This document shows positions 1 through 64,000 of a stretch of 64,000 nt of DNA, piece after piece. Source of the DNA: Chitinophaga niabensis (GTDB lineage Bacteria > Bacteroidota > Bacteroidia > Chitinophagales > Chitinophagaceae). Positions within the stretch are counted from its first letter, which is position 1. Every line of letters begins with the position of its first letter. The DNA lies in NCBI GenBank assembly GCA_017849435.1, contig JAFIGY010000009.1:800608-864607 (forward strand), in the 5' to 3' direction. The notes beneath the pieces are model-generated. The model was not told where the DNA came from. It made no database searches and saw only the letters and a program-made list of their open reading frames with translations. Both the position numbers and the translations under genes were made by a program.

Positions 1-1070
1 TGCAATTCCTGGTGATGATGGAAATCCCAATGCAATACTTCCTCGCGGGAAAGCAGTTTTTCTTCAGAGGAGATGAAATAGGTGGGCAGCTTTTCTTCGC
101 ACAATTCCACCAGGTGAGAGGTGTTGGAGCTGTTGTACCCGCCTACCACTATCGCGAGATCAGCTTCGGTTTCGAGCATGCCGGTCACCGCCGTCTGGTT
201 GTCGTTCGTAGCGTAGCAGAGCGTATCCCGTGTATCCGCGAATCTTTCCCCGATCTGATCGTCAGCCAGTTCATATTTCTCCTGTATGGCCTGGCGGATG
301 TGATCTGCAATAGCCTGTGTTTCGGACGCGAGCATGGTGGTCTGGTTTACTACACCTACCCGCTGAAGGTGCTGAAGTACGTCAAATCCTTCGGAGTACT
401 GACCTTTAAATTCATCATAGAACCCCTCGGCCGGTAACCTCCCTTTTATATAATCCGCCAGCCGGTGCGTCTGTTCCATATCCTTTACCACGATGGTTGG
501 CGTATGCGAGCGGCTATGGGAGAAAGTGGCGCGGGTCTCCTCATGCTTCGGCTTCCCATGTACGATCACCGTGTATGCTTTCGCCCCGATCTGCTCCGCC
601 TTGTTCCACACCCGCTCCACGAAAGGGCAGGTGGTGTTGTATTGCAACGGCGTGATCCCCTTTGCCTGCAGCTGCGCTTCAATCTCCAGCGTGGTGCCGA
701 AGGCGGGAATGATCACGATATCGTCCGCCCGCAGATCGTTCCAGGGGATGAGCTGGCGTCCGGATGTATCCATGAGGAATTGCACCCCGCGCGCGAGCAG
801 GTCGTTGTTCACCTGCGGGTTATGGATCATTTCGCTGAGCAGGAAGATCCGCTTCCCTTCGTTCTCATCTACCGTTTTAAATGCGATCTCGATCGCGTTC
901 TCCACCCCGTAGCAAAACCCGAAATGCCGGGCCAGCTGGATGCGGAGCGGACCAAAATCAAGGAGGGTGGGCGTGAAGTCTTTTTTCATGCGATCCTGCT
1001 GCTTGCGCTTTTGCTTGATGGCGGAGATCAGCGGACTGCGGTATATAATGGGAACGTTGAATGTTTTCAT
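1..1070 (-). CDS. ispH: 4-hydroxy-3-methylbut-2-enyl diphosphate reductase (IspH), 3' end cut by window
   Basis: Last enzyme of the MEP isoprenoid pathway: reduces HMBPP to IPP and DMAPP in the cytoplasm with a [4Fe-4S] cluster. The three cluster cysteines are visible in order, in the contexts HFGFCYGVENAI (about residue 53), TTCPFV and DTLCYATNDNQTAV, matching the IspH pattern. The reading frame stays open to the window edge, so about 356 codons are seen and the C-terminus is missing. An N-terminal extension of about 40 residues precedes the first motif, as I recall for longer Bacteroidota IspH. The start at 1070 fits a -7 promoter element at 1102-1095 on the same strand. The gene is divergent from the DUF3472 gene. 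Confidence 0.95.
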   Translation of the reverse strand, partial: MKTFNVPIIYRSPLISAIKQKRKQQDRMKKDFTPTLLDFGPLRIQLARHFGFCYGVENAIEIAFKTVDENEGKRIFLLSEMIHNPQVNNDLLARGVQFLMDTSGRQLIPWNDLRADDIVIIPAFGTTLEIEAQLQAKGITPLQYNTTCPFVERVWNKAEQIGAKAYTVIVHGKPKHEETRATFSHSRSHTPTIVVKDMEQTHRLADYIKGRLPAEGFYDEFKGQYSEGFDVLQHLQRVGVVNQTTMLASETQAIADHIRQAIQEKYELADDQIGERFADTRDTLCYATNDNQTAVTGMLETEADLAIVVGGYNSSNTSHLVELCEEKLPTYFISSEEKLLSREEVLHWDFHHHQEL

Positions 1071-1094
1071 GATGTCAAAAAAGGTCTGATGGTG

Positions 1095-1102
1095 CAAAGA
1101 TA
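1095..1102 (-). promoter_or_regulatory. -7 promoter element for ispH
   Basis: Read on the minus strand the bases are TATCTTTG, a match to the Bacteroidota -7 consensus TAnnTTTG, 25 bases before the ispH start. No good -33 TTG is seen at the right spacing. Confidence 0.5.
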
Positions 1103-1191
1103 ACAAGTTTCCGCCGGGCGGCGGTGTGACTTTTGATTGACAATCCGCCGGAAAGCGGCCGGTATTTTATCCGCATCCCGTCTTTTATTAT

Positions 1192-1211
1192 GCGTATTGT
1201 ATACGCTTTTT
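1192..1211 (+). terminator. small hairpin with T-run upstream of the DUF3472 gene
   Basis: GCGTAT / ATACGC is a perfect 6-bp stem with a 3-base loop, followed by TTTTTAT. It looks like a weak intrinsic terminator, yet no gene precedes it on the plus strand, so it may lie in the leader of the gene at 1258 or be chance. The rest of 1103-1257 shows nothing else clear. Confidence 0.25.
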
Positions 1212-1257
1212 ATGCAGGAGGCAGTATCTTCCTGCCATTAAAATTAATCATGAACAG

Positions 1258-2544
1258 ATGAACAGACTTTGCAGCTACTCTTTTCTGCTGGCCATTGCCG
1301 CACTGGCGGTAGCGCCGGCGAAGGCCATGCAACGTGCGGCCGATTCCACGGTGGTAACGCTCTATAGTAACGGGTATGTATATCCGAAAACCGGCCGCGA
1401 AGGCGGGTATATCTCCCGTAGCGGGTTGACCGGCTGGAAGAGCGCGGACAGCTACACCAAAACCTTCTTTGCACTGGCCAAAGGCGGGAAATTGAACGTT
1501 TCGTTGTCGGTAAAGGCGGCGCAGGCGGCGAAGCTGAAGGTGACCCTGGGCAAGGAGTCCAAACAAATCACCATTCCCGCGTCCGTTGATTTTGTGAGCA
1601 TTCCCGCAGGCAGCTTTACCGTGAAAGAGCCGGGTTACCATTTTGTGGAGATCAGAACAGCGGATGCAAAGGCCACTCAACTACCGGATATTACGGCAGT
1701 GATATTGAAAGGAGAAGCTGCGGAAGGTGCGCGGGCCAATACCAGCCAGTACAAGAGCGCACCGGCCACGCATTTATCCTATCCTTTCCCGAAAGATACC
1801 CTGGTAGAATGGTTCTATAACGAGATCTCCGTGCCTGAGGACGCACAACCGCTGCATGCATATTACATGGTAAACGGATGGAGTGGCGGGTACTTCGGTA
1901 TCCAGATCAATTCGCCGGTAGAGCGGCGCGTACTGTTCTCCGTGTGGAGTTCGTATCATACGGACAATCCTAAGGAAATACCGGCAGATTATCGCGTAAA
2001 GCTGTTGGGTAAAGGGAAAGACGTGACCGTGAATGATTTTGGGAATGAGGGGTCAGGCGGACAAAGCTACTGGAAGTTCCCCTGGAAAGCGGAAACCACT
2101 TACAAGCTGTTGCTGCATGCAAAACCCTCGGGCGACAACACCACTTATTCCGCCTGGTTCTTTGATCCCGCAACCGGGAAATGGAAGTTCATGGCCACCT
2201 GGGAGAAACCTAAATCCGGCGGCAAATACTTATCCGGACTGTATTCTTTCGTGGAAAACTTTGGTGCGAACGGTGACGATCTTTTCAAAGCCCGTTATAA
2301 TAACCAGTGGATCCGCACAGCCGGCGGCAAATGGATCGAGCTTACACAGGCACGCTTTTCCACCACGGCAGATGATGTGAAGCATCCGCGCTTCGATATC
2401 GGCAGTGGTACGGAAAAAGGATGGTTTTACATGTTCTCCGGCGGATTTCAGCAGGTAGGCACCACAAAGAAAGGAGACGTGATCAATCGCCCTGCCAACG
2501 GCGTTCCGCCTGCGGTGGACCTGGATCAGTTACCCAAAGAATAA
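1258..2544 (+). CDS. secreted DUF3472 domain protein with N-terminal DUF5077
   Basis: A 428-residue protein with a signal peptide (about 1-23, ending near AKA). The N-terminal part (about 30-150) resembles DUF5077, a small beta domain. The rest (about 170-400) is DUF3472, recognised from runs such as WFYNEISVPED, YYMVNGWSGGYFGIQ, FSVWSSY and LYSFVENFGANG. DUF3472 proteins are secreted Bacteroidota proteins often linked to polysaccharide use; the biochemical role is not known to me. An ATG eight bases upstream (1250) leads to a stop after three codons, so 1258 is the start. The gene stands alone between ispH (divergent) and a histidine kinase (convergent), with a shared terminator after it. 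Confidence 0.85.
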   Translation: MNRLCSYSFLLAIAALAVAPAKAMQRAADSTVVTLYSNGYVYPKTGREGGYISRSGLTGWKSADSYTKTFFALAKGGKLNVSLSVKAAQAAKLKVTLGKESKQITIPASVDFVSIPAGSFTVKEPGYHFVEIRTADAKATQLPDITAVILKGEAAEGARANTSQYKSAPATHLSYPFPKDTLVEWFYNEISVPEDAQPLHAYYMVNGWSGGYFGIQINSPVERRVLFSVWSSYHTDNPKEIPADYRVKLLGKGKDVTVNDFGNEGSGGQSYWKFPWKAETTYKLLLHAKPSGDNTTYSAWFFDPATGKWKFMATWEKPKSGGKYLSGLYSFVENFGANGDDLFKARYNNQWIRTAGGKWIELTQARFSTTADDVKHPRFDIGSGTEKGWFYMFSGGFQQVGTTKKGDVINRPANGVPPAVDLDQLPKE

Positions 2545-2562
2545 AGAATCATGATATAAAAT

Positions 2563-2595
2563 AAAAGCTCCGGTTCGCGCCGGAGCTTTTATTTT
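2563..2595. terminator. bidirectional intrinsic terminator
   Basis: AAAAGCTCCGG (2563-2573) pairs perfectly with CCGGAGCTTTT (2580-2590) around a 6-base loop. T-runs follow on both strands. It serves the DUF3472 gene and the convergent histidine kinase. Confidence 0.9.
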
Positions 2596-4277
2596 TTTAC
2601 GCATTCCTGCAGAATGTTGTGCAGTTTGTTGAAGCTGATAGGTTTTTCAAGGAAAGCATCCGCGCCGGCATCCATCAGTATCTGTTCGGAACCCTTGAAA
2701 GCATCGCCGGTGGCCATGATCACGGGGATGTGCTTGAGCGAGTTTTTGTTCTTGAAATGAAGGAGCGCTTCTTTTCCATCCATCACCGGCATATGATAGT
2801 CAAGGATCACCACATCAGGCGTCTGTAATTCGGCCTGCCGGATCGCTTCCAGGCCGTTCACCGTCATGGTAACACTGCAGCCGAGCTGTTTGAGGTATTT
2901 GGACAGCAGGATGTTGTTCATGTCATTGTCATCCGCGATCAATACATGGATGTTGAAGAACTGTTGCGTCCCCTCGGGCGTATGTTCCTTTTTAACATCA
3001 GAAAGTTTCCCTTCCTGCAACGGTAACGTTACGGTGAATGTGGTATAATCTCCCGGAAGGCTCGTTACATTGATGTTCCCGCCCATAGACGCTACTTTGA
3101 TGCGCGTGATGAACAGTCCCAGTCCCGTACCTTCCACGTGTTTGCTTTTATGGGTAACGAAAGGGTCGAAGATGATATCCTGTTTTTCCAGCGGGATCGC
3201 TTCTCCCGCATTGCTGACCTGCAGCTGCCAGAGATCGCCGGCGCCGCTGATATCTACGAGCACTTCCGTGTTCTTGTCCGCATACTTGATCGCATTGCTC
3301 AGCAGATTAGTGAGTACAACGTTGAGCTTGAGCGGGTCGCCCGTGATCACTTCCGGCATGAGCGTGATCTTCAGTCGCAGTACTATATCCCGGTACTGCG
3401 CGATCACATGGTGTATGCTGATGATCTGTTCAAAGAACGGCTGCACGAGGAATGCCTTGTCCTCCCGCTTTTCCAGCTTCCCGGATTCTATCTGCGCCAT
3501 GTCCAGCACATTGTTGATGATGTTGCGGGCGCTTGTGCCGGCGGAGAGGAGATGGTCGGAAAGAGAGCCGATGTTCTGCAGATCCGGTTTGTGTTTCAGT
3601 TCGCGCTTGATCAGTTGCGTGGCCACGAGGATCGCATTCAGCGGTGTTCTCAGTTCATGCGTGATCTGATAGAGGAACACTCTTTTGAAATCGCTGCTGC
3701 GTACATAGTGACGGCCGGTGAAAATGATCAGCACCAGCAAACCGGCCATGGATATCCATTTGAAGAGATAACGCGATGTATGGTCCAGCTGGATGGGAAC
3801 GTCCGGATTATAAAAGAAATGCGCTTCCAGTATGATCAGCGTAACGATGGCACAGCAGACGCAGAACCAGCGAAGTGCAGGCTTGTTGAACAGCAGGTAG
3901 GTGATGGCGATGAGGAAAATGATCATCAGCTGCAACACGAGAATTTCTCCTAATACCAGTCCGAAATAAAGCACGGAAGCGCATTGCAACAGGAAGATCG
4001 TCAGCGCGGCGGCAGTATGTTTCCGGAGATGGTTCAGCCAGAGAACGGAGAATGCGATCGCCGCATCCAGCAAGGCCGGGAGGAGTATGAGCAGTTGATG
4101 GGTGAAGAAATAGAAAATAATACCGGTTAGCAGCACGAGGCATCCCAATATCAGTCCCAGTGAGTTCACCAGGATGATGCTTTTCGTGGAAGCTTCGTCA
4201 CGCATCCCTCCGGTGCCTGTTTTCAGGACAGCAGATACAGCAAACCGATGCCTTATTTTGGAGGTAACGGGTGACAT
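2589..4277 (-). CDS. hybrid sensor histidine kinase with C-terminal receiver domain
   Basis: A 562-residue membrane kinase. Five or six hydrophobic helices fill about residues 33-190. The HisKA motif HELRTPLNAI follows, with the phospho-accepting His at about 207, then an ATPase domain with N-box LSNAIKYA and G-box GTGLGLF. The receiver domain (about 440-562) has the acidic pair ADDND, the acceptor Asp in VILDYHMP, and a conserved Lys in LEKPIS. There is no extracellular ligand domain; sensing is probably through the membrane helices. No DNA-binding output or partner regulator is adjacent, so the target is unknown. An internal ATG at residue 25 (4205), just after a GGAGGG, could be the true start. 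The rhomboid gene lies 85 bases upstream on the same strand. Confidence 0.9.
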   Translation of the reverse strand: MSPVTSKIRHRFAVSAVLKTGTGGMRDEASTKSIILVNSLGLILGCLVLLTGIIFYFFTHQLLILLPALLDAAIAFSVLWLNHLRKHTAAALTIFLLQCASVLYFGLVLGEILVLQLMIIFLIAITYLLFNKPALRWFCVCCAIVTLIILEAHFFYNPDVPIQLDHTSRYLFKWISMAGLLVLIIFTGRHYVRSSDFKRVFLYQITHELRTPLNAILVATQLIKRELKHKPDLQNIGSLSDHLLSAGTSARNIINNVLDMAQIESGKLEKREDKAFLVQPFFEQIISIHHVIAQYRDIVLRLKITLMPEVITGDPLKLNVVLTNLLSNAIKYADKNTEVLVDISGAGDLWQLQVSNAGEAIPLEKQDIIFDPFVTHKSKHVEGTGLGLFITRIKVASMGGNINVTSLPGDYTTFTVTLPLQEGKLSDVKKEHTPEGTQQFFNIHVLIADDNDMNNILLSKYLKQLGCSVTMTVNGLEAIRQAELQTPDVVILDYHMPVMDGKEALLHFKNKNSLKHIPVIMATGDAFKGSEQILMDAGADAFLEKPISFNKLHNILQECVKK

Positions 4278-4362
4278 GGAACAGGTCCGTTTTTGGATAA
4301 TCGTAGTATCCTTGAAATTACGATACTTGTTCGTTAATCAGATGTTAACAACAGGCGGTCTC

Positions 4363-5262
4363 TTACTTCTCGTCGCTATACCGCTTCAGCCATTGTTTCT
4401 CTTCCTGTGTAAGGCTGTCGTATCCTTTTTCATTGATCTTGTCTAACAGCTCATCCAGTTTGGATGCATGTGCAGGCTCATTGTTGCGTACCACGCGAAG
4501 GGGTGATTTCCTGGGTTTGAATTTACGCACGGCGGGCTTTTCCCGGCGGGTGAAGAGGTTCCCTATGCGGTCGAACAGCCCGGCCAGCGGACCGCAGAGG
4601 TCTGTGCCCCGCTGAAGCGTACGAACGTAAATGAAGCCGAACAATGCGCCGGTGAGGTGATCCACCATTCCGCCGAAATTCCCGTCAGGGATAGAGAACA
4701 GGTCGATCAGGATCAACGCCATAGCGAGCCACTTGATGCGGATATTCAGGATAAAGAAAAGGGATATTTCCAGGTTGGGCATAAGTGTAGCGCTGGCTAC
4801 AAGGAAGCACATCACCGCTCCGGAGGCACCGATGGCGGTATAGTCCACCCCACGGAATCCCGGCACCAGATTATTGGCCAGCACCAGCATGATCCCGCCG
4901 ATGAGGCCGCTGATCAGGTAAAGCGGCAGTACGCGCCGGTCTCCCAGCTCGGAGCGGAACAGGTTGCCGAAGAAGAAAAAGATGAGCATGTTGCCCAGTA
5001 CATGCAGTACGTTGATATGTGTGAAGATGGACGTAAGGAACCCCCAGGGTTTCTGCAATAATACAGCCGGCAATGTGTGCAGGGCCATATTCTCGTACAG
5101 GAACTGATGTACGGGAGCCAGCGAGCCGCCTGAGAAAAAAGAAAAAAGGCGGAGCAGGCCGAACATAAGAAAGATGACAATATTGATCACGATCAGCATC
5201 GTGACCATATTCCCCTGCCTGATCCAGGTGCGCAGGTCCGATTTGATGGAAGTTCCGTTCAT
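4363..5262 (-). CDS. rhomboid family intramembrane serine protease
   Basis: A 299-residue protease of the inner membrane, with at least six helices. The catalytic serine sits in GASGAV (Ser147) and the catalytic histidine in VDHLTGALFG (His202). The helix-2 motif HVLGN (about 87-91) supplies the oxyanion Asn. The C-terminal tail of about 70 residues is basic and then ends in a DUF6576-like segment (LDELLDKINEKGYDSL...), which I recall as a tail of Bacteroidota rhomboids. Substrates are unknown. It is divergent from rpsA and may be transcribed together with the kinase downstream. Confidence 0.93.
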   Translation of the reverse strand: MNGTSIKSDLRTWIRQGNMVTMLIVINIVIFLMFGLLRLFSFFSGGSLAPVHQFLYENMALHTLPAVLLQKPWGFLTSIFTHINVLHVLGNMLIFFFFGNLFRSELGDRRVLPLYLISGLIGGIMLVLANNLVPGFRGVDYTAIGASGAVMCFLVASATLMPNLEISLFFILNIRIKWLAMALILIDLFSIPDGNFGGMVDHLTGALFGFIYVRTLQRGTDLCGPLAGLFDRIGNLFTRREKPAVRKFKPRKSPLRVVRNNEPAHASKLDELLDKINEKGYDSLTQEEKQWLKRYSDEK

Positions 5263-5372
5263 ACTGGAAAATTAAAGAAAATTGTTGATCAGTGAGGAAA
5301 GAGCCTTAGTAAATTATGATTAATTTTATATGTATTTCGTTCGTTTACATACTCTTTTTTGCTTAAATAAAA

Positions 5373-5403
5373 TTGCCCGGGAGGGAGAATCTCCGTATCT
5401 TTG
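5373..5403 (+). promoter_or_regulatory. Bacteroidota-type promoter of rpsA
   Basis: A -33 TTG at 5373-5375 and a -7 TATCTTTG at 5396-5403, separated by 20 bases, fit the TTG-N19/20-TAnnTTTG pattern. The transcript would start near 5410, leaving a leader of about 34 bases that contains the Shine-Dalgarno. Confidence 0.7.
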
Positions 5404-5428
5404 CCTCCCTTAAAACACTTTACTTAAA

Positions 5429-5434
5429 AGGAGG
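5429..5434 (+). promoter_or_regulatory. strong Shine-Dalgarno of rpsA, sets a TTG start
   Basis: AGGAGG lies 9 bases before a TTG codon at 5444. Bacteroidota genes seldom carry such a site, so it is unusual here and supports the TTG start. No ATG lies in frame nearby. Confidence 0.75.
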
Positions 5435-5443
5435 AAACAAATT

Positions 5444-7342
5444 TTGACTGAAAACAACATTATTAACGAACAAAACGCTGAACAACAGGCCCCGGCAGCT
5501 GAAACGGCTACGGCAGCAACAGCGACAACAAATGCACCTGTTACCACTGCTCATGACGATTTCGACTGGAGCGTGGACAAACGTAATGTATCTTCTTACA
5601 GCAAAGAAGAAAAAGCAAAGTATGACCAGACTTACGACAGCACTTTCAAGGTGATTGAGGAGAATGGTCTGCTTTCAGGCACTGTGGTTGGTCTTACTAA
5701 GACTGACGTAGTGATCAACATCGGTTTCAAATCCGATGGTCTTATTTCCCTCAACGAGTTCCGCGACCTGCAGGGTCTGAAGATCGGTGACGAGGTAGAA
5801 GTACTGGTGGTGGAAAAAGAAGACCGTGACGGTAACCTGCACCTGAGCCGCAAACAGGCTCGCATGCAACGTGCATGGGAACGTATCGTAGAAGTGTACA
5901 AAACCGGCGAAGTGGTTACTGGTACTGTTACCAGCAAAACCAAAGGCGGCCTGATCGTGGACGTTTACGGCATGGAAACCTTCCTGCCCGGTTCTCAGAT
6001 CGACGTGAAACCGGTAACCGACTACGATCAGTTCGTGGGCAAAACAATGGAGTTCAAAGTGGTGAAAGTGAACGAAGCCATCCGCAACGCCGTTGTATCT
6101 CACAAAGCACTGATCGAAAGCGATATCGAACAACAAAGGGTGGATATCATCTCCAAACTGGAAAAAGGCCAGGTATTGGAAGGTACCATCAAGAATATCA
6201 CCGATTTCGGTGCGTTCATCGACCTGGGTGGTCTCGACGGTCTGCTGTATATCACCGATATCAGCTGGGGTCGTATCTCCCATCCGAGCGAAGTACTCCA
6301 GATGGATCAGAAGATCAATGTGGTGGTACTGGACTTCGACGACGAGAAGAAACGTATCAGCCTCGGTTACAAGCAACTGACCCCGCATCCGTGGGATACT
6401 TTGCCTGCAACCATCACCGAAGGCGCAAAAGTAAAGGGCAAAGTAGTGAACATCGAAGATTACGGTGCATTCCTGGAAATCCTCCCCGGTGTGGAAGGTC
6501 TGGTGCACGTATCCGAGATCTCCTGGGCTTCTACCCCCATCAACGCGAAGGAATTCTTCAAGCTGGGCGAGGAGTACGAAGCAGTGGTAGTGACCCTGAG
6601 CAAAGACGAGCGTAAGATGAGCCTGTCTATCAAACAACTCACCGAAGATCCCTGGTCTACGATCGAAACCAAATTCCCGCTGGACAGCCGTCACAAAGGC
6701 ATCGTGAAGAACATCACTCCTTATGGCGTATTCGTTGAGCTGGAAACAGGTATCGGTGGTATGATCCACATCTCCGACCTGAGCTGGATCAAACGCTTCA
6801 ATCACCCGAGCGAATACACGAAAGTGGGCAACGAGATCGAAGTAGTGATCCTGGGTATCGACAAAGACAACCGTAAACTGAGCCTCGGTCACAAACAGAT
6901 CGAAGAAGATCCCTGGAATACTTTCGAAACCATCTTCCCCATCGGTTCCATACACGAAGGTACCGTTGTGAAGAAAGATGAGAAAGGTGCTACCGTTCAG
7001 CTGCAATACGGTCTGGAAGCTTACGCTCCTGCCCGTCACCTGCGCACGGAAGATGAAAAACCGATCGCTGTTGAAGATGTGAAAGAATTCCAGATCATCG
7101 AATTCGATCGCAACGAAAAACGCATCCTGGTTTCTCACACCAAGGTTTGGGAACAAGCTAAAGCCGACGAGAAAGACGCTATCGTGAAAGAGAAACGCGC
7201 TGAAGCTGAAAAAACCCGCAAAACCGTGAAGAACATCCAGTCCAAGGTAGAGAAAGCTACCCTGGGTGATCTGGGCGCGCTGGCCGAACTGAGAGAAAAA
7301 CTGAAGCAATCCGAAGGCGGCGAAGAAAAGAAAGCTGAGTAG
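5444..7342 (+). CDS. rpsA: 30S ribosomal protein S1
   Basis: A 632-residue S1 protein, which helps mRNA bind to the 30S subunit. Six S1 (OB-fold) repeats follow an acidic, Ala/Thr-rich N-terminus. They begin near NGLLSGTVVG, GEVVTGTVTS, GQVLEGTIKN, GAKVKGKVVN, SRHKGIVKN and GSIHEGTVVK. Repeats 3-5 carry the best-conserved TDFGAFIDLGG-type core. A charged Lys/Glu-rich tail (about 575-632) ends the protein. It is longer than E. coli S1 (557 residues) because of the two termini. Translation starts at TTG 5444, set by a strong Shine-Dalgarno. A single-gene unit with its own promoter and terminator. Confidence 0.97.
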   Translation: MTENNIINEQNAEQQAPAAETATAATATTNAPVTTAHDDFDWSVDKRNVSSYSKEEKAKYDQTYDSTFKVIEENGLLSGTVVGLTKTDVVINIGFKSDGLISLNEFRDLQGLKIGDEVEVLVVEKEDRDGNLHLSRKQARMQRAWERIVEVYKTGEVVTGTVTSKTKGGLIVDVYGMETFLPGSQIDVKPVTDYDQFVGKTMEFKVVKVNEAIRNAVVSHKALIESDIEQQRVDIISKLEKGQVLEGTIKNITDFGAFIDLGGLDGLLYITDISWGRISHPSEVLQMDQKINVVVLDFDDEKKRISLGYKQLTPHPWDTLPATITEGAKVKGKVVNIEDYGAFLEILPGVEGLVHVSEISWASTPINAKEFFKLGEEYEAVVVTLSKDERKMSLSIKQLTEDPWSTIETKFPLDSRHKGIVKNITPYGVFVELETGIGGMIHISDLSWIKRFNHPSEYTKVGNEIEVVILGIDKDNRKLSLGHKQIEEDPWNTFETIFPIGSIHEGTVVKKDEKGATVQLQYGLEAYAPARHLRTEDEKPIAVEDVKEFQIIEFDRNEKRILVSHTKVWEQAKADEKDAIVKEKRAEAEKTRKTVKNIQSKVEKATLGDLGALAELREKLKQSEGGEEKKAE

Positions 7343-7371
7343 TTGAAGGATTGATTTTAGAAAGATAAAGG

Positions 7372-7403
7372 TCCCCCGGTGATGAACCGGGGGATTTTTT
7401 TAT
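7372..7403 (+). terminator. intrinsic terminator of rpsA
   Basis: TCCCCCGGT (7372-7380) pairs with ACCGGGGGA (7386-7394), followed by TTTTTTT. Confidence 0.9.
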
Positions 7404-7426
7404 TAGGATTATTTCAACACAACCCC

Positions 7427-7434
7427 TACTTTTG
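7427..7434 (+). promoter_or_regulatory. -7 promoter element of the SusC/SusD operon
   Basis: TACTTTTG matches TAnnTTTG and lies 38 bases before the SusC start. No clear TTG at -33. Confidence 0.5.
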
Positions 7435-7472
7435 CAACCTATTTAGTCTATAAAAATAATAGGGTTATTGCC

Positions 7473-10400
7473 ATGCGAAACATGTACCAACTGACCCTGC
7501 TTTTGCTTCTAGCCAACCTGACACTATATGCGCAAAGCAGGAAGATCTCCGGTAAGGTAACCGGAGAGAACAACCAGCCATTACCCGGCGTTTCCGTTTA
7601 CATCAAAGGCACCGGAACAGGCACCGCCACCGCGGCCGACGGGAGTTACAGCCTCCAGGTTCCGGACACCGCCACATTACTCACCTTCTCCCAGATCGGG
7701 CTCGAAACGAAGGCCGTGCTCATCGGGGGACAAACTATCATCAACGTATCCCTGCATGCGGCAGACAAACAACTGCAGGAGGTAGTCGTAACCGCACTCG
7801 GCATCTCGCGCAGTAAAAAAGCGCTGGGATACGCCGTACAGGAAGTGCAGAGCGCTGAACTGCAAACACGGCCCACTAACGCACTGGGCGCACTGTCCGG
7901 CAAAGTAGCAGGTCTGCAGGTGATCACTTCCGGTGGTAACATGGGAGGCTCCAGCCGGGTATTGCTGCGGGGCATCAATTCCATCTCGGGGAACAACCAG
8001 CCGCTTTTCGTGATTGACGGGATTACGATCGATAATGCAGACCTGAACACGAAAAGTACAGTGAATGGTTCTGCAGGAAAGGACGTAGGGAACATGATAC
8101 AGGACCTGAACCCGGATGACATCGAAAATGTAAGTGTGTTGAAAGGCCCGTCCGCAGCGGCTTTGTACGGCTCCCGCGCCGCTAACGGTGTGATCGTGAT
8201 CACTACAAAGAAAGGACGCGCAGGTAAGATGTACGATGTAACCATCAATTCCGGCATCGAACTGGAACGCATCACGCGCCTGCCTAAACGCCAGAAACTG
8301 TATGGCGGCGGTAAAAGTAATACCTTCCAGGAAGCCGTGATCAACGGACAAACATACAAACTGGTGGATTATGGTATGGATGAAAGCTGGGGCCCGAAAC
8401 TGGATGGAACACCGGTGCTGCACTGGTATAACCTCGATCCGGAATACGCGGATGATTACCTGAAACCCGCTCCCTGGGCTTATCCCAAGCATGATGTGAC
8501 TTCTTTCTTCCGCACCGGCGTAGCCGCAACCAACAATATTGCTATCAGTGGCGGTGGCGAGAACCAGACGTTCCGGCTTTCTTATACAAACAGGACCGTG
8601 CAGGGCACCGTGCCGAACTCCAGTCTGCAACGTAACACCATCAACTTTTCCGGATCCTCCCGTTTTTCAAAACTGCTGGCCACCGCCAACTTTAACTACG
8701 TGAAAAACAGCAGCACCGGCCGTCCCTGGACGGGCGCTTCTAATCGCAACATCATGCTGGAGGCTTTTCAATGGGGACAGGTACAGGTAGATTATGATAA
8801 GCTTCGCGTGTATAAACGTCCCGATGGAACCCCTCGCGCCTGGAACCGCAACAGTTGGGAAAATACCACGGCCGGCAAAGCCACGAAGTATATCGACAAT
8901 CCCTACTGGTCTGCCTACGAAAGCTATCTCGAAGAAAACCGGGACCGCTTCTACGGCAACATCGGCCTTTCCTATGACGTGAACAGCTGGCTGCAGCTCA
9001 GTTCCAAAGTGAATGCAGATATTTACAATTATCAATACCAGGACCGTATCGCAGTGTTCTCCCGCAGCCAGAGCAATTACACCGAGTATTCCAATACGTT
9101 CAACGAGTTCAACTACGAGTTTCTCGCCAGTGCCAACAAACGTTGGAAAGAATTTTCGCTGACTGCCTATGCAGGTGGCAATATCATGAACCAGAAACGC
9201 CGTATCTCCAACGCCGCCACACAGGGCGGCCTGATCATTCCCGGTTATTACAACCTGAAGAATGCCAACAGTGTGCTCAATGAATCCAACTGGTACCATA
9301 AAAGCATTTACTCCCTCTTCAGCAGCGTGTCCCTCGGATACAAGAATTTCCTGTATCTGGACGGAACCCTGCGGAATGACTGGAGCAGTACCTTGCCGCT
9401 GGACAAAAATTCGTTCGCTTATCCCTCCGTTTCCACCAGTATCATCCTCAGCGAACTGGCGCCTTTCAGGCAGGCGGACTGGCTGAACTTCCTGAAACTC
9501 AGGCTCGGCTGGGCGCAGGTGGGGAACGACACCGATCCTTACCAGCTGCAGCAAGCTTATGAAGCCACGCAGGCTTTCAACGGTAACCCCGGTTACAAAC
9601 TGCCCTCCGTGCTGGCCAACAGGAATCTGAAACCGGAGATCACCAGCTCCTGGGAAACCGGTATCACGGTGAAAGCACTTAAAAATCGTGTGGGCCTCGA
9701 CGTTACTTACTATAACAATAACAGCCGCAACCAGATCATCAACATACCGGTATCTACCGCGCTTGGCTATGAATCCAAATTCATCAATGCCGGCAAGATC
9801 AACAACAAAGGGGTGGAAGTGAACCTGAATGTTGTACCGGTTACCAATCAAAACTTTAACTGGGATGTGAACCTCAACTGGTCCCGGAACATTAACCGGG
9901 TAGTGCGTTTGACGGAAGGAGTGACCAGCTTCCCGCTCACGGACCCCTCTGGTTCGCTGGTGAATCTTGTGGCGAGAGAAGGAGCATCCTACGGGCAATT
10001 GCTGGGATATGATTTTGTGTACGACAAAGATGGAAATAAAGTGATCAATGCAAACGGTACTTACGTCCGTACAGAACAGCTCCGCTCCATCGGCAGTGTG
10101 TTGCCCGATTGGCAATTCGGGATACAGCAGCGGTTTACCTACAAACGCTTCGATGCAGGTGTGCTGGTGGATGGCCGCGTAGGCGGAAAGTTCTTCTCAC
10201 AGACCTACAAGGTAGGTATGCAGGCAGGGATATTGGAACCCACGGCAGCCAATGGAATCCGCGAGAATGGTCTGAAGCTGGATGGTGTGAATGGAGATAT
10301 CACTTTCAAAGCGGATGGTTCTTATACGGTGACGAATACAAAGGCAAATACTACAAGGGTTTCCGCATATGATTGGGCATATGGCTTTTCCAACGGTCCT

Positions 10401-10658
10401 ACTACGCAGAGCATTTTTGACGGCACTTTTGTGAAACTCCGCGAAGTGACCGCAGGGTATACGATTCCTTTTGCGAAAACATCGGCGGTACGCCAGCTGC
10501 GTGTATCCGCTTATGGCCGTAATCTATGGAACATCTACCAGGCTACCCGTTTTGTGGATCCGGAGCTGACCAACAGCGGCGGTAACATCCAGGGAGTAGA
10601 AGGCGGTAACCTGCCGGTGCCGGTTACTTTTGGTGTGAACGTACAGGTGAAATTCTGA
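7473..10658 (+). CDS. SusC/RagA family TonB-linked outer membrane protein
   Basis: A 1061-residue TonB-dependent outer membrane importer. It has a signal peptide (about 1-21), a carboxypeptidase-regulatory-like domain (about 24-100, ISGKVTGENNQPLPGVSVYIKG), the family motif LQEVVVTALGI, then the plug (ALSGKVAGLQV..., LRGINSISGNNQPLFVIDG, AALYGSRAANGVI) and a 22-strand type barrel. SusC works with the SusD lipoprotein encoded 14 bases downstream to import oligosaccharides, peptides or other large nutrients. No glycoside hydrolase, peptidase, sigma/anti-sigma pair or hybrid regulator is adjacent, so the substrate cannot be inferred. Confidence 0.96.
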   Translation: MRNMYQLTLLLLLANLTLYAQSRKISGKVTGENNQPLPGVSVYIKGTGTGTATAADGSYSLQVPDTATLLTFSQIGLETKAVLIGGQTIINVSLHAADKQLQEVVVTALGISRSKKALGYAVQEVQSAELQTRPTNALGALSGKVAGLQVITSGGNMGGSSRVLLRGINSISGNNQPLFVIDGITIDNADLNTKSTVNGSAGKDVGNMIQDLNPDDIENVSVLKGPSAAALYGSRAANGVIVITTKKGRAGKMYDVTINSGIELERITRLPKRQKLYGGGKSNTFQEAVINGQTYKLVDYGMDESWGPKLDGTPVLHWYNLDPEYADDYLKPAPWAYPKHDVTSFFRTGVAATNNIAISGGGENQTFRLSYTNRTVQGTVPNSSLQRNTINFSGSSRFSKLLATANFNYVKNSSTGRPWTGASNRNIMLEAFQWGQVQVDYDKLRVYKRPDGTPRAWNRNSWENTTAGKATKYIDNPYWSAYESYLEENRDRFYGNIGLSYDVNSWLQLSSKVNADIYNYQYQDRIAVFSRSQSNYTEYSNTFNEFNYEFLASANKRWKEFSLTAYAGGNIMNQKRRISNAATQGGLIIPGYYNLKNANSVLNESNWYHKSIYSLFSSVSLGYKNFLYLDGTLRNDWSSTLPLDKNSFAYPSVSTSIILSELAPFRQADWLNFLKLRLGWAQVGNDTDPYQLQQAYEATQAFNGNPGYKLPSVLANRNLKPEITSSWETGITVKALKNRVGLDVTYYNNNSRNQIINIPVSTALGYESKFINAGKINNKGVEVNLNVVPVTNQNFNWDVNLNWSRNINRVVRLTEGVTSFPLTDPSGSLVNLVAREGASYGQLLGYDFVYDKDGNKVINANGTYVRTEQLRSIGSVLPDWQFGIQQRFTYKRFDAGVLVDGRVGGKFFSQTYKVGMQAGILEPTAANGIRENGLKLDGVNGDITFKADGSYTVTNTKANTTRVSAYDWAYGFSNGPTTQSIFDGTFVKLREVTAGYTIPFAKTSAVRQLRVSAYGRNLWNIYQATRFVDPELTNSGGNIQGVEGGNLPVPVTFGVNVQVKF

Positions 10659-10672
10659 TAAAACGAAGCAAC

Positions 10673-12211
10673 ATGAAAAAGCAACTTATTTTAATATATA
10701 CGGTAACGTTAGCAGGGGCCCTTTCGCTGGTGTCCTGCAGCAACAAGAAATTTGAGGCGATCAATACCGATCCCAATCGCCCCAAAGAAGTATCCACCAC
10801 CACTATCATTTCTGCTGCACAGAAACAGCTGATGGATAACATCCGTGGTTCCGCAGGCAGCCTGAGAAGTTCCATGCTGTTTGCGCAGTATTTCTCCGAG
10901 AACCAGTATACCAACGAATCCCGGTACGACCTGCCGCGGGCGAACTCGGATATTTACTGGGACAATGTTTACAAGGCACTGAACAACCTGGAGCAGATCA
11001 TCCGCCTGAACACAGACCCCGCCACGAAAGCGAAAGTGACCGCAGGCGTAGGGCCGAATGAGAACCAGATCGCGATCGCGCGTATCCTGAAAGTTTACGC
11101 TTTCCTTTCTCTCACGGATGCTTTCGGCAATATTCCCTACAGCTCTTACGGCAATAATGATCCGGACTTCCAGGCGTTGAAACTCAATCCCGAGATATTG
11201 AAGCCGAAATACGCTTCCCAGGAGAAGATCTATACTGATCTGCTGAAAGAACTGAAGGAAGCAGCCGCCCAGCTGGTTCTCAGTGCCAATACCTTCGGCA
11301 ACTTTGACGGTATTTACAAAGGCAAACCTGATCAATGGAAGAAATTCGCGAATTCCCTCCGCCTCCGCATTGCGATGCGTATCCGTGCAAAGGCGCCACA
11401 GCCGGCTAACACGAATATCCAGGAAGCTATTGCCGGTGGCCTGATTTCCGGTAACGAGGAGAATGCTGCGCTGAAATATGAAACGAAAGCGCCTAACGAA
11501 GCGCCTTTGTACCGCGCTACGGTGACGGAGAACCGCCGGGACTTTTCCGTATCGCATGTGCTGATTAATGTGCTGAAGGGGGAACTGGGACCGGTGACGG
11601 TGATGGATCCGCGGTTGAAGATCTATGCCCGTCCGAATAACAAAGGCGCGTATGTGGGCCAGCCTTACGGATTGTTACCCAGCCTTGCTTCTATTCTGAA
11701 GGCAGAAGATATTAGTCTGCCCGGCACCCTTGTGAATGCAGCGGACTTCAGCGAAACGCTGATGGAATACGCAGAAGTGAAATTCCTGCTGGCGGAATAC
11801 AAGAACTGGGACCAGGATGAGTATATCGCAGGGGTGAGGGCGTCCCTGCAAAAGTGGGGTGTGGACAAGGTTTCAGAAGATAACTACATAAAGGCGCTGC
11901 CGGCTGCCACGCAGGAAACTGTGCTCTCTCAGAAATATCTTGCGTTGTATATGCAGGGAAATGAAGCCTGGGCAGAGATCAGGAGAACAGGGTATCCCAA
12001 ATTCCTTGTAAAACCGGGAGATGTAGTGTGGCCTGATGCGCCGGTGACAGATTCCGAGCAGAAGAAATTCATCCTGCTGGCAGGGAAAGGATTACCGAAG
12101 CGCGTGTACTATCCCCAGAAAGAACAGGCCGTGAACCTGGAGAACTTTCAACAGGCGTTGGGAGAGCAGGGGAACGATGATATTGATACGAAAGTGTGGT
12201 GGAATAAGTAA
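10673..12211 (+). CDS. SusD/RagB family nutrient-binding lipoprotein
   Basis: A 512-residue surface lipoprotein. The lipobox SLVSC places the lipidated Cys at about 22. The alpha-helical TPR-like SusD fold is suggested by segments such as SSMLFAQYFSENQYTNESRYDLPRA, IARILKVYAFLSLTDAFGNIPYS and the C-terminal QKYLALYMQGNEAWAEIRRTGYP. This is closest to the SusD/RagB-like group found with small TonB systems lacking hydrolases. It captures the ligand over the SusC channel. It is the second gene of a two-gene operon closed by a terminator. Confidence 0.95.
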   Translation: MKKQLILIYTVTLAGALSLVSCSNKKFEAINTDPNRPKEVSTTTIISAAQKQLMDNIRGSAGSLRSSMLFAQYFSENQYTNESRYDLPRANSDIYWDNVYKALNNLEQIIRLNTDPATKAKVTAGVGPNENQIAIARILKVYAFLSLTDAFGNIPYSSYGNNDPDFQALKLNPEILKPKYASQEKIYTDLLKELKEAAAQLVLSANTFGNFDGIYKGKPDQWKKFANSLRLRIAMRIRAKAPQPANTNIQEAIAGGLISGNEENAALKYETKAPNEAPLYRATVTENRRDFSVSHVLINVLKGELGPVTVMDPRLKIYARPNNKGAYVGQPYGLLPSLASILKAEDISLPGTLVNAADFSETLMEYAEVKFLLAEYKNWDQDEYIAGVRASLQKWGVDKVSEDNYIKALPAATQETVLSQKYLALYMQGNEAWAEIRRTGYPKFLVKPGDVVWPDAPVTDSEQKKFILLAGKGLPKRVYYPQKEQAVNLENFQQALGEQGNDDIDTKVWWNK

Positions 12212-12220
12212 TGAAAGCGA

Positions 12221-12252
12221 GAAGGTCCCGGTACACACCGGGACCTTCTTTT
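12221..12252 (+). terminator. intrinsic terminator of the SusC/SusD operon
   Basis: GAAGGTCCCGGT (12221-12232) pairs perfectly with ACCGGGACCTTC (12237-12248) around ACAC, then TTTTATT. It may also stop the convergent phosphatase transcript. Confidence 0.9.
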
Positions 12253-12253
12253 A

Positions 12254-12907
12254 TTAGAGTTGTGTCAAATATTGCTCATTGAAATCCAGCAGGGAATCCA
12301 GCTGCAGATCCGCCAGTCCGAACCGTTTATCGTTCCGTTTATGCGGTTCCGGTACTACCACCACTTTCATTCGCGCTGCCTTCGCCGCTATCATGCCGGT
12401 CACGGAGTCCTCAAAGGCCAGGCATTCGAGCGGACTGCTGTTCAGTTCCTGTGCGCAGGCCAGGTAAACGGCGGGGTGCGGTTTGCCATGAGGTTCAAAC
12501 TCTGCAGATATTACGGCGTGAAAGGCTTCCCGGATGTGCAGGTGATCCAATACCGCGTCAATCAGGCGCATGGGAGAGGAGGAGGCGAGGCCTGTTTTGA
12601 AATTGTGTTGCCGGAAGAATTCAAGGATGTAGGAAAGCCCTTCCATCGCCTGTCCGTTCCGCAGGATGTGGGCGGTTACATTTTCTATGATCTCTTCTGT
12701 TACCTGTTCCGCGCTCTTGGCGTTCCATTTAAAGTAATTGTGCCAATAACTCACCACTTCCTTCGTTCTCAGGCCTGTAGTGTGGGATGTGAGCTCGGGG
12801 GTGAGCTCCACACCTACGGACGCGAACACTTCCCGCATCGCGAGGCCCCAAAGCGGCTCGGAGTCGATCAGCAGGCCGTCCATATCAAATATCACCGTAT
12901 TGATCAT
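12254..12907 (-). CDS. hxpB: HAD superfamily phosphatase, HxpB (YniC)-like
   Basis: A 217-residue cytoplasmic sugar-phosphate phosphatase or beta-phosphoglucomutase-type HAD enzyme. Motif I is FDMDGLLIDSEPLW (nucleophile Asp9, acid Asp11), motif II is LASSSP, the motif III lysine is in GKPHPAVYL, and motif IV is FEDSVTGMIAAKAARM. The whole pattern follows E. coli HxpB, a hexitol/2-deoxyglucose phosphatase. The frame is open up to 13015, but a -7 promoter element at 12932-12925 lies inside that extension, so the start at 12907 is preferred. Confidence 0.88.
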   Translation of the reverse strand: MINTVIFDMDGLLIDSEPLWGLAMREVFASVGVELTPELTSHTTGLRTKEVVSYWHNYFKWNAKSAEQVTEEIIENVTAHILRNGQAMEGLSYILEFFRQHNFKTGLASSSPMRLIDAVLDHLHIREAFHAVISAEFEPHGKPHPAVYLACAQELNSSPLECLAFEDSVTGMIAAKAARMKVVVVPEPHKRNDKRFGLADLQLDSLLDFNEQYLTQL

Positions 12908-12924
12908 AAGTCTGTTTTGCGCCG

Positions 12925-12932
12925 CAAAGGTA
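12925..12932 (-). promoter_or_regulatory. -7 promoter element for the HxpB-like gene
   Basis: Minus-strand TACCTTTG matches TAnnTTTG and lies 17 bases before the chosen ATG at 12907. Confidence 0.5.
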
Positions 12933-13064
12933 AGGAAATCAGCCAGATAACGCTGCCGCAGCTGCAGCGTGCGACGCAACGGCGGCCTGACAGCAGTACT
13001 GCAGCCGGGCCCCACCCTTTAGAAATTTTCTAATTTATCCCCCTGTTTTTTTTCAAAAAAAGTT

Positions 13065-13094
13065 TTGTGATTATTGATCCGGTCTCTATCTTTG
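13065..13094 (+). promoter_or_regulatory. promoter of the sulfite reductase / siroheme operon
   Basis: TTG at 13065-13067 and TATCTTTG at 13087-13094 with 19 bases between them. Transcription would begin near 13101, 20 bases before the leader peptide ATG and about 218 bases before the sulfite reductase ATG. Confidence 0.75.
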
Positions 13095-13120
13095 TATTAC
13101 TCTACAAATTCTATAGGAAT

Positions 13121-13186
13121 ATGGGTTATAAAGTATCGATGATGATGAACATGTGTATGTGCTGTTGGGAACACTCAACAGACTAG
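13121..13186 (+). CDS. Cys/Met-rich leader peptide, probable sulfur sensor
   Basis: A 21-codon reading frame (ATG 13121, TAG 13184) placed between the operon promoter and a terminator. It contains six Met and three Cys, most within the stretch MMMNMCMCCW, with the Cys codons at 13154, 13160 and 13163. Such density of sulfur amino acids in front of sulfite reductase is the mark of an attenuation leader that reads the supply of charged Cys-tRNA or Met-tRNA. The stop codon is followed directly by GGAGG (13186-13190), which can pair with the left arm of the terminator. A shorter form could start at one of the ATGs at 13139-13145. The function is inferred; the frame and composition are seen. Confidence 0.65.
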   Translation: MGYKVSMMMNMCMCCWEHSTD

Positions 13187-13190
13187 GAGG
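13185..13190 (+). promoter_or_regulatory. AGGAGG at the leader stop codon: candidate antiterminator arm or Shine-Dalgarno
   Basis: The TAG stop overlaps AGGAGG. GGAGG (13186-13190) is complementary to CCTCC (13235-13239), the left arm of the terminator, so the pairings exclude each other. It also lies 10 bases before an ATG at 13201 that opens a 58-codon frame (13201-13377) with five Cys, overlapping the sulfite reductase start out of frame. Confidence 0.45.
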
Positions 13191-13231
13191 ATTTCTACAT
13201 ATGAAATATCTGTTTTCAGAATCATACTGCG

Positions 13232-13265
13232 AGGCCTCCGACTTGAAACGGGGGTTTTGTTTTTT
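13232..13265 (+). terminator. candidate attenuator terminator in the sulfite reductase leader
   Basis: CCTCCG (13235-13240) pairs with CGGGGG (13249-13254, one T-G wobble) around an 8-base loop, extendable by wobble pairs, followed by TTTTGTTTTTT (13255-13265). An alternative fold pairs AGGCCT (13232-13237) with AGGCCT (13266-13271) and would break it. Lying inside the leader and not at a gene end, it is best read as an attenuator. Confidence 0.6.
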
Positions 13266-13318
13266 AGGCCTGTGCCACAAGTTATGCATACCAATTAATC
13301 ACGAGCAATTCAATTATC

Positions 13319-15433
13319 ATGCAAAGTTTCAGAACCGAACTGGAAAATCCGATCGTAGAAAGAGACATCATTGAACTGGAACAAAAGATCAGGCTGTTCC
13401 GGGAAGGCAAGATGCCGGAAGAGAAATTCCGCAGCCTCCGCCTGGCCAGGGGCGTTTACGGCCAGCGCCAGCAAGGCGTGCAGATGGTGCGCATCAAACT
13501 GCCTTATGGTAAAATGACTTTGCAGCAATGGAAACGTATTGCCGATATCTCCGACGAATATTCCACCGGTAACCTCCACCTCACCACCCGACAGGATATA
13601 CAGATCCACTTCGTATCCCTTGACAGGACGCCTGAGCTCTGGTCTAAACTGGAACTGGACGATATCACGCTCCGCGAAGCCTGTGGTAATACGGTACGCA
13701 ACATCACGGCATCCGATAAGGCCGGCATTGATCCGGAAGAGCCGTTCGATATTACGCCGTATGCGGATGCAGCCTTCCGTTATTTCCTCCGGAACCCGGT
13801 CTGCCAGGACATGGGCCGCAAGTTCAAGATCGCTTTTTCTTCCAGCGACCGGGATACGGCTTTTGCCTTTATGCATGACCTGGGCGTGATCCCCAAGCTG
13901 CGGATCGTGGACGGGAAGGAAGTGCGTGGCTTTAAAGTGCTGGTAGGCGGTGGTCTTGGTGCACAACCATACCTCGCTAAAACGGCTTTTGAGTTCCTGG
14001 AAGCGGATCAGCTGATCCCTTATATTGAAAGCGTGCTCCGCGTGTTTGACCGGTATGGTGAAAGAGCGAGCCGCCATAAAGCCCGTATGAAGTTCCTCAT
14101 CCAGAAGATCGGGATGGAAGAATTTGAACGCCTCGTGAAAGAAGAATATAAAGCGCTCAAAAATAAAACCTATACGGTAGACTACGCCGCCTGGCAGGAG
14201 CCCGAACCTCCGGCCGCGAATGCAGCCTTGCCGGTCTTCACCATCCAGAACCCTCAACGCTTTGAGGCCTGGAGGAAAACAAATGTCTTCGAACAAAAAC
14301 AGAAAGGTTTCTTTGGCGCATACATCCGCGTTCCGCTGGGCAACATCAGCTCCGTGGCATCCCGCAGCCTGCTGGAAAAGCTCCGGCTGGTGATAGCGGA
14401 CGATGTACGCGTGACCGTGAACCAGGGTCTGCTGTTGAAATATATACATCCGGAAAGCCTGCCGTACATTTTCAGCCTGCTGGAAGCGGAAAAGCTGGAC
14501 GCGCCCGGGTTTGACAGCATCGCGGATATTACAGCCTGTCCGGGTACGGATACCTGCAACCTCGGTATCTCCAGCAGCACCGGCATTGCCGCGGCACTGG
14601 AAAGCGTGATCCACGACGAGTTCCCTGACCTTATTTACAATAACGACATCAAAATAAAGATCAGCGGCTGTATGAACTCCTGCGGCCAGCACGGTCTTGC
14701 ACATATCGGTTTCCACGGCTCTTCCCTGAAGAGCGGCGGGAAAGTGCTCCCGGCCCTGCAGGTATTGCTCGGCGGCGGCGTACTGAACGATGGCGCAGGC
14801 CGCGTTGCAGACAAAGTGCTGAAAGTGCCCAGTCGCCGTGGTCCGGATGTATTGCGCACCCTGCTCTACGACTATGAAGCCAATGCGCAAAAAGGAGAAT
14901 TGTTCAATGACTATTACGACCGGCAAGGGGAAAAATACTTTTACGAACTGCTGAAACCTCTGGCGGACCTCAGCTCCATCAGGAATGATGATTTCATAGA
15001 CTGGGGGCAGGCGGAATCTTTCTCCACCGCCATTGGCGTGGGCGAGTGCGCCAGCGTGATCATTGACCTGATCGCTACGCTGCTGTTTGAAGCGGAAGAG
15101 AAACTGGACTGGGCAACCCGCTCCTTTGCGGAGAATGCCTGGGCAGACGGGATCTATCACGCTTACTCCTGTTTCATTCAAACAGCGAAATCGCTGCTGC
15201 TGGATGAGAACGTGAGCTGTAACACCCAGCACGGGATCATCAGCGATTTCGACAAGCATTTTGTGGAAACCGGTCGCTTCCAGGTAGACAACTTCCGCAA
15301 CCTGGTGCTGCAGATTAATCAGCACGAACCTACGGAAAGCTTTGCCAAACAATATTTTCAGCAGGCAAAAGCATTTTATGACAAGGCGCAGCAATACCGG
15401 ACGGAAAAGCTGGACGCTAACGTAAACGCATAA
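13319..15433 (+). CDS. assimilatory sulfite reductase (siroheme / [4Fe-4S]) with C-terminal HEPN-like extension
   Basis: A 704-residue member of the sulfite/nitrite reductase family, which reduces sulfite to sulfide (or nitrite to ammonia) by six electrons. Two ferredoxin-like half-domains and two catalytic half-domains are visible. The first catalytic half has TGNLHLTTRQDIQIH; the second has the cluster/siroheme cysteines Cys407-X5-Cys413 (CPGTDTCNLG) and Cys451-X3-Cys455 (SGCMNSCGQH). About 150 residues after the family core (about 545-704) form an all-helical extension that I read as HEPN-like and that classic CysI lacks. Operon partners cobA and siroheme synthase supply the cofactor. A Cys/Met leader upstream points to sulfite over nitrite as substrate. 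Confidence 0.9.
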   Translation: MQSFRTELENPIVERDIIELEQKIRLFREGKMPEEKFRSLRLARGVYGQRQQGVQMVRIKLPYGKMTLQQWKRIADISDEYSTGNLHLTTRQDIQIHFVSLDRTPELWSKLELDDITLREACGNTVRNITASDKAGIDPEEPFDITPYADAAFRYFLRNPVCQDMGRKFKIAFSSSDRDTAFAFMHDLGVIPKLRIVDGKEVRGFKVLVGGGLGAQPYLAKTAFEFLEADQLIPYIESVLRVFDRYGERASRHKARMKFLIQKIGMEEFERLVKEEYKALKNKTYTVDYAAWQEPEPPAANAALPVFTIQNPQRFEAWRKTNVFEQKQKGFFGAYIRVPLGNISSVASRSLLEKLRLVIADDVRVTVNQGLLLKYIHPESLPYIFSLLEAEKLDAPGFDSIADITACPGTDTCNLGISSSTGIAAALESVIHDEFPDLIYNNDIKIKISGCMNSCGQHGLAHIGFHGSSLKSGGKVLPALQVLLGGGVLNDGAGRVADKVLKVPSRRGPDVLRTLLYDYEANAQKGELFNDYYDRQGEKYFYELLKPLADLSSIRNDDFIDWGQAESFSTAIGVGECASVIIDLIATLLFEAEEKLDWATRSFAENAWADGIYHAYSCFIQTAKSLLLDENVSCNTQHGIISDFDKHFVETGRFQVDNFRNLVLQINQHEPTESFAKQYFQQAKAFYDKAQQYRTEKLDANVNA

Positions 15434-15461
15434 ACGATATCAATTTTTAAACTGTACGATC

Positions 15462-16238
15462 ATGCAAACAATACAACCGAAAGTGACGCTGGTAGGCGCG
15501 GGTCCTGGTGACCCGGAACTGATCACTGTAAAAGGTCTGAAGGCAATTCAGAACGCCCGGGTGATCCTGTACGATGCTTTGTCCAACAACGAACTGCTGG
15601 AATATGCACCGCAGAACTGTCTCAAACGCTTTGTAGGCAAACGGGCCGGTATGCATGTTTACACCCAGGCGGAGATCAACCGCATGATCGTGCAATATGC
15701 GCTGACCTATGGCAGCGTGGTGCGCCTGAAAGGCGGTGATTCCTTTGTGTTCGGCCGCGGGCAGGAAGAGCTGGCCGCTGCGCAGCAATATGGAATTGAA
15801 ACGGAAGTGATCCCGGGGGTGAGCAGCGCCATTTCCGTACCGGGGGTGAATAAGATCCCGGTGACGGCGCGCAATGTAAGTGAAGGGTTTTGGGTGATCA
15901 CCGGCACTACGCAGGACGGTAAATTGTCCCGCGATCTGGAATTCGCCATCCAGGCGGATACCACCGTAGTGATTCTGATGGGTATGAGCAAGCTCGATGA
16001 GATTGCTGCCATATACGCCCGGTTGGGTAAAGGTCAGGTGCCGGCGGCTATCATCCAGAACGGTACCCTTCCTACCCAGAAGATCGGCGTGGGCGTGGCC
16101 TCCGAGCTGGGGAACTTTGCGCGGGAACAGGACCTTCGCAACCCCGCTATCATTGTGATCGGCGAGGTGGTACGCTTCCACGAAGCGTTCCAGAATCTGC
16201 AATCCAAACTGGCAGAAGATTATAAACTGGCGGTATAG
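15462..16238 (+). CDS. cobA: uroporphyrinogen-III C-methyltransferase
   Basis: A 258-residue SAM-dependent enzyme that methylates uroporphyrinogen III at C2 and C7 to give precorrin-2, the first step to siroheme. The family signatures are VTLVGAGPGDPELITVKGL near the N-terminus, VVRLKGGDSFVFGRGQEEL at about 86-104, and VIPGVSSAISVPGVNKIPVT. Length is normal for a stand-alone SumT/CobA. It lies 28 bases after sulfite reductase and 18 before the siroheme synthase gene, so siroheme is made together with the enzyme that needs it. Confidence 0.96.
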   Translation: MQTIQPKVTLVGAGPGDPELITVKGLKAIQNARVILYDALSNNELLEYAPQNCLKRFVGKRAGMHVYTQAEINRMIVQYALTYGSVVRLKGGDSFVFGRGQEELAAAQQYGIETEVIPGVSSAISVPGVNKIPVTARNVSEGFWVITGTTQDGKLSRDLEFAIQADTTVVILMGMSKLDEIAAIYARLGKGQVPAAIIQNGTLPTQKIGVGVASELGNFAREQDLRNPAIIVIGEVVRFHEAFQNLQSKLAEDYKLAV

Positions 16239-16256
16239 CCGTAAACGAGGTGCGAT

Positions 16257-16841
16257 ATGGCGGAAAATCATTTATTCCCGGTGTTCTTTAAACTGGACCA
16301 GTTGCAGGTACTGGTGGTAGGTGGTGGAAACGTGGGCTGCGAGAAGGTGAACGCCATTCTGCAGAACAGTCCGGCCGCAAGGGTCACCGTTGTGGCTACC
16401 TGGTTTTCCCCCGAGCTGGAAACCCTCGCCTCCGGTTTTCCGAATGTAACGCTCGTGCAGAAAGCCTTTTCCTGCGGCGATCTGTTCGGGAAAGACCTGG
16501 TGATTGCGGCCACGGCTGACAAAGAGCTGAATGCCTGCATCTGGGAAAAGGCCAAAGCGAGCAAAGTATTGATCAATGTGGCGGATACCCCCGGGCTCTG
16601 CGATTTTTACCTCGGTTCCGTAGTACAGAAAGGCAGTTTGAAGATCGCTATTTCCACCAACGGTAAATCACCTACCATTGCCAAGCGCCTGAAAGAAGTG
16701 TTGAATGAGGTAGTGCCGGATACGCTGGAGCAGGTATTGCAGCATTTGCATGTGATCCGGGACAGGCTGAAGGGAGATTTTGCGGAAAAAGTGAAGAAGC
16801 TGAATGATCTGACGAGCGTGCTGGTAGGGAAGGAGCGATAA
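16257..16841 (+). CDS. precorrin-2 dehydrogenase / sirohydrochlorin ferrochelatase (siroheme synthase, Met8/CysG-N type)
   Basis: A 194-residue protein for the last two steps of siroheme synthesis: NAD-dependent oxidation of precorrin-2 and iron insertion. The N-terminal Rossmann motif VLVVGGGNVGCEKV is clear, followed by VIAATADKELN, with a catalytic-type Asp in VADTPGLCDFYLGSVVQKG. The small helical C-terminal part carries AISTNGKSPTIAKRLKE. It is the third gene of the sulfite reductase operon and is followed by a terminator. Confidence 0.93.
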   Translation: MAENHLFPVFFKLDQLQVLVVGGGNVGCEKVNAILQNSPAARVTVVATWFSPELETLASGFPNVTLVQKAFSCGDLFGKDLVIAATADKELNACIWEKAKASKVLINVADTPGLCDFYLGSVVQKGSLKIAISTNGKSPTIAKRLKEVLNEVVPDTLEQVLQHLHVIRDRLKGDFAEKVKKLNDLTSVLVGKER

Positions 16842-16868
16842 AGAAAGACAGATCGGGCCAATAAAAGT

Positions 16869-16908
16869 AAAAGGGTGAGCGGAATGCCGTTCACCCTTTT
16901 GTTTTTTT
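16869..16908. terminator. bidirectional intrinsic terminator
   Basis: AAAAGGGTGAGCGG (16869-16882) pairs with CCGTTCACCCTTTT (16887-16900; one G-T pair), then GTTTTTTT. It closes the siroheme operon and lies next to the stop of the convergent thioesterase. Confidence 0.9.
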
Positions 16909-16912
16909 ATCA

Positions 16913-17440
16913 TCAGCCCTGCTGCTCGTAGAACAAGGCTTTTAATTCTCCTGCATCGGCCGGTTTCATTTTACCGCCGAGGATGAGTCGCAGCTGGCGG
17001 CGGCGCAGCGCGCCTTCGTACAATTTCTTCTCTTCTTCGGATTCCGCCACGATCTGTGGAACGGGCCTGGCTTTACCGTTGGGGTCCAGGGCCACGAAGG
17101 TCATAAAGGCTTCGTTGGATTTGTAACGGTATTGTAATACGGGATCTTCACCCCAAACCTTCATATGCACTTCCATGGAAGTATTGAACGCCCGGGTCAC
17201 CTGGGCTTCGATGTGCACCACATTTCCCAGTTTGATAGGGGTTTCAAAGGAGATATTATCAACAGAAGCCGTCACAACCGGGGCCGCACAGTGTTTCATA
17301 CAGGCCAGTGCAGCGGCGATGTCCATCCAGTACATCAGGCGGCCACCCATGAGATTGCCGAAGGTATTGGTATCGTTGGGGAGTACCAGCTCCGTCATTA
17401 CCACGAGGGATTCTCCGGCCTTTTTTGGCGTCAAGGTCAT
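16913..17440 (-). CDS. hotdog-fold acyl-CoA thioesterase
   Basis: A 175-residue acyl-CoA hydrolase of the YciA/BACH type. The family motif NDTNTFGNLMGGRLMYWMD carries the catalytic Asn/Asp and the GG turn, and VTASVDNISFETPIKLGNVVHIEAQV forms the central strands. It would release free fatty acids from CoA in the cytoplasm. The open frame reaches 17530, but a -7 promoter element at 17469-17462 lies within that extension, and MTLTPKK at 17440 is the natural start. Confidence 0.9.
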   Translation of the reverse strand: MTLTPKKAGESLVVMTELVLPNDTNTFGNLMGGRLMYWMDIAAALACMKHCAAPVVTASVDNISFETPIKLGNVVHIEAQVTRAFNTSMEVHMKVWGEDPVLQYRYKSNEAFMTFVALDPNGKARPVPQIVAESEEEKKLYEGALRRRQLRLILGGKMKPADAGELKALFYEQQG

Positions 17441-17461
17441 ATCGTAATGTATTTCAGGTCG

Positions 17462-17469
17462 CAAAATTA
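17462..17469 (-). promoter_or_regulatory. -7 promoter element for the thioesterase gene
   Basis: Minus-strand TAATTTTG matches TAnnTTTG, 22 bases before the ATG at 17440. Confidence 0.45.
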
Positions 17470-17562
17470 CGGGAATGCGGGGACAATTCCCGGAGAATGT
17501 CCCGAGAGGGCCTGTGGTCAAGGGTTTCAAAAGGGGAAGAAAGTGCTGCCGGAAAAAATGGC

Positions 17563-17592
17563 TTGGGAGCGAGGCAAATTTGTGTAACTTTG
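17563..17592 (+). promoter_or_regulatory. promoter of pyrG
   Basis: TTG (17563-17565), 19 bases, then TAACTTTG (17585-17592). This leaves a leader of about 90 bases before the pyrG ATG at 17691; no clear secondary structure was found in it. Confidence 0.65.
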
Positions 17593-17597
17593 CATGA

Positions 17598-19346
<1,749 letters not shown>

Positions 19347-19429
19347 TATTTTTTATATAGGGTAATGCCGGATGAATACTTTAACAATATTCATCCGGCA
19401 GAAATCGTACATCATACTCCCTTATATAT

Positions 19430-19437
19430 TACCTTTG
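19430..19437 (+). promoter_or_regulatory. -7 promoter element of yidC
   Basis: TACCTTTG matches TAnnTTTG, 23 bases before the ATG at 19461. Confidence 0.5.
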
Positions 19438-19460
19438 CTCCTTAAATTTTAATTTTCGAC

Positions 19461-21293
19461 ATGGACAGAAACTCGGTCATTGGTTTTGTGCTGCTGGGTG
19501 CTTTGCTGATAGGATATATTTTCTGGAATCAGCAGTCAGCTAACACCGCAAAACTGGAAAAGGCCCGTCAGGATTCCATTGCCAACCTGAATAAGCCAAA
19601 GGAAGAGCAGGCCAAACCTGCGGGTGATTCTACGCTGGCGCTGGATTCAACACGCCTGACCAACGAATACGGAACCTTCGCCAGTGCCGCTACCGGTACA
19701 GAGCAGCAACAGGTGCTGGAGAACAAGCTGGTAAAGATCACTTTCAGCAACAAAGGCGGCGAGCCCAGAACGGTGCAGCTGTTGAACTTCAAGACCTCTG
19801 AAGGGAAACCGCTCTTCCTGCAGCAGGGTTCCTTCAACCGCACCGGTCTGAAGATCCCGTTACCGAATAACCAAACGCTCAACACCTCCGATGTATATTT
19901 TACGCCTGGCGAAGTGAAGAAAGAAGCAGACGGCAGCCAGCGCATCAGCTACCGCCTCAATAACGGTCAGCCCGGTCAATACCTGGAGTATACCTATTCC
20001 CTGAAAGCAGACAGCTACCTGGTGGATTACACCATCAACATCGTAGGGATGCAGAACGTGTTGCCCAAAGGCAATATCAGCCTGCAATGGAATGCCCAGG
20101 CAGACCGCCAGGAGCATAACATGCAGCAGGAGCGCCTGAATAACCAGGTGCATTACCGCTTTTCCGATAAGGAACACGATTATTTCACCCTGCAACACCG
20201 CAGCCAGGAGAAACTGTCCAAACCCGTTGAATGGGTGAGCTTCAAGCAACAGTTCTTCAACATCACGCTGCTGGCGCGCAAGGAAAACTTTGCTTCCGCG
20301 GAGATCAACACCAAGATCCCCGAGAGCGGTAACATTGTAGGGCAGGAAATGACCACCCTCGCGATCCCTTATAACGGCGCCGCCGCCTACAGCTTCCCGA
20401 TGGAGATCTATTATGGCCCCAACCATTACAAAACACTGAAGGCCATGGATGTGCAGCTGGAAAAGATCATTCCGCTGGGCTCCGGCATTTTTGCGTTCGT
20501 GAAATATGTGAACAAATGGATCATCATCCCGGTGTTCAACTTCCTCGGCAGTCTCACTTCCAACTACGGTCTCATCATCCTCCTGCTCACGATCTTCATC
20601 CGCCTGATCATCGCTCCGTTCACTTATCAGAGCTATGTTTCCGCCGCCAAGATGAAGGTGTTGAAGCCGGAACTGGATGAACTGCGCGCGAAATATAAAG
20701 ACGATCAGCAGGCCTTCGGCATGGAACAAATGAAACTCTTCCGCAGCGCTGGTGTGAACCCGCTCGGAGGCTGTCTGCCGGCATTGCTCCAATTACCGAT
20801 CCTCGTGGCGATGTACTCTTTCTTCCCATCCTCCATTGAGCTGCGGCAGGAAAGTTTCCTGTGGGCCAAGGATCTGTCCACCTACGATTCCATCTACAAC
20901 TTTGGTTTTACCATCCCGTTATACGGTGATCACATCAGCCTGTTCACCATCCTGATGACCATCACCAGCCTTATCCTCGCCTTCTACAACCGTGGGATGG
21001 CCGATCAAAGCAACCCGGTGATGAAATACATGCCTTATGTATTCCCCGTCATGTTGCTGGGTATCTTTAACAGCATGGCTGCTGCGCTCACTTATTACTA
21101 CTTCCTGAGTAACGTGATCAGTATTGTTCTGCAATGGGCGATCCAGAAATTTGTGATCAACCATGAAAAGATCCATGCGAAGATACAGGCGAACAAAGCA
21201 AAGCCGGCCAGCAAGTCCAAATGGGCAGAAAGACTGGAAGAAATGCAGAAGCGCCAACAGGACATGCAAAAACAACAGCGAAACAAAAAATAA
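19461..21293 (+). CDS. yidC: membrane protein insertase YidC
   Basis: A 610-residue inner membrane insertase of the Gram-negative type. The N-terminal anchor (SVIGFVLLGALLIGYIFW) is followed by a large periplasmic beta domain (about 50-350). Five core helices follow, starting at WIIIPVFNFLGSLTSNYGLIILLLTI, with the cytoplasmic hairpin KMKVLKPELDELRAKYKDD and the helix GVNPLGGCLPALLQLPILVAMYSFF. The C-terminus is a basic, Gln/Lys-rich tail that could contact ribosomes. It stands alone, ended by a clear terminator. Confidence 0.97.
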   Translation: MDRNSVIGFVLLGALLIGYIFWNQQSANTAKLEKARQDSIANLNKPKEEQAKPAGDSTLALDSTRLTNEYGTFASAATGTEQQQVLENKLVKITFSNKGGEPRTVQLLNFKTSEGKPLFLQQGSFNRTGLKIPLPNNQTLNTSDVYFTPGEVKKEADGSQRISYRLNNGQPGQYLEYTYSLKADSYLVDYTINIVGMQNVLPKGNISLQWNAQADRQEHNMQQERLNNQVHYRFSDKEHDYFTLQHRSQEKLSKPVEWVSFKQQFFNITLLARKENFASAEINTKIPESGNIVGQEMTTLAIPYNGAAAYSFPMEIYYGPNHYKTLKAMDVQLEKIIPLGSGIFAFVKYVNKWIIIPVFNFLGSLTSNYGLIILLLTIFIRLIIAPFTYQSYVSAAKMKVLKPELDELRAKYKDDQQAFGMEQMKLFRSAGVNPLGGCLPALLQLPILVAMYSFFPSSIELRQESFLWAKDLSTYDSIYNFGFTIPLYGDHISLFTILMTITSLILAFYNRGMADQSNPVMKYMPYVFPVMLLGIFNSMAAALTYYYFLSNVISIVLQWAIQKFVINHEKIHAKIQANKAKPASKSKWAERLEEMQKRQQDMQKQQRNKK

Positions 21294-21306
21294 AATAACA
21301 CATACA

Positions 21307-21337
21307 GAGGCTCCACGAAAATGGAGCCTCTCTTTTT
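21307..21337 (+). terminator. intrinsic terminator of yidC
   Basis: GAGGCTCCA (21307-21315) pairs with TGGAGCCTC (21322-21330) around a 6-base loop, then TCTTTTT. It lies 10 bases before the M28 peptidase start. Confidence 0.9.
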
Positions 21338-21346
21338 CAGGCAGAC

Positions 21347-22270
21347 ATGAGATTTGTATTATTGACAGGATTATTGCTGGCCGCTATCACCGGCTTCGCG
21401 CAACAGTATATCCCTTCTGCAGAACGGATCACGAACACGGTGCGGTATCTCGCATCAGACAAGCTGAAGGGGCGCGGTACAGGCGAAAAAGGCGGTGTTA
21501 AAGCGAGCCGTTACGTTGCAAAACAGTTTGCCGCATTGGGATTACGGCCCGGTAACAACGGCAGCTATTATCAGCCTTTTACCTTCAGCCGGGGAAAACA
21601 TCTGAACCTTACCAGCAGGAATGTGATCGGCTTCCTTGATAACGGTGCCCCCTATACGATCATCATTGGTGCGCACTACGACCATCTGGGCCGCGCTACT
21701 CTGTTCGACGGGAAATACCCCGTCGGTCAGATACACAATGGTGCAGATGACAATGCATCCGGTGTGGCAGGACTGCTGGAACTGGCCCGGTATTACACAC
21801 AGAACGGCGAGAAGGAACCCTTCAACTTCCTTTTCATTTCCTTCGGCGGAGAAGAGCTGGGCCTGCAAGGTTCGAAATATTACACGCAACATCCCGTTGA
21901 TTCCCTGGCCAATGTGCATTTCATGCTGAACATGGATATGATCGGGCGTTACAATGCGCAGCGTGGCGTGGGTATTGGCGGCTATGGCAGCGCGCTGGAG
22001 TGGCCGGAAGTTTTCAAGGGCGTGCAGCAGGAGGGGATTAGATTTTTCACCGATCCGGCCGGCAAAGGCGGATCAGACCACCACAGTTTTTACATGGCCC
22101 GTGTGCCGGTATTGTTCTTCCATACAGGCGGTCACGATGATTACCACAAACCGACCGACGATGTGGAAAAGCTGGATGCAACCGCAGAAGCGGGAATATT
22201 GAAGATCGCCATCCAACTGATCAATAACGCGATGAAAGAACATAAACTGGATTATAAAGGGGAGCAGTAG
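21347..22270 (+). CDS. secreted M28 family metallopeptidase
   Basis: A 307-residue zinc aminopeptidase-like enzyme. A signal peptide (about 1-18) sends it to the periplasm or outside. The two-zinc site residues can be assigned: His110 and Asp112 in GAHYDHLG, bridging Asp134 in NGADDNASG, catalytic Glu169 and ligand Glu170 in FGGEELG, Asp197 in NMDMIGR, and the last His in FFHTGGHDDYHKPTDD. All are present, so it should be active, probably releasing N-terminal amino acids. Single gene between two terminators. Confidence 0.93.
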   Translation: MRFVLLTGLLLAAITGFAQQYIPSAERITNTVRYLASDKLKGRGTGEKGGVKASRYVAKQFAALGLRPGNNGSYYQPFTFSRGKHLNLTSRNVIGFLDNGAPYTIIIGAHYDHLGRATLFDGKYPVGQIHNGADDNASGVAGLLELARYYTQNGEKEPFNFLFISFGGEELGLQGSKYYTQHPVDSLANVHFMLNMDMIGRYNAQRGVGIGGYGSALEWPEVFKGVQQEGIRFFTDPAGKGGSDHHSFYMARVPVLFFHTGGHDDYHKPTDDVEKLDATAEAGILKIAIQLINNAMKEHKLDYKGEQ

Positions 22271-22365
22271 ATATGCTCTAACCATCCGTCTTTACTGAGA
22301 TCGATTTTCACATCCGGCTGAATGCCTTTATTAGCAGCAGGGAGCATTTTGTTGTCATGGGATAA

Positions 22366-22406
22366 AACTAAAAAAGAAAAGCGTATGATGTTGTCATACG
22401 CTTTTC
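22366..22406 (-). terminator. intrinsic terminator of the PBP1A gene
   Basis: GAAAAGCGTATGA (22376-22388) pairs perfectly with TCATACGCTTTTC (22394-22406). Read on the minus strand it follows the PBP1A stop directly and is followed by TTTTTTAGTTT. Confidence 0.85.
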
Positions 22407-22409
22407 CTG

Positions 22410-24800
22410 CTAATTATCTTTTTTCACCGGCTTGGGCATCAACGCCTTTGGATCTTTGGGAGCGTTGGCCGGAGGGGTCGGTTCATCCTTTTTCTTTTCT
22501 TCCGCGGGTTTCTTTTCTTTTGCAGGCTCAACAGGTTCGCCGTAGTCCTTGAGGTCTACGGTCTGGTAGTCGCTGGCCGCGCCGTTCCCTACGTCTTCTG
22601 CTTCCGCGCCAGGCTGCACATTGGAATCGTAATTGAAGTACAGATCGTTGCGCATATTGGCGGGTGCAGGGAAAGTAGATTTTGGATCGATGCCGAGCGT
22701 TTTGTCCGCATACACTTTCTGGAAGAAGTACGCCCATATCGGGAGACCGGTGCTGGCCCCCTGGCCCAGAGCGGTACTGTTGAACCGGAGGTAGTTATTC
22801 TCACATCCAACCCATGCACCGGCCAGCAGCTGCGGTGTGTAACCGATGAACCATCCGTCCGTATTATCGTTCGTAGTACCTGTTTTACCGCCTATTTCGC
22901 CGGGAATATTGTATTTAAAACGCAGGCGGGCGCCGGTACCGCCGGTGGTGGTAACGCCCTGCATCATTTTCACCATGGTATATGCATCCGCTTCGCTGAT
23001 CACTTCTTTTTTCTCCGGCACATATGTTTCGAGGATATTACCGTTGCGGTCTTCGATACGGGTGATATAGATCGGTTTAGTGATCACCCCTCTCGCCGGG
23101 AACATCGTATAGGCCCGCAACATCTCGTAGAGGGAGATCTCCGGCGTACCCAGCGCAATGGAGGGATAGGGCGGTATGTTGTAAGAGAATCCTATCTTGT
23201 TCTTCGCAAATTCGGCGAACGTTTTGGCGCCGATCTGTTTGATGATATAAACGCTTACCAGGTTGAGGGACTTGGCCAGCGCGCCTGCCATGGAGATGCT
23301 GCCGCCCACGGAGCCTTCCGAGTTACGGCTGATGGTCCAGTTGCCGATGGTCACCGGTTCATTAGGCAGTATAGTGTTCGGGTTCATGCCATTCATAAGG
23401 GCGAAGCAATAGAGAAAGGGTTTGAACGTAGAACCCACCTGGCGGGCGGTTTTTATCACGTGGTCGTTCTTAAAGTAACGGAAATCCGGTCCCCCTACCC
23501 AGGCCTTCACTTCGCCGCTTTCCGGATCCATGGCCATGAATCCGGTTTGCAGGATGGCACGCATGTATTTGATGGAATCCATCGGCGTCATCACCGTATC
23601 GATCTCGTTCTGTTCCGGATCTGTAAAGCTGCGCCAGGAGAATACGCGCATTTTAACAGGGGTATTGAACGCTTCTTTGATCTCTTCGTCTGTGGCCTCA
23701 TCGTCTTTCATCTGTTTATACCGGTCTGATTCGCGGGTGAACTGATCCAGGTCTTTCTGCCATTTGTCCCAGACTTTTCCGGATTTGATGTTAGCCTGTT
23801 GGGAGAAAGATTTCTGTAGATCTTTCAGGTGATGGGCCACCGCTTCTTCCGCGTACAACTGCATGCGCGGATTGATGGTAGTATAGATCTTCAGACCGTC
23901 ACGGTACAGGTTGTATTCCGTTCCGTCTGCTTTTTTATGGTTCTTGCACCAGGTTTTCAGCTCCCCGCGCAGTACCTCGCGGAAGTAGGGGGCGAGCCCT
24001 TTGTTGTGGTCCACTTTGTTGTACCGGAGTACGATGGGTCTGTTCCTGGCGGCTTCGCCTTCCGGCTTGGTGATAAATCCTTCATCGATCATGTTCTGGA
24101 TCACGGTATTGCGCCGGTCCCTGGACATTTGCGGGTTCCTTCTGGGGTTATATTGCGTCACCCCTTTCAACATACCCACCAGCACGGCAGCTTCTTCGAT
24201 GGACAGCTGGCTGGGGCTTTTACTGAAGAAAGTTCTGGCGCCATTCTCAATGCCATATACATTATCTCCGAAAGCCACCGTGTTCAGATATAGTGTGATG
24301 ATCTCCTCTTTCGTGAAATTCCTTTCGAGTTTGATGGCGATCACCCACTCGGAAAGTTTCTGGAATGCCCGTACAAAACTATTGCGGGACCTTTCCTTTC
24401 CTTCCACATCCGCCTGCAGGTTAAGGGCCAGCTGTTGCGTGATGGTGCTGGATCCGCGTTTCTTGCCGATCAGCATATAGAAAGGAATGGCGATCGTGCC
24501 TTTGGCATCGATGCCGGAGTGGTCGTAGAATCTTTTATCTTCTGTAGCCAGCAGGGCATTGATCACATTTTTTGAAATATCCTTGTACTCTACGTTGGAC
24601 CGGTCTACCTGGTAATATTTACCCATAATGGTGCCATCCTCCGCGATCACTTCAGATGCGAGGGCGGTACGAGGGTTTTCCAGATCTTCCATACTGGGCA
24701 TATGGCCGATGATGCGGAAATTAATGAGCACCAGGAGGATCAGGAAGAGGACCAGCCCTCCGCCGAAGAGCCACCATAATATTTTTACGGATTTCTTCAT
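22410..24800 (-). CDS. bifunctional penicillin-binding protein 1A (glycosyltransferase/transpeptidase)
   Basis: A 796-residue class A PBP that polymerises and cross-links peptidoglycan at the outer face of the inner membrane. One N-terminal helix (about 7-27) is followed by the GT51 domain with ATEDKRFYDHSGID (catalytic Glu87) and RGSSTITQQLALNL. The transpeptidase domain carries Ser457-Thr-Phe-Lys460, Ser511-Leu-Asn513 and Lys639-Thr-Gly641, the three penicilloyl motifs. The C-terminal tail (about 740-796) is disordered and Pro/Lys/Glu-rich. It is transcribed alone; a terminator follows the stop. The PorW/SprE-like gene lies upstream on the same strand. Confidence 0.96.
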   Translation of the reverse strand: MKKSVKILWWLFGGGLVLFLILLVLINFRIIGHMPSMEDLENPRTALASEVIAEDGTIMGKYYQVDRSNVEYKDISKNVINALLATEDKRFYDHSGIDAKGTIAIPFYMLIGKKRGSSTITQQLALNLQADVEGKERSRNSFVRAFQKLSEWVIAIKLERNFTKEEIITLYLNTVAFGDNVYGIENGARTFFSKSPSQLSIEEAAVLVGMLKGVTQYNPRRNPQMSRDRRNTVIQNMIDEGFITKPEGEAARNRPIVLRYNKVDHNKGLAPYFREVLRGELKTWCKNHKKADGTEYNLYRDGLKIYTTINPRMQLYAEEAVAHHLKDLQKSFSQQANIKSGKVWDKWQKDLDQFTRESDRYKQMKDDEATDEEIKEAFNTPVKMRVFSWRSFTDPEQNEIDTVMTPMDSIKYMRAILQTGFMAMDPESGEVKAWVGGPDFRYFKNDHVIKTARQVGSTFKPFLYCFALMNGMNPNTILPNEPVTIGNWTISRNSEGSVGGSISMAGALAKSLNLVSVYIIKQIGAKTFAEFAKNKIGFSYNIPPYPSIALGTPEISLYEMLRAYTMFPARGVITKPIYITRIEDRNGNILETYVPEKKEVISEADAYTMVKMMQGVTTTGGTGARLRFKYNIPGEIGGKTGTTNDNTDGWFIGYTPQLLAGAWVGCENNYLRFNSTALGQGASTGLPIWAYFFQKVYADKTLGIDPKSTFPAPANMRNDLYFNYDSNVQPGAEAEDVGNGAASDYQTVDLKDYGEPVEPAKEKKPAEEKKKDEPTPPANAPKDPKALMPKPVKKDN

Positions 24801-24891
24801 ATGTTAAAATGTGTGAAACAGTCTATCCATGCAAAATTATTCAAATTTCCCGGCATTGCAGGTATGAGGGAACCTCTTATCAGATCAAATA

Positions 24892-27858
24892 TTATTCCGT
24901 AATGTAGTTATTCGTGAAGAATTTCTTGTAGCCTTCCAGGTCCTTGGTATTGTTCAGCAGGATGAAGTTATCCCTTGAAATGATAAAGAATTTATATTCA
25001 GTAGGTTTGATCCTCGGAACGATCACCGTGGCAGCTGATTTCGTGATCTCATCGAAATATTGCAGCGCTTTTTCTTCGTTAGGGAAGAGTCTGAAGATGA
25101 TCATAACCTCGCTGGGTGTGAGCACAAAGCTGCTGGTTTCCACTTTATCTGCTGCATGTTTTTCCGAATTGTATTTGGAGAATTGCGCCAGTGCTTCATC
25201 CTGCAGTACTTTGGAAACGCGGTTGAAATACATGACCACAAAATGCGGATTGGCGCTTTTTTCGTCTCCCAGTTTGTAAGGTGTAACCGGCGGCGGAGGG
25301 GGCGGAGGCGCCACTGCCACGGAGTCTTTAGCTTTAGCGGCTGCATTGGCCAGGGAGTCTTTGAGCTGTGGCTGCGGATTCTGCCAGGGATAACGGATGG
25401 TGATATTCTCATCTACCCGTGCACCGCCGGAAGTATCCCGCGTGATCTGCAGCTGGCCAAGGTAATCCACGATCTGTTGCTTGCGGTTGAGCACATCTTT
25501 GATGGCCATGGCCTGTTTCAGAATGTTCTCTTCTCCCGGGTATTTCGCGATCACGGCATCTATAGCGGCTTTGCCCTGTTCTTCCGTGCCGGTTTTGATG
25601 ATAGTCATGGCCGCGAGGAGATCGAACTTCGGCTGAAGGGAGTTATAGCCGAATGTGGAATCTGCCTGTTTTTTCAGTGTCAACACAGTGTCGTAACGTC
25701 CCGTGAGATAAGCGATGTAGGCGGAATCGTAAATGGCGCTGACAGCTTTCCGTTTTTCCTTGTCTTCATCTTTTGGTAAACCATATTGCAGGATGTTGGC
25801 ATAATTCGTACCTGCAAACTGCGTCATCACCATTTGCTTGTAACGTGCAGCTTCCTGTGTATGATTGAGTTTGTTATGCCAAACATAGAGTGAATACAGT
25901 ATTTCGGCTTTGTGCGGATTATTCGGGAACCGCTCCATCAGCGAATCGTAAGAGGCAATGGCATCGCGGGGATTATCCAGTTTGTCGGCGTACAGTTTGC
26001 CGAGATCGAACCAGGCCTTGATCTGTTTGTTATGAGATTCTTCCAGTTTCTCCGGCGTAACGGGCAGATGTTCGGCCAGTACTTTGGCATTGATGCTATC
26101 CGCCGGCAGGCGTTCTATAGCGGCGGTTACATTGTCCTGTGCGGGTGCTTCTCCTGTTGCGGGCTGTGTTTTCACACCACCGATGGGGCTGTTGGCACTG
26201 CGGCGCCAGTTATCCGCCAGCGGGCGATTGCCCCATCTGCGTTTGAATTCGCTGAATCCGCTGGCTTTGGCGGCGGCGTTGTAGAAATACCAGTCACCGC
26301 TTTCATCCGGTTTTCCGGTAAGCGGATTAACGGATCGTCCGTTATTGTTAAATGGCTGGAAGGCGTTGCCTGCCTCATTTTTATTATTCTTCGGTGCGGT
26401 TTTGGCGGTGCGGATGGCAGTTACCTGTTTGGCAAGTAACGCGTCCCGCTCCGCGGGTGGAAGGGCTGCAATTTTTTGCAGACTGTCTTCCTGGTGGATC
26501 AGCTGGATCTTAGAGGCTACTTCCGTCAGCACTTCTTTACGCGTGTTCACAATAGCGGCTTCCTCAAAGTCAGGCCCCATAATAGCCGCTGTGCTGTCAT
26601 AAAAGCGTTGCGCGGTGAGGTAATCTTTCCGGGAGTAATGAATATCCGCAATCGCTTTGTAGGTCAGTGTTTTCTGCAGCATATTGGGGTTTTCCGTCTT
26701 TAACCCTTTCTGCAGAAATTCCAGGGCTTTCTCCGGGCGCTCATTGGCGCAGAGGGCAGCCATATTGTAATAGATCGCGTCCCGGAAGGGGATGAATTTT
26801 TCCTTGCGGAGCATGCTCTGAAGGGCGGCAAGACTTTCATCCAGTCCGCCTCCGTTGGCTTTCACGTTCAGTTTCGCGATCTGTACGCGGGCATTGAAAT
26901 CCATTGTGGCGTCCGGTTTGAATGCGATCACATCCCGGAATGCTTCCATGGAAGAATCTGCTTTTCCCTGAGAGGCGTACAATTGGCCGAGTATATAGCT
27001 CATCCTTGCTTTCTCATCCCGGTTACCGCGACTTTTATCAATCGCTTCACGCAGGGGAGTGATCGTTTCCACGTACATTCCCTGTTTGTAGAAGCGATAT
27101 GCCTGTAATTCCGCGAGCTGGCCGGTGAGGCGTTTCGGGAAGTAGGGGTCGCCTTCCAGGATGTTCAGGAGGGATTGTGCTTCGTCATGTTTTTTCTGTT
27201 CCAGGAAAACCCGGGCCTGCCAGAGAAAAGCATCGTTCCGGACGGCCCTGTGCCGGAAATTCCGGCTGAACCAGTTCTTTTCCTTTTCACGGGTGGCGAT
27301 GGACATGCGGGAGTCCTCGCTGCGGCCCACAACGGTATTGTATTCCGATTTCTTTTTGGGTGCGAAGGTAGTATTGATATACTGGAAGGTATTATTGGCA
27401 TTGTCCCAGTCGCCTTTATAATAATAGGCTTTGCCTACGAGGAAGTAACAATCATCGATCCAGCGGCCGCGGGGGTCGTGGATCTGTACGGCCACGGAGG
27501 CTTTCTGGATCACGGAATCCAGATCACTGGTGTTAAGGTTCAGTTTTTCTACGGTATAAGGGTAGAAAGGCAGGAACACATTGTAATTATCCTGACGCTG
27601 ACGGTTGATACCTTTGAGCACCCCGTCCAGCTTGAGTTTTGCATGATAATAGTAATTGTAACGGGTCACGAGGTTCTGCACCAGCTTCCGTTTGATGGTA
27701 AAGGGCTTTTCGGCCATTTTCTCTGAAGGCGGGCGACGATCTTCCTGTTTCACAGGCTTCTGCGGCACCTGGTTTTGCCCAAATACTGCCTGTGCACCCG
27801 GGAACATCATCAAAAGCAAAATACAGGCGCGTATAAATAAGGATCTAGAACAATTCAT
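24892..27858 (-). CDS. PorW/SprE-like tetratricopeptide protein (type IX secretion / gliding)
   Basis: A 988-residue exported TPR protein. A signal peptide (about 1-27) precedes a helical N-terminal region with RYNYYYHAKLKLDGVL and YNVFLPFYPYTVEKLN, features I recall from SprE of Flavobacterium and PorW of Porphyromonas. At least ten TPR-like helical pairs follow across about 130-780. A poly-Pro stretch (VAPPPPPPP) at about 845 links to a C-terminal domain of about 130 residues (KSANPHFVVMYFNRVS...). SprE/PorW supports the type IX secretion machine in the periplasm. No other T9SS gene is in the window. The assignment rests on remembered family features. Confidence 0.78.
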   Translation of the reverse strand: MNCSRSLFIRACILLLMMFPGAQAVFGQNQVPQKPVKQEDRRPPSEKMAEKPFTIKRKLVQNLVTRYNYYYHAKLKLDGVLKGINRQRQDNYNVFLPFYPYTVEKLNLNTSDLDSVIQKASVAVQIHDPRGRWIDDCYFLVGKAYYYKGDWDNANNTFQYINTTFAPKKKSEYNTVVGRSEDSRMSIATREKEKNWFSRNFRHRAVRNDAFLWQARVFLEQKKHDEAQSLLNILEGDPYFPKRLTGQLAELQAYRFYKQGMYVETITPLREAIDKSRGNRDEKARMSYILGQLYASQGKADSSMEAFRDVIAFKPDATMDFNARVQIAKLNVKANGGGLDESLAALQSMLRKEKFIPFRDAIYYNMAALCANERPEKALEFLQKGLKTENPNMLQKTLTYKAIADIHYSRKDYLTAQRFYDSTAAIMGPDFEEAAIVNTRKEVLTEVASKIQLIHQEDSLQKIAALPPAERDALLAKQVTAIRTAKTAPKNNKNEAGNAFQPFNNNGRSVNPLTGKPDESGDWYFYNAAAKASGFSEFKRRWGNRPLADNWRRSANSPIGGVKTQPATGEAPAQDNVTAAIERLPADSINAKVLAEHLPVTPEKLEESHNKQIKAWFDLGKLYADKLDNPRDAIASYDSLMERFPNNPHKAEILYSLYVWHNKLNHTQEAARYKQMVMTQFAGTNYANILQYGLPKDEDKEKRKAVSAIYDSAYIAYLTGRYDTVLTLKKQADSTFGYNSLQPKFDLLAAMTIIKTGTEEQGKAAIDAVIAKYPGEENILKQAMAIKDVLNRKQQIVDYLGQLQITRDTSGGARVDENITIRYPWQNPQPQLKDSLANAAAKAKDSVAVAPPPPPPPVTPYKLGDEKSANPHFVVMYFNRVSKVLQDEALAQFSKYNSEKHAADKVETSSFVLTPSEVMIIFRLFPNEEKALQYFDEITKSAATVIVPRIKPTEYKFFIISRDNFILLNNTKDLEGYKKFFTNNYITE

Positions 27859-28057
27859 GTAAAAGCCAGGGTCAATAAATCTAATATATTAACTATATAA
27901 CCAATAACCGGAATAAATATTTTAAAGATAGGACAATTTTTTTCTTTCCCCCGGATTTACCCCCTTCCGGCAGGGTTCCCCACAATAGCCAAATTTGGCC
28001 ATTGCCCTGATTGGCCGTTTGATGGAATTTTACATATGTGTTTGTGATAATTTTAAA

Positions 28058-28468
28058 ATGAAAAAAACAGCATCCATCCTTTCAATAATCATTTTAACAG
28101 CTGTGATCAGCAGTTTTACTTCTTCATCCCAATCCCAATCAGGTTTTGGCCCCTGGCGAACGACTACCTGTTTCAAAGGACTTGATTATTCCGTAAAACG
28201 TGCGTCTTATAATGAATCTGCTAAAAAATATGAATGGTGGGTGAGGTTCAGGAATCGATACAAGGTGAATGCCTCTTTTGACTGCGTTTTGAAAGAGAGT
28301 ACCGTGATTTCTGCAAAATGCACAGACAGGGTAACGGTAAGAGCCAATTCCGAGGGCGGCGGCATTTGGTTTCTTGTGGCGGATGCCAATGCAGTAAAAG
28401 TGTTTGTTGATGCTTTGCGTTTTGGAAAGGATGATTGGGGAACCAGATATGAACCTTGTGATAATTGA
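28058..28468 (+). CDS. small secreted protein with GPW domain, function unknown
   Basis: A 136-residue protein with a signal peptide (about 1-26; the frame is open from 27995, but the ATG at 28058 begins a proper signal sequence). The mature part starts with GFGPWRTTTCFKG and contains four Cys. Its order of features (GPW start, an aromatic/basic strand, a VTVRANSEGGGIW segment, and a closing FVDALRFGKDDWG) is repeated in the first domain of the gene at 28551, so the two look like members of one small beta-sandwich family. No known family is recognised. It is probably the first gene of a three-gene set of exported proteins. Confidence 0.7.
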   Translation: MKKTASILSIIILTAVISSFTSSSQSQSGFGPWRTTTCFKGLDYSVKRASYNESAKKYEWWVRFRNRYKVNASFDCVLKESTVISAKCTDRVTVRANSEGGGIWFLVADANAVKVFVDALRFGKDDWGTRYEPCDN

Positions 28469-28550
28469 CTTCAGAGTATTCCCGCTACTTCAAAAAATGT
28501 TTCCAGGCCGAATATCCCTTTTTTAGAACAAAATCTTTAGATATCATTTT

Positions 28551-30062
28551 ATGAAAAAATCTCTATACTGGCTGGCATGCCTGCTTTTCCTAACAGCAAC
28601 GCCTGTATTCGCCCAGAAGGATAATCCCTGCGATTTTCGCTGGGGGCCCTGGGAGTCTACATTGACCGGAGGTTCCGGAGGCGTGTTCTTCCGGGTGCAA
28701 CACTCGAAGTGCGTGGATGGTGCTCCCTGTGGCTGGCCCAAGATAGACCTGCAGCACAGCTATCCCCGACAGGCCAATATCAGCATAAAACTGAAAGGTA
28801 TCGACTGCAACGGTAAAACCATTGTTTCCTCTTTTTCCACCGGCGGTAATTATATCCCGGCTAATCAGATCTATCATTCCAGCGGTAACTGGCACGCATT
28901 CCAATCCGTTACCGAAGTAATAAGCGTTGATGTGCGATATGAGGACGGACAGGACAAAGTACAGGTGGTGATAGACAAGGAAAGCGGGGTCAATCAAACA
29001 TTGATCAATGGCAGAACCCGAGAGCAGATCCGGCAGGATGAAGCACGAAAGGCCGCTGCCGAGAAAAGCGCCAGGGAAGAGAAGGAAAAAAAAGCCGCAA
29101 AACTTAAGGAAGAAGAGAAAAAGAAAGAAGAAGAGAAAAAGAAAGAGGAAAGCGATAAGGCGAAAAAAAGTAAAGATACCAAAACCACTGCCGATAAGAA
29201 CAAAAGCACCACCAACACCAGTTCCGGTTACGTAGAAACGGACCACGACCGGGAAATGAGGTATCGCGCGGATGCCCAGCGGAAAAAGGATGAAGCGGAA
29301 GACAGAACGATGGGGACGGCCATGGGGATAGCGGGAGGAGCGATGTTGCTCGCCGGTGATCTGAATCTGAACAACAACGATAAGGATGATGAACTTACGA
29401 TGTACCTGAAAGGTACGATCGGCGTTGGGTACCAGAACATCCCGGTTACGAATAACATGATCTATAACGGCAACAGTTATAAAAGCGCTCCGGAGGCAAC
29501 CGGGCATTTCAGTGTGAATGCAGGTTTGTTGTTTGCAGCCCTGAACGACCGGATGGTAAGTTTACGTTTAAGCCCGTTCTTTACATGGGGTATGAACGCG
29601 TTCAGCTCCGGCACGTCCGGTACACATATCAATTATGGAACCGGGGCGGCGGTGGGAATAGGGCATCGGTTCAAGTTGCTCATTAAAGGAGAGTTTGCAA
29701 AACGGAGCGGTGATATGACCACCGATCATGCCGTGATCGCACTGGATGCAAAAGGAAGCGCCAGTTACAATTACCATACTTTGAAGTATGGACCAGGCCT
29801 CTATTTAGACTTCGGCGGCCATGATGCTTTTGCGGAATTATCTGCCTACCGTGAAAACCTTTCTTTCCTCCAGAACTCATCTGCAAACATCTTCTCTTAT
29901 GAATTGAAATTATCCTACAGCCTGGTGGCATTTGCTGTTCAGTATGCACCGAATTACCCGATAGCGGGCGAGGTGAAATATCCCGGTGCTTACCAGAAAG
30001 AGAAGCAATCATTGGTGCTGTTGAGTTTGTACGCTCCTTTCAAGATTTTTTCAAAAGAGTAA
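28551..30062 (+). CDS. secreted GPW-domain protein with charged linker and outer membrane barrel-like C-terminus
   Basis: A 503-residue protein with a signal peptide (about 1-21). Domain 1 (about 26-145) begins CDFRWGPWES and resembles the protein at 28058. Residues about 165-215 are a Lys/Glu/Ala-rich helical linker (EEKEKKAAKLKEEEKKKEEE and on), followed by a short hydrophobic AMGIAGGAMLLAGD. The last 230 residues have alternating strands (YLKGTIGVGYQNIP, MVSLRLSPFFTWGMN, YGPGLYLDFGG) typical of an outer membrane barrel. The layout suggests an outer membrane-anchored protein that holds a domain in the periplasm. The gene at 30065 follows after 2 bases and is surely cotranscribed. Confidence 0.75.
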   Translation: MKKSLYWLACLLFLTATPVFAQKDNPCDFRWGPWESTLTGGSGGVFFRVQHSKCVDGAPCGWPKIDLQHSYPRQANISIKLKGIDCNGKTIVSSFSTGGNYIPANQIYHSSGNWHAFQSVTEVISVDVRYEDGQDKVQVVIDKESGVNQTLINGRTREQIRQDEARKAAAEKSAREEKEKKAAKLKEEEKKKEEEKKKEESDKAKKSKDTKTTADKNKSTTNTSSGYVETDHDREMRYRADAQRKKDEAEDRTMGTAMGIAGGAMLLAGDLNLNNNDKDDELTMYLKGTIGVGYQNIPVTNNMIYNGNSYKSAPEATGHFSVNAGLLFAALNDRMVSLRLSPFFTWGMNAFSSGTSGTHINYGTGAAVGIGHRFKLLIKGEFAKRSGDMTTDHAVIALDAKGSASYNYHTLKYGPGLYLDFGGHDAFAELSAYRENLSFLQNSSANIFSYELKLSYSLVAFAVQYAPNYPIAGEVKYPGAYQKEKQSLVLLSLYAPFKIFSKE

Positions 30063-30064
30063 AA

Positions 30065-30670
30065 ATGATAAAGAATATTAGGAATATCGTCCTTAGCCTG
30101 CTACTGTTCCTCACCGCCTGCAGTGACGACGTTTATGTAGAAGGATTACAGCCCTCCGCCAAAAGCTATGCGATCAACAAAAGCGTACCGGTTACGCACG
30201 GGAACATCGCTACCTGTCAATTGCAGATAGAAGGAGACCCCTATTCCCTCAGCCTCCAGGTATCCCGCATGAAGATCGTAGCCGCCAATACCAGCTTTGC
30301 CGTGAATGATTCCGCACTTGTGGTCAGCTTGTATTCCACCCAATTACAGGTCGAAACAAAATCTAACGGCATTAACCGCTATGGCAGGAATGAGCTGATG
30401 AATGCCGGAGAAGCTTTCGCGAGTGCCGGTCCGCCATTACTGGCAGCTGTGAAAAAGCCGCCTTATACCGGTAGCTATACCGCCATGCAACAGTACCTCG
30501 TAGCCCGGCTTTCTTTTTCCATCGGCCAGGATGGTTATATCGCCTTCAAAACCACGAAGAACGGCCTTACCGGATACGGCTGGCTGCATGTAACGGTTGA
30601 TGAAAAAAATATCGTGTTCGACCGGTATGGTTATCAGATGTTTGAGCAGATACGCGCCGGCCAGGAATAA
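30065..30670 (+). CDS. lipoprotein of unknown function
   Basis: A 201-residue lipoprotein; lipobox LFLTAC places the modified Cys at residue 19. The mature protein is mostly beta, with repeated strands such as HGNIATCQLQIEGDPYSLSLQVSR and LVARLSFSIGQDGYIAF. No known domain is recognised. The 2-base gap to the barrel protein upstream suggests the two act together at the outer membrane. Confidence 0.75.
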   Translation: MIKNIRNIVLSLLLFLTACSDDVYVEGLQPSAKSYAINKSVPVTHGNIATCQLQIEGDPYSLSLQVSRMKIVAANTSFAVNDSALVVSLYSTQLQVETKSNGINRYGRNELMNAGEAFASAGPPLLAAVKKPPYTGSYTAMQQYLVARLSFSIGQDGYIAFKTTKNGLTGYGWLHVTVDEKNIVFDRYGYQMFEQIRAGQE

Positions 30671-30705
30671 GCGTGGAATAAAAAATCCCTAACCCCCAAA
30701 ATAAA

Positions 30706-30742
30706 ACAGGTCTTCCGCCGTTACGCAGAAGGCCTGTCCATT
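30706..30742 (+). terminator. probable intrinsic terminator of the GPW gene set
   Basis: ACAGGTCTTC (30706-30715) pairs with GAAGGCCTGT (30728-30737; one T-G), loop 12, then CCATTTTT. Confidence 0.55.
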
Positions 30743-30853
30743 TTTCCGGCAGCAGGAAAACAAAGCGAAAAATAATGGCGCTAATTTTCAGAACTTTGAA
30801 CTAATTTAGTTTTCCTATCTATAACTGAAATATCTAATTTGTAAAAAGACAAA

Positions 30854-31252
30854 ATGCCGGCAGAGGATAAAAACAGCAAAGCCAGGAACCTGGACCGCCT
30901 GAATCATAAATACAGGCTGGTGATCATGAACGACGATACGTATGAGGAGGTGACCGCGTTCCGTTTGTCCCGCATGAGCGTATATGTAGCTCTCAGTACC
31001 CTCTTCGTACTGCTGGTAGCCATCACCGTTGCCACCGTTGTGTTCACGCCTTTACGGTATTACATTCCGGGGTATGGCGACCTGAAACAACGGAAAGAAT
31101 TCCTTCAGCTCCGGATGCGTGCGGATTCGCTGGAACGCGCCATCACTACGCGGGATCTGTATCTTGACAATCTCAAGAACGTGATCGGCGGAAATATCAA
31201 GCTGGATACCAACATGCTCAAAGTACCAAAAGTGGATAACAGCACTTACTGA
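30854..31252 (+). CDS. membrane protein matching the N-terminal part of a Bacteroidota M23 peptidase, peptidase domain absent
   Basis: A 132-residue protein: a cytoplasmic start (LNHKYRLVIMNDDTYEEVTAFRLSRMS), one transmembrane helix (about 45-68), then FTPLRYYIPGYGD and a short coiled coil (about 78-105). In other Bacteroidota, as I recall, this same start belongs to an M23 metallopeptidase encoded before a bactofilin. Here the chain stops after the coiled coil, with no HxxxD or HxH metal motif in this frame or in the 98 bases that follow. It may be a trimmed version working as a membrane anchor for the bactofilin, or a decayed peptidase gene. Confidence 0.65.
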   Translation: MPAEDKNSKARNLDRLNHKYRLVIMNDDTYEEVTAFRLSRMSVYVALSTLFVLLVAITVATVVFTPLRYYIPGYGDLKQRKEFLQLRMRADSLERAITTRDLYLDNLKNVIGGNIKLDTNMLKVPKVDNSTY

Positions 31253-31350
31253 GATTTAATGGTATAATAATATATATTTAATATTTTTTTACTATCTTAG
31301 CAGGCACCTTAACTTAACCTTATCTTTAAAAACTGAAAACCTGAGAACCT

Positions 31351-31794
31351 ATGTTTAACCAAGGCAAGAAAGGAGACAGCAAGGGCATTATGCCCGCGTC
31401 CAACATCAATCTCATTGGCAATGGCACCTCTATCCAGGGCGATATTGTATGCGAAGGAGATATCCGTATAGACGGGCAGGTGAACGGCCTCGTGTCTACC
31501 AAAGCAAAGATCGTTGTAGGACCGGAAGGAGAGATCACCGGTGACCTGGTATGCCAGAGTGCGGACATCCTGGGGAAAGTGACCGGTATCATCAAAGTGG
31601 ATGATCTGTTGTTCCTCAAAGGCAACGCAGTGATCAAAGGCGATATTTATACCGTTCATTTTGAAATGGAGCCTACCGTGAAGTTCAATGGCCGCTGCTA
31701 TATGGATCCGGCGGATGCTCCCGTGGCAGGTACTTCAGATAACCATTCGGATTCTAAACATGGAAGATCCCTCCTCCAGGAAGAAACCGTATAA
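31351..31794 (+). CDS. bactofilin (polymer-forming cytoskeletal protein)
   Basis: A 147-residue bactofilin that forms filaments in the cytoplasm, often organising cell-wall enzymes. The repeated beta-helix turns are clear: GTSIQGDIVCEGDIRIDGQVNG, AKIVVGPEGEITGDLVCQSADILGKV, DDLLFLKGNAVIKGDIYT. A short charged tail follows. The membrane protein upstream is the usual peptidase partner in reduced form. The end overlaps the start of the AtpZ-like gene by 35 bases. Confidence 0.93.
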   Translation: MFNQGKKGDSKGIMPASNINLIGNGTSIQGDIVCEGDIRIDGQVNGLVSTKAKIVVGPEGEITGDLVCQSADILGKVTGIIKVDDLLFLKGNAVIKGDIYTVHFEMEPTVKFNGRCYMDPADAPVAGTSDNHSDSKHGRSLLQEETV

Positions 31795-31984
31795 TCTGCT
31801 CCTGCGGTATGCAGGACTGGCTTTCCAGATGATTGCCGCCATCGGTGTGTCCCTGTGGCTGGGTTACCTGTTGGATCAATGGTTGGGCATGCGGTTCCCG
31901 CTGTTCATGATCATTTTTTCTTTACTGGCTTTAACCCTACTTTTGTGGCAGATCGTTAAAGATACCAGCAGGCATGACCGATAG
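31760..31984 (+). CDS. AtpZ/AtpI-family small membrane protein
   Basis: A 74-residue protein with two transmembrane helices (LLLRYAGLAFQMIAAIGVSL; FPLFMIIFSLLALTLLLWQ) joined by GYLLDQWLG, the pattern of AtpZ/AtpI proteins that precede F1Fo ATP synthase genes and help assemble the c-ring. ATG 31760 is chosen since upstream residues in the open frame are out of character. It overlaps the genes on both sides, so the set is translationally coupled. No atpB-atpE operon follows in this window. Confidence 0.8.
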   Translation: MEDPSSRKKPYNLLLRYAGLAFQMIAAIGVSLWLGYLLDQWLGMRFPLFMIIFSLLALTLLLWQIVKDTSRHDR

Positions 31985-32369
31985 ATTTTTATTTTGGCTG
32001 GCAGCTATTTTTGCGCTGATCACTGCCGGCCTTTTTGTATTTCAGCATTGGCTTCAGCAAACATTAGGTGTACATTTTGAAGTGCTCGTGGGCGGTAACC
32101 TCGTTCTGGCACTTATAACCCTTGTGAGTTACACCCTGAACCGCAAAGGCATTGCGGCCGCCAACCCGAATGTGTTTGTGCGTTCCGTTTACGCATCTAC
32201 CTTAACCAAACTAATGCTTTGCGTTGTGGGCATAGCCGTGTACGTGGTGATGAACCGCAGCCGGCTGAGCAAATCCACCATTTTTATCCTGATGTTCCTT
32301 TACTTCGTGTATACGGTGATGGAAACCATTCACCTGTACAAGGCCAGCATTAAACAAAAGAAATCCTGA
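31974..32369 (+). CDS. four-helix membrane protein, ATP synthase subunit I-like
   Basis: A 131-residue membrane protein with four predicted helices (about 6-25, 37-57, 76-95, 100-120). Its place after AtpZ and its size recall the poorly conserved AtpI-like protein that stands between atpZ and atpB in Bacteroidota, but here the next gene is a SprT-like protein. It overlaps the AtpZ-like gene by 11 bases. The role is inferred from context only. Confidence 0.6.
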   Translation: MTDRFLFWLAAIFALITAGLFVFQHWLQQTLGVHFEVLVGGNLVLALITLVSYTLNRKGIAAANPNVFVRSVYASTLTKLMLCVVGIAVYVVMNRSRLSKSTIFILMFLYFVYTVMETIHLYKASIKQKKS

Positions 32370-32373
32370 AACG

Positions 32374-32994
32374 GTGAAGCAGGAAGCACCTTTACATGCA
32401 TTGGCGAATTACCTGCCGGACGGTACGTTCGAGCAGGTGATCGAGTATATCACGGCGTTCAGGGTACATCTTACCATTACCCGTGAAAGGCAAAGTGTGC
32501 TCGGCGATTACCGGCATCCCTATGAAGGGAAAGGCCACCGCATCAGTATCAACGGCGGTCTCAATAAATATGCTTTCCTGTTGACCCTGTTGCACGAGAT
32601 CGCTCACCTGGTGACGTTCATGAAATACAGTCATGGCGTATCTGCGCATGGAAAAGAATGGAAACAGGAATACGGGCGGATATTGAAGGAATTTGTGGGG
32701 AAAGGGTTTATGCCGGATGATGTGGAGACGGCCGTGCGGGACAGTCTGCATAACCCCGCCGCCAGTTCCTGTGCGGATGAGGACCTGATGCGGGTGTTGA
32801 AGCGGTATGACAGAAAAAAGGAAAATCATTACCTGGTGGAGCAGCTGCCACCCGGACAATTATTCAGAACCAAAGACGGACGGGTGTTCCGTAAAGGTGA
32901 ACGCGTTCGCAAACGATACCGTTGCGAAGAAGTGCCTGGCAACCGGCTCTATCTTTTCAGTCCGGTTTACGAAGTGGAGCTGGTCACCGGATGA
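32374..32994 (+). CDS. SprT-like zinc metalloprotease domain protein
   Basis: A 206-residue cytoplasmic protein with a SprT-like domain: the zinc motif HEIAHL lies in LLTLLHEIAHLVTF, with a third possible ligand in SAHGKEWK. SprT-like proteins are linked with DNA-protein crosslink or stress functions; the bacterial role is not settled. It starts with GTG at 32374, four bases after the previous stop. Its C-terminal 11 bases overlap the convergent OsmC gene. Confidence 0.82.
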   Translation: MKQEAPLHALANYLPDGTFEQVIEYITAFRVHLTITRERQSVLGDYRHPYEGKGHRISINGGLNKYAFLLTLLHEIAHLVTFMKYSHGVSAHGKEWKQEYGRILKEFVGKGFMPDDVETAVRDSLHNPAASSCADEDLMRVLKRYDRKKENHYLVEQLPPGQLFRTKDGRVFRKGERVRKRYRCEEVPGNRLYLFSPVYEVELVTG

Positions 32995-33391
32995 TCTCCA
33001 GCTGATTCAGCTTTACCGACGTTCCCTGTCTCATCGAATGCGGGATCTCCGCGATCTGATCCGTATGCCGGATCAACTCCTCGATCTTTTCCCTCGGCGC
33101 ATCAGACGTTACTCTGATATCATACCGGATATTACGGGCATGCGCCGGTTCCCCGCCCCAGTCGCCATTAATGACGATCTCCACCTGCCTGATATCTACC
33201 TGCCAGAGCGCAGCCTCCCGGTATAGATCATTGCAAAGGCTGGCCCCGATGGACATCATGAACAGTTCTTCTCCGCTGAAACCGATACCCATGCCCCCGG
33301 CCCTCGGCGTACGGTCAACCACCAGGCTGCGTGGGCCCGCCCATCCTGCCGCAGCACTGCTTTCGTGGATCGTTTTGATATGTACCTGCAT
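32984..33391 (-). CDS. OsmC family protein
   Basis: A 135-residue protein of the OsmC/Ohr/YhfA fold. GFSGEELFMMSIGASLCNDLYREA carries the central helix with one Cys where peroxidatic OsmC proteins have a reactive Cys; the second, resolving Cys is not seen, so peroxidase activity is uncertain. Closest to the general OsmC/YhfA-like group. Separated from the gene upstream by a terminator. Confidence 0.85.
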   Translation of the reverse strand: MQVHIKTIHESSAAAGWAGPRSLVVDRTPRAGGMGIGFSGEELFMMSIGASLCNDLYREAALWQVDIRQVEIVINGDWGGEPAHARNIRYDIRVTSDAPREKIEELIRHTDQIAEIPHSMRQGTSVKLNQLEIIR

Positions 33392-33427
33392 AATATGTTT
33401 AATGTACGCAAAGTTGGGGGTATAAAC

Positions 33428-33455
33428 AAAAAATGCCTCCCGGAGGAGGGAGGCA
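33428..33455 (-). terminator. intrinsic terminator of the DUF4407-MuiA unit
   Basis: TGCCTCCC (33434-33441) pairs with GGGAGGCA (33448-33455). Read on the minus strand a run of T follows. It separates the MuiA-like gene from OsmC. Confidence 0.85.
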
Positions 33456-33476
33456 CGTGTAAGGGTATAGGGAAAA

Positions 33477-35381
33477 CTAGTCGAGGTTCACAATCCTGCC
33501 CCGTGGGAACTTCACCGTGTATTGCAGCTTCATTTTCTTTTCTTCCTTTGGTGATACGTTCATGTCCCAGGTCACCTGTTGCGTGTTTTCATCCAGTTTG
33601 GCGCCGGAGTATTCCACCCTGCTGATCTCGATCTCTTTCTGCACGGAGATGGGCAGCTGGTCTTCGATCACAATGCGGATGGGCTCGCGTTTGTTGTTCC
33701 TTACACTGATCTCCCAGTTGCGGATCACGGATTGTGTGCTGCCGAAGAAGGTGGCCTGCTTTGAGAAAGTTTTCTCGAGCGTACGGTTCAGCACGATGTT
33801 CTTGTCTTTCCCCAGCGATACGAACAGCGTATCGGAAGCGGTTTGCAGATTGAGTAATGATTTGCCGAGATAGGTGCCCTCAAAGTAAATGCTGGCTTCG
33901 CCTTCGAGTAGGTTCAGCTGCTCCCAGTCTGTAATGCCCGCCAGGAGATAAGCGGAAAGGTCCATTTTAGGTACGGCGTGGTATTCATAAGTGGTGGGTA
34001 CTTCCATTTGTTGGATGGATACGGCATAAGGTTTACCGTCTGACGGAATCGTATAGGCGGTAGCGATATCGAAGTTCACGCTGGTGGTATGGAAGGTAGC
34101 ATCCACCTGCAACGGAATATCTTCCCGTTGTTTGCGTTTGGAGGCCTGCACGCCTGCAACTTTTCCGGCAAGCATATTGACGGGCGGGGCAGCCATGTCA
34201 GCGGACGTTCCGTATCCTACCACCACTACTTCCTCCATCCGCTGCACATCCTGGTGCATGTAAACGTTCATAACATCGGTGTTGATATTCAATTTCTGCA
34301 TGGTAAATCCTATAAGGGAGAACTCCAGTGTTTTGGCGTCCGGTGGAAGTTGCAGGCTGAACTCACCCCGCTCGTTGGTAATAGTGCCGATGCTCCGGTT
34401 GGGAATGCGGATGGAAGCGCCGTGTAACGGAGCGCCTGATTCATCCATGACTTTCCCGCGAACCTCTGTTCTGTCTTTACCGCCGCCAAAGTTTTTATCG
34501 TTGGCCATTTCCTGCAGGCTCCAGTAGGTTTTCATCCGCCAGGGCTGCAATTGTGGTTTGAGGCCGCTTTCAGCGGGGTTGCCGTTGGAGAGGCTCAACT
34601 TCACGTTCTTCCATTCTTCGCCGCATTGCTGGAATACATTGGCCTTGTAAGCCATTTCCATCGGCTGGTTGATACTTTCCACGCGCAGTTCGTAGCTGGG
34701 ATACCAGCCGGCATTTTTAACGAGATAGCTGAGTGTAAGTTTACCGCTGATGCTTTCTTTGGAAGATACGGTGATGAGAAGATCGCTGGTGGAGCTGTCT
34801 TTGGCCGCCATCAGTGCATTTTGCTGCGCCTGCAGCTTGTCAATGCTTTCGGTGAGCATCCGGATACTTTTGTTGACGGTGAGTTGCTGCTCGAGCACTT
34901 CCGTGAGGCGGTTGCGCTGAAAGTCCATCGCTTCGCGGAGGTCTTGCGTTTTCAGGCCGGTATTGGTGCCGCGGATGTCCTGGTTCTTGCTCAGCATGGT
35001 TTCTTCCTGTGCAAGTACCTTGAGCCGGTTCTTTTCCTTTTGCAGCTGTTCTTCCAGTACGCTCTGCTGTTTTCTCAATTGCGTGATCTCATCTACCGGC
35101 TGCTGCCCGCGGAGATAATTCCGGTCCCTGGCCACGGAAAGGATGGTGAATGCGCCTTTCCCCTGTACCTGGATGCTTTTTTCTTCCAGCTCCGGCGATA
35201 TCTGCTGGAACACCAGGGTAGTGGTGCCGGCGGGAATGGTGGTGGTGGCGGAACGTACGATCTGTGCGCCTTTCATAAAGACCGTCACTTTTTCGATGGA
35301 GGAACTGACGGTTTGTTTTTTCGTTTGTGCATGTACGTTATAAACGGTCAGCAGCGCCAGCAGGCAGAGATATCTTTTCAT
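33477..35381 (-). CDS. MuiA/DUF4139 family protein with inserted carboxypeptidase-like domain and SusC-type motif
   Basis: A 634-residue exported protein (signal peptide about 1-19; ATG 35381 preferred over one 45 bases upstream). The N-terminal DUF4140 part (VTVFMKGAQIVRSATTTIPAGT), a coiled coil (about 90-190), and DUF4139 (YLVKNAGWYPSYELRV; C-terminal TFHTTSVNFDIATAYTI to the end) make a mucoidy-inhibitor A type protein. Within DUF4139, at about residues 305-420, sits a carboxypeptidase-regulatory-like domain (EVRGKVMDESGAPLHGASI) followed by EEVVVVGYGTS and MLAGKVAGVQ, motifs normally found at the plug of SusC proteins. The DUF4407 gene is 65 bases upstream. Function unknown. Confidence 0.88.
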   Translation of the reverse strand: MKRYLCLLALLTVYNVHAQTKKQTVSSSIEKVTVFMKGAQIVRSATTTIPAGTTTLVFQQISPELEEKSIQVQGKGAFTILSVARDRNYLRGQQPVDEITQLRKQQSVLEEQLQKEKNRLKVLAQEETMLSKNQDIRGTNTGLKTQDLREAMDFQRNRLTEVLEQQLTVNKSIRMLTESIDKLQAQQNALMAAKDSSTSDLLITVSSKESISGKLTLSYLVKNAGWYPSYELRVESINQPMEMAYKANVFQQCGEEWKNVKLSLSNGNPAESGLKPQLQPWRMKTYWSLQEMANDKNFGGGKDRTEVRGKVMDESGAPLHGASIRIPNRSIGTITNERGEFSLQLPPDAKTLEFSLIGFTMQKLNINTDVMNVYMHQDVQRMEEVVVVGYGTSADMAAPPVNMLAGKVAGVQASKRKQREDIPLQVDATFHTTSVNFDIATAYTIPSDGKPYAVSIQQMEVPTTYEYHAVPKMDLSAYLLAGITDWEQLNLLEGEASIYFEGTYLGKSLLNLQTASDTLFVSLGKDKNIVLNRTLEKTFSKQATFFGSTQSVIRNWEISVRNNKREPIRIVIEDQLPISVQKEIEISRVEYSGAKLDENTQQVTWDMNVSPKEEKKMKLQYTVKFPRGRIVNLD

Positions 35382-35446
35382 ACAGGGGATTTTATCAGCA
35401 GGATGCGCTTTTTTCCTGCTTTCCATAAATCCCCTTTAAAATTTTT

Positions 35447-36484
35447 TCAGGAGAATGCGGTGGATTTAAGCCGTTGCTCACTTTCGGCCGTCCTGACAGC
35501 GATGCGTTCGTCTGTTTCCAGCCTGAGCATGGCCTTGCGTTCTTTTTTATGCATGATATAGGCATATTCATGTTGTTCCAGCAGATCGTCGTACGGGCCG
35601 CGGGGGGAGATGAGTTTGACGAAGACAGGTGCGGTTTCGATGGCGATAAACAGGAGCATGATGAACCAGTTGGCCCAGTAGATGGGTTGGCTTTTTTGGG
35701 TGAGGGTGCCAAGCGCATCCAGCCGGGAAGCAAGTCCGTCCAGACTATCACGGTTCAATTGCCGGATGCTCTGCGCGGTGGCAGTATCTACTTTTGCGAG
35801 TTCCGCACGGTATTGTGTGATGAGGGCGCCGTTACGGGCGCTAATGTCTGCCAGCACTGCGGCGGCGCTGTCTGCATCTGCTTTCTTGGCTTTATAGATA
35901 GGGCCGAGATTTTTCACCCGGGATCCGCCGGTACCGTCCGCTTCCTGCTGTGCGATGATCATAAGGGTATCCCGGTGCACAGCCTGGCGGCTGATCTCAT
36001 CCTGCAACAACTGAATACGGCTTTTCAGTTCATTACCCTGCGCTACATATCGCTCTTTCACTTTATCTTCCTGCGCCTTGAACTTTTGTTGTTCCATGAT
36101 CACAAGCTCGGCCTGAATCTCCTTGTTGAAAACCTGCAATTCCAGGGGTTTGGAGATCACTATCGCGATCAACACCGCCAATATGATCCGGGGCAGGGCC
36201 ATCCACAATTCATCCAGGAAACGTTCCCGTTTTTTCATGCCGGATACGATGTAACGGTCCAGGTTAAAGATCATCAATCCCCACACCAACGCAAAAAGGA
36301 TAGCGGCCCAGGGTTGCCGGAATACGGTCCACAGCGCATAACCGCCTGCCAGTGCGGCCATCAGGCCGGTAAAGAAAATAGTGGCGCCGATCCCGGCGTA
36401 TTTGTTGTATTCGGAAGGTGCGCGTTTAAGCATCGGCAGATGTGCGCCGGAGCAGAGCAAAAAGAATTGGCGGATGCGGAACAT
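35447..36484 (-). CDS. DUF4407 membrane protein
   Basis: A 345-residue inner membrane protein. Two helices (about 32-55 and 60-78), a third at about 95-112, a long charged coiled coil (about 120-265) and a last helix (YWANWFIMLLFIAIETAPVFVKL). FNLDRYIVSG and ISPRGPYDDLLE are typical of DUF4407. No function is known; the coiled coil is bounded by membrane helices and should face one side only. Probably in an operon with the MuiA-like gene. Confidence 0.88.
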   Translation of the reverse strand: MFRIRQFFLLCSGAHLPMLKRAPSEYNKYAGIGATIFFTGLMAALAGGYALWTVFRQPWAAILFALVWGLMIFNLDRYIVSGMKKRERFLDELWMALPRIILAVLIAIVISKPLELQVFNKEIQAELVIMEQQKFKAQEDKVKERYVAQGNELKSRIQLLQDEISRQAVHRDTLMIIAQQEADGTGGSRVKNLGPIYKAKKADADSAAAVLADISARNGALITQYRAELAKVDTATAQSIRQLNRDSLDGLASRLDALGTLTQKSQPIYWANWFIMLLFIAIETAPVFVKLISPRGPYDDLLEQHEYAYIMHKKERKAMLRLETDERIAVRTAESEQRLKSTAFS

Positions 36485-36558
36485 GTGATATGAGTGTTAA
36501 AGGTTTAAGCCAATAACCGGATCATGTTGCCAGTAATAAGGATGGATGGTAAAGATAC

Positions 36559-36590
36559 AAAAAAATGGGACCGTTTAAAGCGGCCCCATT
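36559..36590 (-). terminator. intrinsic terminator of sucC
   Basis: AATGGGACCG (36564-36573) pairs with CGGCCCCATT (36581-36590) with one mismatch; minus-strand T-run after it. Confidence 0.75.
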
Positions 36591-36619
36591 CGTTTATCAA
36601 TAACATTTTCTCCCTGTGA

Positions 36620-37834
36620 TCAGGCGCTCACGGCTTTGTTCACCAATGCTGCGGCTTCACTCAGCAGGATGGCGGATTGTACTTTCAGTCCGCTTTCTTC
36701 GATGAGCTTTTTCGCTTCTTCCGCATTGGTACCCTGCAGGCGCACGATGATAGGTACCTGGATGGTGCCGATGGAATTGTAGGCATCGATCACACCCTGT
36801 GCCACCCTGTCGCAACGCACGATACCGCCAAAGATGTTAATGAGGATCGCCTTTACTTTAGGATCTTTCAGGATGATACGGAAACCCGCTTCCACAGTCT
36901 GTGCGTTAGCGGTGCCGCCTACGTCCAGGAAGTTGGCCGGCTCACCGCCACTGAGTTTGATCATGTCCATGGTGGCCATTGCCAGACCGGCGCCATTCAC
37001 CATACAACCTACGTTACCGTCCAGTTTCACGAAGTTGAGGTTGTGTTTACCGGCTTCTACTTCGGTGGGATCCTCTTCAGTTACGTCGCGCAGCGCTACC
37101 AGGTCCGGGTGGCGCAGCAGGGCGTTGTCGTCCAGGTTCAGCTTGCAATCCACGGCAATGATCTTTTCATCGCTGGTTTTGAAGAGAGGGTTGATCTCCA
37201 GCATGGCGGCATCCAGTCCTACATATGCATTGTAGAGATGGGTAACGAACCGCACCATATTCTTAAAGGCTTCGCCGCTCAAACCGAAGTTGAAAGCGAT
37301 CTTGCGGGCCTGGAACGGTTGCAGGGGGCCACCGGGGTGTACCCACTCTTTGAATATCTTGTCAGGTGTATTATGCGCTACTTCTTCAATGTCCATACCG
37401 CCTTCCGTGGAGTACATGATCACGTTCTGGCCTTTGGCGCGGTCCAGCAGGATGGAGAGATATAATTCCTTTATGGGGTTGGGGCCGGAATAATATACAT
37501 CCTGCGCCACCAGCACTTTATTTACCACTTTACCGGCAGGGCCTGTTTGTATGGTCACCAGCGTACCGCCAAGGATATTGCCGGCAATGGTCTTAACATC
37601 TTCTGCATTTTTTCCTACCGCTACACCCCGTTGTTCCGTGCCAACGATCTTGCCTTTACCGCGGCCACCGGCGTGGATCTGTGCTTTCACAACGGCAAAC
37701 TCGTTACCAAACTGCACTTTCAGTTGCTTGTAAGCTTCTGCAGCTGCTTCCGGCGTATCTACCGGTATACCTTCCTGCACCGGTACGTTATATTTTTTCA
37801 ACAGTTCTTTCGCCTGGTACTCGTGTAAATTCAT
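36620..37834 (-). CDS. sucC: succinate-CoA ligase (ADP-forming) subunit beta
   Basis: A 404-residue TCA-cycle subunit that, with SucD, converts succinyl-CoA to succinate with formation of a nucleoside triphosphate. It starts [19 protein letters not shown], has the ATP-grasp segment [14 protein letters not shown], and the C-terminal CoA ligase part [14 protein letters not shown] and [15 protein letters not shown]. sucD is not adjacent in this window, unlike in many bacteria. Confidence 0.97.
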
Positions 37835-37923
37835 CGGTATTAAAATTTGGCCGCTAATTTAGGCAATTTATGTTTTATGCAGGGGAATTCTTTGGGAGAG
37901 GATTTTAATATGGTTTATAGGAT

Positions 37924-37931
37924 TAACTTTG
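37924..37931 (+). promoter_or_regulatory. -7 promoter element of the purine nucleoside phosphorylase gene
   Basis: TAACTTTG matches TAnnTTTG, 18 bases before the ATG at 37950. Confidence 0.5.
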
Positions 37932-37949
37932 CCGGGCTAAATATCAGCT

Positions 37950-38762
37950 ATGCTAGCACAGATCAACGAAGCAGCCGCATATATCCGGCAGTTCAGCAGG
38001 GAAGTTCCGCAGGCAGGTATCATCCTTGGCAGCGGCCTGGGAAACCTGGCAGGAGAGATCATGGACAGAACGGAGATCGCATATACCGATATCCCGCATT
38101 TTCCGCCGGCTACGGTAGACGGGCATTCCGGCAAACTGATCCTTGGGCGGCTCAAAGGCCAGCCTGTGGTAGCCATGGCGGGTCGTTTCCACTATTACGA
38201 AGGGCTGAGCATGCAGCAGGTGACCTTCCCCGTTCGCGTCATGAAAGCACTCGGCATCCACACCCTCCTGATCTCGAATGCAGCGGGCGGGATGAACAGG
38301 AATTTCAGGGTAGGGGACCTGATGATCATCACGGATCATATCAACCTCCAGCCGGAACATCCCCTGCGCGGGCGTAACGACAGTACCCTCGGCCCCCGGT
38401 TCCCTGACATGAGCGAACCGTACGCTAAACCCCTGGTAGCGAAAGCCCGGGCCATCGCCGCCGCTAAAGGCATATCTTTACATACGGGCGTATACGTGGG
38501 TGTACAGGGACCCACCTTCGAAACCCGCGCGGAATACAAGTTCATGCACATCATCGGTGGGGACGCCGTAGGCATGAGCACCGTTCCGGAAGTGATCGTG
38601 GCCATCCACAGCGGTCTCCGCGTGTTTGCCATGAGCGTGATCACGGACCTGGGTATACGGGATGAAGACAATGTGATCACACACGACGAGGTACTCGCCG
38701 CCGCCAAGGCAGCAGAACCACATTTAACATATATTTTCAGCGAATTGGTCCAACAATTGTAG
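37950..38762 (+). CDS. purine nucleoside phosphorylase (trimeric type)
   Basis: A 270-residue cytoplasmic enzyme that splits inosine and guanosine with phosphate. The phosphate-binding GSGLGNLAGEI, GHSGKLILG, RFHYYEG, the loop SNAAGGMNRNF, GVQGPTFETRAEY, and the base-binding part VITDLG..EDNVITHDEV match the PNP I/II family. The gene is followed after 30 bases by the porin gene, perhaps cotranscribed. PunA/DeoD naming differs between species, so no symbol is given. Confidence 0.95.
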   Translation: MLAQINEAAAYIRQFSREVPQAGIILGSGLGNLAGEIMDRTEIAYTDIPHFPPATVDGHSGKLILGRLKGQPVVAMAGRFHYYEGLSMQQVTFPVRVMKALGIHTLLISNAAGGMNRNFRVGDLMIITDHINLQPEHPLRGRNDSTLGPRFPDMSEPYAKPLVAKARAIAAAKGISLHTGVYVGVQGPTFETRAEYKFMHIIGGDAVGMSTVPEVIVAIHSGLRVFAMSVITDLGIRDEDNVITHDEVLAAAKAAEPHLTYIFSELVQQL

Positions 38763-38792
38763 CAAATTGCGGGCCCTACACGAATCATCAGA

Positions 38793-40775
38793 ATGAGGCA
38801 ATTCACGATCGTTCTTTTGCTGCTGGTATGCACCGGCACCGCCCTCCGGGCGCAAATCAATACCGGCCGCCTTCCTGTGCGCGGCGGCGGTGACGCCCGT
38901 ATGCAGCGGGATACCACCAGGCATGAACACGAACCTGATACGCTCACCCTCCGCTTCCGCTACCTGGACGAACCGACGGATTTCATGCTGGACTCTTCAG
39001 TGTATGATTTTAACCTGAACTACCTCGGCGTACCCGCCAGTTACATGACCCTCGGCAACAACGGCAGCGCCGCCCGTAACATGATCTTCTCCCCACGCAT
39101 GCAGCCAGGCTTCGATGCCGGTTTTCACGCATACGACATCTATGGTTTCAATCACCAAAACGCCCGTTTCTATAATACCAACAGACCTTATTCGGAACTG
39201 GGATACCTCATCGGCAGTAAACAGGAGCAGATGATCAATATCCTGCATACGCAGAACCGCGGACCGAAATTCAATTTCTCTTTCGCGTATCGAAAGATCA
39301 ACTCGCCGGGATACTACAAGAACCAAAGCACCAACCACGATAATTACCGCTTCACAGTCAATTACAACAGCCAGAACAAACGCTATCATGTGCTGGTCAG
39401 TTATTACCTCAACAAACTGAACGGGGGCGAGAATGGCGGTATCACTGATCCTACGCTGTTGAAGGACCCTACGTATAATCAATTGCGCCTGATCCCCACC
39501 AATCTCGGCGGGCGCGATCCGCGTTCAGGCGGCAGCTCTTTCTTCAATACCAACATCGCAGTGAAGAGTGCATACCAGGAAGCGAGTTTCCTGTGGCGCC
39601 ATCAGTACGACTGGGGTAAAGGTGATACCATACACGTGAACGATACCACCCAGTATTACAAATTTGATCCCGTGTTCCGGGTGGAGCATACGTTCACCTA
39701 CACGCAGAACACTTACGAGTTCATCGACAGGCAGCCGGACTCCATCACGTATCCGCTGTATTACCATTTCAATATTAACACCCGGAGTCCGGATACGGTA
39801 TTGACCCATCATCAGTGGCGCACGCTCACCAACGATCTTTCCCTTATCCAGTTCCCGCTGCGCGGCAATATGGCCCATTTCATCAGGCTGGGAGCGGGAT
39901 TCGATAATGTGATCGGGGAATTCCTGAACAGTAGCATCACCTTCCAGAACCTGCGCCTGCACGGAGAATACCGGAACAAGACGAAGAATCAGAAATGGGA
40001 CCTCTCGGCCAAAGGAGAATTCTACACCCTCGGCGAGAACGCAGGCGATTACCTGGTTGCCGCCAGCCTGAGCCGCTACCTGAACGATCAACTGGGGAAT
40101 ATCACGATCATGGCCATGAACGTGAACAAGGAACCGTCTTACGTATACCGGTATTTTGCCACCAATCACAACGCTATCTACAAGAACGACAATCTTGCAA
40201 AAGAGAACGTTTCGCAGCTGCAGTTCCGTGCGGACAATAAACGCCTGCAATACAACCTCGTTGTTAACTACTTCCTTTTCAACAAATACACCTATTTCAA
40301 AAGCTATTCGGAAAGTGATCAATTTACCGGGCTTTTCAACCTGCTCCAGGTGATCCTCCACAAGCAGATCGATATCAAAGGCTTTACCCTGCAGGGAGAT
40401 GCGGCATATCAGCAGCTCGCCGGCAGTGCGCCCATACAGCTGCCCAATCTTTGGATACGGGCAAGACTGGCCTATAACGCCCGCCTTTTCAGGAACCTGA
40501 ACCTTTTTACCGGCGTAGAAGGGAAGTACAATACGCCTTATTACGCGGATGATTATTCCCCCATGCTCGGGCAGTTCGTGTACCAAAACCAGCAAAACAT
40601 TACGAATTACCCTGATATTGCGGCTTTTGTACATTTCAGGATCAAGAGCTTCACGGCTTACGTACGGGCTGAGAACCTGAATACCTTTGTATGGGATAAG
40701 AACTTCTATGCACCGTTATATCCCGGCAACAATTTCGCTTTCAGGGTGGGGCTGCGCTGGTGGTTCATCAACTAA
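38793..40775 (+). CDS. putative porin (Bacteroidota outer membrane barrel family)
   Basis: A 660-residue outer membrane protein with a signal peptide (about 1-21). After a charged linker come the family features YLDEPTDFMLDSS, DFNLNYLGVPASYMTLGNNGSA and YSELGYLIGSKQEQM, which I link with the 'putative porin' family (PF14121). Alternating beta strands run to a C-terminal AFRVGLRWWFIN, an outer-membrane sorting-type end. The substrate is unknown. Confidence 0.85.
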   Translation: MRQFTIVLLLLVCTGTALRAQINTGRLPVRGGGDARMQRDTTRHEHEPDTLTLRFRYLDEPTDFMLDSSVYDFNLNYLGVPASYMTLGNNGSAARNMIFSPRMQPGFDAGFHAYDIYGFNHQNARFYNTNRPYSELGYLIGSKQEQMINILHTQNRGPKFNFSFAYRKINSPGYYKNQSTNHDNYRFTVNYNSQNKRYHVLVSYYLNKLNGGENGGITDPTLLKDPTYNQLRLIPTNLGGRDPRSGGSSFFNTNIAVKSAYQEASFLWRHQYDWGKGDTIHVNDTTQYYKFDPVFRVEHTFTYTQNTYEFIDRQPDSITYPLYYHFNINTRSPDTVLTHHQWRTLTNDLSLIQFPLRGNMAHFIRLGAGFDNVIGEFLNSSITFQNLRLHGEYRNKTKNQKWDLSAKGEFYTLGENAGDYLVAASLSRYLNDQLGNITIMAMNVNKEPSYVYRYFATNHNAIYKNDNLAKENVSQLQFRADNKRLQYNLVVNYFLFNKYTYFKSYSESDQFTGLFNLLQVILHKQIDIKGFTLQGDAAYQQLAGSAPIQLPNLWIRARLAYNARLFRNLNLFTGVEGKYNTPYYADDYSPMLGQFVYQNQQNITNYPDIAAFVHFRIKSFTAYVRAENLNTFVWDKNFYAPLYPGNNFAFRVGLRWWFIN

Positions 40776-40812
40776 CAGCAAAAAATCGTAATTTTACGGC
40801 CGGAACCGTCAC

Positions 40813-41205
40813 ATGAAAAAATTGCTTACCATATGTTTTGCTGTGCTGTACACGCTGATAACCAGCGGGTTCACGGTGAACGTGCATTATTGCATGGGTG
40901 AGCGCGCGGGTATGGACCTCTATGGCGGACACAGTTCCAAAGGCTGCGGAAAATGCGGCATGCCAGTGAAGGGTGATTGCTGTAAGGACGAAGCCAAATT
41001 CGTTAAACTGGAGAATTCCCACCAGGCCGCGCAGGTGTTCGCGGTATTCAACGATACTTTCATCAGCGTGCCTGTTCTGCTGCAACCCCTCTGGTTACAG
41101 CCATTGGCAGCTACACAGGTACTAAATGTATGGGCGCCTTTGCACGCTCCGCCCTTGATAACCACAGCCCCGCTCTATCAACGTTACTGCACTTTCCTGA
41201 TCTGA
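40813..41205 (+). CDS. HYC_CC_PP family secreted protein
   Basis: A 130-residue exported protein with a signal-like N-terminus. The three marks of the HYC_CC_PP family are present: His25-Tyr-Cys27, the Cys cluster Cys45, Cys48, Cys56-Cys57 in GCGKCGMPVKGDCCKDE, and HAPP near the C-terminus. The Cys/His pattern suggests metal binding; family members occur near copper genes in Bacteroidota. It opens the metal locus of 40.8-45.7 kb. Confidence 0.82.
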   Translation: MKKLLTICFAVLYTLITSGFTVNVHYCMGERAGMDLYGGHSSKGCGKCGMPVKGDCCKDEAKFVKLENSHQAAQVFAVFNDTFISVPVLLQPLWLQPLAATQVLNVWAPLHAPPLITTAPLYQRYCTFLI

Positions 41206-41221
41206 TCCCTGATCTTTCGCT

Positions 41222-41257
41222 ACAGGTTGTTTAAACCTGTCGGTAAACCGTTTTTTA
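41222..41257 (+). terminator. possible terminator or leader hairpins before the HMA gene
   Basis: ACAGGTT / AACCTGT (41222-41228 with 41234-41240) forms a hairpin, followed at once by CGGT-AA-ACCG (41241-41250) and TTTTTTAT. It could end the HYC_CC_PP transcript or act in the leader of the next gene. Confidence 0.4.
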
Positions 41258-41278
41258 TACTTTAAAACAAGAAAGATC

Positions 41279-41794
41279 ATGAAGACATTATTCTTAGCCC
41301 TTGCGTTAGTGACCGTTCAATTCTCCGCGCAGGCACAATATAAAAAAGCTACCCTTCAGGCTGCAGGTCTTACCTGCGCCATGTGTTCCAATGCTACTTA
41401 CAAAGCGCTGAAAACGCTCCCGTTCATCGACCGGATCGATACAGACCTTAACAATACCACTTTCGTCCTCTATTTCAAGCCGAATTCCACCGTTAACCCG
41501 GACCAGATCAGCAACAAAGTGGAAGGCGCCGGATTTTCCGTAGCCAGATTGACCATCACGGTGGATTTCGACAAACTGAAGGTGGAGAATGACGCGCAAG
41601 TTGATTTTGGTGGACAAACATTGCATTTCATCAGCGTAAAGCCGCAGGTATTGCAGGGAGAGAAGGACATCACGCTGATCGACAAGCAGTTCGTTTCCGC
41701 CAAAGCATTCAAAAAATACAGCACGCAAACAAAGATGCATTGCTATGAAACGGGTACCGCCGCCGGCAAACGCATTTATCATGTCACCATTTAA
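41279..41794 (+). CDS. secreted heavy-metal-associated (HMA) domain protein
   Basis: A 171-residue exported protein. After a signal peptide (about 1-20) comes an HMA ferredoxin-like domain with the metal motif Cys33-Ala-Met-Cys36 in AAGLTCAMCSNATYKALK. The second half (about 95-171) is an extra domain unique to this group and holds one more Cys (MHCYE). The form fits a periplasmic copper chaperone. The outer membrane protein gene starts 9 bases downstream. Confidence 0.85.
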   Translation: MKTLFLALALVTVQFSAQAQYKKATLQAAGLTCAMCSNATYKALKTLPFIDRIDTDLNNTTFVLYFKPNSTVNPDQISNKVEGAGFSVARLTITVDFDKLKVENDAQVDFGGQTLHFISVKPQVLQGEKDITLIDKQFVSAKAFKKYSTQTKMHCYETGTAAGKRIYHVTI

Positions 41795-41803
41795 TCGCAC
41801 TAC

Positions 41804-42673
41804 ATGAAGAAAATGCTAATGCTGTTCATGCTGTGCAGTGCCGCGACCTTTTCCGCGCAGGCGCAGGAGTTGTATGTGAACACCGAGCCCGCCAGCAATA
41901 TGCCCGCCAATTCTATGGGCATCCGGTTGACCAACAAATTCTTTCACATGCAGCATGAAGGTCATACCGGTATGCGGTTTGAGCCGGAACTGATGTTCGG
42001 CTTGTCTAAAAAGCTGATGGTGCATACGATCGGTTATTTATCGAACAACATGCAAAGCAATATCCGGTTTGAAGGCGGTAGTATCTACGCCAAATACCGC
42101 TTTCTCTCGAAAGATGATGTACATACACATTTCCGGATGGCCGCCTATGTGAAAGGGTCCGCCATCGATAATCCTTATTACCCGGTGATAGACGGCGGGC
42201 ACGATCACAACGCAAGGCCTTACCGGAATGATGAGCTGGACCTGGAAGGCACTACTTCAGGCGTGAGCGGCGGCATCATCGCTACACAGCTCATTCATAA
42301 GCTCGCTGTTTCCGGAACTGCAGGCTATAACCGGCTGATGCATAACATCAGGGATGAAATGCCCGGTTTCTTCTCCCGGAATATGCTGAATTACAGCCTG
42401 TCCGCCGGTTACCTCGTGCTGCCCGTAAAATACAAAAGCTATGAGCAAACTAACCTGAACGTATATGTGGAGTTGCTCGGCAAATCCAATATGGACGCGT
42501 ATCGCCCGGGTTATTATATCGATGTGGCGCCGGCGATCCAGTTCATTTTTAACAGCACCACCCGCCTGGACTTTTCTTATCGCACACAAATGGTGGGGGA
42601 TATGGCGCGGAATATGGACCGGAGTTTCCTGATAAGAATAGAGCATAATATTTTCAATCTCCGAAACAAATAG
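41804..42673 (+). CDS. outer membrane barrel protein of the metal locus
   Basis: A 289-residue protein with a signal peptide (about 1-20) and a mainly beta mature part with alternating strands, ending in FLIRIEHNIFNLRNK. His clusters (FFHMQHEGHTGMRF; VIDGGHDHNARPY) may bind metal. It sits between an HMA chaperone and an HMA-AraC regulator with gaps of 9 and 4 bases, so it belongs to the same transcript and probably handles the same metal at the outer membrane. Confidence 0.75.
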   Translation: MKKMLMLFMLCSAATFSAQAQELYVNTEPASNMPANSMGIRLTNKFFHMQHEGHTGMRFEPELMFGLSKKLMVHTIGYLSNNMQSNIRFEGGSIYAKYRFLSKDDVHTHFRMAAYVKGSAIDNPYYPVIDGGHDHNARPYRNDELDLEGTTSGVSGGIIATQLIHKLAVSGTAGYNRLMHNIRDEMPGFFSRNMLNYSLSAGYLVLPVKYKSYEQTNLNVYVELLGKSNMDAYRPGYYIDVAPAIQFIFNSTTRLDFSYRTQMVGDMARNMDRSFLIRIEHNIFNLRNK

Positions 42674-42677
42674 CCAC

Positions 42678-43250
42678 ATGGAAACAACAGCGTTATATAT
42701 CAAGAATATGGTTTGTCCGCGTTGCATCAAGGCAGTGCGGCAGGTGCTGGAGCAGCATGGGCAGGATATTGTGGATGTAAGCCTGGGTAAAGCAGTGCTC
42801 AACACCTTTCCCGGGGCCGGGGAGCTGGATGCGATCGCGCGGGCGTTGGGGGACGAGGGGTTCATTCTGCTGGATGACCGCAAGCAACAGATCGTGGAAA
42901 GCATCAAGAATATCATCGTGGAAACTGTGCATTACGGGGACCTGGATGAGCTGAACCAGAACTTCTCCACCCTGCTTTCCGGGCGCCTGCAAAAGGACTA
43001 TCACCTGCTGAGCAAACTGTTCTCCGAAGTAGAAAGCACTACCATTGAGCAATACATCATTCATCAGAAAATAGAGAAAGTAAAAGAGCTACTCGCTTAC
43101 GGAGAACTCACCCTGAGCGAGATATCCTATAAGCTCGGCTACAGCAGCGTGGCACACCTTTCCGCACAGTTCAAGAAAGTGACCGGCCTTACACCCAGTC
43201 AGTTCAGGCAATTGAAGGAAGAAAAGCGTAAGCCGCTGGACAAGATATAA
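42678..43250 (+). CDS. HMA-AraC fusion transcriptional regulator
   Basis: A 190-residue regulator. The N-terminal 70 residues are an HMA-like domain (TALYIKNMVCPRCIKAVRQVL) with Cys13-Pro-Arg-Cys16. The C-terminal AraC domain (about 95-185) has two helix-turn-helix units (LTLSEISYKLGYSSVAHLSAQFKKVTGLTPSQFR). The fusion suggests direct control by bound Cu(I) or another soft metal. It is last in the operon it probably controls and is followed by a terminator. Confidence 0.87.
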   Translation: METTALYIKNMVCPRCIKAVRQVLEQHGQDIVDVSLGKAVLNTFPGAGELDAIARALGDEGFILLDDRKQQIVESIKNIIVETVHYGDLDELNQNFSTLLSGRLQKDYHLLSKLFSEVESTTIEQYIIHQKIEKVKELLAYGELTLSEISYKLGYSSVAHLSAQFKKVTGLTPSQFRQLKEEKRKPLDKI

Positions 43251-43262
43251 GCCTGTTACAGC

Positions 43263-43293
43263 AAAGGCCTCCGCATCACGGAGGCCTTTTTTA
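43263..43293 (+). terminator. intrinsic terminator of the HMA operon
   Basis: AAAGGCCTCCG (43263-43273) pairs with CGGAGGCCTTT (43279-43289), then T's. Confidence 0.9.
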
Positions 43294-43299
43294 CACCTG

Positions 43300-44112
43300 T
43301 CATTCTCTGAACAACGTCCCTTCAGGCGCTTTTGCATTTTGCGGCTGACTGCCCGCAATGGATTTGATATATCCCGTCAGCTGTGCGATCTGCTGATCAC
43401 TCAATGCGCCTTTCCAGGCCCGCATTCCTTTCTCCGGCACACCATACTTGATAGTACGGAATATATCGTTCACATGGCCGCCATGCAGCCAGTGGTCATC
43501 TGTGAGGTTCGGCCCTACCAGCCCGCCGCCATCCGGGCCGTGACAAACGGTACATTTGGAAACGAATATCTTCCTTGCTTCCGCCAGATCCACTGCAGAT
43601 GTGAGCAACGGCACATTGTTCTCATCGATCTGTACCGCATTTTTCGTTACTGTGGCAGGCGCTGCCACGGCGGTTTTGCGGGAGGATGCGGCGAACACAA
43701 GGATATAGGTGCCCATGGCGCTGATGAGGAAAATGAGGCTCCAGCCTTTCATCGGTATCCGTGTTCCGGTAAGAAAACGCAACACACGCAGCAATACAAA
43801 TACCGTAAGAAATTCCACGGCCAGGGCAGACAGCATCAGCCAGAAAATAGTATCGGATAAGCCCTTCACGATGGAATGATCCTGTGCCTGCGCTCCATTG
43901 CTGTAAAGCATTGCTGTCATCAGCAAGAGCAGTGCGGCAGGAGGTTTCATCTTTTCCCGGAAGATATCCATCGCGCTGATGACCGTGTAGCCCAGGATCA
44001 TGATCACGATCATCAGGCCAAAAGCCACCCCCAGCAACAGTAAAGCAACAGGATGGCTCAATTCAATGAAAGCATCGGCGTAAGAAGTGGCGGCAAGGAG
44101 AAGGTCGTACAT
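43300..44112 (-). CDS. CcoP-like membrane-bound mono-heme cytochrome c
   Basis: A 270-residue membrane protein. Helices at about 20-43, 58-75, 88-112 and 122-142 precede a periplasmic cytochrome c domain with Cys187-Thr-Val-Cys190-His191 and a likely axial Met in KGMRAWKGAL. The first helix region (FGLMIVIMILGYTVISAMDIF) resembles the N-terminal part of CcoP from cbb3 oxidase, but only one heme site is present (CcoP usually has two) and no ccoN/ccoO is near. It may pass electrons in a metal-related process or serve an oxidase coded elsewhere. Confidence 0.75.
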   Translation of the reverse strand: MYDLLLAATSYADAFIELSHPVALLLLGVAFGLMIVIMILGYTVISAMDIFREKMKPPAALLLLMTAMLYSNGAQAQDHSIVKGLSDTIFWLMLSALAVEFLTVFVLLRVLRFLTGTRIPMKGWSLIFLISAMGTYILVFAASSRKTAVAAPATVTKNAVQIDENNVPLLTSAVDLAEARKIFVSKCTVCHGPDGGGLVGPNLTDDHWLHGGHVNDIFRTIKYGVPEKGMRAWKGALSDQQIAQLTGYIKSIAGSQPQNAKAPEGTLFRE

Positions 44113-44261
44113 GGTGTGGAATATTGTTTACGGAATCTACTTCAGCTTTTACAGATGCTGCCTGAGACAAGTCAAAGAGCGATATGATCTTTGTCAGGCC
44201 GCCCCTTAAATCCTGTAAATCATCCCCATAATTATATAACGTCCGGTTTTTTGAACCGGGT

Positions 44262-44269
44262 TAACTTTG
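44262..44269 (+). promoter_or_regulatory. -7 promoter element upstream of the Cys-Cys peptide and His/Met-rich barrel gene
   Basis: TAACTTTG matches TAnnTTTG. Transcription would start near 44276, so the message includes the 23-codon frame at 44297 and then the gene at 44380. Confidence 0.5.
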
Positions 44270-44296
44270 CCCTTGTTAACAAATCAATCAGGCACC

Positions 44297-44368
44297 ATGG
44301 GCAAGATCATCCTGCGAGCGCTCCGGTTTATCCGGTCGCTGTTCGTTAAAAAGAATTGTTGTAAGTAA
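44297..44368 (+). CDS. 23-residue basic peptide ending in Cys-Cys-Lys, possible uORF or small metal peptide
   Basis: ATG 44297 to TAA 44366, lying between a promoter element and the His/Met-rich barrel gene, 11 bases before that gene. The peptide is amphipathic and basic (ILRALRFIRSLFVKK) and ends NCCK. Either it is a translated leader whose translation affects the next gene in response to metal, or a small membrane-associated metal-binding peptide. Only the frame, its place and its composition are seen. Confidence 0.4.
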   Translation: MGKIILRALRFIRSLFVKKNCCK

Positions 44369-44379
44369 AATCTGATATT

Positions 44380-45711
44380 ATGAAACGGATCCTGACTTTG
44401 ATCCTGTTGACAGGAGCTGTGCACCTCGCACAGGCACAGCACGAGCACCATATGCCTGCAAAGAAAGACACGATGCCGGAAATGCACCACGGGCATATGG
44501 GACACGAGATGAGCGGTATGACGAGCGCTTATTCAAAGAACCTTCCCATGAGCCGCAATGGCTCAGGTACCAGCTGGATGCCGGATAACAGCCCGATGTA
44601 CATGTACATGACGCAGAAAGGCCGTACCTCCTTCATGCTGCACGGCAACGTTTTCCTGCGGTACACTTCCACCGATCTTACTGCCAGGGGTACCCGTGGT
44701 GATGCGAAGCTGGATGCCCCGAACTGGCTGATGGGGATGATGAATACACAGATAGGAAAGAAAGGTATGCTCAATACTACCGTGATGCTGAGCTTCGACC
44801 CCCTGACCATCGGCGGCTTCGGCTACCCGCTGCTGTTCCAGTCCGGAGAAACATGGAAAGGAAAGCCCCTGGTAGACCGTCAGCACCCGCACGATATGTT
44901 TGCCGCGGTAAGCGTTGGATATACCTATGCTATTAACAGGAATATGGACGTTTACGGCTACCTCGGCTATCCCGGCGAACCCGCCGTGAGCGCGCCGGCC
45001 TTCATGCACCGTGTTTCCGGCATGAACAACCCTGACGCTCCGCTCGGCCACCACTGGCAGGACGCTACCCACATCACGTTCGGCGTGGGAACGGTGGGGT
45101 TCCGCTATAAACAGGTGAAAGCAGAGTTCTCCAGCTTTACAGGCCGGGAGCCGGATGAAGACCGTTATAATTTCGACAAACCGCTGTTCGACAGCTATGC
45201 TTACCGGTTGAGCTACAATCCTTCCAAAGCCTGGGCCCTGCAATTCTCACAAGCCTTCGTGCACAGTCCCGAGTCTGCCGAACCGCAGGAAAACATCACC
45301 CGCACTACCGCCTCCGCCCTGCATACCGTACCATTGCACAGGCCGGGTAGTTTCATCGCTTCCGCAGCCGTTTGGGGCCTCAACAGTAAAAGCGACGGAC
45401 ATAAAGAGCATTCCTTCCTTGCGGAGAGCAATCTGCAATTGCAGAAGAATGCGATCTACGGCCGGTATGAGTTCGTAGAGAAATCCACCCACGAACTGCA
45501 ACTGGAGCAACAATTCGGCGAAGCGAAATTCAACGTACATGCATTTACGTTAGGATATGCCCGTACGCTGGCGACTCTCTGGAAAACCAGTTTGTCCGTA
45601 GGGCTACAGGGCACGGTGAATGTGGAGGATAAAGCCCTGTATGGCATCTACGGGAAAAATCCCCTGAGCGCGCAGGCGTATCTGCGGATCAGCCCGGCTT
45701 TACATAGATAG
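44380..45711 (+). CDS. His/Met-rich outer membrane protein of the metal locus
   Basis: A 443-residue exported protein with a signal peptide (about 1-20). Directly after it lies a His/Met-rich stretch (HEHHMPAKKDTMPEMHHGHM) of the kind seen in copper-binding proteins. The rest has alternating beta strands of an outer membrane barrel, with more His motifs (DRQHPHDMF; LGHHWQDATH). It may be compared with PcoB/CopB-type copper proteins, but homology cannot be shown by eye. Confidence 0.75.
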   Translation: MKRILTLILLTGAVHLAQAQHEHHMPAKKDTMPEMHHGHMGHEMSGMTSAYSKNLPMSRNGSGTSWMPDNSPMYMYMTQKGRTSFMLHGNVFLRYTSTDLTARGTRGDAKLDAPNWLMGMMNTQIGKKGMLNTTVMLSFDPLTIGGFGYPLLFQSGETWKGKPLVDRQHPHDMFAAVSVGYTYAINRNMDVYGYLGYPGEPAVSAPAFMHRVSGMNNPDAPLGHHWQDATHITFGVGTVGFRYKQVKAEFSSFTGREPDEDRYNFDKPLFDSYAYRLSYNPSKAWALQFSQAFVHSPESAEPQENITRTTASALHTVPLHRPGSFIASAAVWGLNSKSDGHKEHSFLAESNLQLQKNAIYGRYEFVEKSTHELQLEQQFGEAKFNVHAFTLGYARTLATLWKTSLSVGLQGTVNVEDKALYGIYGKNPLSAQAYLRISPALHR

Positions 45712-45790
45712 CATTTTCTTAATGTGAATCTCCCGTTAAATTCAGCACGGTGTTTGCAAATAATCCTACATTAGCGAACGAAACTAGCTG

Positions 45791-47464
45791 ATGACGCTGA
45801 TGAATTATTTAACGAGCGCCTGGATATTACTGATTATCATAGCCATCGCCGCCTGCGGTCAGAAAAAAGGACAGCCACGGCAAACAGAGGTTGTACAGAA
45901 CCTCCGGCAGCTGGATGAAGTGGTACCGGAGCAGATCAAAGAACGACTGGAATATATTGCGGGAAATGAAGGGATGATGGAAGACAGTATGCATGTGTTC
46001 CGTCTTTCCGCTCTGCAGAATATTTACAAGGAACATAGCGGGGCCGCACTTTGGTCTAAGAACGGCAAGCCCCATGCCGCTGCTGCTTCTATGCTGCAAT
46101 GGATCAACACGGCGGATGAATACGGCCTGGTGCCGGAACATCTTCATGCACCCGCTTTGCAGACAGCACAACGTCAATTACAGGCAGATAAGAATGCCGG
46201 CCGGGATGCCGCATTGTGGGCGCGTATGGATGTGATGCTTACGGATGCTTTTTTCCGCATGGCTTCGCAGCTGCGTTACGGCGTAGCGCCGCGGGACAGT
46301 ATTACGCTGCGCCCGGATTCCCTTTTCTCCGATACGGTACTGACGGGATATCTGCAACAGGCGTTACAGTCCGGGGACGTGTCCGCCGTTCTCCGGCAGC
46401 AGGAGCCTGTGCACGCAGGGTATCTCGCACTCAAAGAAGGGATCAGGCAGTATAAAGAGCAATACGGCGGCCGGCACTGGGATACGCTGCCGCAGAATTA
46501 TACGGATACTCCGCAGTTCCACCGCCAGCTGGCAGTGCGTTTGGTGCAAAGTGGTCATCTTGATTCCACGAACAGCATACTAACGGATTCGGCCACACTA
46601 AAAAATGCCATCAAATCTTTCCAGAAGGAATTCAATATCTACCCTGATGGTGTGGCCGGCAAACGAACGATACAGGCTTTGAACCGCGAACCTGCCGACT
46701 GGCTGCTGCAGGCCGCCGTGAATATGGATCGCTGGCGGAAGCTGCCGGATAGTCTGCCCCATCGTTATCTTATGGTCAATATCCCTTCTTTCCGGCTGAT
46801 CGTAATGGAGGAGCAGGATACCATGCTGGAATCCCGCGTGATTGTAGGTACACCCCATACCCGCACACCGCTGCTGAATGGTACGATGACCAATTTTGTA
46901 TTGTACCCGTACTGGCGGGTGCCCTACAGCATCGTGTTCAAAGAAATGCTGCCGCAGATCAGGAAGAATGTGCATTATCTCGCCAGCAAGAACCTGGAGG
47001 TGGTGGATCATCAGGGGAACGTCGTGAACCCGGATTCCGTCAACTGGAACAAACTCAGTAAAACCTATTTCCCATACGTGCTCCGCCAGATGGATGGCCT
47101 GGATAATTCCCTCGGCGTGATGAAATTCAATTTCGCGAACAAATACAGCGTATATCTGCACGATACTAATACCCGTGGCTTGTTCAGTAACGCCAATCGT
47201 GCGCTGAGCCATGGTTGTGTACGTGTACAACAATGGGACAGCCTGGCCATGTATCTCGTCAGGGATGACCCCAAACCCGCCATCCGCGATACCGTGCATG
47301 CGTGGCTGCAGCGGGAGGAAAAGCATCAATACAATATCACCAGCCGTCTGCCGATCTATATCCGTTATTTCACCGCAGAGCTCCGCGGTGGCAGGATGCA
47401 GTTTTACGAAGATATTTACGGGGAGGATAAGGCGTTGATGGGGAAGTATTTCAGAAGGAAGTGA
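45791..47464 (+). CDS. L,D-transpeptidase (YcbB-type) lipoprotein
   Basis: A 557-residue cell-wall enzyme that makes 3-3 cross-links or attaches proteins to peptidoglycan. The lipobox IAAC places the lipid Cys at about 22. A scaffold domain (about 60-240) precedes a peptidoglycan-binding domain (LKNAIKSFQKEFNIYPDGVAGKRTIQALN) and the YkuD catalytic domain with the nucleophile in ALSHGCVRVQQW and the preceding His in VYLHDT. The domain order is that of E. coli LdtD (YcbB). The stop lies 10 bases from that of a convergent gene. Confidence 0.92.
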   Translation: MTLMNYLTSAWILLIIIAIAACGQKKGQPRQTEVVQNLRQLDEVVPEQIKERLEYIAGNEGMMEDSMHVFRLSALQNIYKEHSGAALWSKNGKPHAAAASMLQWINTADEYGLVPEHLHAPALQTAQRQLQADKNAGRDAALWARMDVMLTDAFFRMASQLRYGVAPRDSITLRPDSLFSDTVLTGYLQQALQSGDVSAVLRQQEPVHAGYLALKEGIRQYKEQYGGRHWDTLPQNYTDTPQFHRQLAVRLVQSGHLDSTNSILTDSATLKNAIKSFQKEFNIYPDGVAGKRTIQALNREPADWLLQAAVNMDRWRKLPDSLPHRYLMVNIPSFRLIVMEEQDTMLESRVIVGTPHTRTPLLNGTMTNFVLYPYWRVPYSIVFKEMLPQIRKNVHYLASKNLEVVDHQGNVVNPDSVNWNKLSKTYFPYVLRQMDGLDNSLGVMKFNFANKYSVYLHDTNTRGLFSNANRALSHGCVRVQQWDSLAMYLVRDDPKPAIRDTVHAWLQREEKHQYNITSRLPIYIRYFTAELRGGRMQFYEDIYGEDKALMGKYFRRK

Positions 47465-47474
47465 AACAGGGGGC

Positions 47475-48416
47475 TTAGTCTTGTTTCGCGCTCTTTTTCA
47501 ATCCCCTCAACTCTTTCTCCAGCTCCTTCATCCGTTTGTCCATCTCAATGATATACAACATCTGCTCTTCAATCTTTTGCAGTAATCTTTTATTCATCTC
47601 CCCAAGATCATGCCCCTCTGCTTCTATCGTCTTCCCGGATGGAACGCCCGGCAGATGCTTGTTTTCGGCTACAAACTTCTCCACTTCCGGAATGGAAGGC
47701 AGCTTGTAATCCGTTTCAAATACATAATCCGGCCAGGGTGCCACGCTGTTCGTTACTTTTATTTTTTTAGCAGTGATGTCGCCGGCTACGGTGAGTTTGG
47801 CATCCGGGGTTTTGGTGCCGATGCCTACATTCCCGGTTTCCGTTACCATGAAAGCAAGGGCTGCGGAGTTGATGGAGAAAGGGTTTCCGACATACAGGCT
47901 CCAGTTATTTGTCATGGGAAGGAATTTGGTAACAGTAAGATCATTACCGGTTGCGCTTAACGGCAGCCAGGTGGTATTAAAATTGATGGAGCGGATTTTT
48001 ATGTTGACGTACATCGGCTCTGTTTGAACACCTGCAACATTGGTCGCCCTGATTCTGAAGCGGGAGTTGCCGTAAATAGTGTTGCAATCTACTGTAAAAG
48101 CAAGCGTTCCGCCAGCTGAATATCCGTTGCTGTTAATTCTCCCCACTTCCCGCCAAAGGTCGGGATTATAGTGGGAGATACTGGCCAGATGTGTGGCTGC
48201 AGCTGCAATATTACCACGTGTATATGCGATGGATATTTCAAAGTATCCTGCAGCACTGGCGGCAATGGGGTCTACTTTCACAAATTCGATGTAATCCCCC
48301 ACTGCATAGTTTGCAGGGAAGGTGACCGAGGTAACATACTCATAACTACTTTGAGCCTGAGCAGGGATCAGGTGGCTGCAACAAAACAGGAAAACGAGCA
48401 CAAACATTCTTTTCAT
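47475..48416 (-). CDS. secreted protein with tail-fibre-like C-terminal repeat region and coiled coil
   Basis: A 313-residue secreted protein with a signal peptide (about 1-21). The N-terminal 190 residues are a beta-rich domain. The C-terminal third has NVGIGTKTPDAKLTVAGDI, PDYVFETDYKLPSIPEVEKF and HLPGVPSG, then a coiled coil (MNKRLLQKIEEQMLYIIEMDKR and on). This is the C-terminal arrangement common in Bacteroidota surface proteins that resemble phage tail fibres, where the coiled coil trimerises. Possibly a surface adhesin; no phage genes are near. Confidence 0.8.
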   Translation of the reverse strand: MKRMFVLVFLFCCSHLIPAQAQSSYEYVTSVTFPANYAVGDYIEFVKVDPIAASAAGYFEISIAYTRGNIAAAATHLASISHYNPDLWREVGRINSNGYSAGGTLAFTVDCNTIYGNSRFRIRATNVAGVQTEPMYVNIKIRSINFNTTWLPLSATGNDLTVTKFLPMTNNWSLYVGNPFSINSAALAFMVTETGNVGIGTKTPDAKLTVAGDITAKKIKVTNSVAPWPDYVFETDYKLPSIPEVEKFVAENKHLPGVPSGKTIEAEGHDLGEMNKRLLQKIEEQMLYIIEMDKRMKELEKELRGLKKSAKQD

Positions 48417-48471
48417 AAGTAAGGGGGATTTGAGTTAACGGTTTGAGGTCACAAAATACATAAAAACGATC

Positions 48472-48499
48472 ATAAAAAACCCCCGGCTTTCACCGGGGG
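48472..48499 (-). terminator. intrinsic terminator of the TlpA-like gene
   Basis: CCCCCGG (48480-48486) pairs with CCGGGGG (48493-48499); on the minus strand TTTTTT follows. Confidence 0.85.
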
Positions 48500-48521
48500 C
48501 TGTCACTTTTACGCGATGCTT

Positions 48522-49646
48522 TTAGGGTAAAAGCTCCGCCAGTTTCTTATGCAGCGCATCGCCTCTCAGGTCCCGCGCAATGATCTTTCCGCTGGGGTCC
48601 AGCAGGAAGTTCTGCGGAATGGAATTGATAGCATACAGTTGTGCTACCTCATTTTGCCAGTATTTGAGATCGGATACATGCGTCCACATGAGCTTGTCGT
48701 CGCTGATGGCTTTCAGCCATTTGTCGCGGGCATTAGGCTGATCGAGGGACACACCGAGGATTGTAAAGTTCTTATCCTTGAATTCATTGTAGGCTTTCAC
48801 CACATGCGGGTTTTCTGCACGGCAGGGTCCGCACCAGCTTGCCCAGAAATCGATCAGTACATATTTTCCGCGGAAAGATGCAAGGGATACGGGTTTGCCG
48901 TCGGGGTCATTTTGTGTGAACTCCGGCGCCTGTTTACCGACAGCGAGCGCTTTGACCCTGTTAAGGCGTTCGGCGAATTTCACGCCATCCGCGCTTTTAC
49001 GCACCTTCGATCCGAGCTTTGCAAAGATCGGCTCTATGACCTCCGGTTCCGGTTTAGCGCCGGCAATGGATTTCAGCAGGTCCAGAGACAGGTAGGATTT
49101 GGGATGTGCGTCGATAAATTGCTGGGAGAGCGCTTTTCGCTCTTCGCCAACAGCTTTGTATTTTTCGCCGAAGGCAACCTGGAAAGCGGAATCTTCCCGT
49201 TCTTTTTGCGGTTTGGCATAGTACTCAGCCATCAACGCTGTTTGCTTGTCGTTAACAGGCTTTAGCAAAGCTTCCAGCGCCACATTGTCTGCATTGGCCT
49301 GCCGGCCTTTCACCACAGCGTGGTTGAGGGAATCGGAGCTGGTGATGTTGATGGTGCCGGGCTCGAGGAAAATAGTCTTGGCATGCACCCTGGGCTTTGC
49401 TTCCCCCGGATCATAGGCGATGCGCAGGTAGGCTTTTACAGGATCTTTCACTTTGCCCTTGAAGGCGAAACTGCCGTTTGACAGTACAACGGAGTCTGAT
49501 TCCATTTTGCCATCTATGACCTGCATCAGGTAGATCTTAGATGGGGCATTCAGATTTCCGATCTTGCCGGTAACGGTGTAAGGCTTTTGCGCGTACGTCA
49601 GCGCAGGCAGCAGCAATAGTGCCGGTAGGAGAGATGATGCTTTCAT
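48522..49646 (-). CDS. TlpA-like thioredoxin with N-terminal DUF4369
   Basis: A 374-residue exported thiol protein with a signal peptide (about 1-19). The N-terminal DUF4369 domain (VTGKIGNLNAPSKIYLMQVIDGKMESDSVVL) is followed by a helical linker, then an AhpC/TSA-type thioredoxin domain (about 235-374) with the active site WASWCGPCRAENPH. It would reduce or form disulfides in the periplasm. Common in Bacteroidota; the substrate is not known. Confidence 0.93.
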   Translation of the reverse strand: MKASSLLPALLLLPALTYAQKPYTVTGKIGNLNAPSKIYLMQVIDGKMESDSVVLSNGSFAFKGKVKDPVKAYLRIAYDPGEAKPRVHAKTIFLEPGTINITSSDSLNHAVVKGRQANADNVALEALLKPVNDKQTALMAEYYAKPQKEREDSAFQVAFGEKYKAVGEERKALSQQFIDAHPKSYLSLDLLKSIAGAKPEPEVIEPIFAKLGSKVRKSADGVKFAERLNRVKALAVGKQAPEFTQNDPDGKPVSLASFRGKYVLIDFWASWCGPCRAENPHVVKAYNEFKDKNFTILGVSLDQPNARDKWLKAISDDKLMWTHVSDLKYWQNEVAQLYAINSIPQNFLLDPSGKIIARDLRGDALHKKLAELLP

Positions 49647-49707
49647 AATGATAACGCGTTTTATGGTTGGTTAGATGCAGGCGGAGCGCCTGGGGATAAA
49701 TATATGT

Positions 49708-49741
49708 AAAAAAAGCGTCCCGCCAAAGCAGGCGGGACGTT
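49708..49741 (-). terminator. intrinsic terminator of the type II isocitrate dehydrogenase gene
   Basis: CGTCCCGCC (49716-49724) pairs with GGCGGGACG (49731-49739), with a T-run on the minus strand. Confidence 0.9.
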
Positions 49742-49762
49742 TATGGATAAGCGGCAGGCTTA

Positions 49763-50995
49763 TTATTTTTTGAGCTTCGCTTTCAGGGCTTTATCCAGCT
49801 CTTCGAGGAATTCTTCGGTGTAGAGGTAATGCTTACCATGTTCCACTTTGTTGCCGTGGATGCAAACGGCGAGGTCTTTCGTCATCTTGCCGCTTTCAAC
49901 GGTCTCGATACAAACCTGTTCCAGGGCGTGACAGAAGTTGATCAGTTCCTGGTTGTTATCCAGCTTGCCACGGAACTCCAGTCCGCGCGTCCATGCGAAG
50001 ATGGAGGCGATGGGATTGGTGGAAGTGGGTTTGCCGGCCTGGTGGTCGCGGTAGTGGCGGGTTACGGTGCCGTGTGCCGCTTCTGCTTCCATGGTCTTGC
50101 CGTCCGGTGTTACGAGTGTGGAGGTCATCAGGCCGAGGGAGCCGAAGCCCTGGGCCACGGTATCAGACTGAACGTCACCGTCGTAGTTCTTGCAGGCCCA
50201 CACGAAGTTGCCATGCCATTTGAGGGCGCTGGCCACCATGTCGTCGATCAGGCGGTGCTCATAGGTAAGTCCGGCTTTATCGAACTGCGCTTTGAACTCC
50301 TGCTGATACACTTCTTCAAAGATATCTTTGAAGCGGCCGTCGTATTTCTTGAGGATGGTGTTCTTGGTGCTGAGGTACAGCGGCCAGTTCTTGATGAGGG
50401 CCTGGTTGAAGCAGGCGCGGGCGAAACCGCGGATAGATTCATCCGTGTTATACATCGCCAGGGCTACCCCGTCGCCTTTGAACTGGTATACTTCATGTTC
50501 GATCACTTCTCCGTTCTCGCCTTCGAAACGGATAGTGAGCTTGCCTTTACCTTTGGTCACGAAATCGGTAGCACGATATTGGTCACCGAAAGCATGACGA
50601 CCGATACAGATAGGCGCCGTCCAGTTCGGAACGAGACGCGGTACGTTCTTCATCACGATCGGCTCGCGGAATACAGTTCCATCAAGGATGTTACGGATGG
50701 TACCATTCGGAGACTTCCACATTTGTTTCAGGGAGAACTCCTTCACCCGTTGCTCATCCGGTGTGATGGTAGCGCATTTGATCCCAACGTTATATTGTTT
50801 GATCGCATTGGCGGCATCTATCGTCACCTGGTCATTGGTAGCATCGCGATGCTCCATGCCGAGGTCAAAATATTTAATATCTACATCCAGGTACGGAATG
50901 ATAAGCTTGTCTTTGATGAACTTCCAGATGATCCGCGTCATTTCGTCGCCATCCAGCTCAACCACAGGGTTTGCTACTTTGATTTTTTGTGACAT
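49763..50995 (-). CDS. icd: NADP-dependent isocitrate dehydrogenase, eukaryote-like (type II) homodimer
   Basis: A 410-residue enzyme oxidising isocitrate to 2-oxoglutarate. The sequence follows human IDH1/IDH2 and not E. coli Icd: [72 protein letters not shown] and [27 protein letters not shown]. It stands next to a second, E. coli-type isocitrate dehydrogenase, separated by 164 bases that hold an inverted repeat. Confidence 0.95.
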
Positions 50996-51064
50996 CGATT
51001 TGATATTTTTTTAATATATGCTGATAGTAAACACGAAATATACGAAGTCAATTATGATTTTCAA

Positions 51065-51155
51065 ATTACGAATTACGGATATGTGTTTGATTGTTGAGGA
51101 GGCCTGGTTCCGGGGAAGTCCTGCTATCCTGACTCTTCCTGTCGTAATTCGTAAT
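51065..51155. repeat. 91-base element with 13-bp terminal inverted repeats, REP/MITE-like
   Basis: ATTACGAATTACG (51065-51077) is the exact reverse complement of CGTAATTCGTAAT (51143-51155). Inside, GGAAGTC and GACTCTTCC can extend the fold. It fills the gap between the two isocitrate dehydrogenase genes. The ends resemble the AATTACG repeats I recall from intergenic regions of Bacteroidota genomes. Confidence 0.55.
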
Positions 51156-51159
51156 CAAA

Positions 51160-52425
51160 TCACAGTTGCTTGATGATCTCATCCGCAAACTCACTGCATT
51201 TCACCAGGGTGGCGTCGTCCATCAGTTTGTAGAAATCGATCGTTACGCGTTTGCGCATGATGGCGGTGCTCAGGCCATGTACGATGATGTCCGCCGCTTC
51301 CCTCCAGCCCATATATTCCAGCATCATCACGCCGGAGAGGATCACGGAAGAGGGGTTCATGGTATCCGTATTGGCGAAGCGGGGAGCGGTGCCGTGGGTG
51401 GCTTCAAATACAGCGTGGCCGGTGGCATAGTTGATGTTCCCGCCCGGTGCGATGCCGATACCGCCAACAGCGGCTGCGAGGGCATCAGAGATATAATCGC
51501 CGTTCAGGTTCAGCGTGGCGATCACGGAAAAATCCTGTGGTGCGAGCAGGATCTGCTGCAGGAAGTTATCCGCGATCACATCATTGATGATGATCTTGTT
51601 GTGTGCCTGTGCTACTTTGATCTCGCGGTTGGCTTCTTCTTCGCCCTTTTCTTTCTTCGTTTTCTCCCATTGTTCCCAGGTATATACCTGTTCGCCAAAC
51701 TCACGCACGGCCAGTTCATATCCCCAGTTCTTGAAGCCGCCTTCGGTGAACTTCATGATATTGCCTTTATGCACGAGGGTAACAGTGGGTCTTTTATGCT
51801 CGATCGCGTATTTGACAGCAGCGCGAACCAATCGCTCAGTGCCTTCCTTGGATACCGGTTTGATGCCAAGGGAGGAGGTTTCCGGGAAGCGGATCTTGTT
51901 TACGCCCAGCTCTTCCTGGAGGAACCTGAGGAGTTTATCAGCCTCCGGTGTGCCGTACATATATTCGATGCCGGCGTAGATATCTTCCGTATTCTCCCGG
52001 AAGATGACCATATCCACCTTTTCGGGGTGTTTAACGGGGGAGGGGACTTTATTAAACCAGCGAACAGGGCGTACGCAGGCATACAGGTCAAGCTCCTGGC
52101 GCATGGCCACATTCAGGGAGCGGATGCCGCCGCCTACCGGCGTGCTGAGCGGACCTTTGATGGATACCAGGTACTCCTTCAGCGCATCCAGCGTAACTTT
52201 GGGCAGCCATTCGCCTGTTTCGTTAAACGCCTTTTCCCCGGCCAGTACTTCTTTCCATTCGATTTTCCGCTCGCTGCCATATGCTTTCTCAACGGCTGCA
52301 TCAAATACCCGTACGCTGGCGCGCCAGATATCCGGCCCGATGCCGTCTCCAATAATGAACGGAATTACAGGATGGGCAGGAACCTTGATCTGCCCGTTAA
52401 TCATCTGAATTTTTTCTGCCGGCAT
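51160..52425 (-). CDS. NADP-dependent isocitrate dehydrogenase, E. coli Icd-type (type I)
   Basis: A 421-residue enzyme with strong likeness to E. coli Icd: [50 protein letters not shown] (substrate Ser), [19 protein letters not shown] and [24 protein letters not shown]. At the coenzyme pocket the E. coli residues K344-Y345, V351, Y391 and R395 are replaced by R-F, M, I and K. A basic residue remains at 344 and 395, favouring NADP, but the site is atypical. A -7 promoter element at 52464 lies 32 bases upstream of the start. Confidence 0.93.
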
Positions 52426-52456
52426 ATTGTTGTGTTATTATTTTATGAATTGACCG

Positions 52457-52464
52457 CAAAGGTA
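52457..52464 (-). promoter_or_regulatory. -7 promoter element for the type I isocitrate dehydrogenase gene
   Basis: Minus-strand TACCTTTG matches TAnnTTTG, 32 bases before the ATG at 52425. Confidence 0.5.
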
Positions 52465-52535
52465 ACATATTTGTTACTCGGGTAGGCGCTGCCGTTGTGA
52501 TAATTACCTTAAATTAGAAGAACAATTATGTTGTT

Positions 52536-53198
52536 ATGGAAGAACATATTGTTTCAATTTTGGATATAACCCCCGTCACGCACGACGTTAGAAGATTTAC
52601 TATCGAAAAGCCCGCCGGTTACCGTTTTATCCCCGGTCAGGCTACGGATGTGGCTATTAACAAGCCCCGCTGGAAAGACCAGTTGCGTCCTTTTACCTTT
52701 ACGGCGCTGAACGACTGGGATCATCTGGAGTTCACGATCAAGAGCTACGACGATCACGATGGGGTTACTCATCAGCTCGGACTGCTGAAGCCCGGGGACA
52801 GCCTCCTGATTCACGATGTATGGGGGGCTATCCATTACGAAGGAGAAGGTGTATTCATCGCAGGCGGCGCCGGTATCACCCCGTTCATTGCCATTTTCAG
52901 ACAACTGCACAAGGAAGGGAAGATAGGCAACAACAAGCTGATCTTTTCCAATAAGACCCGCCAGGACATTATCCTGGAAGAGGAGTTCCGCAGTATGATG
53001 GGCGGGAATTTCATCAATACCCTTACCGATGAAGCCATTCCCGGTTACGATCACCATCTGGTGGATGAGGTGTACCTGCGGGACAAAGTGAAGGACTATC
53101 GCCAGCATTTCTATATCTGTGGCCCAGACCCCATGGTGGTTGCCGTGCAGGCTATTCTTAAAAAACTCGGTGGAACCTCCATCGTGGTAGAGATGTAA
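52536..53198 (+). CDS. ferredoxin/flavodoxin-NADP reductase-like flavoprotein
   Basis: A 220-residue FAD/NAD(P)-binding oxidoreductase. The FAD domain has LRPFTFTALNDWDHLEFTIKSY (RxFT in place of RxYS), and the NAD domain starts EGVFIAGGAGITPFIAIFRQL and ends with HFYICGPDPMVVAVQAIL. No iron-sulfur domain is fused. It may reduce ferredoxin, flavodoxin or another partner. It is divergent from the isocitrate dehydrogenase gene. Confidence 0.88.
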   Translation: MEEHIVSILDITPVTHDVRRFTIEKPAGYRFIPGQATDVAINKPRWKDQLRPFTFTALNDWDHLEFTIKSYDDHDGVTHQLGLLKPGDSLLIHDVWGAIHYEGEGVFIAGGAGITPFIAIFRQLHKEGKIGNNKLIFSNKTRQDIILEEEFRSMMGGNFINTLTDEAIPGYDHHLVDEVYLRDKVKDYRQHFYICGPDPMVVAVQAILKKLGGTSIVVEM

Positions 53199-53320
53199 GC
53201 ATTTTTACCGGCTTTTTCCCCGTTTTCACCGGTAAACGCCCTTGCCCTGCCTATCCTCTATTGTCCCCGATATGGCGCAGATGTAGATTTGTGTCATAAA
53301 ATTTAAAAACAATAAAATTT

Positions 53321-54037
53321 ATGGGCAGGTATAATCGTCAACAAACTGAAGGAGGTAACAATGGGCTTTGGGCCGGAGTGATCGTGCTGGTTATCGGCAT
53401 CCTCTTTTTCCTGAACCGGCTGAACCTTCATCTTCCCCGCTGGATCTTTTCCTGGCAGGTGATCCTGATCGTGATAGGGCTGGTGCTGGGTATCCGTCGT
53501 CAGTTCCAGGGTGCTGCATGGTTCATTCTCGTACTCATCGGAGGTGTTTTCCTGGCGAATGATATGCTGGAGTTAAACTGGGATATCCGCCGGTTCCTGT
53601 GGCCGTCGATCCTCGTGATCGTAGGTGTTTACCTGATCGGCCGCTCGGCTTCCCGCAGGCATGAGTACCAGGCGTATATCCGTTCCAGTGACAGTACCAG
53701 CGATGATTACATTCAGGTTACGACCATCTTCAGCAGTACAGAAAAGACCATTTTATCCAAGAATTTCAAGGGCGGCAGCGTTAGCACCGTTTTTGGAGGA
53801 ACAGAGCTGAATTTTATGAATGCGGATATACAGGGAGAAGCAGTATTGGATGTTTCCAGCACATTCGGAGGGATTGAGATCAGCGTTCCGTCCAGCTGGG
53901 AAGTGAAAATGGATGTCAACACCATATTCGGTGGTGTGGAAGACAAGCGTTTGGGGCAGGGTGTGCCGGTGCCGGGCAAGATTTTGTGGATCAAGGGATC
54001 CTGTATCTTCGGAGGGGTTGACCTGAAAAGTTACTAA
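53321..54037 (+). CDS. LiaF-like membrane protein (DUF5668 plus LiaF C-terminal domain)
   Basis: A 238-residue membrane protein. Three or four helices (about 18-35, 42-57, 65-80, 92-108) form a DUF5668-type segment with ILFFLNRLNLHLPRW. The cytoplasmic C-terminal beta-helix domain has the repeated turns of LiaF (VSTVFGGTELNFMNADIQGEAVLDVSSTFGGIEISVP). LiaF proteins in Gram-positives restrain a LytS/Lia-type kinase. Here a LytS-like kinase and its LytTR regulator lie just downstream, which suggests the same relation. Confidence 0.88.
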   Translation: MGRYNRQQTEGGNNGLWAGVIVLVIGILFFLNRLNLHLPRWIFSWQVILIVIGLVLGIRRQFQGAAWFILVLIGGVFLANDMLELNWDIRRFLWPSILVIVGVYLIGRSASRRHEYQAYIRSSDSTSDDYIQVTTIFSSTEKTILSKNFKGGSVSTVFGGTELNFMNADIQGEAVLDVSSTFGGIEISVPSSWEVKMDVNTIFGGVEDKRLGQGVPVPGKILWIKGSCIFGGVDLKSY

Positions 54038-54085
54038 CCTCATCTATCTATCCATCCATCCTTATAAACACGAAAACCATAAAAC

Positions 54086-54439
54086 ATGTACTGGTTTGTT
54101 GCAAAGATCGTTTATCAGATCATCTGTGGAAAAGGGGAGCATATGCCCCAGTTCGATGAGCAATTACGGCTCATCAGTGCAGTGAACAAGCAGGAAGCCT
54201 GGAATAAGGCGCTTCAGATAGGTCAGCAGGAACAGTATGCATTCAGGAATCAGAAAGAGGAACTGGTAGAGTGGCGTTTCATCAATGTACCGGAACTTTA
54301 CACGCTGGACGACCTGCGTGACGGCATGGAGCTGTACTCCCGCGTGGAAGAACCGGAAAATGCCGGCAGCTACGTTGCGCTGCTGCAGATGAAAGCCGCC
54401 CAGCTGCAATCCCAGAAGTCCTTTGAACTGAATGTATAA
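54086..54439 (+). CDS. DUF4288 domain protein
   Basis: A 117-residue soluble protein. It begins MYWFVAKIVYQIICGKG and has AVNKQEAWNKALQIGQQEQYAF, marks of DUF4288. Function unknown. It stands 48 bases after the LiaF-like gene and 18 before the LytS-like kinase, so it is probably part of the same operon. Confidence 0.82.
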   Translation: MYWFVAKIVYQIICGKGEHMPQFDEQLRLISAVNKQEAWNKALQIGQQEQYAFRNQKEELVEWRFINVPELYTLDDLRDGMELYSRVEEPENAGSYVALLQMKAAQLQSQKSFELNV

Positions 54440-54457
54440 ACCTGTAAACCACCCGCT

Positions 54458-55525
54458 TTGGCCACACATCTGCTGAAAGAGAAACCTTACCGCTGGACCT
54501 TCATTATCGGCTTCATCGTATTCGCCAACCTGCACGGGGTCATTCTGGATCATTGGTTGAACATGGATACGATGATCTCCGTGACAGACAGCCTCATTCA
54601 CAACGTTTTCCTTTTCGTAGCCGTGGCTGCCATCACACAGATGCAAGCCTATTACCGCCCCGTTAAAGCGAAGTATGTGTATGTGGCGGTGCTTACGTTT
54701 GTGGTCAGCGCGATCTGGACATTGCTTGTGATATTTTCACTGAAGGCGATCTTTCACGAGCACACAGATTATATACAATGGTTGTCAGATACCGTGCCTG
54801 TTCGTTTTGCGTTAGGCTGGACGATGATCTCCGGGGCCGGTTTTATCAGCTTCTTCATGTATGAAATGGAAGAACAGCGGGAAGCGCTGGCGCGAAAAGA
54901 AGCGGCAGAAAAACTCGCGAAAGAAGCAGAGTTGTACAAACTCCGTCAGCAGCTGCAGCCGCATTTCCTGTTCAACAGCCTGAACTCCATCAACGCGCTG
55001 GTGACGCTCAGGCCTGAAGAGGCCCGGCAGATGATCCAGAAGCTCAGTGACTTCCTGAGGGGTACCCTCAAGAAAGAAGATCATCTCTGGATACCGTTAA
55101 AAGAAGAATTACAATATTTGCAGCTATACCTGGATATCGAAAAAGTACGTTTCAGACATCGTTTATCCACTACCGTTAGTCAGACGGAAGCGACTGACAA
55201 AATGCAGATCCCGCCGATGTTGTTACAGCCGGTGGTGGAAAACGCCATTAAGTTCGGATTGTACGATACAACGGAAGCGATCAGCATCGATATCAGGGCA
55301 TGGCAGGAAGATGGCCTGCTCATCGTGTCCGTTTCCAACCCGTTCGATCCCCGCTTACAGCAGCAGCCTTATCAGGGAACAGGGTTTGGGCTGAACTCCA
55401 TCCGCAGGCGGCTCTATCTGCTGTTTGCCCGGCAGGACCTCCTGGAAACACATATCCGGGAGCATATTTTTACCACCGTGATCAAAGTACCGCAACTCCA
55501 TGATAAAGACAATATTGATAGATGA
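54458..55525 (+). CDS. LytS/YehU-type membrane sensor histidine kinase
   Basis: A 355-residue kinase. Four transmembrane helices (about 13-30, 46-62, 72-95, 117-136) are followed by a coiled coil and a His_kinase domain with LRQQLQPHFLFNSLNSINAL (phosphorylated His169) and ATPase motifs PPMLLQPVVENAIKFG and GTGFGLNSIRRRL. It starts at TTG 54458: the first in-frame ATG comes later, at about residue 36, and would remove the first helix. The stop overlaps the response regulator start by 26 bases. Confidence 0.92.
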   Translation: MATHLLKEKPYRWTFIIGFIVFANLHGVILDHWLNMDTMISVTDSLIHNVFLFVAVAAITQMQAYYRPVKAKYVYVAVLTFVVSAIWTLLVIFSLKAIFHEHTDYIQWLSDTVPVRFALGWTMISGAGFISFFMYEMEEQREALARKEAAEKLAKEAELYKLRQQLQPHFLFNSLNSINALVTLRPEEARQMIQKLSDFLRGTLKKEDHLWIPLKEELQYLQLYLDIEKVRFRHRLSTTVSQTEATDKMQIPPMLLQPVVENAIKFGLYDTTEAISIDIRAWQEDGLLIVSVSNPFDPRLQQQPYQGTGFGLNSIRRRLYLLFARQDLLETHIREHIFTTVIKVPQLHDKDNIDR

Positions 55526-56231
55526 TGAACCGCTGGCCAGGGAGCTGGTAAGGGAATACCTGCAATCACATCCGCAGATCAGCATCGTAGCTGAATGTAA
55601 TGATGGTTTTGAAGGATTGAAAGCCATACAGCAGCATCAACCCGATCTGCTGTTCCTCGATATCCAGATGCCGAAGATCAATGGATTCGAGATGCTGGAG
55701 CTGGTGGACAGGATACCGAATGTGATCTTTACCACCGCTTTTGAAGAATACGCTATTCGCGCCTTTGAGGTGAATGCGGTGGATTACCTGCTGAAACCCT
55801 TTTCCCGTGAACGTTTCGATAAAGCGCTGCAAAAAATGCTGGAGCGGAGAACGGAAGTAACGCCTGAACTGCTGGATACTGCCGCACGTGAAATGCCCAT
55901 GCAGCACAACCGGGTGGTGGTGAAAACCGGCGGGAAGATCAAGATTATACCGGTGCAGGATATTCATTACCTGGAGGCCGCGGACGATTATGTGAAGATC
56001 GTTACACAGGAGGGCCCTTTTCTGAAGAATAAGACCATGACCTTTTTTGAGAAGATGCTGGACCCGCAGCAGTTTATCCGCGTGCATCGTTCCTACATCC
56101 TGAACGTTAGCCAGATCACGCGCCTGGAGCCTTATGAGAAAGAAAGCTATCTCGCCATTTTACGGGACGGGAGCAAAATACTCGTCAGCAAAACAGGATA
56201 TCCCAAGCTGAAGGAGGTGTTAGGACTATGA
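55500..56231 (+). CDS. LytTR family response regulator
   Basis: A 243-residue regulator. Receiver domain (1-120) with DDE at 8-10, acceptor Asp54 in LLFLDIQMPKINGF and Lys in LLKPFSRERF. The LytTR DNA-binding domain (about 138-243) has VKTGGKIKIIPVQDIHYLEAADDYVKI and the loop FIRVHRSYILNVSQI. Partner of the kinase it overlaps. Its stop overlaps the convergent FlK-like gene by 6 bases. Confidence 0.95.
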   Translation: MIKTILIDDEPLARELVREYLQSHPQISIVAECNDGFEGLKAIQQHQPDLLFLDIQMPKINGFEMLELVDRIPNVIFTTAFEEYAIRAFEVNAVDYLLKPFSRERFDKALQKMLERRTEVTPELLDTAAREMPMQHNRVVVKTGGKIKIIPVQDIHYLEAADDYVKIVTQEGPFLKNKTMTFFEKMLDPQQFIRVHRSYILNVSQITRLEPYEKESYLAILRDGSKILVSKTGYPKLKEVLGL

Positions 56232-56615
56232 TGGATCAAACAGCTTTTTGAGTTTTTCTTTTTTCAGGATCTTCTGTCCCTGTTCGCCAAACGCGATCAC
56301 CTTATCGCCTACACGCGCTTCAAACCGGCAGATGATCTCATGCCCGTTGATCTCCTTCACCGTGGCAATGAAATATACCTGGCTGCCTTCCACGGCCGGC
56401 GCCACATGTTGTATGCTGATCATGGTGCCGATGCCTTCTTCGTCCGTTTCCTTCATTTCCAGCACAAACAGCCGGCAACACCATTCGGCATCGCGGGCCA
56501 GCGCGAATGTGGCGTAAACAGGATGTACGAGCCCATTGTCAAAGGCTGCGCAATCTTCTTTGCGCACGCTGCGCCGGAATGTTTTCGTGTCCCCGGGTTT
56601 GAAGATGTGGAGCAT
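56226..56615 (-). CDS. FlK-like hotdog thioesterase
   Basis: A 129-residue hotdog protein that resembles FlK, the fluoroacetyl-CoA thioesterase of Streptomyces cattleya. Thr36, Glu44 and His70 keep the same spacing as FlK Thr42, Glu50 and His76 (VYATFALARDAEW; GIGTMISIQHVAPA). The fold-typical VEGSQVYFIATVKEINGHEIICRFEA follows. It likely hydrolyses a small acyl-CoA; fluoroacetate specificity is not implied. The mntH stop codon lies about 11 bases away on the same strand. Confidence 0.8.
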   Translation of the reverse strand: MLHIFKPGDTKTFRRSVRKEDCAAFDNGLVHPVYATFALARDAEWCCRLFVLEMKETDEEGIGTMISIQHVAPAVEGSQVYFIATVKEINGHEIICRFEARVGDKVIAFGEQGQKILKKEKLKKLFDPS

Positions 56616-56626
56616 GTGATCAGTTT

Positions 56627-58507
56627 TTATTGTACCACCAATACGGGAATATGTACATAGTGGCGAACGTAGTTAACGGTTTCGCCATAGATCCAGTCTT
56701 TGATACCGGTATGCCCGTGCCCGCCCAGCACGAGGAGGTCCGCCTGTTCCAGCTTCACCAGCCGCACGATCTCTTTGGCGCGGTGCCGGTAGCCCAGTAC
56801 GCCTTTGGCCTGGATGTTCCGGGTATGCAGCAGGGCAAGATAGGTATCCAGTTGTTCCTGATCCTTGCGGCTTTCAAAATCATCCGCTTCTTTCCCGAAA
56901 TACCGGGCTGGCGCACTTTCCACGATATGGATGAGGATGTATGCTGTATCAGGGGTGCCCTGGGCGAGGGCATTGGCGATGATCTTCTCGTCATGCTGGG
57001 AAAAATCCAGCGCCATCGCTATCCGCTTGTATACCGGTGTTTCCAGGCTGCCGAGCGTGATCTGTGTGGGGTGCATGCGGGCGGAGCCTTTCTGACGGTA
57101 GCGGCTGAGGAAAGGATAGATGATCGTGATCACGAGCAGGGCAATAAAAGCCAGTCCTGCCAGGAGAATGAGGCCATCCACCCAGATGCTTTTGCTTTCG
57201 CTGATAAAGCTGCCGGCTTCTGCGTATACCATCCTGATGTTAAGGTAGATCAAAACTCCGGAAATAAGCCATGCGGCAATTTTTGTTAACGGTTTGATGG
57301 CGAAATTCCCCATCGTCTGTTTATCACTCACAAAGTGGATCAGTGGGATGATGGCGAAGCCCAGCTGCAGGCTCAGCAATACCTGGCTGAACACCAGCAG
57401 CTGGCCTATCTTTTGTTCGCCTGCCAGCAGGATCACCAGCAGGGCGGGAACAATGGCCACCAGCCGGGTGATCAGTCGCCGCAGCCAGGGATTGATACGG
57501 AGCCGGAGATAGCCTTCCATCACGATTTGTCCGGCCAGTGTACCCGTTACGGTAGAGCTCTGACCGGCCGCGATCAGTGCCACCGCGAACAGAATGGGCG
57601 CGAGTTTGCCGCCGAGCAAAGGCTCCAGCATGCGGTGCGCTTCATGCAGGTCCGCGATCCCTGTATGACCCGTCTTGAAGAAAACAGCCGCGGCCAGGAT
57701 CAGGATAGCGGCATTCACGAGGAACGCCAGGTTCAACGCGATGGTCGTATCCAGGAAATTGACCTTCAATGCATGCCGGATACCTGCATCCGTTTTACGG
57801 ATCTTGCGTGTTTGTACCAGTGCTGAATGCAGATAAAGATTATGCGGCATTACCGTAGCGCCGATAATACCGATAGCAATATACAAGGCAGTATCATCCG
57901 GCAGGGATGGTACAAAACCTTTCACTACTTCCGCCATATGCGGTTTGGCCAGTACGAGTTGTATGAAGAATGAGGTGCCCACGATTGCTACCAGCGCAAT
58001 AATGAAAGCCTCCATTTTGCGTATGCCATACCGTTGTAACAACAGTAGCAGGAAGGTATCCAGCACCGTCAGTGAAACGCCCCACATCAAAGGCAGTCCT
58101 GTCAACAGCTGTATCCCGATCGCCATACCGAGCACTTCCGCAAGGTCCGTAGCGGCGATGGCTATTTCGGCGAGGATATAGAGAATGAAATTGACAGGAG
58201 CGGGATAGGTTTCCCGGTTGGCCTGCGCAAGGTCGCGCCCGCGCACGATCCCCAGTCTTGCGCTGAGACTTTGTAACAGCAGCGCCATCAGGTTGCTCAT
58301 CAGCAATACCCATATCAGCGTGTATCCGTATTGGCTGCCGCCGGCTAAGTCTGTAGCCCAGTTGCCGGGATCCATATATCCGACGCTGACGAGATAGGCG
58401 GGGCCAAAGAAAGCCAATATCCTTCGCCAGCGCGGTTTGTGCCGGGATGTGGTATCTATGCTCTGATGTACTTCGCTTAATGAAGCGGTATGTTCCTGCA
58501 ATCTCAT
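56627..58507 (-). CDS. mntH: Nramp-type divalent metal transporter fused to a C-terminal universal stress domain
   Basis: A 626-residue inner membrane importer of Mn(II) or Fe(II) driven by protons. The Nramp metal site motifs Asp46-Pro-Gly-Asn49 in YMDPGNWATD and MPHN in GATVMPHNLYLHSALV are present, with about eleven helices up to residue 470. From about 485 to 626 a UspA domain is fused (KRIAMALDFSQHDEKII; nucleotide loop LVLGGHGHTGIKDWIYG). The USP domain would lie in the cytoplasm and may gate transport by ATP or stress signals. Its start is 6 bases from the mntR stop: mntR-mntH form an operon. Confidence 0.94.
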   Translation of the reverse strand: MRLQEHTASLSEVHQSIDTTSRHKPRWRRILAFFGPAYLVSVGYMDPGNWATDLAGGSQYGYTLIWVLLMSNLMALLLQSLSARLGIVRGRDLAQANRETYPAPVNFILYILAEIAIAATDLAEVLGMAIGIQLLTGLPLMWGVSLTVLDTFLLLLLQRYGIRKMEAFIIALVAIVGTSFFIQLVLAKPHMAEVVKGFVPSLPDDTALYIAIGIIGATVMPHNLYLHSALVQTRKIRKTDAGIRHALKVNFLDTTIALNLAFLVNAAILILAAAVFFKTGHTGIADLHEAHRMLEPLLGGKLAPILFAVALIAAGQSSTVTGTLAGQIVMEGYLRLRINPWLRRLITRLVAIVPALLVILLAGEQKIGQLLVFSQVLLSLQLGFAIIPLIHFVSDKQTMGNFAIKPLTKIAAWLISGVLIYLNIRMVYAEAGSFISESKSIWVDGLILLAGLAFIALLVITIIYPFLSRYRQKGSARMHPTQITLGSLETPVYKRIAMALDFSQHDEKIIANALAQGTPDTAYILIHIVESAPARYFGKEADDFESRKDQEQLDTYLALLHTRNIQAKGVLGYRHRAKEIVRLVKLEQADLLVLGGHGHTGIKDWIYGETVNYVRHYVHIPVLVVQ

Positions 58508-58513
58508 CTGTAC

Positions 58514-59173
58514 TTATAATGATTTCACCATGATACTTTTCGATACCTGCTCGCTGATTGTAAAAGCGGGCTGATTGCGGATCTTGATCTCCACTGAATT
58601 GTCAAACTCATATCGTTCGATGATATCGATCTGTGTGCCGAGTTTGATGCCTTTTGCATGGAGGAATTGGAGCAGCGAAGAGGATTGATCGGATACGCCG
58701 GCCACTTCCAGACGGCGGGCCGTGGCTTTGTCGAGAGACACCAGCTGCCGTGTTTTACTGATCCTTCCCTGTGCGTCCGGGATCGGGTCGCCATGCGGGT
58801 CTGTGGTAGGATTGCCCAGGAACTCACTCAGGCGGTTGATAAGCTTTTCGCTTCGCACATGTTCCAGCTCCTCAGCGATCTCATGCACTTCATTCCAGCT
58901 GAATGCCAGCTTGTCCACCAGGAAACATTCCCACAGCCGGTGGCGGCGAACGATCTGCAGGGCCATTTTGCGCCCTTCGTGCGTGAGGCTGATCCCCTGG
59001 TATTTTTCATAGTCGATCAGCTTTTTCTCCTTCAGTTTTTTCGCCATATCCGTCACCGATGCCGGTTTCGTGTCCAGCTCATAAGCAATGGCATTGGTAC
59101 TCACCACGTTCGTACCTTCCTGCAGCTTGTAAATGGACTTGATATAATTCTCTTCCGCGACCGTCAAATTCAT
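58514..59173 (-). CDS. mntR: DtxR/MntR family metal-dependent repressor
   Basis: A 219-residue iron/manganese-dependent repressor. N-terminal winged helix (about 1-62: VSTNAIAYELDTKPASVTDMAKKLKEKKLI), metal-binding dimerisation domain (RRHRLWECFLVDKLAFSWNEVHEIAEELEHV with candidate Glu and His ligands), and a C-terminal FeoA/SH3-like domain (about 145-219). It probably shuts off its own operon, mntR-mntH, when Mn(II) is enough; a matching palindrome is found just upstream. Confidence 0.93.
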   Translation of the reverse strand: MNLTVAEENYIKSIYKLQEGTNVVSTNAIAYELDTKPASVTDMAKKLKEKKLIDYEKYQGISLTHEGRKMALQIVRRHRLWECFLVDKLAFSWNEVHEIAEELEHVRSEKLINRLSEFLGNPTTDPHGDPIPDAQGRISKTRQLVSLDKATARRLEVAGVSDQSSSLLQFLHAKGIKLGTQIDIIERYEFDNSVEIKIRNQPAFTISEQVSKSIMVKSL

Positions 59174-59184
59174 GGTATCTAAAA

Positions 59185-59210
59185 TATTATTTAGACAAAT
59201 CTAAATAATA
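59185..59210. promoter_or_regulatory. palindromic operator of mntR-mntH overlapping the -7 element
   Basis: TATTATTTAGA (59185-59195) and TCTAAATAATA (59200-59210) are a perfect 11-bp inverted repeat with a CAAA centre. On the minus strand the centre contains TAGATTTG (59203-59196), a TAnnTTTG -7 element, so a bound dimer would block the promoter. The site is 12 bases before the mntR start. A half-site-like TCTAAA also lies at 59178-59183. Confidence 0.7.
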
Positions 59211-59281
59211 AATTTGAAAATGCTAAAGAACTGGGAGAAATATCAAATTATTTTTAGATTGCCGTTCAATTACAGCAAAAT

Positions 59282-60202
59282 ATGCGCAAATTCCTACTCC
59301 TGACACTCATGGCTGGCCTGCTGGCAGCCTGCAAGAACAAGCCTAAAAAGATCGATGATGAGGACAAGGTGCTCACTTTTGCTGATTTCAAAGCGTTCTT
59401 TCCTGCTACCGCTCTGAGTTACAAGCTGAGCGCGGACTCATTCAAACGCCGTATCCCGGATACCTTTGCCCTGAAAGCCAAAGTAGTGAAGCAATTCCTC
59501 CCTGACACGCTGGCGAAAGGTGTTTTCGCTGAGCGGCCCCGGTACTTCCCGCGGGCTTATTTCAAAACGGACGGCATGCAGTATTTCATTGTGGAAGGTA
59601 CGGGCAAAGCCGGCAGCGCTGCCTGGTTGTGCCTGTTTGACAAGCAGGGCGCTTTCCTGCGGCGGCACCTCGTGGCCAGGAATCTTCCCGGCAGCAATGT
59701 GCGGGCAGGGGTGGTGATCGACAATAAGCTCAATATTAAGGTGACAACGGAAACGCAGCGGGCACCCGGACAAATATCCACCCGCGAGGATGTTTATGGT
59801 GTGAACCCTGATGGTACGCTGGCGTTGATACTTACTAACTCTAACGAACCAACGAATCTCGGTGTGTATAATCCCATCGATACCCTGCCGCGCAAGCACA
59901 AGTTCTCCGGGAACTACAGCGCAGGAGAGCAGAATCTCGTGTCTATCCGCGACGGGGAAACGGCGCGGGAGTTCCAGTTCTTTGTCCATTTTTCCCGGGA
60001 TAAGGGCGCCTGTTCCGGCGAAGTGGATGGCACAGGGCGTTTCACGGGGGCTAATACCGGGCAGTACCGCGACAAACGATCCAATTGCATCATTGATTTC
60101 AGGTTTGGCGCTGGAAAGGTGACCATTACCGAAACGGGTTGCGGGGCTTATCGCGGGATCAAATGTTTCTTTGAAGGTACTTACGTTAAAAAGAAAAAAT
60201 AA
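59282..60202 (+). CDS. lipoprotein of unknown function
   Basis: A 306-residue lipoprotein (lipobox LLAAC, Cys17). The mature part has a charged start (KNKPKKIDDEDK), a helix FADFKAFFPA, and later beta strands. The last 75 residues hold four Cys (GACSGE, SNCIID, TGCGAYRG, IKCFFEG), perhaps two disulfides. No family recognised. It is transcribed away from mntR and 5 bases ahead of the VOC gene. Confidence 0.8.
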   Translation: MRKFLLLTLMAGLLAACKNKPKKIDDEDKVLTFADFKAFFPATALSYKLSADSFKRRIPDTFALKAKVVKQFLPDTLAKGVFAERPRYFPRAYFKTDGMQYFIVEGTGKAGSAAWLCLFDKQGAFLRRHLVARNLPGSNVRAGVVIDNKLNIKVTTETQRAPGQISTREDVYGVNPDGTLALILTNSNEPTNLGVYNPIDTLPRKHKFSGNYSAGEQNLVSIRDGETAREFQFFVHFSRDKGACSGEVDGTGRFTGANTGQYRDKRSNCIIDFRFGAGKVTITETGCGAYRGIKCFFEGTYVKKKK

Positions 60203-60207
60203 CGCGT

Positions 60208-60594
60208 ATGAAACGAGTAACCGGCATTGGCGGTGTGTTCTTCAAATGCGAGGATCCCGCTAAAATGAATGAATGGTATGGCCGTCATTTGGGCATGCCC
60301 GTGACCGAATGGGGCGCTTCTTTCGTGTCCCGCAGCCTTGAAGATCCGCAGAAGGCTTGTCGCACGCAATGGTGTGCATTCGAAAAAGGCACTGATTATT
60401 TTCAGCCGAGCGGGAAGCCGTTCATGTTCAATTACCGGGTGGAGAACCTGGTGGAGTTGCTGAAAGTGTTGAAGGACGAGGGGGTAGAGGTAGTTGGGGA
60501 GATACAGGAATATGAGTACGGAAAGTTCGGGTGGATCATGGATCCGGAAGGGAATAAGATAGAATTGTGGGAGCCGGCGGAAGAGAGTATATAA
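60208..60594 (+). CDS. VOC family (glyoxalase/bleomycin resistance-like) protein
   Basis: A 128-residue protein with two beta-alpha-beta-beta-beta units of the vicinal oxygen chelate fold: RVTGIGGVFFKCEDPAKMNEWY at the start and YGKFGWIMDPEGNKIELWEPAEE at the end, the latter with the usual metal Glu. Substrate unknown. Probably cotranscribed with the lipoprotein gene 5 bases upstream. Confidence 0.88.
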   Translation: MKRVTGIGGVFFKCEDPAKMNEWYGRHLGMPVTEWGASFVSRSLEDPQKACRTQWCAFEKGTDYFQPSGKPFMFNYRVENLVELLKVLKDEGVEVVGEIQEYEYGKFGWIMDPEGNKIELWEPAEESI

Positions 60595-60603
60595 CTACTA
60601 CGG

Positions 60604-61245
60604 CTATACGTTCCTTTGAATAATGTTCAGGAAGCTGACCCGGCTGATAAAGCGTGCGCCCAGCGACGCAAGGTGATGCGTATGCACCTGGCAGTCCACG
60701 ATCGCCAGTTCTTCCCGGTATTGTTTTACGAAAGTGATAAAGGCGGCTTTGGATGCATTGCTGACCAGCGAGAACATGCTTTCCCCGAAAAAGCACTTTC
60801 CCAGTTTTAAACCATACAATCCGCCCACCAGTTTATCTTCCTGCCAGCATTCTACTGACATCGCATATCCTGCGCGGTGCAGGCGTTTATATGCATCGAT
60901 CATATCCCTGGTGATCCAGGTGCCCGCTTGTCCCTCCCGGGGAACCGTTCTGCAGTTATTGATCACGGCGCTGAAATCCTCGTTGACGGATATACGAAAA
61001 TCTCCTTTGCGCAGCACCTGTTTCATGCTGTGGGAAACTTTCAGTTCATCCGGGAAGAGCACGAACCGTGGATCAGGAGACCACCACAGGATGGGCCTTC
61101 TGTTGTACCAGGGGAAGATTCCCGAGCGATAGGCAAGCAGCAGTCTTTCTTCCATCAGATCTCCGCCGATGGCGAGGAGGCCATCGGGTTCCGCCATGGA
61201 GAGCGGCGGAAAAAAGAGTTCGTTGTTGAGATAATAATGGGGCAT
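60604..61245 (-). CDS. aat: leucyl/phenylalanyl-tRNA-protein transferase
   Basis: A 213-residue enzyme that adds Leu or Phe to proteins with N-terminal Arg or Lys, marking them for ClpAP. Family features: FPPLSMAEPDGLLAIGGDL, AYRSGIFPWYNRRPILWWSPDPRFVLFP, and LVGGLYGLKLGKCFFGESMFS. The clpS stop (TGA) is directly followed by its ATG, so the two are translationally coupled, and together they form the N-degron pathway. Confidence 0.97.
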   Translation of the reverse strand: MPHYYLNNELFFPPLSMAEPDGLLAIGGDLMEERLLLAYRSGIFPWYNRRPILWWSPDPRFVLFPDELKVSHSMKQVLRKGDFRISVNEDFSAVINNCRTVPREGQAGTWITRDMIDAYKRLHRAGYAMSVECWQEDKLVGGLYGLKLGKCFFGESMFSLVSNASKAAFITFVKQYREELAIVDCQVHTHHLASLGARFISRVSFLNIIQRNV

Positions 61246-61572
61246 TCAGTAAGCGACAGTTTCTTCCAGGGTGGCGCTGATCCCTCTGTCCAGCAGAGCT
61301 TCGCACATTGGTCGGAGGTCTGTGTAATCACCCTGTTTTACCGCATATTTCCCTTTGTAGTGGATGAGGAGGGCGCATTGTTCCGCCTGCTCTTCCGTAT
61401 GGCCGCAGACTTCCATAAGCGACTGTATCACCCAGTCGAAAGTATTTACCTCATCATTCCAGACCACTAAACTAAAGGGAGATTGCTCGTCTGTTTCAAC
61501 CAGCACATCTTCCTTTTCTTTAACGGACACGCCCGTTCCCATATAACCCATGATCGGTGAGAATGTTTCCAC
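61246..61572 (-). CDS. clpS: ATP-dependent Clp protease adaptor ClpS
   Basis: A 108-residue adaptor that passes N-degron substrates to the Clp unfoldase. The core has FSLVVWNDEVNTFDWVIQSLMEVCGHTEEQAEQCALLIHYKGKYAV, with the Asn-Asp of the substrate pocket. A 30-residue N-terminal tail precedes it, as usual. It is the first gene of a clpS-aat pair whose products act in sequence on the same substrates. Confidence 0.96.
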   Translation of the reverse strand: METFSPIMGYMGTGVSVKEKEDVLVETDEQSPFSLVVWNDEVNTFDWVIQSLMEVCGHTEEQAEQCALLIHYKGKYAVKQGDYTDLRPMCEALLDRGISATLEETVAY

Positions 61573-61632
61573 AAAGTTACATTTTTTTGGGAATGCCGTG
61601 GGGTTTGGCAGAATGGTTGTAAATTGACGGAT

Positions 61633-63807
61633 ATGAAAGGATTGGTTTTATTAATGGAGATGAGTTTACCCCTGAAAGATCCGGTACCCATTTTTTCACT
61701 GGTATTATTTATTATCCTGTTGGCGCCCATTATCCTGCGGAAGTTCAGGATACCGAGTATCATCGGGCTGATACTGGCAGGGATGGCGATAGGGGACCAT
61801 GGGTTCAGGGTGATAGAGAAAGGCAGCATCGATCTGTTCGGGAAGGCCGGTTTGCTGTATATCATGTTCCTGGCCGGATTGGAGCTGGATATGACGGAGT
61901 TCAGGAAAAACCGGCACCGGAGCCTCGTTTTCGGGATGTTCACTTTCTTCATTCCGCTTGTGTTGGGCTACCTGCTCTGTACCTATGTGCTGCATTTTTC
62001 TTTGATGGCTTCCCTGCTGATCTCCAGCATGTTTGCCACTCATACGCTGGTCGCTTATCCGTTGGCCAGCCGGCTCGGGATCAGTAAGAATGAAGCGGTG
62101 ACGGTGGCAGTAGGGGGTACGATCATCACAGATACAGCAGTATTGTTGATATTGGCGATCATTACAGGGGCAGAGGCCGGTAATCTGAATACGGCCTTCT
62201 GGTTACAGTTGAGTATATCGCTGGCTATTTTTACAGTAGTGGTGATATGGGGATTCCCGGCCATCGGCAGATGGTTTTTCAGAAAGATCAAGGACGATAA
62301 GACTTCTCACTTCATATTTGTATTGGCGCTCGTATTCCTGGCTGCCTTCCTTGCGGAACTGGCTGGTGTGGAAGCGATCATTGGTGCGTTTTTGGCAGGA
62401 TTGGCATTGAATCAGCTGATACCACATACTTCTCCGCTGATGAACAGGATAGAATTTGTTGGAAACGCTCTTTTCATTCCTTTCTTCCTGATCAGTGTAG
62501 GCATGATCGTAGATCTGCGTGTATTGCTGAAAGGACCGGAAGCCCTGATCATAGCGGGTTCCCTCACTGCCATGGCGCTCGTCAGCAAGTGGCTGGCGGC
62601 ATTCTTCACCCAACTGTCCTTTGGCTATACTGCCACGCAACGCAATGTGATCTTTGGTTTGAGCAGCGCCCACGCAGCGGCTACCATTGCCGTAGTGCTC
62701 ATCGGTTACAACATGGGCATCATCAGTGTGAATGTTCTGAACGGAACTATCGTGCTGATATTGATCACCTGTATGGTGGGTTCATTCGTGACCGAAAGCG
62801 CAGGACGCAAACTGGCGGTTGTAGAAGCTGAGAAGAAACCGGAAATGGCGGGCGGTCCGGAACGCATCCTTGTGCCGATTGCCAATCCGGAGAAAATGGA
62901 ATTGCTGATCGATTTTGCATTAATGGTGAAAGAGCCGGGGAACAATGTGCCGGTGCATCCGCTCGTAGTAGTGCAGGACGATGAGGAGGCGAGAGAAAAG
63001 ATATTCATCAGTAACAAGATGATGGAGAAAGTAGTGATCCATGCCGCGGCATCCGAAAGCAATGTGCAGGTAGTAACGCGTGTAGATCTTAACGTTACAG
63101 ATGGTATTTCACGCGCGGTGAAGGAATTACTCATCTCCGATGTGATCCTCGGCTGGAGCGACAAGAACAGCGCTACCGACAGGCTCTTCGGCACGATCTT
63201 CGGAACTACTACGGACAATGTGCTGCAAAGCGTCTGGGAGACCGTTTACATCTGTCATTTTATCAATCCCTTAAACACTACCAAAAAACTGGTATTGGTC
63301 CTGCCCAGAAATACCGAATACGAACTTGGCTTTGAACACTATCTGCAAAAGACCATTCTGCTGGCCAAACAGGCAGGTGCGAGATTGGTGGTATATGCCG
63401 GCCGCAAAACCCAGGCAGCTGTACAACACATTATCACAGAAGCTAAATCCAGCGTGGAGTTAACGTTTAAAGACCTCGAAAACCTTGAAGACTTCCTTGT
63501 GCTGGCCCGCAACATTTCCCGCGATGATCTGCTGGCAGTAGTATCCGCACGGAAAGGCACACTATCGTACCAACCTTACATGGAAAGTGTACCCGCGAGA
63601 ATGGGTCGTCATTTCAAGGAGAATAACGTCATCCTGATCTATCCCGAACAACGCACTACGGAAAACAGCGAGCCGGGCATGCAGGAAGGAGATATCACGC
63701 TCATGCCTATACAGGAGCAGTTAAGGAACATCAACAAGATCGGAAAAGCAGTGAAACGCATATTCAAAAGCGGCGGTAAGCAGGAGGCGGGGGGAGGAGA
63801 AGAGTAG
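61633..63807 (+). CDS. CPA2 family cation:proton antiporter with C-terminal USP-like domain
   Basis: A 724-residue inner membrane antiporter. About 12 helices (residues 14-400) with PSIIGLILAGMAIGDHG, LFLAGLELDMTEF and VEAIIGAFLAGLALNQLIP mark the KefB/NapA-type exchanger of Na+ or K+ for H+. The C-terminal 300 residues hold two universal-stress-like units (GPERILVPIANPEKMELLIDFAL; LVLVLPRNTEYELGF) in place of the TrkA-N/RCK domain of KefB. ATG 61633 is preferred; a TTG three codons earlier is possible. Confidence 0.9.
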   Translation: MKGLVLLMEMSLPLKDPVPIFSLVLFIILLAPIILRKFRIPSIIGLILAGMAIGDHGFRVIEKGSIDLFGKAGLLYIMFLAGLELDMTEFRKNRHRSLVFGMFTFFIPLVLGYLLCTYVLHFSLMASLLISSMFATHTLVAYPLASRLGISKNEAVTVAVGGTIITDTAVLLILAIITGAEAGNLNTAFWLQLSISLAIFTVVVIWGFPAIGRWFFRKIKDDKTSHFIFVLALVFLAAFLAELAGVEAIIGAFLAGLALNQLIPHTSPLMNRIEFVGNALFIPFFLISVGMIVDLRVLLKGPEALIIAGSLTAMALVSKWLAAFFTQLSFGYTATQRNVIFGLSSAHAAATIAVVLIGYNMGIISVNVLNGTIVLILITCMVGSFVTESAGRKLAVVEAEKKPEMAGGPERILVPIANPEKMELLIDFALMVKEPGNNVPVHPLVVVQDDEEAREKIFISNKMMEKVVIHAAASESNVQVVTRVDLNVTDGISRAVKELLISDVILGWSDKNSATDRLFGTIFGTTTDNVLQSVWETVYICHFINPLNTTKKLVLVLPRNTEYELGFEHYLQKTILLAKQAGARLVVYAGRKTQAAVQHIITEAKSSVELTFKDLENLEDFLVLARNISRDDLLAVVSARKGTLSYQPYMESVPARMGRHFKENNVILIYPEQRTTENSEPGMQEGDITLMPIQEQLRNINKIGKAVKRIFKSGGKQEAGGGEE

Positions 63808-63854
63808 GGATGAAAAATATTTTGAACAAAATTTTTTTGAAATAAAAATCTCTA

Positions 63855-63862
63855 TATATTTG
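63855..63862 (+). promoter_or_regulatory. -7 promoter element upstream of the tRNA-like repeats
   Basis: TATATTTG matches TAnnTTTG, in an AT-rich tract. A TTG at 63837 is 15 bases upstream, shorter than usual. Transcription would start near 63869, 13 bases before the first tRNA-like unit. Confidence 0.5.
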
Positions 63863-63881
63863 CAGCCTCTTACAACAGGAA

Positions 63882-63934
63882 GGGAGTTTAGCTCAGTTGG
63901 TTCAGAGCATTCCGACATAAGTCGGAAGGGTCGG
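63882..63934 (+). pseudogene. tRNA 5'-half-like sequence, copy 1, without T-arm and 3' acceptor
   Basis: The first 27 bases fold as a tRNA acceptor strand and D-arm (GGGAGTTTAGCTCAGTTGG then TTCAGAGCA), as in Bacteroidota valine tRNAs I recall. The next arm is TTCCGAC-ATAA-GTCGGAA, a 7-bp stem with a 4-base loop (or 5 bp with an 8-base loop), not a normal 5-bp stem with 7-base anticodon loop. After AAGGGTCGG the T-arm (TTCGA) and the complement of the acceptor strand are missing. A defective tRNA gene or a tRNA-derived RNA. Confidence 0.55.
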
Positions 63935-63956
63935 TAAGAAAGAGCAAAAAAATATT

Positions 63957-64000
63957 GGGAGTTTAGCTCAGTTGGTTCAGAGCATTCCGACATAAGTCGG
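63957..64000 (+). repeat. tRNA 5'-half-like sequence, copy 2, cut by window end
   Basis: All 44 visible bases equal 63882-63925. The period is 75 bases, the length of a tRNA gene. The 3' part lies beyond the window, so it cannot be said whether this copy is a full tRNA; its anticodon arm has the same odd hairpin. Confidence 0.6.

Follow-up and report, generated by a model that had tools for sequence, protein, structure and literature searches.

The trp, his and ilv leaders of Proteobacteria carry control codons in a short leader, have one strand common to terminator and antiterminator, and favour termination when a ribosome is bound at the leader stop codon. Attenuation of the trp/his type is the classical precedent. 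Short polycysteine leader frames have been described for cys operons of Mycobacterium and Propionibacterium; in the accessible part of that paper they have no conserved terminator hairpins and the authors suggested a role for Rho (PMC1262725). In Flavobacterium psychrophilum, from the same phylum as the organism studied here, "strong clues" were reported that leader peptides attenuate amino-acid operons, the accessible part of the text naming no cysteine case (PMC9723704), and the 5′ UTRs of B. thetaiotaomicron contain leader-like sORFs according to the accessible extract (PMC7366714). A term search of the main text of PMC2965389 found no "Bacteroid-" and "cysteine" solely in a reference title, and the accessible part of PMC4833913, which deals with leader genes near start codons, has no "cysteine". 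The original prediction for the present locus, that of a cysteine attenuator, knew of no such case described in Bacteroidota, and none appears among the literature matches listed, with the proviso that Lopatovskaya et al. 2010 may overlap.

The window, a stretch of 64,000 nucleotides from Chitinophaga niabensis, contains on its + strand, which carries all the features of the leader and operon given below, an ORF at 13319..15433 whose NIR_SIR domains identify it as sulfite reductase (SiR). It is followed, after intergenic gaps of 28 and 18 nt respectively, by a cobA-type tetrapyrrole (uroporphyrinogen-III) methylase gene (15462..16238) and a siroheme synthase-type precorrin-2 dehydrogenase gene (16257..16841), both recognised as ORFs with domain matches. 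The nearest named relatives of this SiR are from Chitinophaga, at no more than 87% identity, and the SiR tree groups it with them. The product of an operon of these enzyme families is sulfide for Cys synthesis. Upstream, TTTTG (13063-13067) and TATCTTTG (13087-13094) form what is presumably a Bacteroidota promoter of the -33/-7 type (13063..13094). By eye, a promoter-like context is also present in 38 Chitinophaga SiR upstreams; a scan of the leader region for sigma-70-type promoters gave no match.

The leader frame MGYKVSMMMNMCMCCWEHSTD (13121..13186) starts at ATG 13121, is coding to 13183 and stops at TAG 13184-13186. Direct reading bore out, exactly to the base, the predicted positions of this 21-codon frame with six Met and three Cys, of the GGAGG at 13186-13190, which shares one base with the stop codon, and of the CCTCC at 13235-13239. 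The putative control codons span 13154..13165 (Cys 12 at 13154-13156, Cys 14 at 13160-13162 and Cys 15 at 13163-13165) and have Met codons around them. The CCTCC had been assigned to the left arm of a terminator, and a terminator scan and the covariation of the arms agree on this: an intrinsic terminator lies at 13229..13265, with a stem at 13229-13260, a core of GCCTCCG (13234-13240) against CGGGGGT (13249-13255) and a T run at 13260-13265. It is the one terminator in the region 12900-13400, compared with 0.3 ± 0.5 in shuffles. As the MFE z-score of the window is an unremarkable -1.26, the window alone would not prove the element; the relatives do.

The 68 Chitinophaga-type loci, including the window, gave 54 distinct SiR upstream regions, and a terminator-like hairpin with a T run is present in 53/54, one Chitinophaga genome (L100) being without the element. 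The leaders of these 53 regions have at least two Cys in 47 cases and at least three in 36. The Cys codons follow the reading frame: a leader region has on average 2.5 Cys in frame 0 against 1.3 and 0.5 in the two other frames, and 0.9 stops in frame 0 against 2.0 and 2.1. Two or more Cys are found in frame 0 in 47/53 regions, in frame +1 in 23/53 and in the remaining frame in 4/53, and among 37 representatives all 24 TGYTGY pairs are in frame 0. Apart from the start and the Cys and Met residues the peptide diverges, with variable Cys spacing and a length of 18-30 codons (33 representatives counted). What is conserved in the frame is its Cys codons and not its sequence. Six Chitinophaga leaders (L018, L029, L020, L023, L033 and L062) have 0-1 Cys and keep their hairpins; placed on the SiR tree, this low-Cys state requires four gains or losses, and we read it as repeated decay.

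The GGAGG was predicted to pair alternatively with CCTCC, and the two strands do co-vary across relatives. Pairing analysis placed the 5′ strand of this antiterminator, which begins with GGAGG at the leader stop, at 13186..13204 and the 3′ strand, which includes the CCTCC common to the terminator left arm, at 13222..13239, the latter also from permutations. Among 37 representatives the terminator arms pair better with their own than with swapped partners (-16.7 vs -14.2 kcal/mol, sd 0.27), as do the antiterminator strands (-17.3 vs -15.5 kcal/mol, sd 0.40), with 0/2000 permutations as good in either case. Across 52 anchored Chitinophaga leaders many antiterminator positions vary in their pair type, with both strands changing. 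The permutation test on the antiterminator in other genera, in which the 5′ strand was sought from 3 nt past the first base of the last Cys codon, gave -10.95 vs -9.12 (sd 0.48) with 1/5000 permutations as good for 23 loci that were not thinned for relatedness.

The comparison also added an element to the original prediction, a further hairpin that is conserved among relatives. This candidate pause hairpin, P1 (13162..13181), would cover the last Cys codons, its two arms being CTGTTGGG (13162-13169) and CTCAACAG (13174-13181). Its own partners score better than swapped ones (-8.98 vs -8.00, sd 0.31; 2/2000 permutations as good, 33 representatives) and it is kept over the Cys codons. Its last base in the window is 13181, and the antiterminator strand begins at 13186.

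The spacing of these parts is that expected from the footprint of a ribosome. Counted from the first base of its codon, the last clustered Cys lies 9-30 nt upstream of the antiterminator strand, and at least 12 nt upstream in 45/46 leaders. The stop codon lies -10 to +20 nt from the start of that strand in 50/52 leaders, the exceptions (L023 and L033) both being leaders with 0-1 Cys. These values are partly limited by the search, which sought the antiterminator strand only between 75 and 22 nt upstream of the left arm; L008, without an anchor, was left out of the pair-type and spacing counts. On this geometry the antiterminator strand should be accessible when the ribosome is at the Cys codons and covered when it is at the stop codon.

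Taken together, these features suggest that the SiR-cobA-siroheme leader is a ribosome-mediated transcription attenuator responding to starvation for Cys, perhaps also Met, a reading to which we give a probability of roughly 0.85. The attenuation proposed in the original prediction is thus supported by a conserved Cys frame, co-varying stems and a fitting stall/stop geometry. RNA polymerase would initiate just upstream of the leader and a ribosome would translate the 21-codon frame. With charged Cys-tRNA (perhaps also Met-tRNA) plentiful, the ribosome would run to the stop codon and cover the GGAGG strand; CCTCC would then pair with CGGGGG and transcription would end in the T run. Under Cys shortage, the ribosome would halt at the clustered Cys codons, some 20 nt upstream, opening P1 and leaving GGAGG free to capture CCTCC while the right arm is still unmade, so that the terminator would form too late and the operon would be read. 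We infer here that the frame is translated, that ribosomes stall in it, that transcription ends early and in which direction the operon responds; the frame, its Cys codons, the terminator, the antiterminator, the covariation, the geometry and the breadth described below are all seen on the sequence.

In common with the classical attenuators, the locus has clustered codons for the amino acid of its operon, an intrinsic terminator ahead of its first gene, an antiterminator that excludes the terminator through the shared CCTCC, and the stall/stop geometry. It differs from the trp, his and ilv leaders in its amino acid, which is Cys (perhaps with Met), in its phylum, Bacteroidota, and in apparently being a three-strand switch, P1 and the antiterminator having no strand in common in the window. 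It follows that an untranslated leader would here be ON rather than OFF. The actinobacterial polycysteine leaders likewise have Cys runs before cys genes, but an intrinsic terminator and a co-varying antiterminator are found only here, as far as the accessible part of the description of those leaders goes (PMC1262725). Assignment to that class of polycysteine uORF, which has no intrinsic terminator, was rejected as a terminator is present at this locus. As far as our searches show, this is a known kind of attenuator with a new amino acid and a new phylum.

We folded 46 leaders at equilibrium with the ribosome represented as a mask from -17 to +11 (our own choice). With the right arm still to be transcribed, the antiterminator forms to 0.96 with the ribosome at the Cys codons, 0.63 with it at the stop codon and 0.91 with no ribosome; with the ribosome at the stop codon and the right arm unmade, the left arm is still paired upstream at more than 0.5 in 38/46 leaders. 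At full length the terminator wins in both states (mean 0.89 with the ribosome at Cys vs 0.98 at the stop codon), and the position of the ribosome shifts it by more than 0.1 in only 10/46 leaders. As equilibrium folding does not show a switch in the terminator for most of the leaders, the switch would have to be kinetic.

The element is not confined to Chitinophaga. Among 80 named loci, a Cys-cluster frame with a terminator precedes SiR in 33/38 of the Chitinophaga group, which includes a MAG labelled Flavihumibacter (L017) that falls inside Chitinophaga in the SiR tree, and in 19/42 others, of which some may be chance (the duplex is weak in L049 and there is none in L047). The same combination was found in 4/372 upstreams of other ORFs and in 4/800 dinucleotide shuffles. 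For the Cys-cluster frame alone the values were 33/38 and 21/42 before SiR, against 32/372 for the ORF controls and 64/800 for the shuffles; the control ORFs, of at least 180 codons and taken from those loci, are mechanical ORFs and not all real genes. The original prediction had named the comparison of relatives as its check and a lack of conservation as the ground for abandoning it; both a conserved Cys frame and co-varying stems are present. Between families the leaders are wholly different, and the Cys runs and the architecture are kept, as in L037 MFTPSFICCCKSCCWLVTCG, L065 MENRILNMTKAMMCCCIDCNR and L154 MTRNVNTRMMGCCCCMMGISSCLDL. Cys-run cores such as MMGCCCCMMG (L154), MMCCCCCMM (L155) and CACCCCTCMM (L157) occur before SiR with terminators, the L157 leader CAACACCCCTCMM being from another class of the phylum.

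About half of the named SiR loci outside the Chitinophaga group are without the element. A phylum sample of 36 matches, which gave 34 upstreams after exclusion of the own genome and of G368 (a match cut at the first bases of its contig), had a Cys cluster with a terminator in only six by eye (L127, L129, L131, L154, L155 and L157). Of the 51 upstreams from outside the Chitinophaga set in the duplex test, among them eight of the 34 phylum-sample rows picked after viewing the upstreams, 22 had no Cys-cluster frame, three no terminator and three no duplex. In one family (f5, probably Flavobacteriaceae, a placement that is inferred) SiR is often found behind cysN by eye, and 14 longer SiR upstream stretches (11 from f5, one from f8 and two from f2) yielded two flagged Cys frames with a terminator-like match, both away from an operon start: one inside a long ORF and the other more than 2 kb before the operon. 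The pattern match ATGTGCATGTGCTGTTGG in G159 was rejected as a sulfur leader, since on the opposite strand a glyoxalase-like frame (named by eye) has its start there; it pointed to the Tyr leaders described below. Within the own genome, the cysHDN operon has no such Cys leader by eye, nor has the stretch before a cysE-like match a Cys leader with a terminator by eye, the latter being a weak check as the match probably starts inside the gene. The Cys leader element is, on these counts, apparently widespread and far from universal.

Two further kinds of Cys run were noticed. Pontibacter loci L058, L063, L056 and L049 have Cys runs near a stop codon (MRCC*, MRCCSAYACC*, MPACCCCSQPAEVMCAR* and ...YTCCC*), and the Pontibacter-type SiR loci have no clear terminator; these leaders are perhaps a translational or Rho version. 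On the reverse strand of L173, from another family of the same order, a frame seen by eye ends in seven consecutive Cys codons about 285 nt before a putative cysH, again with no clear terminator.

The abundance of Met raises a wider form of the Cys attenuator, compatible with it, in which the leader would sense sulfur amino acids in general, the Met codons beside Cys would also be control codons and Met shortage would also give read-through. With the start excluded, Met has a share of 10.4% in 33 Chitinophaga leaders and of 8.2% in 22 leaders from elsewhere, compared with 1.6% in seven window proteins. It is clustered beside Cys: 54/343 residues within four of a Cys are Met vs 22/293 elsewhere in the Chitinophaga leaders, and 40/234 vs 4/214 in the 22 others, counts that are not independent, given related rows and the trimming of some of these 22 to a later Met. 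The leader may hence be a sensor for sulfur amino acids rather than for Cys alone. Sulfide feeds Cys and, via direct sulfhydrylation, Met, which makes a joint sensor plausible, and metY- and metH-type genes carry the same operator-like motif as SiR (see below). Against this, the leaders of L031, L032, L034 and L038 have only their start Met, and ATG-rich text could have other causes. We consider joint sensing possible and put it forward tentatively.

The operator-like motif TATTACTCTACAAATTCTATAGG (13095..13117) lies directly downstream of the -7 box, is kept in Chitinophaga SiR upstreams by eye and is probably a transcription-factor site. Its pattern, with up to three mismatches, has five sites in the own genome including that of SiR, vs one for a reversed control pattern. 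Three of the others precede genes, one metY-like (PF01053), one metH-type (PF02574) and one SusC, and the fourth is at L116, which adjoins no obvious sulfur gene. Sequences of the TAGTCTA...TAGACTA type are found at L114 1501-1523 (metY-type), L117 1501-1523 (metH-type) and L118 about 2144-2172 (cysH-type), the sequence before cysH being a related one seen by eye. In the own genome an Rrf2 regulator gene (PF02082, E 2.6e-36) lies near cysHDN. This suggests that a putative sulfur regulator acts at initiation besides the attenuator; no report of Rrf2 and sulfur control in Bacteroidetes was found by title among the literature matches listed. The SusC site is in the window itself (7441-7463, three mismatches), just before the gene at 7473, and this gene and its SusD partner, which ends near the SiR operon, are possibly an uptake pair for a sulfur source.

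If the frame were no sensor, a protein, for example of the Rrf2 type, or a metabolite binding RNA or DNA could control the terminator. The six Chitinophaga leaders that keep their hairpins with 0-1 Cys would fit this, as would the overlap of the operator-like motif with the start region and the Rrf2 gene near cysHDN. Such control is nevertheless unlikely, as it leaves the in-frame Cys clusters (47/53, and in other families) and the stall/stop spacing unexplained, and a DNA-binding factor could work at initiation alongside the attenuator. No known riboswitch, T-box or other RNA family was matched at the Rfam gathering score; up to E 1 the single match was to a snoRNA model (E 0.17), under its gathering score.

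It is very unlikely that a second small frame uses GGAGG as its ribosome binding site, or that control is translational. An ATG does follow GGAGG at 13201 in the window, and in 21/37 representatives some ATG is found no more than about 20 nt from a GGAG-like stretch, but the frames are of varying sequence and range from 2 to 47 aa, no ATG is present there in 13 of the 34 with such a stretch, and 3/37 are without the stretch; a second conserved frame was rejected on this inconsistency. Bacteroidota rarely use Shine-Dalgarno sites, which also counts against this role for GGAGG, and translational control does not explain a terminator-like hairpin and T run in nearly all regions. That the Cys-rich frame encodes a functional, for example metal-binding, small protein, as its CxCC-like patterns and conserved position might suggest, is scarcely credible given that the leader sequence diverges among Chitinophaga, with poor conservation beyond the start and Cys/Met and with variable length and Cys spacing.

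A similar arrangement with another amino acid was seen by eye. Tyr-rich leaders (MSAQLFISIASPATTAAYYYAYFTCYGSE; MHSFSPEMINCSNYYYYYLNPARLGAGS) with strong terminator-like hairpins next to them are present in L112 (1616-1763) and in L176, L177 and L178, and such leaders precede a phenylalanine 4-hydroxylase-type gene (PF00351) in three of the five genomes that have the gene among 29 searched. They form a candidate tyrosine attenuator; no comparable one was found by title among the literature matches listed.

For the phylum as a whole we offer, again tentatively, the generalisation that Bacteroidota may widely use terminator-based leader attenuators reading Cys and Met for sulfite reduction, rebuilt repeatedly with unrelated sequence, which would imply ribosomes close behind RNA polymerase in a largely Shine-Dalgarno-free phylum. 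No work on transcription-translation coupling in Bacteroidetes was found by title among the literature matches listed. As an attenuator needs a ribosome close behind RNA polymerase, the SiR leader would allow a direct genetic test of such coupling in Bacteroidota. If the proposed reading is true, this is a complete cysteine attenuator, with leader, antiterminator and terminator, working in several families of the phylum, and it may explain the small Cys-rich frames found upstream of SiR in many genomes.
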